From Rhodocollybia butyracea (taxonomy: Eukaryota > Basidiomycota > Agaricomycetes > Agaricales > Omphalotaceae), in assembly GCA_015501585.1 (NCBI GenBank), contig JADNRY010000330.1, forward strand, positions 1 to 64,000: DNA of 64,000 nucleotides, given 5' to 3'. Below the pieces are notes generated by a model that was given only the letters and a program-made list of their open reading frames with translations, was not told the origin of the DNA and did no database searches. Positions 1 to 64,000 of the stretch are shown one piece after another. The translations under genes and the position numbers were made by a program. Within the stretch, counting starts at the first letter, position 1; every line of letters starts with the position of its first letter.

Positions 1-705
1 ATAAATTATTTTCATTATGTAAATTGCACCGGTTCACCACTGTTGGTTAATGAAGACTCCTAGACTCTTAGATGGCTCTGAGATGGCTCTGAGATGGTGG
101 TTCAAGACTACTATTAGATCATTATCAAGGGTTGTAGTTACACATCATTTGTATATATGTGTTTGTTCACAGCCTCGATTGAGCAGCCCAGGATAAATAT
201 CCAACAACCACCGGTTACCACCAGTTTTGATCAGTTATGCAAATTCTTCAATTTCCAAGAACTGCAAACCGCACCAGATGCAAACCACTGCACCGGTGCA
301 ACCTTTATTTACCCTCACCGCGGTTCAGTGCAGTGCGGTTGTCGGTTATCCAACGGTTTGTGCACCGCACTTTAAAACTCTACTACTAAAATAGCTTTAG
401 TGAGAATGAACATGTATAATATACCTGATTGTAGATGTACAAGCACATGGCAATGGATCTTTTGAATGTTTGACTCCCTAAGAGAAACATAATACGCACA
501 TAATCACACTCCAAGGGTATCAAATTTCACTCTGAATATTGCATGGCCTTTGGCAGGAACGACAAAGGTGCAGTTATAAGCAAAGCTGGCAGTCAATCCC
601 AGTTGTATGACCCACTCCCCATTGATGCCTCGTAAATGTATAAAGGCCAGAAACGGTGTCTATGCTAGACAGAATCCAGTGCCAGGAGCTGAATTAAGAT
701 TCAGC
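1..705. other. Non-coding stretch, no gene seen
   Basis: AT-rich sequence with scattered short echoes of ACCGGT/CACCGG motifs between about 180 and 370 but no convincing coding sequence. I see no recognisable protein, RNA gene or transposon end here. Confidence 0.5.
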
Positions 706-881
706 TGATTTGGTAAAGCCTTTTAAAAGGCAGCCAATGGGTGTCATGGGAGCCTTTGAAAAGGCCAGTGATGGCGCTTTGACCTCCCCAATTAAGAAGC
801 CCTGCTCCTCATAGGGAGAATCATAAATGCTCTATATTATAGGAGAAGGGACTTGGGTCAATCACGGCTATCTATTCCAAG

Positions 882-1262
882 ATGATGCATACAAAGATGA
901 AGGAGCTGATCTCCATTGAAGATCATGTCAAGTCTATTCGCCAGTACAGGAATCTTCTCGAATCTCTTGGCAAACCAATTTCATCAAAGCTGATCATTGC
1001 TTGTATTCTCACCTCTTTGCCAAAGACGTATAAGCCTGTTATCACAGCACTTGATGGTGACCCCCTCAACAGTAACGTTAAACATGTTACTGCTCGCCTG
1101 CAGAATTTTGATCCAAATGACAATGATGATGAAGATACACCAATCAATAGTGCCCATGCACTTGAAGTGTGCTCCAGGAATCCATATTGCAAATGGCCGG
1201 TTAGTGAAATTACCTGTTTTCACTGCCAATCTCAAGAACAAGGCATTTTGAGGAAAAACTGA
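882..1262 (+). pseudogene. Copia-type gag (UBN2) fragment
   Basis: The 126-residue reading frame resembles the UBN2 / gag-polypeptide domain of LTR copia polyproteins: a helical segment with a YRNLLESLGKPIS-like stretch, an ILTSLPKTYKPVITAL-like stretch and a trailing partial zinc knuckle (CFHCQ). The knuckle is damaged: the two leading cysteines are present but the histidine position is lost. No protease, integrase or reverse transcriptase follows, so this is a remnant. The conserved LP..Y motif supports the family assignment; the exact clade cannot be judged. Confidence 0.7.
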
Positions 1263-1312
1263 CACCCCCCTTTGCCCCCCTATCAGTCACCTCTACCTAT
1301 TGGCACCGTCTT

Positions 1313-1458
1313 CCTAACCCTAACCCTAGCCATTGACCCGGAACCAAAGCCCTAACACTAAATCCTAACCCTAACCCCTAACCAAAACCTAACCTTAAAA
1401 CAGCAGGGGCAAGCCCCTGCACCCCAAATATATTCTCAACCCTAGCCCTAACCCCTAA
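1313..1458. repeat. Degenerate telomere-like CCCTAA tract
   Basis: Repeated CCCTAA and close variants (CCCTAG, CCTAAC, CCCCTAA) run from 1313 to about 1397 and again at 1438-1458. TTAGGG is the usual basidiomycete telomere unit, so this is an interstitial telomere-like sequence, already decayed. It is not at a window end and is flanked by transposon remnants. Confidence 0.65.
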
Positions 1459-1817
1459 CTCGCCAGTTTTGGCACTGTTTTGGACAGCTGTCTAATGTTA
1501 GGGGTTGCCCAAGTAATGAGAGCTGCCCAAAACAGTGCTTAGTAAGTCTTTTGTAACTTCCGTATTTGGGGTGGTCAAAGCGTCATTGCTGGCCTTTTCA
1601 AAGGCCCTCATGACACCTATCATGATTCTTTTAAAAGGCCATACAGCATCTGGTGTAAGATTTGAGTCTGGAAATCAGACCAAATGTAGCGGATACAGAT
1701 TGTCTCTAAGTTGTTTATGACAATGTCCAGAACGATCTCCAATGTGGAGGTCAATGTGTTCATGGTTCTTACAGATATGATGAGCTCTTTTAGTGAAGCA
1801 ATGTCTGTCCTTGCTAA

Positions 1818-3141
1818 AACAGGGGGGGATTGTCAAGTTGAGCTTCCCAAAGTGACTTATTGCAAACTCACCAGAAGGTTCCAGACTGTTCTTGAGAAAT
1901 CTGTAAATGGCAAGTATAGTTTGAGCCAGCTGGTATTGGACACTGGGTAACACTCAAAGCACTGTCCTGTGAGTTTCACTACCAGTACACCAGTATATTA
2001 CCTCCAAAAAAGGGATAGAAATATAATATATTTTCCCCTGAATTTTAGCATTTTTTTCCAGTGAAAAAGATTGAATATTGCCCCAGAATAGGCGTAGGAA
2101 AATAAGTACTTTTTCGGCGGCTATTTCGCCCGAAATAGGGCGCTAAATATGCCATCAATTTTGTCTGATTTATTGGTAATTTTTCGGCATCAATCTCTTT
2201 CATATTTCTTTAGACAAAGAAAATCTATTTCAATGGCAATATGTTAACTATGTCAGCTGCAAAAAGAAACAGGCATTGAGCGGCGGGCTGGCCGGACCGT
2301 ACAAAGGGCTCTTTGGCCCATTCAACGGGCATTGAATGCCCATTGCTTTTCGCGGCCGAAATAGTTAACATATTACAGTTGAAATATATTTTCTATTGCC
2401 ACTCATATTTCCGATGAAATATCAAAGAGATTACACAGGAAAAATATACCGAAAAATTACTAATAAATCATGCAAGATTGATGGCATATTTAGCGCCCTA
2501 TTTCGGGCGAAATAGCCGCCGAGAAAGTACTTATTTTCCCATGCCTAGTTCCGGCACAATATTCAACCTTTTTCACTGGAAAAAAATGCTAAAATTCAGG
2601 GGAAAAATATATTATACTTCTATCCCTTTTTCGGAGGTAATATACTGGTGTACTGGCAGTGTTTTGTCCTACAGTTTCTGCTCTAAGCAGGAGGTTCAGA
2701 TGGGAAATTGAACAATATACCCCTGACAGTGTCTGATGCCATGCCAGTGTAGGCCTGTGGCTTCAGAAAGATGATTGTATACATTCACCACCAGTAAATT
2801 GCCAGACCTGACTTCAATTGTAGGTCCAGGGAAGAGAGGGAAGAGGCCTTGACAATAGTTGGTGTAAAGCCCAAACCATGGTATTGAACATGACCATTGA
2901 TGGTGAATACTCTCTTTGACACACCATTCAGAGACAGGATCTCATCAGTCAGGGTGAAATTGAATACTTTGACAGTTGTAGGGTGCAAAGAGTGTCTTGA
3001 AGGAGCCAGGTGGAAGCTTGAGACTTCATGTGATGGAAATATGAGAAATTGAAGCCTTCTAATGGCCAGGTCCAGTGGTGAAGAGCGCAAAATTAGCAAA
3101 ATCAGAGTCAGGACAAGCATATATGTCCAAAACAACTCCAT
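1818..3141 (-). pseudogene. Laccase-like multicopper oxidase, 5' part, with a MITE in an intron
   Basis: Reading on the minus strand from an ATG at 3141, the protein begins with a hydrophobic leader (MELFWTYMLVLTLILLI) and reaches a FNFTLTDEILSLNGV.. segment. After a short intron it has FPGPTIEVRSG, then the type-1 copper-site motif LHWHG preceded by NHLSEATG. A second intron then holds the 1977-2661 MITE. Coding resumes with VTQCPIPAGSNYTC and EQSGTFW and stops at a GTGAGT donor near 1874. These are signature blocks of laccase/ferroxidase-type oxidases. The expected HSH and the two C-terminal cupredoxin domains are absent, so the gene is truncated. A small duplication precedes FPGP. Confidence 0.75.
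1977..2661. mobile_element. Foldback MITE with CACTA-type ends
   Basis: A 685-bp element that is nearly one long palindrome: the first about 370 bases read CACTACCAGTACACCAGTAT.. and the last are their inverted complement ending ..CCAGTG, with a roughly 80-bp GC-richer loop around 2280-2350. It is bounded by a 3-bp TTT duplication (1974-1976 and 2662-2664). A CACT[A/G] terminus plus a 3-bp target duplication fits the CACTA/EnSpm superfamily. It encodes nothing and sits inside an inferred intron of the laccase-like gene. Confidence 0.8.
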
Positions 3142-3478
3142 AGTTCTCAATAGGATGGCTTTCTAGTTTCTAGAGTCCAAAACCTTGAACACTCACTGAG
3201 TTGAGGAAGAGGACAAGAGTTCAAATTCCTTGGCCTGGTCCAATTTTGGTTCTTACGAGATTGGCACCTTGAATCACTTGGTAAGGAAACTGACTCATTA
3301 CAAGTTGTCAGAAAGCTTTACAAAAATTGTAAAATAAAATAGACAGTCCTGAATAATTTGTTGGTCAAGTGGCGCTGTACCTAATGTATGATTACTGCTC
3401 TCAATAATACATAGAATGTTGTACAAGTTATATAGATTTTATTCCCTTGTGCCGCCATGGCCAATCATGGCTTGCAGC

Positions 3479-4178
3479 TAGGGTTTGAAGGTCCAATTCA
3501 ATGAACTGTGTAAAACCAATGAATTGCACTGAACTGAACCACAAAATGAACTGATGATGGATGGACCGGTCCATGGTTTAAACCTGGTCCAATTCATGGT
3601 TCATCAAAATCTCAGTCTAAACCAGCACAGCCACATAGCAAATATAATTTAGATAAATGAGTATATTTTCTTCAACTTTTATCCATAAAATTTATATTTT
3701 CTAATGGTCTCAAAAAATAAAACCTAATACAAGGCTGGGCCTGGAAAGACTACTCATAACCTGTTAAACAGTGCCATGCAACAAGTCTGAGAGCCAGTCC
3801 TGATACAATGCACTACCCATGGTCTGTTTTAACAGGCAACCAATGACTGCCAAACCTGGAAAGCATTTCTGAATGGCAACAGAGCAGTGTAAAGCAGCCT
3901 GGAGCATAGATACTTGAATGTTTTATAATAGTTTCTTATGTTGTTTCACTCATTACATATCATGCATGTACAGTTTAAATCAGTTTAAACCAGTCTGCAC
4001 CAGTTTAAATTTGCACTGATTTAAACTGCATGAACCATGATGAATTGGACCAGTGCACCAGTGCAATCAGTGCAGGTCTATGATTCATACAGATTTAGGT
4101 ATTTTATGGACTGGTCCAATTCATGATTCATTGGATTTTTGGTAAATAAACTGAATTGGATTGGACCTTCAAACCCTA
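3479..4178. mobile_element. hAT-type MITE, 700 bp, 8-bp target duplication
   Basis: Terminal inverted repeats begin TAGGGTTTGAAGGTCCAAT and are mirrored at the right end (..ATTGGACCTTCAAACCCTA). Both ends are followed by the identical 8-bp flank CTTGCAGC (3471-3478 and 4179-4186). An 8-bp duplication and a TAGGG start are typical of hAT elements. The interior is AT-rich and repeats CAGTTTAAAC / CACTGATTTAAACTG motifs around 3970-4030. It has no coding capacity. Confidence 0.88.
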
Positions 4179-4417
4179 CTTGCAGCAAGATATAGTTTTC
4201 CGGTTTGCTGTATTTTGCTGATTTTTGTGACTAAATACTGTATGTACACCATTCATAATAACCAGTTCCTATAATAGCTAATGGCAGGATGATTCTGCTG
4301 CTATGATTGAACTGTCAGGAAAAAGTACTCCATTTCGTACAGCGGTAGTCACAGGCTGCAACGGGAAGATCTCTAATCCTCATCATCCACTCCCTGCTTC
4401 CAAGAAAAATCTTGGCA

Positions 4418-5030
4418 ATGGGCACCTACTCTGGAAACTGCCATTGTGGGCTGGTTAAATTTACTATAAAGCTGCTAGGGTCTATCTACGAATAAAACAT
4501 TACAAGCTGTAACTGTTTGTCCTCTCCAACTTTTATCCTGTCTCACTCATTTTTTTTCACTCTGTTTCTCTGACAGGCTCTTGGTGTGCTCGGCAGGCAG
4601 GCCTATTTGTTTACTTCCCAGAGAAAGAAGCAAAATACTTTTCTGGGGAAGGCAACCGAAAGGTGTGAAGTGCCAAGTCAAATGCAGATTGATTTATGGC
4701 CTGCTCAAACAATGTACAATCTAGAGTTATCACGCTACCCCACACATCCCTTTGAACACAAGTTTTGTCCCAATGCAGGAGCTATCTGGGTTGGCAGACT
4801 ATCAAGCTGCAACCTCCTTACCTTGTTGGCTTCAAAGGAATCAATGTAAGTATAGCTAGGTCTCAACAACAGCTACAGTCAGTTGGAAAATGGCTGATGA
4901 ACTCAAAATCACTTAGGTTTGAATGTTGAATGACATTGATATCTCGAAAGTAAAGCTGTGACTAGTGGATGGTAGAACACAATCTTGTGGATATGAAATG
5001 GGAAAGTGGTATGAAGAAAAAGAAGAATGA
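4418..5030 (+). pseudogene. GFA/CENP-V family protein, decayed copy 1
   Basis: From the ATG at 4418 the protein reads TYSGNCHCGLVKFTIKL, the zinc-binding N-terminal CxCG motif of glutathione-dependent formaldehyde-activating (GFA) domain proteins. An in-frame stop follows after SIYE, then NITSCNC. After an intron with a TTTCTCTGACAG acceptor, fragments of a YFPEKEAKYFSGEG-like strand and HPFEHKFCPN.G are spread over different frames, and the C-terminus KWYEEKEE ends at 5030. Stops and frameshifts make it a pseudogene. It is tandem to the better kept copy at 5356. Confidence 0.7.
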
Positions 5031-5355
5031 GTTTGATTTTTTGACTGTGACGTGTTTGCCCTTGGAGGTAACTGTTCACTTGGAATCTAGACATCTGTTT
5101 TCAGTGAAGTTTCCTGTGGGTCAACACAAGTAATTATCTGACAAGTACGATGACTCACAATAAATTTCTTTAGAAGTTTTCAGTGTGACAATTGAACAGG
5201 TAAAGTCCTTCTCAGCTAATCAGAATATGTTTATTTCGTAGAACTGTGGCAACTATAATAGCTGAGTAGGATTGGACTGGGAAAAACTCTGTTTCATACA
5301 GAAGCAGGCTGTAACATATCTGATTCTCATCATCTTATCCCGCAAAATTTTGGCA

Positions 5356-6323
5356 ATGAACACCTACTCTGGAAACTGCCATTGTGGGCTGGTTAAGTTT
5401 ACCATAGTGCTACAAGGGTCTATCTACAAGCAAGATGTTACAAGCTGCAATTGTTTGTCCTCTTCATTTCAGTCAACTTGGCTTGTGGGCTAAGGATGGA
5501 CACAAGTCCGGATCCCGGTAAACCCGGACCCGCTGCACAGGTACCTGCACCCAAAAAAAGGTGACCTGTGACCTGACCCGGACCCGTGGGAAACGGGCAC
5601 CTGGATCCGGCGGATCTGGGTCATACAGGTCTACCTGCAGGTACCTGGCATTATTTGTACTTACAATGTACATATATAGTACATTACAAGGTCTGCAAAT
5701 CCCCAAGGGGTGACCTGTGACCTGACCCGGACCCGTGGGAACAGGTACCTGGATCCGGCGGATCCGGGTCAGACGGGTATTCCCACGGGTCAAACCCGCG
5801 AGTCACCTGTAAAGATCTGGATTTGTGTCCATCTTTATTGTGGGCTCACCCTTTCTTTGGTCTGATTCTCTGACAGGTTCTTGGTGTACTCGGCACAGAT
5901 CCCTACTTCTTTACTTCCAAAAGAAGGAGACGAGATATTTTTCTGGGGAAGGTGACCTCAAGGTGTGAAGCTTGGCAAACACTCAATCAATTGGAACTTA
6001 ATATACATCAAGAGTTATTGCACCACCTTCAAGTCTACTCATGCTCATGAGCACAGGTTTTGTCCTCAATGTGGGAGTTATATAGGTTGGCAAAGTATCA
6101 AATCTGCTGCCTTGCCTCCTCAGGAAGGCACTGAAGGAATCAATGTAAAGTCCTGTTTCCTCACCAACAATGGCTCAAGAATCAAGAACTTTCTGTTTTT
6201 ATATAGGTCCAAATGTTGAATAATGTTGATATTTTGAGATTGAGACTGAAACCTCTGGATGGCCCTACAAAATTTGGTGGAGAGTACAAAATGGGAAAGT
6301 GGTATGAAGAAAAGGAAGACTGA
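5356..6323 (+). pseudogene. GFA/CENP-V family protein, copy 2, with MITE in intron
   Basis: Same family as the copy at 4418. It has NTYSGNCHCGLVKFTIVL and DVTSCNC, then an intron that contains a 347-bp hAT MITE (5491-5837). After the CTGACAG acceptor near 5876 come remnants of the Y..FWGEGDLK strand and the second zinc motif HEHRFCPQCGS, then EGTEGINVK. A further exon, preceded by ATAG at about 6207, reads VQMLNNVDILRLRLKPLDG and ends KWYEEKED at 6323. The middle part needs frame changes (a TGA after the DLKV region), so it is probably decayed although both zinc motifs survive. Confidence 0.68.
5491..5837. mobile_element. hAT-type MITE, 347 bp, inside a GFA gene intron
   Basis: The ends are inverted repeats TAAGGATGGACACAAGTCC and its mirror ending GTGTCCATCTTTA. 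The element is bounded by a perfect 8-bp duplication TTGTGGGC (5483-5490 and 5838-5845). Inside, a GC-rich module beginning GTGACCTGTGACCTGACCC occurs twice (from 5561 and from 5710), separated by an AT-rich spacer. No coding capacity. Confidence 0.87.
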
Positions 6324-7286
6324 GGTTGGAAATTGTTTTGCACTTCGCCTGTGTTTAGGTATACCACCAATGAAACTGAAAGAACACAAAACACCCTTGT
6401 ACTAGACCTATATTGGATGGCATCAAAAATTGGTCAATGTTCATGAGAATTGGTTAACCATTACTGCCAGCACTTTTCATTGAGCAGGATGATTGGCTTG
6501 AATGTAGGGAAAATGTGATTATAAGGAGAACCAAAATTGAAACTTGGTGCAGAGGATAAAGTACTTAGTTGTAGCAAACAATCTTGGCCTCATCCTGAGG
6601 ATAAAGTGGTCATGAAAGGTAAGGAGCAAGAGCGCTTACACTGTGGTTAGTTCATGTTTATTTGCTTAAGCTAGTAATGCATAACTTAAGGAAAGGGGCT
6701 TCAGCAACACTGCTGCAGCTGCAATAGTAGCAGTTTAACCCCCGACTCAACTAAGGCATGTGCAGATAGTACAAAGATGACTTGGGCAACCTTTGTTTGT
6801 TCCCTTGATGGTGAAACAAATGAATGTATGCCACTGCCTGCATGGGCATTATTTGGGTATTTACATGTAGGTATGCAAAAGGTGCTATAAAACAAACTTA
6901 CAAAAACACTACTGCACCTAACCAGACTATCAATATGTAAGGGAGCAAGGGCGGGTTGTCAGAGATTCCCCAAGGGAAAGTCTTGTAATATTGGATGTAC
7001 GCACATGACTGCTCCAGGTTCAAGACTGTAGCACTAACATGGGTAACTAAGCTTAGACAACTCTTAGAACTAAGTCGAGAGAAGCCTAGTTGGTGTTGGG
7101 ATTAATAATCAATCCTGACACCCTGATGGAATGTTGTATGTCATGTGCAAATATCCCATCCCAAATCTATAAGGCAGTATGTAAGTCCAAAGAGGCAATA
7201 TGTAGGTCCGAAGATATAGATGTTGGGACAATATGGGTGTTGCACCTCTGACAGTACTTCAGAGATCTTCCATTAGCTGTAACCAT
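6324..7286. other. Non-coding stretch, nothing recognised
   Basis: AT-rich DNA with no convincing reading frame. TGTTGGGATTAATAATCAAT at about 7095 is LTR-like in composition, but I could not find its partner. Confidence 0.4.
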
Positions 7287-7360
7287 GGCCAGATAGCTCA
7301 GTTGGTTAGAGCATCTTGGGATTTCACCAGAAGGTCCTGGGTTCAATCCCCAGTCTGGAC
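7287..7360 (+). tRNA. tRNA-like sequence (pseudo-tRNA or SINE head)
   Basis: The 74 nt fold as a near cloverleaf: acceptor GGCCAGA pairs with TCTGGAC with one mismatch, the D arm is GCTC..GAGC, and the T arm is a perfect CTGGG-TTCAATC-CCCAG. Internal polymerase III A and B boxes (TAGCTCAGTTGG, GGTTCAATCCC) are intact. The anticodon arm is irregular, with an 8-nt loop GGATTTCA and a T-C mismatch. That suggests a pseudogene or the head of a tRNA-derived SINE. If the loop is read leniently the anticodon would be TTC (Glu). Confidence 0.4.
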
Positions 7361-9228
7361 ACTTTGTCAGTCATTATAACTTTAACAGTTGGGTGTATGA
7401 GTGTACAAAGGAAACCAGATGTGTATGTCCAAATCAATTAACCAAAACCAAAACCAATACAACGAAACTAAGATTCTCCTAGGCAAACTCTGGCTCTAGC
7501 TAGAATAGTAATCTCGAGGTTTGTCAACAACCCTAGGCAAACTCTGGCACTAGCTGCTGTGACACCGTAAAGTCCTTGACCAAACTCTGGGTCAAGCTAC
7601 AATACTGTGAGTGAACTTAATCACTAGGAACTTGTACCACAATCTTAGTGGCTCATCTAACTTTGTGAAGAAGTCAACTAAGGAACCATCACTCTGGAGC
7701 CAAATAATCCCTTACTAGAAACCGTCCCCTCTAAGGAAGTGACTATATTTGAGTTGATCTAGAGTTCGAGGGAACTCTACACACCTAAATTTAATCAAGA
7801 TATAAATAGGCTTTGCGAAGCACGTGAAGTTAAATCACTTTCTAAAGATCACCAAGTCAGGAGGCGTCACGCTACTGATCCTGTGGGGATGTTCTACGGA
7901 GCACTGGTCTTAGCAGTCAAGTCGAGGGCAAGAAACTTGTCTTATTGAATAAATATGTCTGGCTTATATTCTGAGTAGAGAGAGTTTAATACAAAAAATA
8001 GATGAAACAGATATGGAGAGAGACAGAAAGAGAGTGGAACAGAGGAATCAGGCTCAGAAAGGAAACTCCAGCCTATATATGGTACACATGATAAAGAAAT
8101 AGTCCATTCTTGGATATATATCAGAGGTAAAACATGATTTTGTGAGGATTAACATAGTTTTAAAGTGTTTTTGATCTGAGCAAGGTTTCTCCAATTACTC
8201 CACAATTCTCCGGGGTCAGGAGTACCTTTATGCTTCATGATCACACTTGCCACCCAGTTTCCCTTGGGTGAGTTTCATTCTACTCCTCGGATAGTTCTGC
8301 CCATCCTCAGTGTAGTTAGCATTCTCTCGAGAAGGCCTGTTGTCTAGCTTTCCAACAACACCACTTATGATAGTCTTGAGCAACTGTGCTGAGTATGTAA
8401 AAGTGATTCCCGATAGCCGGCTTTAACGGATAAGACCTCCTGTGTATGATTTCTAAGATCAAATGTTTCGCTTTGCCAAGGCTATCCCGGTGCGTAGCTT
8501 TCTGTGGAATCGCTAAGCATGTTTCTACTGCTCTCATGGATACAACTGGTGCCTTGAGTAGACCTCTACGGTTTCCTAGGGATTGTTCTGGTCCAATGTT
8601 ACAGACTGTAAAGTCCTCATCTTAACATAGCTCATTGGGGGTCTTAGTGCGAGGGATGCCTTCCCTCATAATTCCTTCCCTCGAGTAACGCGTTGGCTTA
8701 GTACTTATCCCGCTTTGAGATGTCCTGTACTTGTGGCCACGGAAAAAAACAGTCTGGCTTGTATGCTTATTTTTTATTTCGCTCATATTTACTACCCCCG
8801 TACATGTATTACAGGCTCCATACCTCTGCAGGAGGCTGATGTACATGAATACCACTTATGCAGCTACTCAGGATTTGGTGTGAATCCATAATTTGTCAAT
8901 AATATACATTACAAAATACATCACAAAATAATGCTGGACTGTTTTTTTCCATAAACACGAGTAGTTTAGAGAGTATACACTCTTGGGTATAACTAGATTG
9001 ACAATCTAGCATCAACATCTCCGGGCAGCCCAGGTATCCTCACTAGCTTGGCTCTAGGCTATGCTTGTGGGCATACCTTCATGGCTTGCTGAGTATTATT
9101 GTTAAGTTCTTTGCCTCAGCAACAGCTATCACACTTGGGCTCCGTATAACTCTCTTATTGCATTGTATAACGTGTACAAAATGTCAAAATGTACAGTTAC
9201 ATCCCTTAGGCCAATTTTAGGCCTAATA
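7361..9228. other. Non-coding stretch with short direct repeats
   Basis: No gene recognised. A short direct repeat (TAGGCAAACTCTGGC at about 7480 and 7534, with a related CCAAACTCTGG at 7580) suggests a decayed repeat element. The remainder shows no supported coding sequence. Confidence 0.4.
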
Positions 9229-9543
9229 GCGTAGCAATGAGCTTATGATGCCCAGTCATAATAGTAACAAAGATAGGTAATTACCATTCGAGAATTCAAT
9301 ACCCGCTTCCCACTCATTGTTCTCCTTCCGACCTTGTCGAGAGTGCAAGCGTGAAAGGAATACTCCATACTCCACTGTTATTGATTTCTGACCCTGTATC
9401 TTAAGTCTTTACCCTCAAACCCAACCCAGCACCCATCAAACAAGCACCAAACATTCTTGAATTACTTGCGCCATTTGCATTACCATGGGGTTTTACAGCC
9501 TTTGAAGGATCTGAATTCCAAATCATCGCTGATTGCACCAACT
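9229..9543. repeat. Repeat R2, left half, split by the LTR element
   Basis: This block, starting GCGTAGCAATGAGCTTATGA, matches 17547-17860 closely, including an ACCATGG[G/A]GTTTTACAGCC segment. Its continuation is found at 14507-14852, on the far side of the LTR element. The uninterrupted relative at 17547-18297 therefore approximates the empty site. Confidence 0.75.
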
Positions 9544-9809
9544 TATCATCAATGGATGATTTTGCTAACGGAGAACTTGATCTCACACCACAGGATGATG
9601 TGCAAATTTCCTGGGACCCGGGATAACACCCGCCGTTGAGTACTTCATCTATTTGTCTATTTTTTCTGTTCAACTTTTGGTTCTGACAAATTTTATCTTT
9701 TCTGTTGGCGCCTGCCATCTATGTTCTTAAATGTTTTATTTATGTTTTCAACTACTTACATGCTGGGCCTAGCATCTCCTTGCGGGCTCATAGCTTGAAG
9801 GGGGGGTAA

Positions 9810-10653
9810 TATCATGCCCTAGGCATATACAGACTGCCAACGTGTCCCGCTTACTGTTACATAACCCGCTTCCGCCGCATTTCCGGTTCCGATACACTTC
9901 CACTTTGCTTCCGTTTTACTTTTTCCTTCACTGTACACTTTCTATGATCCCGTCGATCCATTCTCCATCATTCTTACAATCATACATATGCTTTATGCTC
10001 ATCCCGCTGCTTCCGCTTATGTTCATCGTTGGCTTTCATCCCTTGTACTTCTTTTGGCTATTCTTGTCTTTTCTACTCTCAGATTATTACCTATCGCTAC
10101 TCCGGTCCTTGAGTACCCTTTATATAGTTCTGTACCATGTCAAGTACAGTAGATTGGAAATATTGCTTAACCCCTTGACTCGTGTGCTCTTGTGTGTTCC
10201 GGTTTCTCGCTTTATCTGTTTCTTTAACTCTGTTTCTTCACTCCATCGTTTTCACAACCTCTGCAATTTACTATCATCTATTTGGTTCCGCTCTGTTTGC
10301 GCCGCATCAGGTCAGCTACCGCTTGACCTTCCGCTTCCGCTCATATCGCTATCAAAGCTGCTTGCACTTAGTGGGTCCTACCCTTCGAGTCGGAAACTCA
10401 TCTACTCTTAGGCTTACTTGCCGAGTTCATTCTATCGCCTGTACGGACCTGCCGTCCCTACATTAGTCCCTTGGACAATCCCAACACGAGTCTTACATCC
10501 CATAGGCACTTCGGAACCGTTCTACACTCACATCCTTTCACATCTCAAACCAACTTTCCCAGTTCGGCTGAACAACAGAAGTACGGAGTGTATCCGCACT
10601 TTGGTTTCCAGGTTCGTAACCCGCGCTCGAAGGATTCCGCCTAGATCCTTACA
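9810..10653 (+). repeat. 5' LTR
   Basis: This 844-bp repeat is nearly identical to 13660-14503. Differences seen include TATC versus TGTC at the first bases, CACATC versus CAGATC, TTCGGC versus TTCAGC and GAGTGT versus GAGCGT near the right end. Frames inside it are rich in Phe/Leu/Ser and look non-coding. Confidence 0.88.
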
Positions 10654-10713
10654 TTATTTCCAATCTAACCCCCAACTACGGATTGTTGGGAGCAAGATAG
10701 GATACGTGAAAGG

Positions 10714-12518
10714 ATGAGGAGTGTCATGGTTTACTATGACGATGAACCCATCGACAGTAGGTTGCTTCGGCAGTCCCGCCCGACTTCGCGGATTCCGCCA
10801 TCACCAGCTACAACTATGGATTTATGGTTACAGGGCCCGCCACGCATCCCTTATGAGTCGAAACCTAGGAGGTTGATACCACCTGCTTTGGGTCTTGACA
10901 GTGCAGCAAACAATTCACAGAGTGTGCCCATGCACTCCGTCTATTCTGGTTCCATGGGTAATACACACGGAAACTCTTGGGAGACCTCGCCTCTTAGTGC
11001 TGGTAGGCTCCCAGGTACAGTCACTTCACTCCCTTCACCTCAGATGTCCGCCTTCAGCTTGGGGAATAGTCCTCCAATGATGTCATCACAATCCAAACCT
11101 GTTTTCGATCTCAACTTGGATGATGCCAAATACATCCAGCCACCTCAGGAAGCCGCCCGGGTGCCCATTCCATCCCGTTACATGTCGCATAATCCCGCTC
11201 AGCCATCCCCGGTACCCGCTGTACATTTTGAAGATGTTAAAGTAGGTATGGGGGGGGAAACGGTATGCATCGACATCGGGACTCAATTCGGAACTCCAGG
11301 AACCCGCTTGGACGCCCATACCTGTCGCCTATGCATCAGGTAATGTCACCTGGACTCCGCAGGGTTCCGCTTCAAATTTGGGGAAGAATCAACTTGGTAC
11401 AGAGGGGAGATGTGACTACTCAACCTACGGATATGACCCTGGACCTCCCGGATCCGCCAGAGCGTCCAATCCATCTTTTTATGTGCCGCATTATGTTGCG
11501 CAAACTCCGCAAGCATTTGCCGCAGGTTCAGGAAATAGTGAAGTGGGTATGGGGGAGATACACAATGCATTTATTTCTGGACTCAACCCGTCACCTCAGG
11601 GACCCACTATGGGGCCAAAACCATTTGCTTATACATTGGGTAGCGTCGTAAGGCCTCCCCAGGAGCCCGCCGGAAGTATTAGGAATAGTGGTATTGGTAC
11701 TAGGGGGATACAGGAACATTTTGCACCCGGATACAACCAGGGATCACAGGAATCCGCCAGAGCATCCAATCCAGCTCCTTATGTCCCGCATTATGTCGCG
11801 CAAACTCCCGAGGCTTTTGCTGCAGGTTCTGGAAATACTGAAGTGGGTATGGAGGAGATCCAGGATGCATTTACCTCTGGGTTCAACCCGGGACTTCAGA
11901 GACCCGCTGTGGGGCCCAAACAATTCGCTTATGCATCGGGTAACGTCGTAAGGCCTCCCCAGCAACCCGCTGGTAGTATTGGGAATATTGGAACAGGTAG
12001 GGGGCAGGTACTGGTACACCCAGGGACGGAAATTTTTTGCAACACCTCCGGGACTCGGCGGGAGCTCAAATAAACCTCCTTACGCTTTGAACAACGTCTC
12101 TCGACCATCCCGACGTTCCGCATTGAGCTCAAGGGATAATGGACCCAGTAGGGGGCAGATACAGGCAGAATTAGAGACGGAAAGGATCCGGGGACCTCAG
12201 GCCACCACTAATGGCCCCAAGCGAGCCCATTTCACTCCAAAGGATAATAGTATAAGCCGCATTGATTCCGCTTCAAAGGTGACCCCCAATCGACCCACTA
12301 CTGTACCACCCACCCATCCCCCTACCCCATATCCAACTTCTTTGCCCAGGGAAACTCCGAATTTGTGTCCGAACCCAATCAGACATACTACCCAACGTAT
12401 TCGGCGACAGGACGCATGTGGTAGCACTCCTGTAGGAGCTCCCAGGAGACCCAGCGGGATAGCAGGGGGACAAAATACTGGTTTGGCTATGGAAAACTTC
12501 CGGGCCATTGACGGATGA
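10714..12518 (+). CDS. Low-complexity gag-upstream protein with about 100-residue repeats (frame-broken)
   Basis: Three overlapping frames (10714-11343, 11378-12073, 11979-12518) together look like one Pro/Ser/Gly-rich protein preceding gag. It carries at least two, probably three, tandem repeats of about 98-100 residues. Each repeat contains a Y(V/M).H..AQ-like element, an EVGM(G/E)EI-like element and a VVRPPQ.PAGS-like element (units near 11150, 11450 and 11750). The break between the first and second frame lies by a run of seven G near 11250-11257, consistent with a one-base slip. I do not recognise a known domain. Its position suggests a structural, capsid-associated role. Confidence 0.5.
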
Positions 12519-13476
12519 CTTAGGTGATGGAAATGGCTTCGGAAATGCAGGATCTCGACGCGACGGGTATCCCGACCCACCAGGACCATCCCATCCCCAT
12601 CCAACTTTTGCACCACCACTTGGCCAACCTGGAGCGGCATATATATTCTACCCACCAAATGACTGGATTCCCTTTGCGATTCAGCAGCGGAACTTAATGG
12701 GAGGTAATTGGAACTCAATTAACACAGATACCTCAGCTGCAGATGACCGCCGATTCCGACTTTTATTGGAGTCAAAACTCGACACAGCGGAACCAGAGTA
12801 CTTTACGGGGGAGTCTAAGGATGCTTGGCTGCCATGGATCTCATCCTTGAAAAGGATCTTCAAGGCAAAGCCAACAATCTACGAGGTTCCGCAGAGTCGT
12901 GTTGCATATGCTTGCTCCTTTTTACGAGGTAGCGCCAGTTCTCATTACGACAATCTGGTACAGATGGAGCAATCCCGAGGAGAGGATGTTTCCGCACTAC
13001 ACGAGTGGAATTCATTCATACAGGAGTTCCAGGTTTGGTTTGGAATATTTAATCCGACTATAGATGCTCAGTCACAGTTGGATGACATCCACCAGGAGGA
13101 GGGAGAAGATTTTGCAGCGTTTATAATTCAGTTTGAGGAACTTGCATTCCGAACTGAATATAATGAACCCGCACTAATCAATCGACTTCGGAAGGCGGTA
13201 GTACCATGGTTAGATCTTAATATTTCAGCGCAACCCGGCCGCCCTCAGACACTCTCGGAATGGACACGCCGCTACCAGGACTTGGATGCGGCATGGAATC
13301 AGCAGATTAGGAGTCGGATGAATGTATCCAATGACTTGGAGCCACCCTTAGATTCCGAAAATGACTTCCAACTTGACTATGTCAATCCGCCAATATCATC
13401 AATGGATGATTTTGCTAACGGAGAACTTGATCTCACACCACAGGATGATGTGCAAATTTCCTGGGACCCGGGATAA
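12508..13476 (+). CDS. Ty3/gypsy-like Gag (retrotrans_gag domain)
   Basis: A 322-residue protein in one intact frame. Residues about 85-230 carry the retrotransposon gag pattern: PEYFTGES, W..WISSLKRIF, AYACSFLRGSASSHYDNL, W..FIQEFQVWFG and a following FAAFIIQFEELAF. The N-terminus is Pro/Gly-rich and the C-terminus acidic (SSMDDFANGELDLTPQDD). There is no CCHC zinc knuckle and no downstream pol. The stop lies in sequence that is duplicated upstream of the 5' LTR. It presumably forms the capsid, with replication enzymes supplied by a full element elsewhere. Confidence 0.8.
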   Translation: MTDDLGDGNGFGNAGSRRDGYPDPPGPSHPHPTFAPPLGQPGAAYIFYPPNDWIPFAIQQRNLMGGNWNSINTDTSAADDRRFRLLLESKLDTAEPEYFTGESKDAWLPWISSLKRIFKAKPTIYEVPQSRVAYACSFLRGSASSHYDNLVQMEQSRGEDVSALHEWNSFIQEFQVWFGIFNPTIDAQSQLDDIHQEEGEDFAAFIIQFEELAFRTEYNEPALINRLRKAVVPWLDLNISAQPGRPQTLSEWTRRYQDLDAAWNQQIRSRMNVSNDLEPPLDSENDFQLDYVNPPISSMDDFANGELDLTPQDDVQISWDPG

Positions 13477-13659
13477 CACCCGCCGTTGAGTACTTCATCT
13501 ATTTGTCTATTTTTTCTGTTCAACTTTTGGTTCCGACAAATTTTATCTTTTCTGTTGGCGCCTGCCATCTATGTTCTTAAATGTTTTATTTATGTTTTCA
13601 ACTACTTACATGCTGGGCCTAGCATCTCCTTGCGGGCTCGGAGCTTGAAGGGGGGGTAA

Positions 13660-14503
13660 TGTCATGCCCTAGGCATATACAGACTGCCAACGTGTCCCGC
13701 TTACTGTTACATAACCCGCTTCCGCCGCATTTCCGGTTCCGATACACTTCCACTTTGCTTCCGTTTTACTTTTTCCTTCACTGTACACTTTCTATGATCC
13801 CGTCGATCCATTCTCCATCATTCTTACAATCATACATATGCTTTATGCTCATCCCGCTGCTTCCGCTTATGTTCATCGTTGGCTTTCATCCCTTGTACTT
13901 CTTTTGGCTATTCTTGTCTTTTCTACTCTCAGATTATTACCTATCGCTACTCCGGTCCTTGAGTACCCTTTATATAGTTCTGTACCATGTCAAGTACAGT
14001 AGATTGGAAATATTGCTTAACCCCTTGACTCGTGTGCTCTTGTGTGTTCCGGTTTCTCGCTTTATCTGTTTCTTTAACTCTGTTTCTTCACTCCATCGTT
14101 TTCACAACCTCTGCAATTTACTATCATCTATTTGGTTCCGCTCTGTTTGCGCCGCATCAGGTCAGCTACCGCTTGACCTTCCGCTTCCGCTCATATCGCT
14201 ATCAAAGCTGCTTGCACTTAGTGGGTCCTACCCTTCGAGTCGGAAACTCATCTACTCTTAGGCTTACTTGCCGAGTTCATTCTATCGCCTGTACGGACCT
14301 GCCGTCCCTACATTAGTCCCTTGGACAATCCCAACACGAGTCTTACATCCCATAGGCACTTCGGAACCGTTCTACACTCACATCCTTTCAGATCTCAAAC
14401 CAACTTTCCCAGTTCAGCTGAACAACAGAAGTACGGAGCGTATCCGCACTTTGGTTTCCAGGTTCGTAACCCGCGCTCGAAGGATTCCGCCTAGATCCTT
14501 ACA
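13660..14503 (+). repeat. 3' LTR
   Basis: Starts TGTCATG immediately after the polypurine tract at about 13648-13657 and ends TTACA before the R2 sequence resumes at 14507. It pairs with the LTR at 9810-10653 over its full 844 bp. Confidence 0.88.
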
Positions 14504-14506
14504 CTG

Positions 14507-14852
14507 TAGATCATCGGAGGTGAGATCAGCGATAGTCGCTCCAGTTCCTGAAAGAAAGATTTGATCATCTTTAAGCGGACTGAGGGAAATTAGAGTTATG
14601 ATTACTGAAACTCGCCTGAAACAGCCTCACCAAGACAGACTCGGATGGGTTGAAGGCTCAGTGGTGCAATACCATTCTTCTCTGCAAGCGCATTCCCATC
14701 ACCATTGATTTTCTGCAGCGATGATGACTTCCCTCACGGCGCATTAGCGGCACGGGTCCCAGGTCTGGGTGACCGTTGAACATTGATCATTGGAACAGGA
14801 AGATTGAACACAAGGGAAAGCGGATCCTTTTGGAAAGTGAATTTAAGTAGAG
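14507..14852. repeat. Repeat R2, right half
   Basis: Resumes the R2 match after the LTR element: GAGGTGAGATCAGCGATAGT and the following about 300 bp align with 17890-18297. Homology ends at GTGAATTTAAGT. Confidence 0.72.
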
Positions 14853-14938
14853 TTTGGCATAGTCCATACTCGGTCAATACTCTACTAACAGTTACGATGC
14901 CACGGCATAGATGATAGCAAAACCCCTCCAGTCCCTCC

Positions 14939-16458
14939 TCATGTGCTGCCAGTCATATTGATATCCTGGTCCGAAGCCAATCCAACATCAACTGGAGTGC
15001 CTTCCAAGCTATTCAAGATGACAGAAACCTGCTGTGACTGAGCTTGTTGACTCAGCGTGGGAATTTCTTCAAGGTGGAAACTTTGGTCATATGTGTTCTG
15101 TTGTTGAACCAAGATGAACATGACAGCAGGATTCAGGGACTGGCATTGATGTGCAGCGAGGTCAGTGCTTACAACTCTGAAGAATAGGAGAGACCTTACA
15201 GCAACAGATATATAAAATTGAATCATAATATCACTAACAAATGCAATGGTTGATGTACTTGGTGCATTTACACTCAAAGCATTAATTATTATAAGAAGCA
15301 GCTGAAAATTTTTGCTCAGGAGGAACAGGTGATGATTCACAAAATACACACCTGGACTAACATGTAAATTGCACCAGACCCTAAAAGAAGAAGAAGAATT
15401 CTTTCGCCTTGAGTTTGTTTTCTCCTAATAGAAATTGAGTTCATGGATTTATGATGTAACCTAGACTCTCCAGTATATGAAATCAGACAGTGATCAGGTT
15501 ACAGGTACAGACAGAAGGTGGTGCTCACCAAGCTCGAAAAGCTATTGAACATGTTGCTATCATATTTACAGATAATGACATGACAACAGTAACCCAATCA
15601 AGAATTGTACCCTCTGCGACACTTTGTGGGGACCTTGGTTGAAACTTTATAGGGAATATAGCAACATCAGCCAAGCTAACAGCTAATATGATATTTCTGT
15701 GAGCTCATGTATAGCAATGACCACAGATCAATTTCACCTATATCTGCAAGCATGAGCAGAAACAAAGTCCATTTCAGTTTTCGGTTGTCCATCCACACTG
15801 CCCAAGCTCTCCACACAATCACAGTATCACCAATGCATGGCTATTAGGTCAATTAGTAGTGGGAGCCAAGTAGGAGTCAAGATATAAGGTCTTCTATAAA
15901 ACTCACTATAACATTGCCTAGCCAGCCACAAATATTTTGATAGACTTTTAGATGTGGCTGCAAATTGGCTGCTTCTATTTGTTCCAAGATTCCTCCTGGT
16001 AGAGTCACTACAAGTCCATATTTGACAAGCATACATGTTGCTGCCGCATATGACATAAATAATATTAGCATCAGGACAAATTTGCCAAAGAGTACACAAA
16101 TCAGGGCTTTCTTTGCATTCCTAGCATTACCCTGTGTTCTACAAAGGCATTGTACTCAGAATTGTTGTTTTGTCATGAATCAGGATATGAATTATGAAAA
16201 CTCACTTGAAGTAAATGTGAAGGCTGATACAATACGCCAAAGAGTGTATCCCTAGTAGAAAAAGTTGCTTCATCTCAGAAATATGAACAATACAGCAACA
16301 ATACAGTGCATGCACCAAATAAAGTGATAAAAGGTATGAATGAGATCACATCCACAAAAAAATGCTTGTCCAGCAGATGACACTGCTGCTGCTTCTTCTG
16401 GAGTCATGCTTGGTGGTGTGAGTCGATCAGCAGTTGTTGGTAGGGAGATTTGGGAATG
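14939..16458 (-). pseudogene. Remnant of a multi-pass fungal membrane protein (tentative)
   Basis: Several minus-strand stretches look like pieces of one gene: a Met/Thr/Pro start region with MTPEEAAAVSSAG (about 16400), a hydrophobic segment LMLILFMSYAAATCML followed by LPGGILEQIEAAN (about 15950-16070), and IINALSVNAPSTSTIAFVSD with IQFYISVAVRSLLFF (about 15180-15300). A hydrophilic tail ends near 14939. Order and hydrophobicity fit the 7-TM type common in mushrooms, but no single frame connects them and no family motif is certain. No function is proposed. Confidence 0.35.
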
Positions 16459-16465
16459 AGGCAAG

Positions 16466-16713
16466 CTTATATTGTGTTCAGATTACATTGTAATCTGAAC
16501 ACAATATAAGTAGGACCGTCGGGTGGGTATTGGGCTCCTTGTAATGCTTATTTTTGTAATCTGAACACAATATAAGTAGGACCGTCGGGTGGGTATTGGG
16601 CTCCTTGTAATGCTTATTTTTGTAATCTGAACACAATATAAGTAGGACCGTCGGGTGGGTATTGGGCTCCTTGTAATCATTACAAGGAGCCCAATACCCA
16701 CCCGACGGTCCTA
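16466..16713. repeat. Three 66-bp direct repeats capped by inverted half-units
   Basis: The unit consists of part a (TGTAATCTGAACACAATATA..), part b (TAGGACCGTCGGGTGGGTAT..) and a short GCTTATTTT linker. It starts at 16488, 16554 and 16620. The left edge carries part a inverted (16466-16487), forming a perfect head-to-head junction. The right edge carries part b inverted (16679-16713), forming a tail-to-tail palindrome centred near 16680. The two caps together equal one inverted unit. The 66-bp period keeps an open frame by chance (22 codons); I do not regard it as a gene. Confidence 0.9.
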
Positions 16714-16929
16714 GTACTTAAGTATATACGACTCAATACAGCTAATATAAGAACATGGATAGCCTCTTTAACTGAGGTGAGATTGCTATTTAGAATTGAG
16801 TTTCATCTTCAAGTTCAACTGCTATGCAACTGTTATGGAGTGCGCACTATGGAGTACTCCCGAGCAGCCCTTGAAGCGGCTCAGAGCACTCTAGAATCAA
16901 TTACTATACTTGCAGTGAGCGGACATACT

Positions 16930-17472
16930 TACGCGTCGGCATGTCAGTTTCACGTGATTATTCTGAATCCGAATTCCGCTTAATTTTCTCAACTTTTGTC
17001 TTGTTGCCAGTCCAAATTCCTCGGATGCAGTTGGATACAGCAAGAATTATTAAAGCGCCCTTACCACGCAAACTACTCGCACTCTGGCTATCGTTCACAC
17101 AGCACGTGAAATCACAAATTGTACCCAAGTTGTGCCACCTTAAAACTTCGCGTTGGAATTTCCTCATCGCCAAACTACATCCCACCAGATAACCCTTATA
17201 CACAGGCGCTACATCTACGCTCTTGAAGATTCTGCCCAAAGCGACTCTATCGTCATCATCCCTGGACTGGACTCGAGCTTAGAGCTATTTATATTGGGGC
17301 GTTTGCTTAGGCTCGAAATGCCGTTTGCTGATTAGGCTCAAGATGGTGTGTGTTGAGGTGGGTAATTTCGCAAATACTTTTACTCACGAGCTGTTGTAAG
17401 CTTTGATCCTGATGCACAGATTGAAGCACAAAAGTCAGATGTTCAGCTCTGTTGATGAAATTACATGTGTCA
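16930..17472. repeat. Repeat R1, copy 1
   Basis: Matches 18658-19226 in the same orientation at a 1.73-kb offset, beginning TACGCGTCGGCATGT and ending GAAATTACATGTGTC. R1 copies bracket an R2 copy, so they could be old LTR-like ends or a local tandem duplication. No TG..CA ends or target duplication are evident. Confidence 0.75.
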
Positions 17473-17546
17473 GCGACGAAAGTCGTTGACTTCTGGCAAC
17501 GTTCCACAAAAAAAAGAGAGAACAAATGTACGCCGCCGCCTGCATG

Positions 17547-18297
17547 GCGTAGCAATGAGCTTATGATGCCCAATCGTAATAGTAACAAAGATAGGTAATT
17601 ACCAGGCGTCTGCGACCTTTGCTCTCAATTCACACTTACTCACCATTCAAGCTCTCTCCCCGTCCTGGTCGAGGGACCCCGGTGACCGTTATTGGCTTCC
17701 GACCCTGTGTCTTAAAGTCCCGACCCCCAACGCAGCGCAGCGGCCGTCGAACGAGGTCCGAACTTTCTCGGATCACTCGCGTCGTTTGCGTTACCATGGA
17801 GTTTTACAGCCTATGAAGGATCTGAATTCCATATCATCGCTAATCGCGCCGACTCCAATGGACGTTGTAGATGTTAATTTATCAGAGGTGAGATCAGCGA
17901 TAGTCGCTCCAGTTCCTGAAAGAAAGATCTGATCATCTCCAAGTGGACTGGGGGCTACTGGGGGAGATTAGAATTATGATACTACTAAACTGAAACTCGC
18001 CCTGAATCAAAAGCCTCACAAGACAGATTGAGGTGAAGAGAGGTGAAGAGAGGTGAAGACTCGATGGTGCGATACCATCTGATATCATTCTCCTCTGCGA
18101 ACGCATTCCTGTCATCGTTCTCAATGTCTTCACTCGTAACAGCGGATCTTGCAATTGGAGCCCTTTCGATCCTTCCTCCGCGGCGCATAGCAGCATGGGT
18201 GCCACGTCTGGGTAGCTGTTGAACGTTGATCCTCGAGACAGGAAGATTGGGCACAAGGGAAAGTGGATCCTTTCCGTTGCAAAGTAAATTTAAGTTA
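17547..18297. repeat. Repeat R2, uninterrupted copy
   Basis: Uninterrupted relative of the block split by the LTR element at 9229-14852. A minus-strand frame over 17985-18359 is open but I do not recognise it. Confidence 0.72.
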
Positions 18298-18657
18298 GGG
18301 GAATAGTTACTTACTTGAGCCTTGTGTTCGAGAAAAGGGACATGCACGCACAAGGACAAGTGGTCTCTACCTGCGATTATTCGCTGACCTGGTATTTTTC
18401 AGCACAGCGATAGTTCGTTTGTAGTTTGTTCGTGTATATCTTCGTTCTACATAATGGTGTATCGTGTACAGCAGAAAGTAGGAGGGCTGTGAGCTGTAAG
18501 GCCGAGACAAGGACTCGTGTTCTATAGGTGCATCGTTATTTTTTGGGGATAAGTGGAAATTGCAGTCGTTTGTTGTTAAAGGAAACAAAGAAACAGCTGC
18601 GCGTACATCAGCTTTTGGTTTAATAAACCAAGCTTCGAGCTCGTATGATGGCAAAGA

Positions 18658-19226
18658 TACGCGTCGGCATGTGAGTTTCACGTGATTATTTTGCACTTTC
18701 ATTAACTTTTGTCTTGTTCAAGTTGTTACCAGTCCCAAATTCCTCAGATGCAGTTGGGTACAGCAAGAATTATTAAAGCGCCCTTACCACCCAAACTACC
18801 CGCACTCTGACTATCGTTCACACAGCACTGACACGTGAATCACAATTTGTACCCATTGTGCCACCTTAAAACTTCGCGTTGGAATTTCCTCATCACCAAA
18901 CTACATCCCAGCGGATAACCCCCTCTACACAGGCGCTACATCTACGCTCTTGAAGATTCTGCCCAAAGCGACTCTATCGTCATCATCCCTGGACTAGACT
19001 CGAGCTTAGAGCTATTTATATTGGTGCGTTTACTTAGGCTCGAAATGCCGTTTGCTTATTAGGCTCTAGATGGTGTGTCTTGAGGTCGGTAACTTCGCGA
19101 ATATTTCTACTCACGAGCTGTTGAGCTTTGAATCTGATCCTGATGCACAGATTGAAGCACAAAAGAACAAGAAAACCATTGAACGCCACTCAGATGTTCA
19201 GCTCTGTTGATGAAATTACATGTGTC
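18658..19226. repeat. Repeat R1, copy 2
   Basis: Second copy of R1 with small insertions relative to 16930-17472, for example extra bases before the GAAGCACAAAAG region and near the start. Confidence 0.75.
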
Positions 19227-19482
19227 TCCAAACACTAAGTTTGTCACAAGAGGACGTTTAACAACAGGTCGCTCATTCGAGAACGAGTTCTCAGAGAGGT
19301 AGTAGTCTTTTTTTGAGTCGTTTACTTCAATCATTTGTGTCATGCCGAATATTTTGATAATCTGCTGTAGGTTTTCAGTCTCGGATGCTACTATACTTAG
19401 CAGAAAGAAAGTTATTTTTTTTTGCTGTCAGCGTCCCGCCCGCTGCGTGTGCTTGGATCTGTTCACAGTGGGAAGTATTGAC

Positions 19483-19509
19483 TCCAGTCAGTCAGTCAGT
19501 CAGTCAGTC
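19483..19509. repeat. (CAGT)n microsatellite
   Basis: About six CAGT units in a row, in the otherwise featureless stretch (19227-20026) upstream of the gene at 20027. Confidence 0.85.
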
Positions 19510-20026
19510 TGACGCGGTTTTCCGTAACCTGAAGCATCATTCGATGGCCGTACAGAACGGTACTACGAAGTACCTATACTTACCAGTTTGCTAACTCAGC
19601 TACGTGAGTTTACTGTCGTTGTACATATCCTATATGCTCACCGGGTTCTTCGGTTTCTAGGTTCCCATCTTTTCGGGAATTGCAATCCCAAATGGCAAAG
19701 ACTGCGCGAAAAAGAGGCGGTACATGATACGGCTTTGCTCTTGCACTGGCTTGCGCGGAGTGGGGTGCTCAAGCGCTTTGGGCGCAACTAGTTTCCATGG
19801 TAGTACCAGGGAGTTGAGTCTGGACCCCATGGACAAATGATAATTATGTCATAATCATATCTGGAAATGAATTCAAACTCTCAAAAAAGCCCGTTCCCCA
19901 GTTGGCCGTTCTTCCGCTCTCTCATCTGTCGCTCTCTCATTTGGTATCGCTGGGCGAAATTTTGGAATTGGCGTTGTCAATTTCTTCAACATTCTTTTGT
20001 TTATCTTTTAGTTGCACAGTATTGGG

Positions 20027-22199
20027 ATGGTTGATAAAAAAGAGAAGGACGGCGACAAGCGAAAGAAGAAGAATGGGTCAGATGTAATAAAGGATGTGGA
20101 CGCCGGATATGCCACGGGCTACGACACCGATGCCGCTTCGACGTCTAAATCTAGAGCGAAGTTGAAGAAGAAGACCAAAACACGAAAGGCCGATGGATAC
20201 GAAACGGAAGATGATGGCTACATGTCTACCTCGACCAACCATCCTCCTCTGCGAAAAACCAAATCGAAATCGCGTTTTTTCAAGCTAGGGAACAGGTCAA
20301 AGCGAAGTATTGACGAGGACGAGACTGTACGCTCTCCCGTTGAAGTTACGCCCCCTGTACCTGCACCAGCTTTTCGTCTTCCCATCGCGGCCAGATTCGC
20401 CACAACGCTGAATTTAGACACGGACAATGCCTTACTCGACCCTCCAATTGGCCCTTTGGGTATGCCGGCGGCGCAAAGCCCCAGTTTATTGTCAGGCTCC
20501 CCGTCCACACCCGCCCCTGGATCTATTCATCGAAATGCTTTCAACGAAGACGTAGAGTCTGTTACCAGTGCTCCTGCTCCATCTACAACAACAACTGCTA
20601 GTACAAGCAAGCGCACTATCATCCGCTTTGCCAGTGATAGCAGTGATAACCATGGAACTGGGTCAAGCAATGGTCATTCCTTCCTTTCTAGGTTCACTGC
20701 AACCTCTTCCAGCTCAGCATCGACCACGGGCTCAATGTCAACACCGCCTGTAAAGTCATTGAACATCTCGTATCCTCTCACGCGTTCGTCTTCCCCGTCT
20801 TCCCCACCTCTCGATACCAGCACACAATACTATCTCCGCCCCCAGGGAGGTCGCACGCGAAACAAACTCCACGGCCGCTCTTTGTTGATCGTATACCTTC
20901 TGATCGCAAGAAATTTGAGATTCAATCCAACTCCAATTCCCCATCTGAATGGTCTCCCGCAGGCTCTCCCTTCGTGGTTCTTAGCCCTAGGCCAGGTGAG
21001 TATCTCTGTTTTCAACCGGAATAAAGATTGCTTACTCGATGGCTCTGACTCTAGCGACTTCCCCCGCAACTGGTTCTCGTTCTCATTTAGCAACGCCTTC
21101 CCCTGGTTCCATTCGTGCTGCATCTCCCGCAGGCTCTTCTCGAGACGTAATTCCCTCTACGGATTTCATCGTCCCATCTCCGTCGAATGATGTATTCGTC
21201 CCTCCCAGTAGTCTAAGCCATTACGATATCCCTCCACCTAGTCCTCCACCCACAGTCCCTCTTCCGGATGTACCTACACCTGCCCAACAACAGCATAGTC
21301 GAGAAGGTCGAATGTTCGAGGTCCAGCAGGGCTCCTATCTAGACTCTCGATCTCCTTCTCCCTTGGTTAGTCCTCAGCGCGGCCGAGTCTCCCCTTTTCC
21401 CACTCAGCCGAGTGGTACTGTTCCTATACATTCAGGCCCCGTCCGTGGGTTCGAAGGTCGAATGCGCGTAAAGCGGTATCGAGACATCTATGCCATGCCT
21501 TCTCCAAAGGGCGAAATGCAGAAGCCGAAGGTTTCTGGATATGCTTCTAGCCCCGAAACTCCTACCTTCAAGCGTAAAAGCACCAACGTTGGAATCAGCG
21601 TCGAACAGCCTAGTGACGATGAAGACGATTATGATTCCGATGCAGCGGAGGTCTTGAAGAACGTCCTACGAGGACTGACGGACGATAGTCGTAGTGCCAC
21701 AATGGGCTTTCAGCGTGATGTTGCACCAGAGGCAGCTTTGGACCGGCGAAGATCACTCGAGGTTTTGCAAAACTACTATCGCAACACTGCTTACGCTGCA
21801 TCTCATCCCATCCCTGTACAGACCGAAAATCCTCCTCGAACATCGTTCAGCCCGTATGCCTCTGAAGATGATCTCTCCGACGACAAGTCTCGGTACACCT
21901 CCGACGAGAAGCACTCCGTGTACAAGACTAATAATTCTAGTCAGGCGCGAAGTCTCGCCAGCGGGTGGGCAGATGACCATCGATGGAGTATGAGTGTGGA
22001 TGGCGAAAGCCGTGCCAGCTTCATGGATGCCGACAAAAGCGACGAAGCTCGGGAACGATTCGTCCGACGAATCGAAGCCATGTTCGATGAGAGTGGGAGG
22101 GAACTTCCGCCCAATCTGGGTATTGGAAAGAATGCTGTCGTTCCTCCTGTTCCAAAAATTCCCGAAGGGTTTCAGACTGGTTCAAAAACCTGGATCTAA
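20027..22199 (+). CDS. Disordered Ser/Pro-rich conserved fungal protein, three exons
   Basis: Three exons give one frame: 20027-20749, 20821-20995 and 21055-22199 (2043 nt, 680 residues). Intron 1 (GTAAAG..ACCAG) and intron 2 (GTGAGT..CTCTAG) both restore phase exactly. The start is MVDKKEKDGDKRKKK, a very basic N-terminus, then YETEDDGYMSTS, long Ser/Pro/Thr stretches, an acidic patch QPSDDEDDYDSDAAE and a folded-looking C-terminal part with ERFVRRIEAMFDESG. No catalytic domain or membrane segment is visible. It is probably a cytoplasmic or nuclear scaffold-like protein; the function is unknown. Confidence 0.8.
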
Positions 22200-22991
22200 A
22201 ATTTGAATCTCTGATATTTTCTCGATTCGGTTTTTTCTGTTCTAAATAGTTTCTTGGGTTCCCTTGGTCCATATTGATAGTTGTCATATATCTCTGACTT
22301 GTTCCGGCCTTTGATGGTTGTTGTACCGACTCGTTCTCTCGCATTATATCATTGTATCATTGCTTTGCATTTGTGCTACCACGTCTTGCTGGCCATCTTT
22401 CACAGTCTTTTCAGGAAAACAGCCTTTCATAAAATACAATACATATATACCCTCATATAGAATTGAACTTCTTCGGGTGGGTGTACTGTTGCGTACTGGT
22501 ACTACATACGCGTGCTAGTCTTCAGACATCTTTGGACTGCTCTGAGACTGCGGTGCTTTGACTAGCTCGAGCCAGCGCTTTTCTGCGCTCTGATGAAGCT
22601 CGTCTGTGGCGCACTGTCAGGGAAATGATATCTCTAGGCAGGTACTGGTTCGAGTCAAAGCATGCCCTGACTCAACAATTACAGGTACATAAGCAACATA
22701 GTTTAGGTTATGCCAACAGCAGCCCTGTGGTGGACAGTTTTCATGCTTCAAAATCGGATAGTGGCTTAAGCGCCTGATCGCTTTACAGCCACAGCCACGC
22801 AAAGGACGGGTGAAAGAAGTGCATGGGACTGGGAATAGCATTCCGAATAAACTCCCTGTCATAACTTTAGCAGTGCTCTTCAATAATCGGGAACCAAACC
22901 TAAGGCCTGGTCCGTGGCATAAAAGCGGTAGCGAGGAGATGCTGGTTCCTTTTCCCTTTGCCTACCAGATAATTTACTCTTACACTAACTC

Positions 22992-25900
22992 ATGAGTCCA
23001 CTTCGTGTCGACGTCCGTCTTCCCTCATCCTCGTCGTCTCGATCATCAGGATCATCATCAGGACTTCTATCTCCCGATTCTGTTGTCTTAGCATTCGAAA
23101 AATTCTCAAATGTCACTGAAACCGTCAAGGAATACTGTCCTCGGATCCGTATCTTGGTCATGGGCAGAAGGAATGCTGGGAAGACCACCTTGCTGAAAAA
23201 GATGACCAACAGCTCGGATGGACAAGTGGTTATGCACAACGAAAAAGGGAAAATAGTGTGTATTCTTTCTCTTTTCCGAAGTCTTCTTGCAAGCTGAGTT
23301 CTGTTTAGGTGAGCGAGCCGGGTATTCTCGAACCTTCGGTAGAGGTAAGCTCCACCCGGCCCCAATGCGTCTCACCACTGAGACTATCCAGCGCGGTGGT
23401 AGTCATATCGAGTATGAGATCACCTACCCAAGGTACTCATATTCCTGCCGTGAACTTAGGAAGCTACATTGACGAACACCTTTCAATTCGCAGTGACTTA
23501 GACTACGTTTTCCATGATTCGAAAGGGATGGAGGCAGGGTCTGAAATGGAACTGAAGATTTTGAGAGACTTCATCGATGGTAGACGGGATAGAAAGTTTA
23601 TGAAAGATCAGTTGCATGTCATCTGGTGAGTGTGATTGCCGGTGGTAGCGGAAATGAGCATTCCTCATCTCGAAAAGGCTCTGCCTTCCAGTGGACAACG
23701 ATCGGCCCTTGGGACCACACGAGATGGCTTTCTTCGAAAATGCCGGAACACGTGGAGGTCAGTACTTTTTCTTTCGAAAATCGAGCAAATCTTTCATGAA
23801 ATTCTAGTTCCTGTTATCGCCATCTTCACAAAATTCGAATGGAGGGTAACCAAGGCTTACGACATCTTGCGAGATTCGGGGAAAGATCACAGTGAAGCAA
23901 AAAAAGGAGCACTACAGCTAGCCCGTAATGAGTTTGAGGAGACTGTAGTGCGGCAGCGTTTTCACGACGGTCTGAGTCATAAACCGATTCAGTACATTTA
24001 TCTTCAAGGTACAGTCGTTATGAACGTGCATGCATGGTGAGTACTGACATATAGCTGTTTCAAGATATGAACAGGGGTGGCAACTGTGATCAACTCACTG
24101 AAGTCACTGCATTGGTGGTTCAGACCGCGGTTAACCAGAAGCTTTTCAGAGAGATAAAGCAACATAGTGTCAAGGTTTCGATGGCAATCGCTCTTGCCAA
24201 GTAGGTCGTGGCTACTCTTCAATTCGTATTCATTGATAACGCTTCAAATTAGTGCAATTTCCATGACCAAGTTGAAAGCTCAACTTGCTGTAGGAGAGAG
24301 GTCTTTGATTAAGGCTTGGACGATTTTTTTGCTCTCACTTTTTGCACAATGGGTAAGATGGTTGTTTATTCCTGTCCGAGTCCTCTTACGCCTATCATTA
24401 GGATGTAAGTCAGCTTCTTCTTGTCGAAAGACCTGGAGTGCTCATTATAAAGGATTTTTGATTGTACAGGAGGTGAGGGCTCCATTGCGAATACTCAAGT
24501 TTTGCTGACACGGTTTTTTCAAGTATTTTGTGAGTCGTTTATCGGTACTATAACTACCATCGTTTAAGATCATCTGGCTGTCTTGTTGTCGTTAGACAGT
24601 GAGCCAATCCCTTACATTGTTACATCCAAACCGTTAACAGAAATCCCAAATCACCCAGATGGTGAGCTCCTCGCGTTAACTCGTCTATGACAAACCCTCA
24701 AAACCCTACTCATTCGATACATGTATAGAAAGCAAGTTGTTCATTACATGTCCCATAACACTAACTCAATTCACCATTATAGCACGTAAGCATGCCTACC
24801 TAGTATCATCACCAGTTGAATCTCGTCCAGGTCGTTGATTGTTTCTCATTTAGGAAGTATGATTACCTTTTCTTCCCGTAGTTCATTGGTACTGATCTTG
24901 CTTTTTTTGAAGTGGGTACGCCGATAATTATGATCACGTCACCTCAGTAAACTCAAAGCATTTGCTCTTCTCTGCTCCGGTTGTAGAATGTGAGCTCTCC
25001 TATTTCGAGGAATGATTGTCAAAATTGATCCTGTTTCAGTGGGTACGCGCAATTCCATATAGCTATATTTTATTAGTTAATCCAGCTCTTGCTTCGGTAT
25101 GCTACAGAACGTAAGTCATGATTTTTCTCAAACTCGATCCAGAGCTAAAGTTAATGTTCATGATATAGTTCTCCGATACAGACTTCGATCTGGTGTGTAA
25201 TTCGAGTGCTAGCAGAAACTCAGAGGACTGACAAGCTAAATATCTAATAGGATGTTCGTACTTGCTTTCTGTGATTGATTGCGTATTGCTGAAGTTCTTT
25301 CTCCTTTAAAATTGACAGATTGTAAGCTGATTTTCTTGTCCTTGAGCTGTGTACTTATCTACCGCCTCCCAGAAGGTTTGCTCGAGAATTCACGGGAGTT
25401 GTGGCTCGTCATTGGCTAATGGTCTTGTTCATTCTATAGGTTGACCCTAAACGAGCACTTATTGTGGATATAATCTTGAGAAGTTGTATCTCCTGGGTGA
25501 GAATTGTATCGACTTCTTATACGCATTCACTTACCTGTAGCGTCAGATCGATCCTAGTACCAGAACCGATCTGCAACTGCTCACTTACTTCGTCGGTAAG
25601 TAACTACTGCTCAGTAGACAAAATAGTCAACCTCTACTTCCATAGACGTTATCATGATCGCCGAGCACTCGTTCTGGATCGAGGATAGAATGCCTTGGAA
25701 ACATCTCAATCGGGTCGTATCTCAGTACCAAATCTGTCCTCAACGTCATGCAATTCGAGCGACGGTGCAAAAACTGTTCCGAGAAATGAACGATCCGGTA
25801 CATCAGCATAGCGCATTCGCGATGAATGGACCTCTTCCCAGCAGGACTTTGCAGGTTCTAGCATTGAAATTCATGCCGATGCTGCTAGATCATCGATTTT

Positions 25901-26076
25901 TGTCGATTTCTTCCGATTCAACATCCCTTTCTTCCGAATCAATATCCCTTTCTCCATGTACGTCCCTAATGTTTTTTTGGCGCACCGAGACTAATGATGC
26001 ATTAATTACCGTAGAACTTTTTGCTGTAGTACTTTCATTTTGGCTATCCCGATTAGTATGCTGGCACTTTTTGTAG
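22992..26076 (+). CDS. P-loop GTPase with single-codon exon train, copy 1 (27 inferred exons)
   Basis: Exons 1-8: 22992-23255, 23309-23344, 23392-23432, 23494-23625, 23678-23757, 23808-24008, 24065-24200, 24253-24352. Then sixteen tiny exons (24402-25375), then 25440-25496, 25541-25595 and 25646-26076; all phases fit (534 residues). The G domain has G1 GRRNAGKTTLLKKM, G3 DSKGMEAG, VDNDRPLGP.EMAFFEN, and G4 as TKFE where TKxD is usual. WTIFLLSLFAQW may be a membrane-associated helix. The C-terminal exon carries MIAEHSFWIEDRMPW and ATVQKLF. A TATA-like CATAAAAGC lies about 75 bp upstream of the start. A small-GTPase-like role is inferred; substrate unknown. The last intron/stop is uncertain: paralogues stop about 30 codons earlier. 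Confidence 0.85.
24353..25439 (+). other. Train of microexons in GTPase copy 1
   Basis: Between TTT GCA CAA TGG (ends 24352) and GTT GAC CCT (starts 25440) sit these exons, each preceded by AG and followed by GT or GC: GAT 24402, GAG 24470, TATTTT 24524, ACA 24596, ATG 24659, AAA 24729, CAC 24783, GAA 24854, TGG 24913, AAT 24987, TGG 25040, AAC 25108, a 24-mer 25169-25192, GAT 25251, ATT 25319, AAG 25373 (start positions). The seventeen introns are 49, 65, 51, 66, 60, 67, 51, 68, 56, 71, 50, 65, 58, 58, 65, 51 and 64 nt, ordinary sizes for such fungi, and all are phase 0. Splice use is inferred. Confidence 0.85.
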
Positions 26077-26650
26077 CATGCCAGGTTGAATATACCCGAA
26101 CAACGTTATACTTATAATTATAATTCATACCAGTTTTGTTTTGTAGTATCTGTGCTACCGTCTTGCTGGTCCTCTTTCAGTCTTTTCAGGCAAACAGCCT
26201 TTCAGAAAATACAATGCATATACGCTCCTTTTCGGGTGAGCGTACTAGTACCCCAACTAGTACCCCAGCGCTAGTCTTTAGTAGACATCTTTCTGGTAGT
26301 GCCTTGACTGAACAATGATTACAGGCACACTTATAAGTAAGAAGGTTTAGGTTGTGGCATGGCCTATGCCGTGATGAGCTCTCCTGTGCTTCAAATGGGA
26401 TAGTAGCTTAAACATTTGATGGCTTTGCCACGCAAAGAACGGGTGAACAGAGTGCATGAGACTGGGAATGCCGCCATTCCGAATAAGTAAGCTCATTGTC
26501 ATAACTTTGGCAGGGCTTTAGAATATCAGGAAACCAGCTAAGCGCCAAGGCCCAAGGTCAGGCTTGTTCTGTGGCATAAAAGCTGTAGCGAGGGGGTGCT
26601 ACTTAGTTCCCCCCTCCCCCCTTGCCTAGATATCTTCTCTTACATAACTC

Positions 26651-29627
26651 ATGAGTCAACTTGATCTCGAACCTCCCCCGTACTCCGTAGGGCCTCAGTC
26701 TCCTCAGACTCCTGATTCTGTTTTGGTAGCGTTTGAAAAATTCTCAAATGTCGCCAAAACCGTCAAAGAATTCTGCCCCCGGATCCGCATCTTGGTCATG
26801 GGAAGAAGGAATGCTGGGAAGACTACCTTGCTGAAAAAGATGACCAACAGCTCAGATGGACGAGTGATTCTTCGGAACCAAGATGGGAGCATAGTGTGTA
26901 TTCTGTATTCTGTTTCTTTTCCGAAGTCGCATAAGCTGAGTTCTGTTTAGGTGAGGGACCCGGGGATGATATTGGAACCGTCGGTAGAGGTGAGCTTCTC
27001 CCGTCCCCGATGCGTTTCAACGCTGAAACAATCCAGCGTGGTGGTAGTCATATTGAATATGAGATCACCTACCCAAGGTAACCATATTCCTGTGAACTTG
27101 GGATAGCTAAATTGACGACCACCTTTCAATTCGCAGTGACTTAGACTATGTTTTCCATGACTCAAAAGGGATGGAGGCCGGGTCCGAAATGGAACTTCAC
27201 ATTTTGCGAGAATTCATCGATGCCAGACAGAAAAAACAGTTTATGAAAGACCAGTTACATGTCATCTGGTGAGTGTAATTGCCAGTGGTAGCGGAAATGA
27301 GCTCTCCCCCCATCTCAATTTCCCCACAAGGCTTTGCCTTCCAATGGACAATGATCGTCCATTGGGACCCCAAGAGATGGCTTTCTTCGAGAATGCTGGA
27401 ACGCATGGAGGTCAGTCCTCTTTCTTTCGAAAATCAAGGAAATCTTTCATGAAGTTCTAGTTCCTGTTATCGCCATCTTCACCAAGTTCGAATGGCGGGA
27501 AACCAAGGCTTACGACATTTTGCGAGATTCAGGGAAAGAACACGGTGAAGCAAAACAAAGAGCACTACAGCTAGCCCGCGATGAGTTTGAGGAAACTGTA
27601 GTGCAGCAGCGTTTTCACGACGGTCTAAGTCATAAACCGATTGAGTACATTTATCTTCAAAGTGCAGTCCCATGTTATGAATGTGTATGTATGATGAAGA
27701 CTGACGCATAGCTGTTTCAAGATATGAACAAGGGTGGCAACTGTGACCAACTCACTGAAGTCACTGCATGGGTGGTTCAGAACGCGGTTAACCAGAAGCT
27801 TTTCGGAGAGATAAAACAACGTGATGTCATGGTTTCGATGGCAATCGCTCTCACCAAGTAGGTTATTCTTCTATTCGTCTTCGCTGACGATAATGCTTCA
27901 AATTAGCGCCATTTCTATGACAAAGTTAAAGGCGCAACTCGCTGTTGGACAGAAGCCCGTGATTAAAAAATGGACAATTTTTTTGCTCTCATTTTTTGCA
28001 TACTGGGTAAGCAACAGATAATTGTTTATTGGTGTCTGTATCCTCTTACACCTATCTTTAGGCTGTAAGTCAGCTTCTTGTCGAAAGACCTGGAGTGCTG
28101 ATTATAATGGATTTTTGATTGTATGGCAGGAGGTGAGTGCTCCACTGCGGATATTCAAGTTTTTCTGATACGCTTTTTCCAAGTATTTTGTGAGTCGTTT
28201 ATCTGTGCTATAACTATCGTCGTTTAGGTTCATCTGGATGTCTATTGTGGTTAGGAAGTGAGCTGATCCCCTTACGTTGTGGCAGCCAAGCCGTTAACAG
28301 AAATTCCAAATCATCCAGATGGTAAGTTCCTCATCTATAGGAAGCCTTCCAAATACCTAGTACTCATTCGATACATAGAAAGTAAGTTATTCCTTCATGC
28401 CTCGTAATATCCCACTACCACCATCTCAATTAATCATTTTAGCACGTAAGCATGCCTACCCAGTAATCTCACCAGTTGAATCTCGTCCAGGCGATTCATT
28501 TCTCCTTTAGGAAGTATGATTACTTTTTCTTCATGTGTTTCTTTGAGACTGATTTTGATTTTTTGAAGTGGGTACGCCGATAATCATCCATGTCGCCTCA
28601 GTAAACTCAAAGCATTTGCTCTTCTATGTTCCGGTTATAGAATGTGAGCTCTCCTATTTGAGAAATAAGTGTTTAAACTGATCTTGTTTCAGTGGGTACG
28701 AACAGTTCCATATAACCTTGTCTTAATTGGTTAATCCAGCTCTTGCTTCGGCATCCTACAGAACGTAAGTCTTGATTTTTCTCGAACTCAACCCAGAGCT
28801 AAAGTTAGTTTTGATGATATAGTTCTCTAATAAAGAGTTCGATTTGGTGTGTGATTCTACCACTAGCAGAAACCCAGGGGACTGACAAGCTGAATATACG
28901 GTTATTGATAGGATGTTGGTATTCGCTTTCTGTGATAGAACGCGTATTACTGAAGTTCTTCCCTCCTTATAATTGACAGATTGTAAGCTGAGGTTCCTCC
29001 AGATTCTTGAGCTATGTACTTATCTACCGCCTCCCAGAAGGTTCTCTCGAGTGTCCATGGGGGTTGTTGTTTGTCATTGGCTAACAGTTTTGTTCAATCT
29101 CTAGGTTGACCCAGGACGAGCACGTCTCGTGGATATAATCTTGGAAAATTGTATCTCCTGGGTGAGAATGATGTCGACTTCAGTTATAAGCATGCACTTA
29201 ACTATAGCGTCAGATCGATCCTAGTACCAGAACTGATCAGCAACTGCTTGCTTATTTTGTTGGTAAGTAACTGCTCAGCAAATACCATTTCATATGATAG
29301 TCGATGTCCATAGACGTTATCATGATCGCTGAACACTCGTTCTGGGCCGAGGATAGAATGCCTTGGAGACACCTTAATCGTGTCGTATCTCAGTACAAAA
29401 TCTGTCCTCAGCGTCGTGCAATTCGGGAGACGGTGCAAAAACTGTTCCTAGAAATGAACAGTCCGGCATATCAGCATCTGGGCGCATTCCTGATGAATGG
29501 ACCTCTTCCCAGCAAGGCTTTGCAGGTTCTAGCATTGAAATATATGCCGATGCTGCTGCATCATCGATTTCTGTCGATTTCCTCTGATTCAGCACCCCTT
29601 TATCCGTGTATGTCCCTTACTTATTGA
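26651..29627 (+). CDS. P-loop GTPase with single-codon exon train, copy 2
   Basis: Same architecture as copy 1. The start is MSQLDLEPPPYSVGP, followed by G1 GRRNAGKTTLLKKM, PGMILEPSVE, RGGSHIEYEITYP, G3 HDSKGMEAGS, LCLPMDNDRPLGPQEM, the VPVIAIFTKFEW exon with G4 TKFE, and RDEFEETVVQQRFHDGLSHKPIE. The microexon train runs 28062-29040, followed by VDPGRARLVDIILENCISW from 29105. It ends SISSDSAPLYPCMSLTY at 29627. It is preceded by a GCATAAAAGC TATA-like box and a C-rich tract just before the ATG. No breaks were seen, so it is likely functional. Confidence 0.83.
28062..29040 (+). other. Train of microexons in GTPase copy 2
   Basis: Same order as copy 1: GCT, GAG, TATTTT, GAA, ATG, AAA, CAC, GAA, TGG, AAT, TGG, AAC, a 24-mer (F S N K E F D L), GAT, ATT, AAG, every one bounded by AG and GT. 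Here the donor after AAA is GTAAGT, where copy 1 has GCAAGT. Confidence 0.83.
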
Positions 29628-29994
29628 GGCAACCAGATCCTAATGATGCATACCGTTTGACTACTGTCACCGAATTTTTTCAGTGCATACTTAGTACTTT
29701 TATTTTGAGTATCCGATCGGATATGTCACTTTTTATATTTTGTAGCATGCAGTTGGATATGAACAAACGTTAATTGTATTTTGTACTACTAAGTAGTTTT
29801 GTTTCATAGCGTTGCGAGATAACTTAGCTGAAATCAACGCGTAACGCGTAACATCCAGTGAAGAAATTATACAGGCCCTACGACCGGCGTTAAATTTAAA
29901 TTACATGATGCGACGATCTCTAATAAGCGCCTTGGGCCCATTAAAGTCTCTTGTTTTCCCCCTGCCTGTCAACCATCTACTCTTACACTAACTC

Positions 29995-32900
29995 ATGAGT
30001 CAACTTCATCTCAATCTTCCTTCAGGCTCCTCGGAAACATCAGAGCCTCAGTCTCGTGACCCTGTTTCGATAGCATTCGCAAGATTCGCGAACGTCGCTG
30101 AAACCGTCAAAGAATACTGCCCTCAGATCCGCGTCTTGGTTATGGGCAAAAGAAACGCAGGGAAGACCACCTTGCTTAAAAAGATGACTCACAGCTCGGA
30201 CGGACAAGTAACTCTTCGGAATCAAGATGGGGATATGGTATTCCGTTTAGTTTCCGACTCTCCGAATTTTCCTCCAGCTTGAGTTCTGTTTAGGTGAACC
30301 CGGGAACCATCCTCGAGCCTTCCGTAGAGGTAAGCCTCACTCGTTCCTAAAGCGTCTGGAGACTGAAACTAATTCAGCGTGGGGAGAGTCGTATTGATTG
30401 GGAAATCACCTACCCTAGGTACCTACATTCCTGTGAATTCATCATAGCTAAATTAACAAAAACCTCGTAGCGACTCGAACTATGTTTTTCATGACTCGAG
30501 AGGAATGGAAGCTGGGTCCGATCAAGAGGTGCAATTTTTAAGAAACTTCATGCATCGTAGACGGAATATGAACGCTCTGAAAAATCGCCTCCATGTAATC
30601 TGGTGAGTCTGATTGCCTGTGGTAGCAAAAACGAGTTCTCCCCTCAATATATACCCCAAAAAGGTTTTGCCTTCCGGTCGACAATGATCGTCCCTTTGGT
30701 CCACATGAGATGGCTTTCTTCGAAAATGCCGGAACGGGTGGAGGTCAGTCCTCTTATTTTCAAGAAATAATGAAATCTTTCCATGGAATTTTAGTTGCTA
30801 TTATCGCCATCTTCACAAAGTTCGAATGGAGAATAACTAAGGCTTACGACATCTTGCGCCAAGCTGGGATAGGTCACACTGAAGCAAAAAAAGAAGCACC
30901 ACAACTAGCCCGTGATGACATGCAGAAAATAGTGCAGCAGCGTTTCCACGATGGTCTAAGTCATAGACCGATTGAATACATTTTCCTTCAAGGTACAACA
31001 GCGAGCTCTGAACATGTATGCGTAGTGAGTACTGATACGTCTCAAGATATGGACCAGGACCGTGGTAATTGTGACGAACTTGCGCGAGTCACTGCACGGG
31101 TGGTTCAGAGCGCGGTCAATAATCACCTTTTTTCAGCTATAAAGCACAGTGGTGTCAGAATTTCGATGGCAATCGCTCTTGTCAAGTAGGTGATGGTCAT
31201 TTTTTCTGTTCACATTCATTTGAATCCATCAGTGCTATCTCGATTACAAAAATAATGACGGAACTCATGGTTGAAAAAAGTATACAACTGAACGAATGGA
31301 CGATCCACATGCTGTTACTTTTTCCTTACTGGGTGAGCCGCAAGTATTTCAATTTATGTTGGTCTAAACACAATTAGGATGTAAGTCATGTTGTTATCGA
31401 AAGGCTGCGGCGTGATTCTGGACTTCACCTTCTAGACTGTAAGTGTTCACTCATAAGTTTTCAGTTTTTTCCAACTTGGATTTTTCAAGTATTTTGTGAG
31501 TTGTTCATCGGCACTGTCACCGTCAGAGCTTAAGACCGTCTGGCTGTCTTGTCACGGTCAGAATGTAAGCCAGTCCCCTTACTTTGTGTCATCTGACCCA
31601 TCAATATAAATCCCAAAACTTCCAGGTGGTGAGCTCCTCACAATCAACTTATCTATGGCCAGCCTTTGGTTACCTACTCGTTTGATATATAGGAAGTAAG
31701 TTATGCATTCCATGTCTCTGCAGCACTGTAACACTTGATGTTAGCACGTAAGCACACTTTCTGCCTAGTATCGTTATTGGTTGGTTCTCGCCTCATCGTT
31801 TTTTCTTTAGCAAGTAAGATTACTTGTTATTCGTATATTCAGTTGTACCTTATGTTGCTCTTCAAGTGGGTACACATATCATTTTGGCCACATCACCTCA
31901 AAGCTGAAGACTCGCTCCGTCGGATTGTAGAATGTGAGCTCTCTATTGAAAAAACAATAATTAAACTGATCCTGTTTTAGTGGGTACGCCTTGCAAATCC
32001 ATACATATCAATACTTGATCAGCTAATCCAGCTGCTTCGGTATACTATAATAGACAGCAAGTCTTGGCTTTCACTAAAACTCGAATCCAAAGCTAAAGTT
32101 ATGAGTCCTGAATGTAATGAAGGCTCGTCCTTATGGCGGTTTCGTGTGGAATTTTTTCCCAATTAGGGTTGATCTTGCCAAATTTGGAAGAATCATTTCC
32201 CCATATTTAGAAATGTCAAAGCGCTTGACATGTGACTTTCTGATGTGCCACTTATTTCATGTTACAAAACTTTGCTGCATCTGATACCTTTTTACTCTTG
32301 AACTTCTTGCATCAAACACTGTTGTGTTGCACCTCTAATGTGCAATTATCGGTGCTGTACATTCTTTTTGCCACATGTGACACGGTGTTTTTCATCTTAA
32401 TAATACTTCCATTTTTGTAGCCCCCACACTTTTCATCAGTGTCATTGCAGTGCACAATTCATAACTAATCTCTTGCAGACTCGTACCTGCCACGCGCTTG
32501 CGCGGTCCCACACTCGCAAGTTAATGCTATAGTTTTCTGATACACAATCCAAACTGGTGCGTAATTTGAGCACTATCAGAGACCCAGAGGACTACTGACA
32601 AGCTCGATCTGTATATAACAGGCTGTCCGTATTTGTTTTCTGTGCGCTTGAACTGTAACGCTCATTGCTGAATCTTTATTTCCTCATAATTGATAGATTG
32701 TAAGCTGATATTTCCCATTCCTGAGCCATGTTCTTATAGCCGCCTCCCAGATGGTTTGCCCGAGCTTTCGCAGGAAGTATAGCTTGTCACTGGTTAACGG
32801 TTTTGTTCATTCTTTAGGCTGACCGTGAACGAGCACGTCCCGTGGATTTAATCGTGCACAATTGTGTTTCCTGGGTGAGAATCGTCTCGACATCAGCTAT

Positions 32901-33339
32901 AAGCGCACACTGACCCATAGCGTCAGATTGATCCTAGTGCCAAAAAGGATCTACAACTGCTTACTTTCTTTATTGGTGAGTAGTTATTGTTCAGCAAATC
33001 ACATTCTATATAATGTCTACTTCCATAGACGTTATCATGATCGCTGAACACTCATTCTGGGTCAAGGATAGAAAGCCTTGGGAACACCTCAACCACGTCA
33101 TATCTCAGTACAAAATCTGTCCTCAGCGTCTTGCAGTTCGGTCAACAGTTCAAAAACTGTTAAGAGCAATGAACGATCCGGTAATTAAGCGTAGTGCATT
33201 TAGTATGAATGCGGCTTTTCCCAGCAAAATTTTGGAGTCTCTATCATTGAAATACATGCTGATGCTGCTGGATCATCGATTTCTGTCGATTTCTTCCGAA
33301 TCAGTACCCCTTTCTCCATGTACGTCCCTTATGTTTTGA
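29995..33339 (+). CDS. P-loop GTPase with single-codon exon train, copy 3 (most diverged)
   Basis: Starts MSQLHLNLPSGSSETSE. G1 is GKRNAGKTTLLKKM, then PGTILEPSVE, RGESRIDWEITYP, G3 HDSRGMEAGS, FCLPVDNDRPFGPHEM, and the VAIIAIFTKFEW exon with G4 TKFE. The microexon train covers 31378-32753 and is lengthened by a 412-bp insertion (32104-32515) inside one intron. ADRERARPVDLIVHNCVSW follows from 32818 and the last exon ends ..LSPCTSLMF at 33339. The coding parts remain open despite greater divergence, which implies selection. Confidence 0.8.
31378..32753 (+). other. Train of microexons in GTPase copy 3
   Basis: Exons: GAT, ACT, TATTTT, AAT, GTG, GAA, CAC, CAA, TGG, AAT, TGG, ACA, a 24-mer at 32533-32556 (F S D T Q S K L), GCT, ATT, ATG. 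All keep length and AG../GT(GC) borders, although about half of the codons differ from copy 1. The intron after ACA (32057-32532) is 476 nt because of the transposon insertion and starts with GC. Confidence 0.8.
32104..32515. mobile_element. Short non-autonomous transposon in a GTPase intron
   Basis: This sequence is absent from the same intron in the other three paralogues. It starts GAGTCCTGAATGTAATGAAGG and ends CCCACACTCGC; the target AAGTTAAT appears on both sides in slightly altered form (AAGTTAT / AAGTTAAT), suggesting a 6-8-bp duplication. About 130 bp of its left end and 55 bp of its right end recur, inverted, as the ends of the element at 33466-34412. Confidence 0.7.
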
Positions 33340-33465
33340 GGCACCCAGATCCTAATGATGCATTACTGTAGAACTTAGTGCTTTGTAATGCTTTGACTTC
33401 TATGTATCCCGATACATTGACTTTTTGTAACCTGTCAGTTGTGTACACTCCGAACAAACTTTAAC

Positions 33466-34412
33466 TTGTGAGTGTGGGCCACTGCACCAAGCGCATGGCA
33501 GGTACGAGTCCTGTAGAAGACTAGTTATAAAATCTTGAAAGAAAAAATCAGTGTGATGAATGAGAAGATAAATGAACACGCACTCATAAAGCTATGCCAT
33601 TTTGCAGGCAAGGTGACTGAAGACAGAAGTAACAATTGAAGTTGCAGCAATAAATAGTACCAAGGAGGCGCTTTGGCAGCCATGCACAACGCATCATACC
33701 TATTCCCAGCGTCAGCCAAGACCAAAAGGTTGAGATTGAGTAACCATGCTTTTTTTTCGAGATGTTATACCCAGATTTTTGGGATGCAGAGATGGATGCG
33801 ACAAAGTTTGGTGTAGGACCACTGTCAGATTGTACTGAAGATCATCGAGAGCTCCAGATGAGAGATGAGGATATGCTGAAGGAGATCTATCTGTCTTTGT
33901 AACATTCAGTCTCCAAAACACAGTGAAAATGTTCAAAGAAACGTACCAAGATGCACTACACTACAAGCAATACAACCTCCATCTACTGCATTTTTGTTTC
34001 CTTCAAAACTTCAACCTCCATTGAGTTTTACAGCAGCCATGACTTCTGTTCCACCATTGAGGTTTTGACCCAAGCTCAGACAAGCACTGCCGTTTGACAG
34101 AGGCGCAATGCCAGTTTCTAAAGAAATTGTTCGGAAATTGTGAAGAGAACATCCTTCAGCTTGTCAATGTGGGTTTGCCAGTAATCCATATAGGATTTTT
34201 TGGCTTTTGAGATGAAAGTGGAAGCCATGTCTGTCAATTAATTAATTGAACAAATTGAAGAGGAATGATCACATGCCGAGCGCTTTGACATTCCCAAATA
34301 TGGTGAAACGATTCTCCCTAATTTGGACAAGATCAACCCTAATCGGGATAAAATTCCCACGCAAAACCGGCCATAAGGACGAGCCTTCATTACATTCAGG
34401 ACTCGTAATCGT
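33466..34412 (-). mobile_element. Transposon carrying a captured piece of RRP42
   Basis: Both termini match the short element at 32104-32515 in reverse orientation: the right end around 34270-34412 matches its first about 130 bp and the left end 33466-33520 its last about 55 bp. The interior, absent from the short element, is an RRP42 gene fragment that still contains an RRP42 intron. That points to DNA-level capture as in Pack-type transposons rather than retroposition. No transposase is encoded. Confidence 0.65.
33665..34228 (-). pseudogene. Captured 5' fragment of RRP42 (exosome subunit)
   Basis: Begins ATGGCTTCCACTTTCATCTC (34228 downward) exactly as the resident gene at 42428. It then has a deletion, LALRLCQTAV..-type frames, and continues through SPSAYPHLSSGALDDLQYNL to the ADAGN..DAL..AA region near 33665. 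The intron before ACTGAATGTTAC is retained. Internal stops and deletions make it non-functional. It preserves four A where the resident gene has five at the first frameshift, useful for judging that frameshift. Confidence 0.78.
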
Positions 34413-34991
34413 AATTTGTTTTGGAGTGCTGTTGGATTCACAATATCGACACTTTTGGTTAGGTTAGGCTTAGCCTGGCTAGCCGTCTTGCAGTTCACGA
34501 AGAAACTCGTTCGTGAATAATTAGGTTTTATTGCCAGCTTGGGACCAAGTGCTGTTGGAAATTAATCCTGATTTTGCATTGTGACATGGCTCAGAATTGA
34601 CTACTATACTGTTCCAACGTGAAAGATTTCAACACATCTTGACTTGACTATGATGCAACCAAGTGGAGGGCTCACAAAATCGCCCTCCATTGCTACACGC
34701 TGATATCAGACAGAGAAAACTCCCACTCTGCCTGCGATACTTGCATGATGCAAGCTTCAATGCAAGCGTTGGTTGCCTAGAAATGTCCCAAAATCATGTG
34801 TACTAGTACACTTACCGCCACCAGGCTCTGCTAAAAACATATACATTTTCATTTGAGCTATAACTTGAGCTCCGTGAGCGATACAATGATCACTGGTATT
34901 AATAAATGTCAGCAATGGTAGGACAACTTTTCGTGAACCTTGTTCTCGAATATGCATATAAATGTTGTAGTAAGCCTTTCCGGGCCTGCCC

Positions 34992-36440
34992 TTAAAGCGT
35001 TCCTGAATATACGCCTTCCTCGCTACGATTCCGAACAGTGGTAAGATTCTATTCTCATTTCGGTGATGAGCACAACATCCTCATTTCTCACCCCTCCAAC
35101 GCTCTCGTACATCTTGAGCACTTCCTGGTTGATGTGCTTTGAGTCACATACAGGAGCGAGAAGATGTGGGGAAAAGCAACAGCCTGGTTCGACGGTCTAC
35201 AGGAAAAGGTAAGACATGAGCGAGCCGTAGATCGACAGAAAGGACTGTAAATGCATCCTTACCACAATCATGTTCTTCTGTAACGGCAGCCTCAGCCTCA
35301 GATAGGTGTAGTAACTCTCATGTCCAATCGGCATGCATTTGTTCTCCATCGTCAGGTTAACAGCAGGTTTCAATGCTAGCGCTTGGCACATCATGAACGT
35401 CCATACCCAAGCTGCGACCCAATCCATGAGGGAAGAACGCAGAGCTTATCCCAGAAGCCAGTATCTTCTCCTCGTCATGCTCCGCGCCCCAGGCGCCATT
35501 GCCAGCAGGAGCCGCAGATGAGAGTGAGGAAGAAGAGGGAGATTTAAAGATATGGAGACGTTGGGAGCCTTTGACCAGGATGCGATGATAGAGGAGGTGA
35601 ACTGCAGTGAACTCCAGGCTTGAGCATGTCCATCGGAAACTGTGGCGTGTGGTATCAGCGCCTTTCGCTCTACAAAGAAAACCGACCTTTTGCATCTCAG
35701 CACCAACTCGTAGATCGCCCCTCTGGAGTGAACTTCTCACCATTACCAACAGGCATAGTACGGGTGATATCGGAGGCATAACAGTCCCATTGGCATCCAG
35801 CGTCGATTAAGAGAACCTGAGGGTTGAACGTTGAACGTTGAGCGCTGAGCGCTGAGCTCTCGAGACCCGCCATGCGCAAATTCGTTTTTGTTATGGTGAT
35901 CATGTGGATGGTCCCATCCTAATTCGCGGTCGTTGCAGGAATAGTGAAGTGTAGAGGCACGGGTCGAGGCCGCTACGATAGGTAAATATGCTTGATGAAC
36001 AGCGCTATGAAAAGTGCAGCTGATTTATAGAATTTCTCAAATTGACTTCAACGAGACCACGCACCCTTCTCGACGGCAAGAAGCAACGAAAAAAGCCTCA
36101 GCTTCGGCCTCCTTCTCGATAGACCATCCACCAGGTAACAAAGGCCGGTCTACACTAGCTCCGGGACCGCGTTCAATAGACCCCTTGACAGCCTTGCCCA
36201 AAACTCGCATGACTACTTCATGAGCTCGTGAACAAATTTCGTTGACTACCGTTAGTACGAAATCTCATCTTTGATCAGTCACTAATCGCAGCATCTTTGC
36301 TGTCAGGCGAAAGAACAAGATCCGTGAAATCTTTTGGGATCGCGGGGAAAAGAGGGTACGCTCAAAAAAAGTGTATTGCATGGTGTCGGGAAAAGCGTCG
36401 TGCGTCAAAGCGAGGACGAGGAGCGCCCGAGCCGCCTGCT
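34992..36440 (-). pseudogene. Xaa-Pro dipeptidase (prolidase) copy, 5'-truncated
   Basis: Minus-strand M24 metallopeptidase sequence close to the copy at 40272. It has the metal-site strand [41 protein letters not shown] and the EPGCYFSPHL..APV exon, and ends at TAA 34992-34994. It lacks the N-terminal exons, has an internal deletion near 36270, and the HGLGHS histidine is Arg here (HGLGRS). Homology with the 40-42 kb copy starts about 34826. This is a segmental duplicate that accompanied the GTPase array. Confidence 0.78.
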
Positions 36441-36817
36441 GACATAATCTCAGTTCATTGTCATTCACTTTCCATCACAGGCTCCAATGGGTCATGCTGG
36501 GTTCACGCACTGACAAGTTAACCTCATAGAGTCTAGAGGGAACTGTCACAGGTATGCCCTGGATGGACAGTTCGCAGGCACGCATGCACCAAGGTTTAGG
36601 TTATGCCAGGGTTATGCCAACAGTAGATCCTGTGGCGGTAGTTTCTTGAATCTTACGAGCTCCTAAAATGGGATCGATAGTAGCTTAAGCGTCTGATAGC
36701 TTTACAGCCACGGAAACAACGGATGAAAGAAGTGCGCTAAAAAGCAGCAGCGAGGAGATACTAGTTCCTTCCCCCCCTCTTTTTTTTTGTTTTCCCTGCC
36801 AGATTTACTCTTAACTC

Positions 36818-39769
36818 ATGAGTCAACTTCTTCATCTTGATCTTCCCTCAGTCTCTTCATTATCACCTGGGCCTCAGTCACCTCAGTCTCCCGATTCTGT
36901 TCTAGTAGCGTTTGAAAAATTTGCGAATGTCGCTGAAACCGTCAAAGAATACTGCCCTCGGATCCGCATCTTGGTCATGGGCAAAAGAAATGCTGGGAAG
37001 ACTACCTTACTGAAAAAGATGACCAACAGCTCGGACGGAGAAGTGATTCTTCGCAACGGAGATGGGAAAATAGTGTGTACTCTTTCTCTTTTCCAAAGTC
37101 TTCTTACAAGCTCAGTTCTGTTTAGGTGAGTGAGCCAGGGATTCTCGAACCTTCGGTAGAGGTAAGCTCTAGTACCGTCCCGACGTGTCTCAACACTGAA
37201 ACTATCCAGCGTGGCGGTAGTCATATTGAGTATGAAATCACCTACCCAAGGTACGTATATTCCTGCGAACATGAGATAGCTACATTGATGAACACCTTTC
37301 AATTCACAGTGACTCAGACTACGTTTTCCATGATTCGAAAGGGATGGAGGCTGGGTCTGAAATGGAACTGAAGATTCTGAGAGACTTCATCGATGATAGA
37401 CGGGATAGAAAGTTTATGAAAGACCAATTACATGTCATCTGGTGAGTGTGATTGCCGGTGGCACTGGTAGCAGAAATGAACTCTCTCCTCATCTCAATTT
37501 CCTCACAAGGCTTTGCCTTCCAGTGGACAATGATCGTCCATTGGGACCGCAAGAGATGGCTTTCTTTGAAAATGCTGGAACGCATGGAGGTCAGTCCTCT
37601 TTCTCTCTAAAATCAAGGAAATCTTTCATGAAATTCCGAGTCTAGTTCCTGTCATCGCCATCTTCACCAAGTTCGAATGGCGGGAAACCAAGGCTTACGA
37701 CATCTCGCTAGCTTCCGGGAAAAGACGCAGTGAAGCAAAACAAGGAGCACTACAGCTAGCCCGCGATGAGTTTGAGGAAACTGTGGTGCAGCAGCGTTTT
37801 CACGACGGTCTAAGTCATAAACCGATTAAGTACATTTATCTTCAAAGTGCAGTCCCATTTTATGAACGTAATACACGGGGAATACTGACGCACAGCCGAT
37901 TCAAGAAATGGACACTGAGGCTGGCAACTGTGACCAGCTCACCGAAGTCACTGCATGGGTGGTTCAGAACGCGGTTAACCACAAGCTTTTCGGAGAGATA
38001 AAGCAACATGATGTCAAGGTTTCGATGGCAATCGCTCTCGCCAAGTAGGTCATGGCTATTCTTCTATTCGTATCCACTGGGAATGCCTCAAATTAGTGCT
38101 ATTTCTATGACGAAGTTAAAGGCGCCACTTGGTGTTGGAGAGAAGTCCTTGCCAACTAAAAAATGGACGATTTTTTTTCTCTCATTTTTTGCATATTGGG
38201 TGAGCGACAGATGATTACTCATGGGCGTCTGAGTCCTCTTACACCTATCTTTAGGATGTAAGTCAGCCTCTGGTTGAAAGACCCGCAGTGCTGATAATGG
38301 ACTTTTGGTTGTATTGCAGGAGGTGAGGGCTCCATTGCGAATATTCAAGTTTTGCTAACGCGGTTTTTTTCAAGTATTTTGTGAGTGGTTTATCTGTACT
38401 ATTACCATCGTCGTTTAACTTCATCTGGCTGTCTGTTATGGTTAGGAAGTGAGCCGATCCCCTTACACTGTGGCATCTAAACCGTTAACAGAAATACCAA
38501 AACATTCAGATAGTGAGCCCCTCACATTGACTCGTCCATGTACAAGCCTTAAAAATACCTACTCATTCGTATATAGAAAGCGAGTAGTTCGTTGCATGTC
38601 CCATAAACACTGACTCAACTGATCATTTTAGCATGTAAGCACGCCTACCTAGTATCATTACCAGTTGAATCTCGTCCAGGCCGTTCACTGTTTCTCCTTT
38701 AGGAAGTATGATTACTTTTCTTCGTGTGTTTCTTTGATATTGATCTTGCTTTTTGAAGTGGGTACGCCAATAATTATGATCATGTCTCGGTAAAACTCAA
38801 AGCGTTTGCTCTTCTCTGTTCCGGTTGTAGAATGTGAGCTCTCCTATTTGAGAAATAAGTGTTTAAACTAATCATGTTTCAGTGGGTACGAGCAGTTCCA
38901 TATATCCATATCTCACTAGTTAATCCAGCCCTTGCTTCGGTATACAGAATGCAAGTCTTGATTTTTCACGAACTCGATCCAGAGCCAAAGTTAATGTTAA
39001 TTAGTTCTCTGATACAGAGTTCGGTTTGGTGCGTAATTCGAGCACTAGTGGCAGAAACCTAGAGGACTGACAAGCTGGATATCTAATAGGATGTTGGTAT
39101 TCGCTTTCTGTGTAATCGAACGCGCATTGCTGATGTTCTTGCCTCCTTGTAATTGACAATGACAGATTGTAAGCTGAGATTTCCCCGGAATCTTTAGCTA
39201 TGTACTTATCCACCGCCTCCCAGAAGGTTTTCTCGAGAGTTCACGGGGGTTGTGGCTCGTCATTGGTTAACGGTTTTGTTCGTTCTCTAGGTTGACCCTA
39301 AACGAGCATGTCTCGCGGATATAATCTGGAAAAATTGTATCTCCTGGGTCAGATTCCTATCGACTTCAGTTATAGGCATACACTTACCTATAGTGTCAGC
39401 TTGATCTAGTGCCGGAACTGATCTGCAACTGCTTACTTATTTTGTTGGTAAGTAACTGCTCAGCAAATACCATTTTTAATTGGTAGTCGATCATGTCTAC
39501 TTCCATAGACGTTATCATGATCGCTGAACACTCATTCTGGGGAGAAGATAGAATGCCTTGGAGACACCTTGATTTGCGTCGTATCTCAGTACCAAAGCTG
39601 TCCGCAGCGTCGTGCAATTCTGACGACGGTGCAACAACTGTTCCAAGAAATGAACACTCTGGAGTATCAGAATCTGAGCACATTCCTGATGAATGGGCCT
39701 CTTCCCAGCAAGGCTTTGCAGGTTTTAGCCTTGAAATACGCGCCGATGCTGCTGCATCATCGATTCTGA
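36818..39769 (+). CDS. P-loop GTPase with single-codon exon train, copy 4
   Basis: Starts MSQLLHLDLPSVSSLSPG. G1 is GKRNAGKTTLLKKM, then PGILEPSVE, G3 HDSKGMEAGS, LCLPVDNDRPLGPQEM, and the VPVIAIFTKFEW exon. The train of tiny exons covers 38255-39226. VDPKRACLADIIWKNCISW follows, but its donor is GGGTCAGATT rather than GTGAGA, and the last exon stops at HHRF (39769), some 15 residues before the other copies. A one-base change near 39593 (GATTTGCGTCG) also disturbs the frame of that exon. It is probably a decaying copy. Confidence 0.75.
38255..39226 (+). other. Train of microexons in GTPase copy 4
   Basis: Exons: GAT, GAG, TATTTT, GAA, ATA, AAA, CAT, GAA, TGG, AAT, TGG, AAT, a 24-mer (F S D T E F G L), GAT, ATT, AAG. 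CAT and AAT are synonymous with CAC and AAC of copy 1. Donors after AAA and after the second AAT-type exon are GC (GCGAGT, GCAAGT). Confidence 0.82.
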
Positions 39770-40271
39770 TTGTCCATTTCTTCCGATTCAGCACCCATTT
39801 CTCGTTGGAACAGTCGAGCCGACACAATTGTAGTTGATATGACGTAGATTGCTTCGGAGAGTTCACTTGACGAAACGTCTAACCACTTTATTCTTCATTA
39901 TAAATATATTTATCGCACCATTTGCACAAATATTCTGGTTGCTTTCAATTGACCAGGAAGTATATTGACAACCGCTATCGGCGCCTCATCTTGGCTACAT
40001 ACACACATTAGTTCAGCTCTGCTTAGGTTGTGTGACTCTAGTCTGTCCACCTGATTTTGCTTGCCTCACAGTCAACCTTCCCCTTGTGGGTCGAACTAGA
40101 CCACATTAGATCTTAGCATAGTGTGATTTTCCCTGTTGAACTCATACACTCCTTACCGCTCAAAGTGGGCTCAGGCTCTGCTAAAAATACATGCATTTTC
40201 ATTTGGGCTACGTACGACCGAGCTCCGTGAGCGATACAATGATTACTGTTATTAATGAACGTCAACGTGCC

Positions 40272-42386
<2,115 letters not shown>

Positions 42387-42427
42387 GGTTGACTGATGAG
42401 AAGTTGAAATTGTTAGATAATTACGAC
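42387..42427. promoter_or_regulatory. 41-bp divergent promoter between prolidase and RRP42
   Basis: Only 41 bp separate the inferred start codons of the minus-strand prolidase (42386) and plus-strand RRP42 (42428). Transcription starts must overlap the opposite gene, so the two genes probably share one regulatory region. Confidence 0.5.
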
Positions 42428-43598
42428 ATGGCTTCCACTTTCATCTCAAAAGCCGAAAAATCCTATATCCAAGCTGGATTACTGGCAAACCCACCTCGAC
42501 GAGCCGACGGACGTTCTCTTCACGATTTCCGAACAATTTCTCTAGAAACTGGCGTTGCGCCTCTGTCAAACGGCAGTGCCCGTCTCAGCTTGGGTCAAAA
42601 ACGCCAATGGCGGAACGGAAGTCATGGCTGCTGTAAAATTGGAGGTCGAAAATGTAGATAACGAAAATGCGGTAGACGGTCGTATTGCTTGTAGCGTATC
42701 TTGGTACGTTTCTTCGAAAATTTTTTCACTATGTTTTTAGAGACTGAATGTTACAAAGACAGTTCTCCTTCAGCATATTCTCATCTCTCATCTGGAGCTC
42801 TCGATGATCTTCAGCACGATCTGACGGCGGTCCTACACCAAACTCTATCACATCCATCGCTGCATCCCAAAAAATCTCGGTATAATACCTCGAAAAAAAG
42901 CATGGTTTGCTTAATCTCGACCTTTTGGTCTTAGCCGACGCTGGGAATATCTACGACGCGTTATTCATGGCTGCCCAAAGCGGCTTTATGGGATATACGA
43001 AGGTTCCGAGAACGAGAAGCGTGGAATATAAAAGCCCAAAGACTTTTTTCGTCTGCTTCGGGTGATATGGACGTCGATCAAGATACAACGAGTGGTTTTG
43101 ACACCAGAAAAGGTATCTAATGCCGTGGACTTTTGAGCTGCCTGATTACTGGATGAAGGTGAAGTTTTGGATGGCAGGGAAAGATGGCCTGTCGCAATTA
43201 CACTGAACCTGGTATGTTATCTTACTTTTTTTTGCACGAGGTCGGATGCTGAAGAACAGGTACAGGTTCCGACTATACACTTTCTGGACGCCACTATACA
43301 GGAAGAAGCCTCCTGTTCTTCACGATTATTATTTGTCTATTCATATGAAATCGACTCTTCTCCCACTATCCAATCGATGCGAACGCTTTGGCTTCTGGGG
43401 AACTGACCATGCCGCATCTGAAAGATCTCGTAAAGGTAAGTTTGTTATATTCCGTTTCTCGAGTCGGAAACTAATAGTCTGTTTTAGGAAGCGGAAAAAT
43501 ACACCAAAGACATGGTGGCGTCTCTTACTGGAAAGCTTGTCGATGAGGATCTGCGTCGTAATCAGAAAGCCAGAGATAGATTCTTGAGCAGGAAGTAG
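42428..43598 (+). CDS. RRP42: Exosome complex component RRP42 (EXOSC7), frame-disrupted
   Basis: RNase PH-fold subunit of the RNA exosome ring (nucleus and cytoplasm). Blocks in order: SKAEKSYIQAGLLANPPRRADGR, FRTISLETGVAPLSNGSARLSLG, NGGTEVMAAVKLEVENV, SAYSHLSSGALDDLQHDL, VLADAGNIYDALFMAAQ, KVPRTRSVEYKSPK, DFELPDYWDEGEVLDGRE, HFLDATIQEEASCSSRLL, EKYTKDMVASLTGKLVDEDLR and a basic end RDRFLSRK. At least two introns are likely. One extra base at A42597-42601, A42869-42874 and T42906-42908 breaks the frame. The captured copy at 33665-34228 lacks the first two additions. Because this subunit is normally essential, assembly error or another intact copy is likely. Confidence 0.82.
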
Positions 43599-43867
43599 GC
43601 TTGTTCTATCTCCGTCGAACCCGTATTTTCCCTTTGAAATAACCCTTGTTGCTCTCTCATTTAGCCTCGTCCCTGCTTCGTTAGTTGTCTTTAACTCACT
43701 CTTAGTGAACTTTTGTCATCTCAACTTCATTTCCGGTCTCGCGCAAGTTGGCAGGGCGACACGGGGATTGTATTAAGTACTTTACTATTCTCACAAGACG
43801 CAATGCAAGCTTTCCTCGTTACGCGCTGTAACAGACTCGCACACTAGCCATTTTCTCGCTCAGGTTC

Positions 43868-46638
43868 ATGCCGCCACCCACACGCAATCAGGTTCGCGAC
43901 TCGGCGATTCGCGCCTCCGTCTTGGATGCTTTTCGTTCAGCTGGGTGCATTGGATCGCAATAATCCTATCACTCAATGGATGTTTGAAGATGACGAGAGT
44001 TTTCGCTAACAATAACATGGTTTTGAAATGAAGAAGATGAAGTGGTGGAGAGTACGATCGAATTCGCTGAAGAAAAATAGAGGACGGACGGAGATGAAGC
44101 AAGACCTACCTAGGTCTACATTCAAACAGAGGTTTGGAATACGGTTCAGGTTCTAAATCGAGAACGGCCAAGAAAACGAGAGAAACGGCGTTGATACGCC
44201 TGTAGACGAAACCCGCCTTGCCTTGGAGAGTAAACCTAAAAACACGGCTTGGACTGTTCTTCTTCCAAATCCAGAGTCGTAGCTGATTCTGCGGTTGCTT
44301 CTGTCCCCCGATCTGACAGCACTATGACCCCCAAAAAGTCAATTCGAAGGGCCTTTGGCAAAAGCAGCGAGAGAATGTGGGGTACGAGGATTGGGAGCAT
44401 GTAGCTGCTCCTTTTGGAGATTTCCAAGCCTGTTGTTCAGGAGAGAAATGCCATAGAATTGGCCGATACAATTCAGGCAGAAAACTGTGCTTTCCAAACG
44501 ATTTTTCCTTCGCGATTTCCACGTGCATCCTTGAAACGCCGGAGACCTCCATCATTAACTCATCGTAGCGGAAACAACAAAAGGCATCTCGACTTTCCCT
44601 TCCTCCGTCTCCTTTCATCCTAGTCGCTCCAGAAAGCGATGACTCCTCCGCTACTACTCCCTACGTTCTATGCTCTCCTGTCGAGCAACCCGAGATTCCC
44701 AGTGGTCCTGTTTACCCAATATCAGTATCTAAAAACCATTCGTCGAAGTGTAATTATGGACAACTTGGATGTTCCAGGCCCTGGAATTACGACGGTCCAT
44801 ATCATTACAAGAGTTGGGATCAACTTCTCCCAGTGGTGGCTTGGCAAGATCGATGAGCCGAACGAGGAAGGGAAGTGCCTTTTCCAACTAGGCCAGTATT
44901 GCCTCTTCCACTTTCTCTTGCTGTATTGGGAGACGCACGTAATGTACGGATGTCTCTTGATGCACGAGCCTCTGTTCTTCGTCAGAGATATCAGAGAGAT
45001 ACGGGAATCAGGCATCCCCCACTGAACCCCACAGCCTGAGCATAGCGGTAATAGTGAGACATTGGGGCACTCATCAATCACAAGTCTCGTTCAATACAAG
45101 GTGCCCATACTTGCTCTGATTCACAAAGTTCATAGATTTGCCGTAAAGTACAAGACGTGGATCAATATGATTTTTATACGGACTCTAACTTGTGGACGGA
45201 AGAAGAATATTCGATGTTGGCAAGGAAACAAAGCATCTGAGACCGAGAGATTGCAAATCACGGCCACTCTTTCCAGAGGACTTATAAGTCGTCCGAGTGT
45301 CACTGATGTAGTTCATACTCTCCCATGGCTATTCCTCACAGTCTTGAGCATTCTGCGGAAGCCGGTCTTCCTGCCACCTTCTGGCAAGGAGTTTCGGTCA
45401 CCGAAGAGCCCGGGCACGTACAGGTACTGTCAATGGAACAGGTCTATTCATCTTTCTCCTCCATCATCTCCAGCATGGACTGACTCTTTTTTTTCTTCGT
45501 ACAGGCTCAATCATCACGATGGTCCCTCAGACCTCTGGAACTCCCCACGAGAGCATATTTCCTGCAAACGCAAAGAATCTCTCTCGTACTCTCTCTTCTC
45601 CACGTGCAAAGTCGTTGTATGATAGCGACCCTCGACGCAAGCGAATGTTTTTGGTAAAGCATCCGAATCGACGGGAAGACTCCATCCTTACATCTGCGAA
45701 ATTCGAAGCAATTGAAACCCCAGGGTCTAACAGTTACGATAGGGTTGAAGGAAGGTATCAACACCGATACGTCGGATAAACCGATATACATCACACCAGT
45801 TCCCAGCTCAACCGAGCGCTCCGTTTCATCCACCGACCATAATCGACGATGGAAGAAACGTAAAAACTCTCTAAGCAAGCTGGTCAACTATCCTACTAAA
45901 ATCCTGGGGATGATCTTACCAAGGTTCGTTACAAAAAAGAACCTTATCCCGAATGTTCTTCCTGATATTGTTGTTCCCTCAGACGGAGTGATAACCCCAA
46001 ACAGTCTCCATCTGTCATACCTCCGATACCTCCCAAGATCGTGTTACCATCACCTTCACTTCCATTGCGACGTGCAGAGACGACGATAAGACGGCCGAAA
46101 CGCTCATGCGAACTACAGGTACCGGATCAATCGACACGGTGGTCTATGGCGTCCACGAGAGCTATAAGGGGAGAGATTCTCTCAGTCCCTAGACCTCCGT
46201 CGAAATCCGATAGACCCACCAGAAACCGAACGTTCGCTCCCCCCTTCTCCACCCCCAAAGGAGCCTATCACCCGCCTCCTCCCCCATTCCCGCTTCCCCC
46301 ACTCCCGGCCTTGACTCGATCAAAGACACAGCCTGCTAAACTCAGACCAGAGCCCACAAAACCGGTTTCCGCCAAGAGCCCGAGTCCGAGAACGCATATA
46401 AGGAATCAATCAGAACGGCGTTCGCCTCGCTCCGTGGTCCCATTAACGCTGCTGCGGCCAGGGCTCGCCAGCGATTCTCATCTGCCGATCTCCAAGGAAA
46501 GGAGAAAGAGATGGGTTGGAGACGGTGGCGAGTATCGCGAATAGGATCGCTGCACGGGAGCTGCAGGAGCATATGCATGATAGCTGGGACTTTTTGGATT
46601 ATTATGCTCAGTCTAGTGGCCGTGGTGAGAAGCTTTGA
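43868..46638 (+). pseudogene. Ser/Pro-rich hypothetical protein, frame-broken
   Basis: Plus-strand coding signal spread across all frames: MPPPTRNQVRDSAIRASVLDAF followed, after one extra G (43943-43945), by LDRNNPITQWMFEDDESF. Long Ser/Pro/Arg-rich stretches follow (for example SVPRPPSKSDRPTRNRTFAPP and PPPPPFPLPPLP, 46180-46310), then AAAARARQRFSSADLQGKEKE, and a C-terminus IANRIAARELQEHMHDSWDF ending at TGA 46638. Each switch is compatible with a one-base addition. I do not recognise the family; the C-terminal helix looks conserved in character. The true exon structure cannot be drawn. Confidence 0.4.
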
Positions 46639-47454
46639 TTTTCGTATTTATCCCTTTTATCCCTTGTGTCCCTTGCTGGAAGAGGTAGATAGCACTTCGT
46701 TCATATTTTTATTACCTTTGAATTTACACCTGGACGCGTCACGACTCGGCGCGACTTGATTGGAATCATTGGCATGACTTTCACATGTTCAACGCGTCAC
46801 GTCACGGCTCACAGCTACTGTGACCAAACTGCGGCGTCGGCTTCGGTCGACGGTCGCGAATCAACGCGCCAAAAACGCTATGCTACGAGAAAGCTGTCTA
46901 TCTAAACGTCGATGCCAACTTGTTTATCTGTTTAGTGTTTCAGTGTTCAGGCTGTCATTTATACGGCTACTAAGTGATTGGTACTTCTCACCCACACAAT
47001 GCCACTTGTCAAGCTAAGGATAAATCGATTGCCTCCGTCAGAATACTGCGACGGGAAGTCTAGCGAAAAATGCCAAATAAACATAAAACTTGGAACCCTT
47101 CAAGTGCTATGGAAGAGGCTTGTAACTTCGAGGAATTCAATGACATTAGATGACACTGATAAGATCCAAACTCAACCCATGTTAAAGCGAAACCTGACCG
47201 TTCAATTGCGCTGGTACATACTATTCGCACTGTATCCACTCACATTACTCGACTAACCTTCTGAGGATACGATCAGGATTTCGACGTTCTGTGAAAATTA
47301 CATATCCGGTACATCAAGAGTCTTCAAGGACTCGACTAGTTGTCGACTAGCCTTCCGAGGATAGCATCAGGATAGCATCAGGATCAGGATACTTATGTGA
47401 AGATTAGTATCCCGTATGTAGATCAAGAGTCTTCAACTTGAAGGATTCGCGGCC
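46639..47454. other. Intergenic stretch, no gene recognised
   Basis: Contains short direct repeats (GCATCAGGATAGCATCAGGATCAGGATA at about 47360, and repeated TCAAGAGTCTTCAA / ACTCGACTAG motifs) but no supported coding sequence. Confidence 0.4.
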
Positions 47455-48580
47455 ACCTCACTTGCGATTGAAGCTCGTGTCATCATAGTACTCATCATAG
47501 TACCATTATATTAAGTATAATAGAGGTATAAGTTTAATCAGGCTTTCCGATGAAACCGACGCGAACTGTGCTCCAGGGGTTTGTTTTCTTTAACACACAT
47601 TCAGCTGATATTCAGTCCCATTGCTGCACTGGCTTTGTAACGGCAGTCCCCCCGACAATATCACGCTGGCCACCCCTCGATGAAAGAAGTGTTTGATGAA
47701 CGTTATAGAAATTGTCGTGAGATTCAAGTTAAACGTTGCCTGAAGCCAGGCAAAAAGTATGCATTCGCAACATTACTCGACTAGGATGGCATCAGTCGAT
47801 AGATTAGCATGTCCTGCGAAGATTGTCCGGTAAGTAGATCAAGAGAGATCAAGAGTCTTCAAAAGATCGTGGCCACCTCACTTGGGGGGAATCAGTGGGG
47901 ATTGTTTGATCTGCGTTTGATGCACCTCACTTGCGATTGAAGTTGCTCGTGCCATCATAGTATCATTCAAGTTATAGTATTATTGTAGTACCATCATAGT
48001 ACAGTAAGTATAGCAGAGGTATAAGTTTATAGCTTAGCTTTTCCGACGAAACGGACGCGAACACAAGCCCAGATTTCGGTAATCCCTAATACTTACTAGT
48101 ACTTCTCCAGAGGACTGTTTTCTTGCACTACATACTCAGATATTCAGCCCCTATTGCTGCAACTGGCCTTGTAGCCATAGTCCCCGGGCACTATCACGCT
48201 GATTCATCGATAGACGATGTGAGATAGTGCGTTTGATGCACCTCACTTGCGATTGAAGTTGCTCGTGCCATCATAGAGCATCATAGTACCATCATAGTAC
48301 CATTATAATATCGTTATAGTATGTTATAGTATCATTTATAGTACAGTAAGTATAGCAGAGGTATAAGTTTATAGCCTAGCTTTTCCGACAAAACGGACGC
48401 GAACACAAGCCCAGATTTCGGTAATCCCTTACTTACTAGTACTTCTCCAAAGCATTATTCTCTTGCACTACATATTCAAATCTTTCAGCCCCCCTTGTTG
48501 CAACTGGCCTTGTAACCATAGTCCCCGGGCGGGCGTTATCACGCTGACCCCCTCGATGGACGATATGAGATAGACGATAA
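47455..48580. repeat. Three direct copies of a repeat of about 300 bp
   Basis: Copies start near 47455, 47921 and 48236. Each begins CACCTCACTTGCGATTGAAG, has an AT-rich ATCATAGTACCATTATA microsatellite-like stretch of variable length, AGAGGTATAAGTTTA, TTTTCCGA.GAAACGGACGCG and ends with CCCCGGGC..TATCACGCTG. Length variation is concentrated in the CATAGTA stretch. No coding potential and no clear terminal repeats. Confidence 0.75.
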
Positions 48581-48719
48581 TGTATGTATATATGAATACC
48601 GATGAAAGAACTATGCTTGACAGTGAATGTCCTGGAAACTATGGCGAAATCAAACACAAGTCTGCAAATGAAGCAAGGCTGAAGCCCTGAGGTAACGACG
48701 CGTCTGCCTTATTGAGACC

Positions 48720-48945
48720 TGCTAAATATCGATAAAGAAGAAGAAGTGCTTGGTGAATTGTGGCGAGATCAAACATCGCCCGAAGCCAGGCAAAGGCGCG
48801 TTTGTCTTATCGAGACTTGCTAAATATCGATAAGGAGGAAGAAGTGCTTGATGAATCGTGACGAGATCAAACCGTCCCTGGCTTCGACTTTGGGTAAAGT
48901 CCAATCGCTTCCCCCTCTCATCACGAATTCCTCGCCAACATTCTT
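48720..48945. repeat. 107-bp direct duplication
   Basis: TGCTAAATATCGATAA..GAAGAAGTGCTTG.TGAAT..GAGATCAAAC occurs at 48720 and again at 48827. No gene in it. Confidence 0.7.
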
Positions 48946-49099
48946 GCATGCCAAGCTGCAGCCTCGATTTAGCATAGAATCTTCATTACTATATATAGTC
49001 ATTACTATTATAACCCATAAGTTATAACCCATATGCATATCTTCACATATCTTCATAGTTCATACGTCGACATCTCAACCCCAAACCCAACCTTTAAGC

Positions 49100-51519
49100 T
49101 TAGGTATGGTCAGCCGAAATGAGAGCCACGGCTCTCTCAGACCTAGGCTTGATAACGCACTCGAACTGTTTGGGATGACTAAAAAAAACGACAACGACAA
49201 CGACCAGTTAGCACCAACATCAATAAAAGGGGGATGAAAAAGGGTGTAGGAATCGTTCCAACTCACCTAATAGTCCGGTCGTATTCTCATGCTCCGGCAC
49301 AACCCGCTCCCCCCTCTCATCCACCACCGCCTCAATATCAAACACCGCCAAGCTCATCGCAATCAGTACCCACAGTGACACCTCCGCCAGGTGCATCCCC
49401 ACGCATACACGCCGCGCGAACCCCCAGCATGCGTGGCGCGGGTCCCTTTGCGCGGGCTTGGAGGGGGTGGCGATGTGCCGCGAGGGGTCGAAGGTGAAGG
49501 GGGAGGGGTAGACGGCGGGGTTGTTGAGCATGTTCCTGTGGGGAAAGGAAAAGGGGGAGACGCATCAGTGGGGGCGATTTCAAACTCGAAAGAGGGGAAG
49601 AAGTGGTACTGACCATAAATTAGCAATAATAAGGGATCCTTTGGGTATGAAATAGCCTCCGATGATGTCGTCCTCTTGTGCGCGGTGGGGAACGCCTACA
49701 CAAAACCAAAAAAAAACCAAAAAGTTAAAATTTTTTGTTCAGGGGTCTCGGCTTAAGCTTAAAGCAAGTCCGGATGTGGGAACATTAGGGGAGAGTAGGG
49801 GAGAGTACTGACCGGTAGGCGCCACGCTATTCCATCTAAGCGTCTCCGTCACGATAGCGTTCACGTACGGCAGGTGTTCGCGGTCTGCATAGGTGGGTAA
49901 TCTGTCGTTGCCTACGACCGCGGCGATTTCGGCTTGGGCTTTCTTGAGGACCTCTGTGCGAAGCAAAGCGCGAAGCGAAGTGAAGTGAAAGGGTTAGGTG
50001 AAAGGAAGGTTTAAGTGAAGTAAAAGGTTAAAAGGGTTATTTCAGTGGTTAGACGAAAACCGGGAAGCCCAGAGAAAGGTGACCCACCTGGATGGCGAAC
50101 CATGGCCAAGAAGAAAGCATATTGCGCAGACACGGTGGTGTCAGCTCCCGCTGGTCAAAAGAGAAAAAATTTCAGGATCAGCAAGGGGACCCACACACGG
50201 GCACGACACGGGCAAACACCACAGAACACCACAGAACACCACACGGGAAGACACCACATGGGCACCACACAGGCAAACAACATATGGGGCAGACATATGG
50301 TATGATATATGATAGGAATAATGGAAGGATAGAAATAATGGAAGGATAGGAATAATGGAAAGATAGGAATAATGAAAGAAACGGAAGAAATGGAAGATGG
50401 AAGTACACACCGGCATAAATGGAAGCGGCGGTGTGTTTAATCTCAAACACTTCGTTCTCCGTGAGTTTTTCTTCGTTTTCGAGGGATGCGCTGACGAAAG
50501 AGACGGGGGCGGTGCCTTTTCGCTGATTGAATGAGAGTAAGGGATTTTGAAAGTAAGGAATGGCGAAAGTAAGAGAGAGATACACTGTGGCGTACCATGA
50601 GTTCCCTGGTAAAGTTAAACGGAGCCTCGACCATGGCGTCGAAATCTTTACCCCACTTGGTCGCTAGCTCGCGAAAGCCTGCGCCTGGGAAACCAGCAGG
50701 GACGTGTTTCAAGGAAGGGAAGATGTCGATTAGGAAAGCGCCTGGAGGGAGATGTTAGGGATATATGCACTCTAGGTAGTTATGTCGACTGACCTGGTTT
50801 AGTAGCCAAGCTAAAGTTATCATTGGCTTGCTCGATGAGTGTCACGAAAGGGTCATTCTCCTCTTGCACGTCGATTCCATAAGTCAGCTTCATGATGATT
50901 GCACCGGATGTTCTACAAAACAACGCATATAAGTACGCGCAAAGCCCAATTGACGTGAAAAGCCCTTACTTCCTTAAATTATTGCTGAGCGCACCCGGAC
51001 TCGGATTCGCCAAAATCCGCTTCAAGAAGACCTGCGTCTCCGCTTCGACCATAGGCAGAAACTGGGTCATAGCGCTGGGGCTTCCAATCATCTTGGACAC
51101 ATATCTCCTGTAGTTGCGGAACCGCTGGCCATAGGGAACGAGAACGAGTGTCTTTGAATAGCCGACGAGCTCGCCGGCCATCTCGAGGTGCGGCCTGTCG
51201 GAATGTATTGAGCCGCGCTTGTCGAGTTCTTCCATTATTTCGCTCGAGTTGACGATGATCATGGGTTGGCCCATTAGCGATACGGAGCAAATCCCTCCTA
51301 AAGCCAGTTAGGCGTGAACTAGGAAGGATGGAATGAGCTAACCGTATTTCTTCCCCCATTCCGCGAAAGTGAGCCATTCACTTTCGCTCGGCATGTCCAT
51401 AACATTCTAGTTTAGCGTTAGTGATTGAAGATGCATAGTTCGTAGTCGTGTCTTACACCGACGATGGGGAGACCTCTTGGGCCAGGTGGCAGCGGTGGGC
51501 GAGAGGAAAAGAAAGACAT
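49100..51519 (-). CDS. Cytochrome P450 monooxygenase
   Basis: Haem-thiolate monooxygenase of the ER. In order on the minus strand: PPLPPGPRGLPIVG (proline hinge), NVMDMPSESEWLTFAEWGKKYG, SIHSDRPHLEMAGELVGY, VPYGQRFRNYRRYVSKMI, I-helix AGADTTVSAQYAFFLAM split by a 260-nt intron (50151-50410), K-helix ETLR, PERF-like FDPSRH, and the haem loop WGFARRVCVGMHLAE. That loop has Ala where the consensus FxxGRRxCxG has Gly. The C-terminus HPKQFECVIKPRSE ends at TAA 49100-49102, with one phase inconsistency at the last intron. ATG 51519 gives almost no membrane anchor; an upstream exon spliced at about 51559 may supply it. It is divergent from the membrane-protein gene at 52150. Confidence 0.83.
50206..50395. 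repeat. Two simple-repeat tracts inside a P450 intron
   Basis: An ACACCACAGA/ACACGGGCA-type minisatellite (50206-50285) is followed by about five AGGAATAATGGAAGGAT-like units (50311-50395). Both lie within the intron that splits the I-helix codons, which is about four times longer than its neighbours because of them. Confidence 0.8.
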
Positions 51520-52149
51520 AAGGAGGAAAGCACGCAAGTCCGGGGAAAGTAGTAGCCTGAAGTTGAATCAAATTTGTATGCAAGTCCGGACAAAGATGTT
51601 ACGTTCTTCCCGATCTGATTGAAACTTAGTCTAATCTCTCCTTTTCGATGCAATTGAATTCCACGCTTCATCTGTTGAGCCACGCTGCCCTTAGGGCTGG
51701 CTGGGAGCAAGCTGGCAGTTGCGGGGGTGCAAGTGACCCTGTGCTAATTTGGAGTAGCTGAAACTGCAGGTTCTGAAGAGAGCAGAGAGACAGACTCAGA
51801 GAAAGTCTCAGTTAGAGAGAAAGAGAGACGCCCCAATTCGCAAGGCAGATCTTCTGATTGCATAGTACGGTTCGCCCTGCGACCGCCAAACCGGGAACGC
51901 CGGCGGACCGCGGGTTCTATTGAGTCCATCAGAATTTCCTGTTTAGGAAATAGTTTTCGTTTCTTGTCCCGGAGCTTTATCTGAATATCTAATCTAGCAG
52001 CCATGAAGCCATTCAGCAGATCTTCCCGTGGTTCGTAAGAGGTTTATATGACATTCAAAGCGTCACCAGAGTAACATAAGCCCTACTATATATCCCTTCT
52101 GCTTCCTTCCCTCGTTTCTTTTCTCCACCCCTTCTGTACTTTTTTTGCG
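51520..52149. promoter_or_regulatory. Divergent intergenic region between P450 and DUF6534 gene
   Basis: About 630 bp head to head. A pyrimidine-rich tract (CTTCTGCTTCCTTCCCTCG.., about 52095-52148) precedes the ATG at 52150 and CTATATATCC at about 52084 could serve as a TATA element. Part may be 5' exon of the P450. Confidence 0.4.
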
Positions 52150-54741
52150 ATGCCCGCTACGATCCAGCAACCAGGTCAGCATGAGCCACTGGACAACACC
52201 ATGGGTGCTATGCTTTTGGGAATCATAGTGTTGGTTATTTATCTTGTACCGCGTCTGCTTTATCCAACTCTTTCCAGATCAGCTATTCTTTATGGCATCA
52301 CCCTCGTTCAAGCACTGTACTACTACAACCGTACGTTCTCCCAAACCCCGTTCAACCGCGATTTCTAATCTCAACCTACAAAAAAGGATATCGTACGGAC
52401 GCGTGGTACATGAAAAGTCTCGTCGCCGCAACCATAGTGCTCGACACACTGCACATGGGTTTCGTTATTCATACTAGTAAGTTCCACTATCCACGCGTCA
52501 TCCCAAGAGACTAAAGCCACCTCGTAGTCTATTTCTACCTCATCACAAAATACTAGTCCGTTCCGTTCCTTCACCTGGAGAACCCATCCATCTAATCGAT
52601 TATCCTCCAGTGATAACGAACAGCTCAATTTCATGATCTGGTGCGTCCCACTTCCCTTCCCTCGATACCCGCATTGACCCATGGACTTGTCACTGTTATA
52701 CTTGTCACCTTCTAGGTCTGTCTTGGCAAGTCGTGCGACTCGTTACTTTGACAGAATTCCATACTTACCCTTACCCTTACCCTTACCGGGACTATAGGCC
52801 GAAGCTATCCCTACCGTGAGCTCCATTTCCAACCGATCTATAGGGTAATACCTTAATACTTACTATTTGGAATCGGTTTGTAGGGCGTAACAGGCGCTCT
52901 CGTGCAGACCTTCTACACCATCCGAGTATGGCGACTCTCAAAACGCAACTATGTTCTCGCTACGCTCATCATGCTTTTCGTGCTCGGCCAAACTGGTATG
53001 CCACTCCTTTCTCCCCTTTCTTTCGTCGTCAAGTTTCACCTTGAAACAACCACTTCAAATAACCAACTTAAAAATAACCAATACTAACGGCCCCTTTCCT
53101 TCCCCCCTTTCCTTCCCCTATAGGATGTGGTGTCGGTATGCATCTATCCACCATCTCAAACATTCCATCTTCTAATCAGTGAACATCGTACAACACAGCA
53201 TGGGTCATTATATCGCTACAGCTCTCTACGTATGAACAGCTCCTTGGGATCTCTGTGAGTCTTCTTACCATAACCGGGGTTTTCATCGGTTTTCATCATC
53301 CCTCATGCTTCCTCGTTCTCATACTAATCTGATATTTTTGGCTCATAGGGATTGACACTATCTATCAACGCGCTATCTACCGCAGCCGGTACGTTCTTCT
53401 CCGGAATGCACTTCCTAACTTGATCCCAACTAACTGAACCCATCTTTGATTCTGCTTTGATTCTGCTCTCTGTTTTTCTTCTTTTCCGCAGATGTCATCA
53501 TCGCCGCAAGCCTGTGTTACTTGCTCGCGAGGTCCCGAACCGGGTTCAAGCAGTACGTGAAACTACGCTCCCCCTCTCCTGTGAATTCTGTTCTCACTTA
53601 ATTCTCACTTAATTCTCACTTGGTGTTCTCACCCCTCCCCTTAATACGACTAATAGTTCCGACACGATGATCAATAATCTCGTATGTACAACCGCGTTAC
53701 TGTGTTACACTGGTTACAGTGTCCAGATCTTTCAAGTTATACTGACGGAAAAACCTCCGGGGTTCTTTAATGTTTAGATCCTGTTTGGTGTGAACACCGG
53801 GCTGTGAGTACATTTCTGTCTATTATTGTCTTTCCTTTTTTTGTGTTTTTTTGACATGTCCTTACCCTTACCCTTATCCGTAGGTCGACAAGGTAAACAA
53901 ACCCGCCTCCTCACAGCTCGCTTCCTCTGCTCACTTTTTTTGCTTTATTCGCATTCGCTCGCCACCGCCAGTTTATGTGCAACCGCGTCCTTGATAGCTG
54001 TACGTCGAACATTTTATTCTCTCTGTCTGTTGCCCCTTCTTTCCGCTGACATCGGTTTCCCATCAGCTAATTGCTTCCCGAAACACCCTGCTGTATGCGC
54101 CTTTCTATTTCTGTATTGGACGACGTGAGTGTTTCTTCTTCTTTACTTCTCGTCATCTTGTTTGTTTTTTGTTTCTTCTTTTCGACATCTTTCTTCGATT
54201 CTTCTTTACATCTATGCGGGTCTTGAAACCATGTGGCCTTTTCTTCTTCCATGCTTTCCATCCATGTGGCAGTGGGCGTAAAACCCCTAAAACCCCTAAG
54301 GCCCTACCTTTTCAATTCCTTTTCATTCTTTTTTACTCACGTCAACCCCTCATCACCTAACTCCTAACCCCCTCATCACCTAACCCCTCATCCCTTACTT
54401 ACTAATCCCCTATTACCTTTTCACTTGTTTTCCTCTCGTCACTCGTAACTTACTAATCTCTTATCCCTTATTCCTTTATCCCCTTATCCCCTATTCCCTT
54501 TTTACTTTTTTTAGTATACTCCAACTCCCTCCTCGCAACACTAAACGGGCGACACCACATCCGCGCCAAGGTCGACGACACCGACCACATGATGATCTCT
54601 CTCTCCGAGGCTTCGAGGGAAGGCACGAACTCAAGCTCGAAGAACCAGCGCGCGCAGAATATCGCGATACGGATCGATACGGCGCAGGAGTTTCTGACGG
54701 ATAATAAGGTCGCTATTGGGGAGCGGTCGGGGGAGCTATGA
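52150..54741 (+). CDS. DUF6534-type multi-pass membrane protein
   Basis: A typical mushroom 7-TM protein of unknown function. Exons in order: LDNTMGAMLLGIIVLVIYL and LYGITLVQALYYYN; RTDAWYMKSLVAATIVLDTLHM; VYFYLITKY; GVTGALVQTFYTIRVWRLSKRNYV with LIMLFVLGQT; YNTAWVIISLQLSTYEQLLG; LTLSINALSTAADVIIAASLCYLLARSRTGF; SDTMINNL, ILFGVNTGL; SLCATASLIA; LIASRNTLLYAPFYFCIGR; VYSNSLLATLNGRHHI and a hydrophilic tail ending at TGA 54741. The W..RLSKRN and SDTMIN motifs are diagnostic. An in-frame TGA at 53180-53182 sits between ISNIPSSNQ and TSYNTAWV, which needs an unusual splice or marks damage. Confidence 0.78.
52768..52792. repeat. (CCCTTA)n tract in an intron
   Basis: Four CCCTTA units, a telomere-unit variant. 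A shorter relative (CCTTACCCTTACCCTTA) lies at about 53861 in a later intron of the same gene. Confidence 0.75.
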
Positions 54742-54829
54742 GATGTACGTCATGTCGATATCCTCTCGGAAAACGAAGGCAGATTCTCATTCTACTTTAA
54801 CTTACCTGAACAGCGTTTCGGCACCCTGT

Positions 54830-56170
54830 ACTACTCTAAAAAAAAAACATAGTAGTCCGAGTACATTGCGACTATCTATCTTTTCAATGCAACTTTCAAC
54901 GCAAAGGTTTCTCAATGCAAGCAAGCTCCACGAACGGGAACGAACTGGAGTCTGCCGGATTGCTGAAGACGGGATTAGTGCGGTAGCAGTTTAGAGCAGT
55001 TTTAGTGACTCAACTGTTCCTTACCGCTTAAAAATTATTCACGTAAATTACTTCAAAATAAATAAGTTCTGGATTCTGAATCCTGAATGTATTATATGAA
55101 TTTTTTTGAATCAAAGGTCGTAATTACTAAGAGAGAGGCCGTAAGAGGTCGTATGGCCTTTTTTTGGGTTGCATAATTCCAGCTTTGACACCTATTCACG
55201 TGAGGTGAATGCTCGAGTCGAAACCCCATAAGACTCCATACTTATTGCCAGGGTTATGCATGGCTATGCACCGCCAGGTTATTACTCTCTCCCGCGAAAG
55301 AAAAGAGATACATTGCGTATAGTTTCCTGATGACAACTAGCGACAACCAGGGTTGCTTGAAGGAAGAGAAACTCTTGCAGGCTGCAGCAGGATCCCTGCT
55401 CCCTCCTGCTCCCTCCCATCCCCTCCGGTCATACAGTCATACGGCCATACGCCGTACGGTCACAAATTACAATATCCATTGACTACCCAACCTGGGCCTG
55501 ATGCTACCTGATGCCATAACTCTTTGAGTTTCGGCAACCTGTCCACTCTAAAAAAAACTAGTCCAAGTCTGTCTCTCAGTATTATGTAGTCTGGTACTCT
55601 GTAGCCTTCATTCTTGCCAGTTACTGCGACTATCTTTCAATGCAACTTTCAATGCAATAGGTTCTCAATGCGAAAGGTTGATGCTCCACGAGCTGTAATA
55701 ACTACTTAGAGACAGCTGGACAGAGCTGGACAGTGGAGACGGGATTAGTGCGGTAGCAGTTAAGTAACTGTTCCTTACCGCCTAAAAATTATCAGTAAAA
55801 TTATTCGCGTAAATTGTCGCGTAAATCGTTTATAATAAAATAGACAAAATAAATAAGTTTCGAGTCTGAGTTTGAATCTGAATCTGAATATTGAATCAAA
55901 GGTCGTAAGAGGTCGTAAGGCCTTTTTTTGGGTTGCATAATTTCAGCTTTGACACCTCACCTATCCACGTGAGGATGAGATGAATGGTTCCCGAACGCAG
56001 AAAATAAGTTGCCGAACGCTCGCTCCCAAACCACTCCCAAATGGGCCAAACCTCATACTTATTGCCAGGGTTGTGCAGGGTTATGCATGGTTATGCATGG
56101 CTATGCACCACTAGGTTAGAGTCTCAGTACCCTAAAAGAGATACATTGCGTATTGTTTCCCGACGCCTCC
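54830..56170. repeat. Direct repeat of about 500 bp, two copies
   Basis: Copies at about 54830-55320 and 55545-56170 share CTCTAAAAAAAA.., TTGCGACTATCT.TC, GACGGGATTAGTGCGGTAGCAGTT, TTCCTTACCGC.TAAAAATTAT, GGCCTTTTTTTGGGTTGCATAAT and a TTATTGCCAGGGTT.TGCA end. No coding potential. The right copy runs directly into kinase fragment sequence. Confidence 0.75.
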
Positions 56171-56189
56171 CGACAACCAGGGTTGTAAG

Positions 56190-57250
56190 GAAGAAAATGG
56201 AAGAAAATGAAAGAGAAAGGCCGGAAAGATGAAGGAAGGGCTAGGAAGGGACGCGAAGAACGAGCCGAGCGAAAGAGACTAGCCGTCAAAGCACAAACGG
56301 CATACTTAAATAAAACCTTTCGACATTTGAACATCTTGAACATCTTGAACAATGGTTCAACCCCTTCCTCGCTAAATCCTGTTGCCAACTCTTGCAGGAG
56401 GCTCCCTTCTGCTCTGGTCAGAACAGTCATAAATTGCGATCATACGGCTACAAATTCCATCGACTATCCAATTGGAATGAGCTTCCCTGTTTCAACTAGT
56501 CAGCGTTTGAACGTTAGAAGATGTTGGGAGCAGCCAGGGTACTTTGTACCCTGAATCATTAGATGAATCTGTTTTTAGATGAGGCTTGCCTTTCGCAAGC
56601 CTTTCGTGACCCTAGAAACTTAGTACTTTATGTATCAGCTAACAAGAACCGCTTTGACACTTCACATGACGGTGGAGTGTGCACTAGTCTGCACTCTGTG
56701 ACGACTTATCACCTCTTATCACTCGGAACGTTTCATCCCTCTGATGCTATCCATCCACTCCCGAAGCTCCGCACCCCATCCACCCAGCCGTCTCATCTTC
56801 CGGCCTTGCGACCCAACACCCAAACCCCAAAGTTTCATCCGCGCAGCGTATTTTTGGCGTTTCGGACGATGTTGGGTTATGCAATACCAGATTATGCTCT
56901 CTTTCGAGAAGAACATATTCAGAGCTGCTTCTCGACAGCGGGGGCTGCAAGGAGCAAGGCCGCAGAGACGAAGGAAGGTGCGGAGGAGTACGAAGTACCC
57001 TGAGTACTGAGTACTAATCATAAGATGAATCTGTTGAATTTAGAGAAAGGCTTGCCTTTCGCAAGCCTTTCGTGACTCTAATACTAATAGAACTTTATCG
57101 AGACAGGCTTGGAGACAGGTCACAGAACGAGTGAATGTAAGTAAGTACTGGTTTGGTGGCAGAGCCATACCGCTTTCCTGGCACCCTGATTCTGCTATAG
57201 CAACCTTTTGCATCACCAGATAAGAGGGTGGAAATTAATTGATCTCGTTC
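56190..57250 (-). pseudogene. Adenylate-kinase-like gene, scrambled fragments (copies A)
   Basis: Two pieces of the kinase family described at 62198. One around 56290-56480 carries NWIVDGICSRMI, related to the exon-3 end ESGWVVDG. The other, at 56719-57245, has the C-terminal exon (LRTFLRLCGLAPCSP, FFSKESIIWYCITQHRPKRQKY, KMRRLGGWGAELREW), a decayed Walker-A microexon near 57060 and an ATG-start exon near 57245 with an early stop. Exon 3 is missing from the second piece. Non-functional. Confidence 0.65.
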
Positions 57251-57853
57251 ATGTTCGTGATCGTTTTATGGTGCTTAAGCGCTCTAACGCGTTGATAAAG
57301 TTTCTGCGCGCGTATGTAGGTATTTTTCCCACTTTCGAACCGCATATATCTACGTTCGACTGAGCTATCGGCGTCTTGGGACATCTTGGGACGTAAGGGC
57401 CTTCAAGTTTCAAACTGTGTCTATCAAAAAATTTTGAAACTTAGGACGATGCTCATCTGATGATGAGGATTCTACGGTGGCATCTCTCGAGGAGGCTCCC
57501 CAAAGCAAAGCGCCTCCAAAGCTTGGCTGACCTCCCCCATCGTGTTCACATCACTCTTCGTGATCTCACATTACGGACCTTTAGCTAAGGATATTCCACT
57601 GGACTTCAAATTTCCCTACCTCCCCATGCGCTCCCTGCAGCACCACTTTCTCTACCACTGTTCCCGGCTCTGTCTCTACTCGGATATCGGAGTCTCCGTC
57701 TATTGCGGCATGACATAACTTACACCACATGTTTTCATTTGGTGAAAAGTACACTGGCATTGATACGCCACGTTCAACTTAAATGGTGCATCACAGGACT
57801 TGGTCAATCTGTGCTTGTACGTATCTGCTTATCTGTACTTATCTGCTACCAAC
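57251..57853. other. Upstream region of the permease, no other gene seen
   Basis: No coding sequence supported. It probably contains the promoter of the permease. Confidence 0.4.
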
Positions 57854-60644
57854 ATGACCACCAGCATGACAGAAACCAGTTTGTCTGGGGACGACAGAGA
57901 GCTCGTCGCCCTGGGCTATGTGCCCTCGTTCAAGCGTGAATTCTCCAACTTGGCCACGGTATGTTCAAAGTGGTGCTGCTGGGAAATCCCGTACTCATAG
58001 GTGTAGATCAGTTTTGCATTCAGTGTCATGGTGTGTCTATCGCTGTATATCGTCGTACTTCAACTTTCAAAGGTCCTGACACTCTGAAAGGGTTTATGCT
58101 CGAGTATCGCGACAACCTTCAACACACCGCTTTTAACGGGAGGACCATCATCTGTGAGTCTCAGCAACTAGGAATTGCAAACTTTCTGATGCTCCCCCTC
58201 GTACTTTCCTTGTAGGTGGTCTGGTGCTGGATCCTTGGAGCATGTATGTGCCTTACGCTTGGCGCAAGCATCGCCGAGATCGTAAGCGCTTACCCTACCT
58301 CGGGTGCATTGTGGGTTTATCGCTACTTACTGATGATGTCTTGATGATTTTTTGTGTACTCGATTGACGAAGATACACTGCTTCTGCTCAACTTACCCCT
58401 AAAAAATACCGTGCACGAGTAAGCACTCACATGTGTTCTCCGACCTCAAAATTTTAACCGAAGAACCTAGGTTGGATGGGTTGTAGGGTGGCTAAACATG
58501 CTCGGTACATTAACTCCGCTATGTGTTGTCGTGGTGCTTACTTGTTAACTAGGTCAAATTGCCGGAATTGCATCAACAGAATTTGGGCTCTCGGAGATGA
58601 TATGGGCTGCAGTGGTAATAAGCAAAGTGAGCATTTGTTGACGCGGTTTTCGTGACAGACTAAGTAATTCATTCTTAGGATGGGAACTTTAAAGTAACAC
58701 AAGTTCGTAAAATCGTGTGGACTGATGGTTCCAAGCTTATCATCATCTAGGCAAAAACTGTGTGGCTATTTGTTATCCTTCTCGTAGTGCATGGGTCCTT
58801 AGTTGGTGTTTTGCTGTCTTTCTAAAACTGTCTCTGATACCACTAGTCTAGAATTGCCTGGGAACCCGCTGGCTCGCGCGTATGTCCTCAGGATATATTT
58901 TCGTGAATTTGGGAGCGACTATCTGTGAGTTGACCTTATCACGTTTTATCCTTGATATTTTCGAACCAGATTCTTGTTATAGTGATCGTCATTGTTCTTC
59001 TCGCCACGACACCTCGCTCTGAAATGCATGCCGCTAATTATGTCTTCGGGGCTCCTGGTTTTATCAATCAAACCGGTGGATGGAACAATGGGCTCGCTTT
59101 TGTGTTCGGCTTGCTCAGTGTTCAATGGACGGTCAGCTGATTGTTTTCTGTATCGTGTCAATACTGACATCGTTTAACAGATGACGGTAGGAGCACTTTT
59201 GGAAGGACTGCTTACTATGGAATTTAATCGCTTATTATAGGGCTACGATGGTACAGCCCATATCAGGCAAGTTTCTCTCCATCAAAAGCTGTCAAATTCA
59301 TGTTTATCTTCTTCTAGCGAGGAGGTGAAGCGTGCTGCGTATGCAGGTAGGTGAAATTTTGTCTCTTTCGCTGGAGAAATTGAGACTGATGAAGCGACGA
59401 CAAGCCCCGACTGCTATCTTCGGTATGGAAAATCTCATTATAATCCGTGACCTGCGCTCTAATCTCTAATGTGCTGTAGGGGCCGGTATGAAATATCGTA
59501 CACTAATCCACAGTTTGCATTCTAATCCCTGGTACATTTAGTCATTGGTACAGGGTTGCTTGGGTGGCTCCTCAACATTGTGCTCGTATTATGCTCTGGT
59601 CCTCTGTGAGCCATCTCTTCTTGCTGGTCCAACCCTACCTGACACCGTAAAAATTTCTAGAACAGACCTTCCTGGGGCTACTGACTTGGCTTTCTTACAG
59701 GTCTATCCTCGTTGTTTGATTAAGCTGAAGTCATTTGACCTTTGACATACAGATTATGCATCTTAGGATGGGAAAAGCAGGCGCACTCATACTATGGGTA
59801 AGTTCCACTTCTACACCAGCTCAATGATGTCTTCGTTGACCAAGCCGAAACAGGTCCCTGTTTGTTTTACAGCATTCTTCGTTGTCCAAACCGCTGTCCA
59901 GGCCGTCTCGCGCACATTCTACGCATTCAGCCGTGACCATGGTATACTCTTTCTGGCTCACCTCACCTCACTCAACCGCTGATAGTTTCCCAAAAGGTTT
60001 TCCCGATCGGGGTTACTTTGGATATATCTCCAAGCGCACCCAAACACCCCTTCGTGCTGTTGTTTTGTGTACCACCCTCAGCATCATCCCTGGTCTTCTT
60101 GACTTGGCCAGTCCCATTGCGGCCAATGCCATTTTTGCACTCTGTGCCATATCTCTTGACCTGAGCTACATCATTCCCATTTTTCTACGCCGAGTGTTTC
60201 AGGACCATCCCGAGGTTATGTTCAAACCAGGTCCATTCTACATGGGTGACGGGATCATCGGGCTGGGGGCCAACTGCATTTGCATTTCCTGGACGTTGTT
60301 CGTCTGTGTGATTTTCTCATTCCCTACAACGCTCCCAGTCTCGCCACAAACAATGAACTATGCATCGGTAATTGGCCCGCATTTTCCTGTTTATGATTAG
60401 TCTTGATTTATGTTTACAGGTAATCACTGTTGGAGTGATGGTGTCTGCCTTGTGAGCCGCCTGCTTATCAGGCACTGTCAAACTACTAATACGTCCTCAC
60501 AGCGCTTGGTATATTATCGACGGGCACCGTCATTACCACGGCCCTCAGTCGAATATAAGAAAACTCAAGGAGAAGAGTGAGCCGAGTGAGCTGGAAAAGG
60601 AAGATGATGAGAGAACATCTGATGATCCTCAAAAGGAGGTTTAG
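57854..60644 (+). CDS. Amino-acid/GABA/choline permease (APC superfamily)
   Basis: Plasma- or vacuolar-membrane transporter. After MTTSMTETSLSGDDRELVALGY and FKREFSNLAT the exons read ISFAFSVMG, VVWCWILGACMCLTLGASIAEIVSAYPTSG, IASTEFGLSEMIWAAVV, KTVWLFVILLVVHGSL, MHAANYVFGAPGFINQTGGWNNGLAF, FGLLSVQWTMTGYDGTAHISEEVKRAA, GLLGWLLNIVLVL, PVCFTAFFVVQTAVQAVSRTFYAFSRD, TPLRAVVLCTTLSIIPGLLDL, ANAIFALCAISLDLSYIIPI and SWTLFVCVIFSFP, with a charged tail EKEDDERTSDD ending at TAG 60644. The GYD.TAH.SEE block and SRTFYAFSRD are family hallmarks (UGA4/HNM1-like). Roughly a dozen introns. Substrate cannot be set from sequence. Confidence 0.83.
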
Positions 60645-60839
60645 GTTGATGAATGAATTTCAGATGTGTGTATCGCTATGCCTATGCTACGTACGTCGTA
60701 AATGCTCTCCGTTTGTACCTCAATTGTTTAAAAATTGGCTTTTCGCCGGCGCCAAATTGACTACCTGCTGTCGCCAAATAAATTTAGTCGGAGACCAGTC
60801 TACTCCAATTCACTCCTCGCTACACTATGTAAATAAAAC

Positions 60840-61140
60840 CTTTCGACATCTTGAACATCTTAAACAATGGTTCAAACCCCTCCTCACGGGATTCTGTTGC
60901 CAACTCTTGCACCAGGCTTCCCCCTGCTCCCTCCCCTCTGGTCAGAACGGTCATAAGTTTGGATCATGCGGCTACAAACTCCATCGACTATCCAATTGGA
61001 ATGTTACAGCTAGCCTGGCTGAGCGTACTCTGAGCGTTTGAACGTTGGGAGCGGCTAGGGTACTCTGTACCCTGCATTATAAGATGAATCTCAGGTTGAA
61101 TTTAGATAAGGCTTGCCTTTAGCAAGCCTTTCGTGACCCT
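60840..61140 (-). pseudogene. Adenylate-kinase-like fragment (copy B)
   Basis: Minus-strand piece with NWIVDGV.SRMI-like sequence (about 60980) and a degenerate Walker-A microexon region (GGCTTGCCTTTAGCAAGCC at about 61106) in the order expected for the kinase family, but lacking most exons. Confidence 0.55.
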
Positions 61141-61215
61141 ACTTAGTAGTAAAGTAACCTTATCAGGACAGGTCACAGAAACAGCTTTGACACTTCACAT
61201 AGGAGTGGATACTTA

Positions 61216-62039
61216 TTACTTAGAACGTTTCATCGCTCTGATGCTATCCATCCACTCCCGAAGCTCCGCGCCCCATCCCTCCAGCCGTCTCATCTTCTGG
61301 CCTTGCGAGCCAACACCCAATCCCCAAAGTTCCATCCGTACGACGTTTTTTTGGCGTTTCGGACGATGTTGGGTTATGCAGTACCAGATTATACTTTCTT
61401 TTGAGAAGAATACATTCCGGGGTGTTTCTCGACAGCCGGGGCTGCAAGGAGGAGCAAGGCCGAGAATACGAAGGAAGGTGCGGAGGATGATTCGAGGGAA
61501 GTAGAGTAGGAATGGTGGATCCAACCCTGTACATCCAAGCGTCAACGTCTCAACCCTTTCCGACATCGACAATCACCTAGTACTGGGCCGAGTACTCACA
61601 TATGACATCTGTCGCCAACTCCTGCAGCACACTCCCTCCTCTCCGCTCATAATCCCCATCAACTACCCAGCCCGATTCCATATTCTCTTCAACAAAATCT
61701 TGAATTCTTTCACGGAAATCTTCGTCGGCAACTTCCTTCCATCCAGGACGGAATAAAACTTTGTCGAGTGAAAGTAACGGTAGGTTAAGGATAGAAGCAA
61801 GCTGAGCCGCTACGGTACTCTACGTAACGGTTACCATGAAATAGATCCCTCGCGTTTAGATGATAGATATTGCTTGCCTTTCCTGATCCTAGTATCTTTA
61901 TATCAGGACAGAACGAACTTTTTCTTTGTATTGGTACAGTAGTGGATACGTCTCGTACCGCTGTTTCCTAGTACCCTTATTCTGTAACAACCTTTTCCAT
62001 CGCCAAGTAGAGGGGAACTTTGGCATTGGTCTCGTTCAT
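61216..62039 (-). pseudogene. Adenylate-kinase-like P-loop kinase, near-intact copy C
   Basis: Same exon plan as copy D. ATG 62039 starts MNETN but a 2-nt length difference shifts the frame before GDGKGCYRIRVLGNSG. The 11-nt microexon (GATCAGGAAAG, about 61885-61895) keeps S-G-K and the GC donor, exon 3 reads STVAAQLASILNLPLLSLD..FRPGWKEVADEDFRERI..ESGWVVDGDY, and the last exon is open to 61216 (LRTFLRILGLAPPCSPGC, FFSKESIIWYCITQHRPKR). Only the N-terminal frame is broken, so another start or a sequencing slip could rescue it. Confidence 0.6.
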
Positions 62040-62197
62040 GGATGATCAAGAACAAGAACAAGCTGAGCGCTGATCGCTGTGCATCGCTGTGCCTAAGCGT
62101 TCAAATAAACATGTACACGTCAATGTCCGAAATCGGAAGTGGGGTAAGTACTGGGTATGTACTCCTCGTACGAGGTATTCCTCATGAATGTAACTAC

Positions 62198-63023
62198 TTA
62201 TGTAGAGCGTTTCATTCCTCTAATACTGGCTATCCACTCCCGAAGCTCTGCACCCCATCCCCCCAACCGTCTCATCTTCTGGTCCTGCGACCCAATACCT
62301 AAACCCCAAAGTTCCATCCGCGCGGCGTATTTTTGGCGTTTCGGACGATGTTGGGTTATGCACCACCAGATGATACTCTCTCTTGAGAAAAATACACTGC
62401 GTATTGTTTCCTGACAACCAGGGCTGCAAGGAGGAACAAGGCCAAAGAGACCAAGGAAGGTGCGGAGGATGAGCCGAGGGAAATAGAGTAGGAATGGTGG
62501 ATCCAACCCTAGTAAGCATACGGTTACAGGCGTCAACCCTTTTCAACAATGAATCGATATCGACAATTGCTCGACTCACATATGATATCAGTTGCCAATT
62601 CCTGCAGCACACTCCCTCCTCTCTGCATATAATCCCCATCAACTACCCAACCCGATTCCATATTCTCTCTAACAAAATCTTGAATCCTTTCACGGAACTC
62701 TTCGTCGGCGACTTCCTTCCATCCAGGACGGAATAAAACTTTGTCAAGTGAAAGTAACGGCAGGTCGAGGATACTGGCAAGCTGAGCCGCCACAGTGCTC
62801 TATGTAATGGTACCGTGAGTCGCAAAATAGATCCCCGAGTTTAATTTAGATAGTAGCGCTTGCCTTTCCCGATCCTAGGACATTTATATCAGGACAGAAC
62901 GAAATTCTCCTTTGTGCTGGTACAATGGATACGGAGTCTCGTACCGCTGTTTCCTAGCATCCTGATTCTATAACAGCCTTTTCCATCCCCAATCAGAGGG
63001 GGGAAATCATTGGTCTCGTTCAT
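62198..63023 (-). CDS. Adenylate-kinase-like P-loop kinase with 11-nt Walker-A microexon (copy D)
   Basis: Inferred exons on the minus strand: 62945-63023, 62864-62874, 62580-62799, 62198-62508 (621 nt, 206 residues, all phases exact). The middle 11-nt exon, between a GT-AG intron of 70 nt and a GC-AG intron of 64 nt, completes the Walker A motif GNSGSGKST. Then come AAQLASILDLPLLSLD, FRPGWKEVADEEFRERI, ESGWVVDGDY and ATDIIWLDPPF, and a C-terminus with FFSRESIIWWCITQHRPKR and KMRRLGGWGAELREW. The layout matches small FlaR/adenylate-kinase-related nucleotide kinases; the substrate is unknown. It is the only intact member among four or more local copies. Confidence 0.83.
62864..62874 (-). other. 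11-nt microexon encoding the P-loop core
   Basis: GATCGGGAAAG, preceded by CCTAG and followed by a GCAAGC donor. It reads G|GA TCG GGA AAG|AGC ACT, i.e. glycine-serine-glycine-lysine followed by serine-threonine from exon 3. Copy C keeps it as GATCAGGAAAG with a synonymous serine change. Confidence 0.82.
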
Positions 63024-63212
63024 GGGATGATCAAGAACAAGAACAACAAGCTGTAACTACGTCCATGTGATCAAAACGCTTTAAGCGCTCAAATAAACGC
63101 TGAGTGCTCTAAACGCGTCATGTCTAAATTGGGGTTGGAGTAACTCGAGGGGTACTTACTCCTCTTTTACTCCCCAGCGTCGCTTGGCGAAAACGTCATC
63201 GCAGAAAGGTCG

Positions 63213-63220
63213 TATAAAAG
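63213..63220 (+). promoter_or_regulatory. TATA box of the stress-protein gene
   Basis: TATAAAAG lies 61 bp before the ATG at 63281. Upstream there are C4T/AG4-type elements (GAGGGGTA at about 63148, CTCCCCAG at 63170) of the general stress-response kind. Confidence 0.55.
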
Positions 63221-63280
63221 CGAGGGCCCTTTCAACATGATTTCCCCAAACAACTCTACCAACTATCAGTCACATCGATA

Positions 63281-63741
63281 ATGTCTTCTCTTCTTAACAA
63301 ACTACAAGGCTCGCTCCAAGGTTCCTCTACCAACTCTACCAATGCAGACACTGGCATGACAGGGGACACTGGTATGGCGGGGAATACTGGTATGGCGGGG
63401 AACACTGGTATGGCGGGGAACACTGGTATGGCGGGGGACACTGGTATGACAAGCAACACTGGAGCAAACCAGAATGAGGACTACGGTGATAAGGGTACAG
63501 TCAATCAAATTGTCTTATCAGCTCTACGATACTCAATTGCCTTCTTCACCAGGACTCGACTTTCTCGAGAAGAAGTCTGGGCATACACTGAACCGTAACA
63601 CGAACGAGAAAATTACGGACGGCGCGAGGAACCAGTTTGAAAAGATGACTGGGTGAGTCATTGTCATGTTTCGAGATGTGTGTGTACTCAAAATTTATTT
63701 GTGCTTTTAGGAAGGATGTTCCGAGAAAATTCTCGAATTGA
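63281..63741 (+). CDS. Small repeat-containing stress-type protein
   Basis: Exons 63281-63494, 63553-63652 and 63711-63741 (345 nt, 114 residues, phases exact). The N-terminus has six or so hexapeptide repeats of the type GNTGMA / GDTGMT. The C-terminus DKGLDFLEKKSGHTLNRN, NEKITDGARNQFEKMTG and a KFSN end match a widespread small fungal family often induced in stress or conidiation. No signal peptide or membrane segment. The repeat number probably varies between strains. Confidence 0.83.
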
Positions 63742-64000
63742 GACTCCTCTCCTATGATGCGAAAGACGAAACAGTGTACTTTAGTATCGTAATCTCTTAT
63801 AATTGAATTGTACCATTCGATGCAATAGCCTTCATTGCCCTCCCGGAACTATCCAAACCACAATTTACAAAGACACCGCTGTTCACGCGCTCACCCACAC
63901 GGATGCGCCTTTTCTCCATCACTTGTCGCCGTTGTTGATCAGAAAGGCTCAGTGTTCATTGACCCCCGGCAAATTCCTACAGATTCTTATGGGCATTCAG
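63742..64000. other. Window edge, nothing recognised
   Basis: Downstream region of the stress-protein gene. No coding sequence can be supported before the window ends. Confidence 0.4.

Follow-up and report, generated by a model that had tools for sequence, protein, structure and literature searches.

The closest described relatives of the locus analysed here come from animals, plants and fungi. Schistosome MEGs carry short symmetric exons in runs inside one gene; as described, these exons measure 6-36 bp, account for some 80% of the coding region and undergo alternative splicing, and the proteins encoded are for the most part secreted or membrane-anchored (PMC5825161). A single-codon exon (ATG) is reported from Drosophila homothorax, where it relies on an immediately following GTAAGT donor, overlaps a 48-bp alternative exon and stands alone, outside any run (PMC7392893). 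Human RPS24 is reported to contain consecutive micro-exons of 3, 18 and 22 bp, which are alternative and repressed by PTBP1 (PMC12686416). Exons of 1 nt, far below ordinary size and missed by annotation, are described in Fusarium CYP621A (PMC12940212) and in plant APC11 and VPS55 (PMC8831610), in each case as a single exon per gene that is not symmetric. Among filamentous fungi, the transcription-factor gene Xlr2 of Trichoderma virens is described as having one regulated micro-exon (PMC11121469). In recursive splicing with RS-exons, a donor is rebuilt at the fresh exon junction or is situated near it, and in the account cited a second step removes the RS-exon (PMC6224609). Stwintrons are nested introns, one of which interrupts a splice signal of another (PMC6616335).

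The window, by which we mean the whole stretch of 64,000 nt analysed (positions 1 to 64,000 of contig JADNRY010000330.1 of the basidiomycete Rhodocollybia butyracea), holds a GTPase gene in which a 1.1-kb stretch is, with high probability, a train of sixteen micro-exons, fourteen of them single codons, with splice sites conserved in four tandem copies and a likely fate of being spliced in full into mRNA. The likelihood of full splicing follows from an independent contig whose length leaves no room for the introns and which encodes the peptide of 12 of the 16 micro-exons of copy 2 unbroken; copy 1 and micro-exons 9-12 would, by analogy, behave like the covered part of copy 2. As in schistosome MEGs, the exons are short, symmetric and set in a run inside one gene; unlike in MEGs, 14 of the 16 measure 3 nt, the run accounts for just 24 codons of a GTPase (72 of the 1486 nt of coding sequence in the copy-1 model), and the one product recovered, P0065, includes all covered exons. 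The homothorax exon shares the single-codon size and RPS24 the consecutive arrangement, with three exons there against sixteen here. A recursive splice site, or ratchet, is a zero-length exon in which an acceptor is followed directly by a donor (AG|GT) and nothing is left in the mRNA. Here, at least three bases lie between AG and GT in 16 of 16 cases, those of 12 being retained in P0065, and, unlike with an RS-exon, each step leaves three bases in the mRNA. Every train intron has its own donor and acceptor, which sets the train apart from a stwintron. Micro-exons are a known kind, of which a train of single-codon exons is an extreme variant; no precedent for such a train was found in the portions of the open-access literature searched, including PMC11096116, PMC8624252, PMC5825161 and PMC12686416.

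Copy 1 of the gene lies on the forward strand at 22992..25957, the model placing 27 exons before a conserved donor at 25958, and its train occupies 24353..25439. An earlier note on this DNA had read the stretch as sixteen tiny exons, and a scripted gene model places them identically: fourteen of 3 nt, one of 6 nt (TATTTT) and one of 24 nt, all 16 preceded by AG and 15 followed by GT, with GC behind exon 14. The 17 train introns measure 49-71 nt and are all phase 0, as had been proposed, and the frame is open from 22992 and includes the linking peptide D-E-YF-T-M-K-H-E-W-N-W-N-FSDTDFDL-D-I-K. That note had treated the train as a feature of one gene; the gene at 22992 does contain it, but it is present in four copies in the window. 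Micro-exons 9 (GAT, D; 24402..24404), 10 (GAG, E; 24470..24472), 11 (TATTTT, YF; 24524..24529) and 12 (ACA, T; 24596..24598) are placed by the model and by comparison of the copies, upstream of the part covered by P0065. The copy-2 counterpart of micro-exon 13 (ATG, M; 24659..24661) is residue 1 of P0065, and the counterparts of the remaining micro-exons lie within it: 14 (AAA, K; 24729..24731, with the GC donor), 15 (CAC, H; 24783..24785), 16 (GAA, E; 24854..24856), 17 (TGG, W; 24913..24915), 18 (AAT, N; 24987..24989) and 19 (TGG, W; 25040..25042), the last three identical across copies, followed by 20 (AAC, N; 25108..25110), 21 (24 nt, FSDTDFDL; 25169..25192), 22 (GAT, D; 25251..25253), 23 (ATT, I; 25319..25321) and 24 (AAG, K; 25373..25375), which has the unusual donor GTTTGC.

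Exon 25 (25440..25496, scripted model) and exon 26 (25547..25595) follow the train. By analogy with copy 2, where the match to P0065 decides, exon 26 should begin at 25547 (acceptor CGTCAG|ATCGAT) and not at 25541. Copy 2 has one extra intron after exon 27, and its donor is present in copy 1 too. Each of the 16 micro-exons of copy 1 is no longer than about 30 nt and has GT/GC-AG introns on both sides. All have lengths divisible by 3, against only 4 of the 9 other internal exons of the gene, so that skipping any single micro-exon leaves the frame intact. When single train introns of copy 1 are retained instead, 13 of the 17 give an in-frame stop and the other 4 a frameshift. Elsewhere in the window, two identical repeats of at least 300 nt lie 3850 nt apart at 10000-10299 and 13850-14149 (the searched region began at 10000).

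The same stretch could be read as one ordinary 1087-nt intron, or a few, in which the tiny exons are chance AG-NNN-GT strings. Exon 8 joined directly to exon 25 also stays in frame, and the NCBI model P0011 of Marasmius crinis-equi has next to nothing between the same W and the exon that follows; both fit such a reading. Against this, the other introns of the copy-1 model are 44-61 nt long, and the 1087 nt contain exactly one complete chain with GYNNG donors, introns of 45-75 nt and exons of 3, 6 or 24 nt, or of multiples of 3 up to 24 nt. A complete chain arose in 0 of 1000 dinucleotide shuffles for each exon-length set and in 0 of 5000 Markov randomisations both for lengths 3/6/24 and for any length from 1 to 30, tests that are partly post hoc in that the donor rule and intron range were derived from the train itself. 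When the whole window was scanned with the same donor rule, chains of 3/6-nt exons reached 15, 12, 12 and 8 at the four paralogues; outside them, no such chain in the window exceeded 3 on either strand, and the longest in 60 one-strand randomisations of the window was 4. The chain of 15, at copy 4, includes one chance 6-nt call within the 24-nt exon. Four distant GTPase paralogues (on C572, C455, C472 and C449) gave no chain above 3; their sequence after the G domain is continuous over at least 36 residues, and it aligns too poorly to indicate that the ancestral segment was a single exon. P0065 equals the micro-exon peptide exactly, which contradicts the ordinary-intron reading for copy 2, and all 34 splice dinucleotides of the train are conserved in the four paralogues. 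Chance AG-NNN-GT strings are ruled out by the randomisations, the window scan and the splice-site conservation, and an ordinary intron is improbable in the extreme.

Alternative exon chains within the stretch were also enumerated. When donors had to be GT/GC and to carry G at +5 in three or more of the four copies, there were no chains with introns of 40-80 nt; with introns of 40-130 nt, the same strict donors gave 377 in-frame chains, of which the longest equals the train minus exon 24, whose donor lacks G at +5 in two copies. Loose donors gave at least 1634 and at least 5271 in-frame chains (200,000 chains enumerated in each setting). The 12 longest of these listed are variants with 5, 7, 11, 13, 26 or 29 nt at exons 18 and 20-22, and the exact 16-exon train is absent among those 12. 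Because such variants pass, conservation alone leaves the boundaries of exons 18-24 not all fixed; for copy 2, they are fixed by P0065.

The train recurs in the tandem copies of the gene, all on the forward strand. The copy-2 gene occupies 26651..29694 (start codon read from the sequence, stop codon at 29692-29694), and its train, placed by copy comparison, window scan and P0065, lies at 28062..29040. The copy-3 gene starts at 29995 and has its train at 31378..32753, and the copy-4 train, placed by copy comparison and window scan, lies at 38255..39226. Copy 4 is flanked by direct repeats (35083-36239 and 40372-41519) that are 92-93% alike and about 5.3 kb apart. The assembly holds at least eight copies of the train, made up of the four diverged loci, with 69-86% identity across it, and near-duplicates of three of these loci on C304, C1345 (two) and C674, which are 99.1-100% identical over ungapped columns and are probably the other haplotype. 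Over the 16 exons of these eight copies, AG is present in 128/128 cases, GT/GC in 127/128 and a length divisible by 3 in 127/128; 135 of the 136 train introns measure 45-73 nt.

Among the four diverged copies, AG is kept at 17/17 introns versus 10/31 control dinucleotides within the same introns (Fisher 2e-6), and GT/GC at 17/17 versus 30/82 (Fisher 5e-7); in this matched comparison, the identical C1345 copy stands in for copy 4. Copies 2 and 3, the two that differ most from each other, keep 17/17 AG and 34/34 GT/GC versus 336/845 interior dinucleotides. G at +5 occurs in 17, 16, 16 and 16 of the 17 donors in the four copies. In six pairwise comparisons of the four copies, none of the 72 micro-exon positions is gapped, versus 14-66 gapped positions in the intron interiors. 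The letters of the micro-exons, on the other hand, vary: 45/72 are invariant versus 376/743 in intron interiors, no clear difference, and variable sites are spread equally over the codon positions (9, 9 and 9 of 24). The ordinary exons 8, 25 and 26 of this rapidly changing gene are also poorly conserved (123/212 invariant), and the micro-exons change at about the same rate as these. Residues YF, H, W, N, W and I are identical across all four copies. With sites and lengths kept and letters variable, selection is visible on splicing and length, and less so on residues.

Several alleles depart from this pattern. In the copy-3 allele L010 on C1345, the donor of exon 22 has changed from GT to CT; as a predicted outcome, either one in-frame codon is skipped or the allele is disabled. 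In one copy of copy 4, exon 11 measures 5 nt. Train intron 20 of copy 3 is enlarged to 476 nt by an insertion of about 422 nt at 32096-32517, with AAGTTA on both sides, and measures 54 nt in the C1345 allele, which lacks it. The insertion is probably a transposon; pieces related to it occur at 34269-34408 and 33465-33531, on the minus strand. At about 39390-39790 in copy 4, exon 26 is 1 base and exon 27 14 bases shorter than in copy 1, and the frame is lost, through decay or assembly error. In three haplotig copies, too, the reading frame of the gene differs.

The copies might instead be decaying pseudogenes whose splice sites persist through recent duplication or gene conversion. The lost frame of copy 4 and the frame differences of the three haplotig copies would suit such decay, if they are not assembly errors, as would the fast evolution of the micro-exon letters. 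Copies 1, 2 and 3, however, are open and without length mismatch over exons 7-27, the complete retention of splice dinucleotides between copies 2 and 3 concerns the most diverged pair, and copy 2 matches an independent contig. We regard decay as a slight possibility.

The independent contig was reached by a profile search, which returned P0065, a continuous ORF of 155 residues on a 902-nt JGI contig. Exons 13-28 of copy 2, joined and translated, give P0065 plus the stop codon, matching at 155/155 residues. P0065 includes 12 of the 12 micro-exons it covers, 11 of them single codons (M-K-H-E-W-N-W-N-FSNKEFDL-D-I-K), among them exons 22 and 24, those with the oddest donors; downstream of the train, it continues through ordinary exons with three more introns removed. 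Since the genomic span of these exons, 1376 nt, exceeds the 902 nt of the contig, the contig cannot hold the introns, and on the strength of that length we infer that it is a cDNA or a copy of one. Its coverage of copy 2 starts at micro-exon 13, so that inclusion in mRNA is supported for 12 of the 16 micro-exons of this copy, with exons 9-12 and all of copy 1 lying outside it. That the ORF begins exactly at micro-exon 13 may reflect either the start of the contig or retention of an intron immediately before that exon; four of the five preceding train introns would put an in-frame stop there. The proposal of the earlier note that the single-codon exons are real and joined into mRNA is thus supported by the conservation of splice sites in four paralogues and, over 12 of 16 micro-exons, by the spliced copy-2 peptide.

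P0065 also bears on the possibility that the train is real but optional, its single-codon exons being skipped in varying combinations to yield many in-frame versions of the GTPase. The symmetry of all 16 exons, set against 4 of 9 among the other internal exons, would let each skip stay in frame, one copy-3 allele has lost a donor, and the segment can be aligned to its relatives only with gaps of 4 and 3 residues. P0065, however, includes all 12 covered micro-exons, an outcome expected once in 4096 if inclusion were random at 50%, and the splice sites are kept at 17/17 introns in four copies. Variable skipping is accordingly improbable, and splicing of the full train is preferred.

The host gene is a fungal G-domain GTPase by motif (EngB/MMR_HSR1- or IRG-like). 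G-domain GTPases share a P-loop, GxxxxGK[ST], and a DxxG motif, and the copy-1 model has GRRNAGKT and DSKG. Its match to Pfam MMR_HSR1 is sub-threshold, at 18.1 against a cut-off of 21.9 bits. In the AlphaFold model of the related protein P0010, the best fold matches are IRG-type immunity GTPases (best E 5.8e-6, with modest TM-scores of about 0.45), and the G domain is mostly confident, with 10-residue means mostly of 80-98; residues 292-299, where the train-matching segment 293-318 starts, have pLDDT below 50, and the model is silent on the fold of the peptide. Related proteins occur in many mushroom-forming fungi, with 63 matches among 7991 scored candidates, own copies included.

Annotation handles the train poorly. 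The NCBI models of the four window copies, P0001-P0004 (BDP27DRAFT_*), break before, at or inside it. P0001 (BDP27DRAFT_1431904) is 100% identical to the copy-1 model over the aligned part and agrees with it through exon 8; it then reads through the first intron after micro-exon 9 (WDVSQLLL...) and ends there. In relatives, P0010 (on a 1435-nt contig) and P0064 (on a 1708-nt contig) are continuous ORFs that read W-NNFFHMERHYEVHWDWIEGWTPFL and W-NNFFHLEKHWEVHWRWFDGWDPFL where the train sits, a related peptide of about 25 residues. The Phe of YF and both Trp of W-x-W are aligned in 5/5 rows, in the alignment with the gaps mentioned above. As bare peptides, they resemble the train product weakly (67 to 1083 of 5000 shuffles were as good), so that it is their position that carries the argument from P0010 and P0064. 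The annotated P0013 of Marasmius tenuissimus continues beyond the same W, and the annotated P0014 of Stygiomarasmius scandens reads W-D-V-R, which would fit one D exon with a GT donor behind it.

How so many exons of this size are joined may be understood through intron definition, which is described as dependent on intron length and not on exon length (PMC8624252). In C. elegans, micro-exons with very short flanking introns are reported to be independent of PRP-40, in keeping with intron definition (PMC8378409). The train introns, at 45-73 nt, are like the other introns of the gene, from which we infer that each is recognised as a unit. In the mechanism proposed, U1 at the donor of each intron of about 50-70 nt would pair with branch-site factors at the acceptor of the same intron, and exon length would hardly matter; the micro-exons are presumably too small for pairing across the exon. 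Introns 3 nt apart would leave no room for two spliceosomes side by side, neighbours would be removed in turn, and each 3-nt exon would serve as the last three bases ahead of the next donor. Tentatively, and at somewhat less than even odds, we propose that a segment of the protein is built residue by residue by the spliceosome, with single-codon exons included at high fidelity through successive intron-defined reactions; the single-codon exon would be a unit of residue gain and loss in the family, and steric constraints would set no minimum exon size, even over many consecutive exons. Branch-site-like motifs were uninformative here, occurring in 16/17 train introns versus 7/9 others.

A stricter order is conceivable, in which the train works as a recursive ratchet, every intron removal leaving a donor beside the new junction and proceeding strictly 5' to 3'. 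Each AG-NNN-GT resembles a ratchet site with three bases remaining, and adjacent sites would, on steric grounds, be too close for simultaneous use. The next donor would lie 3 bases from the fresh junction, however, and in human cells the exon-junction complex is reported to block donors near fresh junctions and to repress micro-exons (PMC6224609). The R. butyracea genome has Mago-like and FF-domain sequences, the FF match being a candidate Prp40; the Mago-like sequence counts against a ratchet here as well. Moreover, if the P0065 contig retains the intron upstream of exon 13, removal was not strictly 5' to 3'. A strict ratchet is therefore doubtful, holding perhaps a quarter of our confidence, and successive intron-defined reactions remain our working proposal.

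With regard to origin, exons that are mostly of 3 nt and all in phase 0 do not look like what introns inserted at random into one exon would leave behind; with unconstrained lengths, the probability that 16/16 would be divisible by 3 is 2e-8. Either symmetric exons were selected, skipping being harmless, or codons were added singly as new exons. An introner-like origin was considered and rejected: introns 1-26 of copy 1 share only words of 8-9 bases, and nothing recent.

Exons this small leave exon definition no room, and a gene that would need about sixteen such splices in succession allows intron definition, the order of splicing and the minimum spacing of spliceosomes to be tested directly. 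The copies and alleles, among them a train intron of 476 nt and a broken donor, are ready-made natural experiments. Since the NCBI models of all four window copies break before, at or inside the train, genes of this kind may be going unnoticed in other fungi rich in introns.
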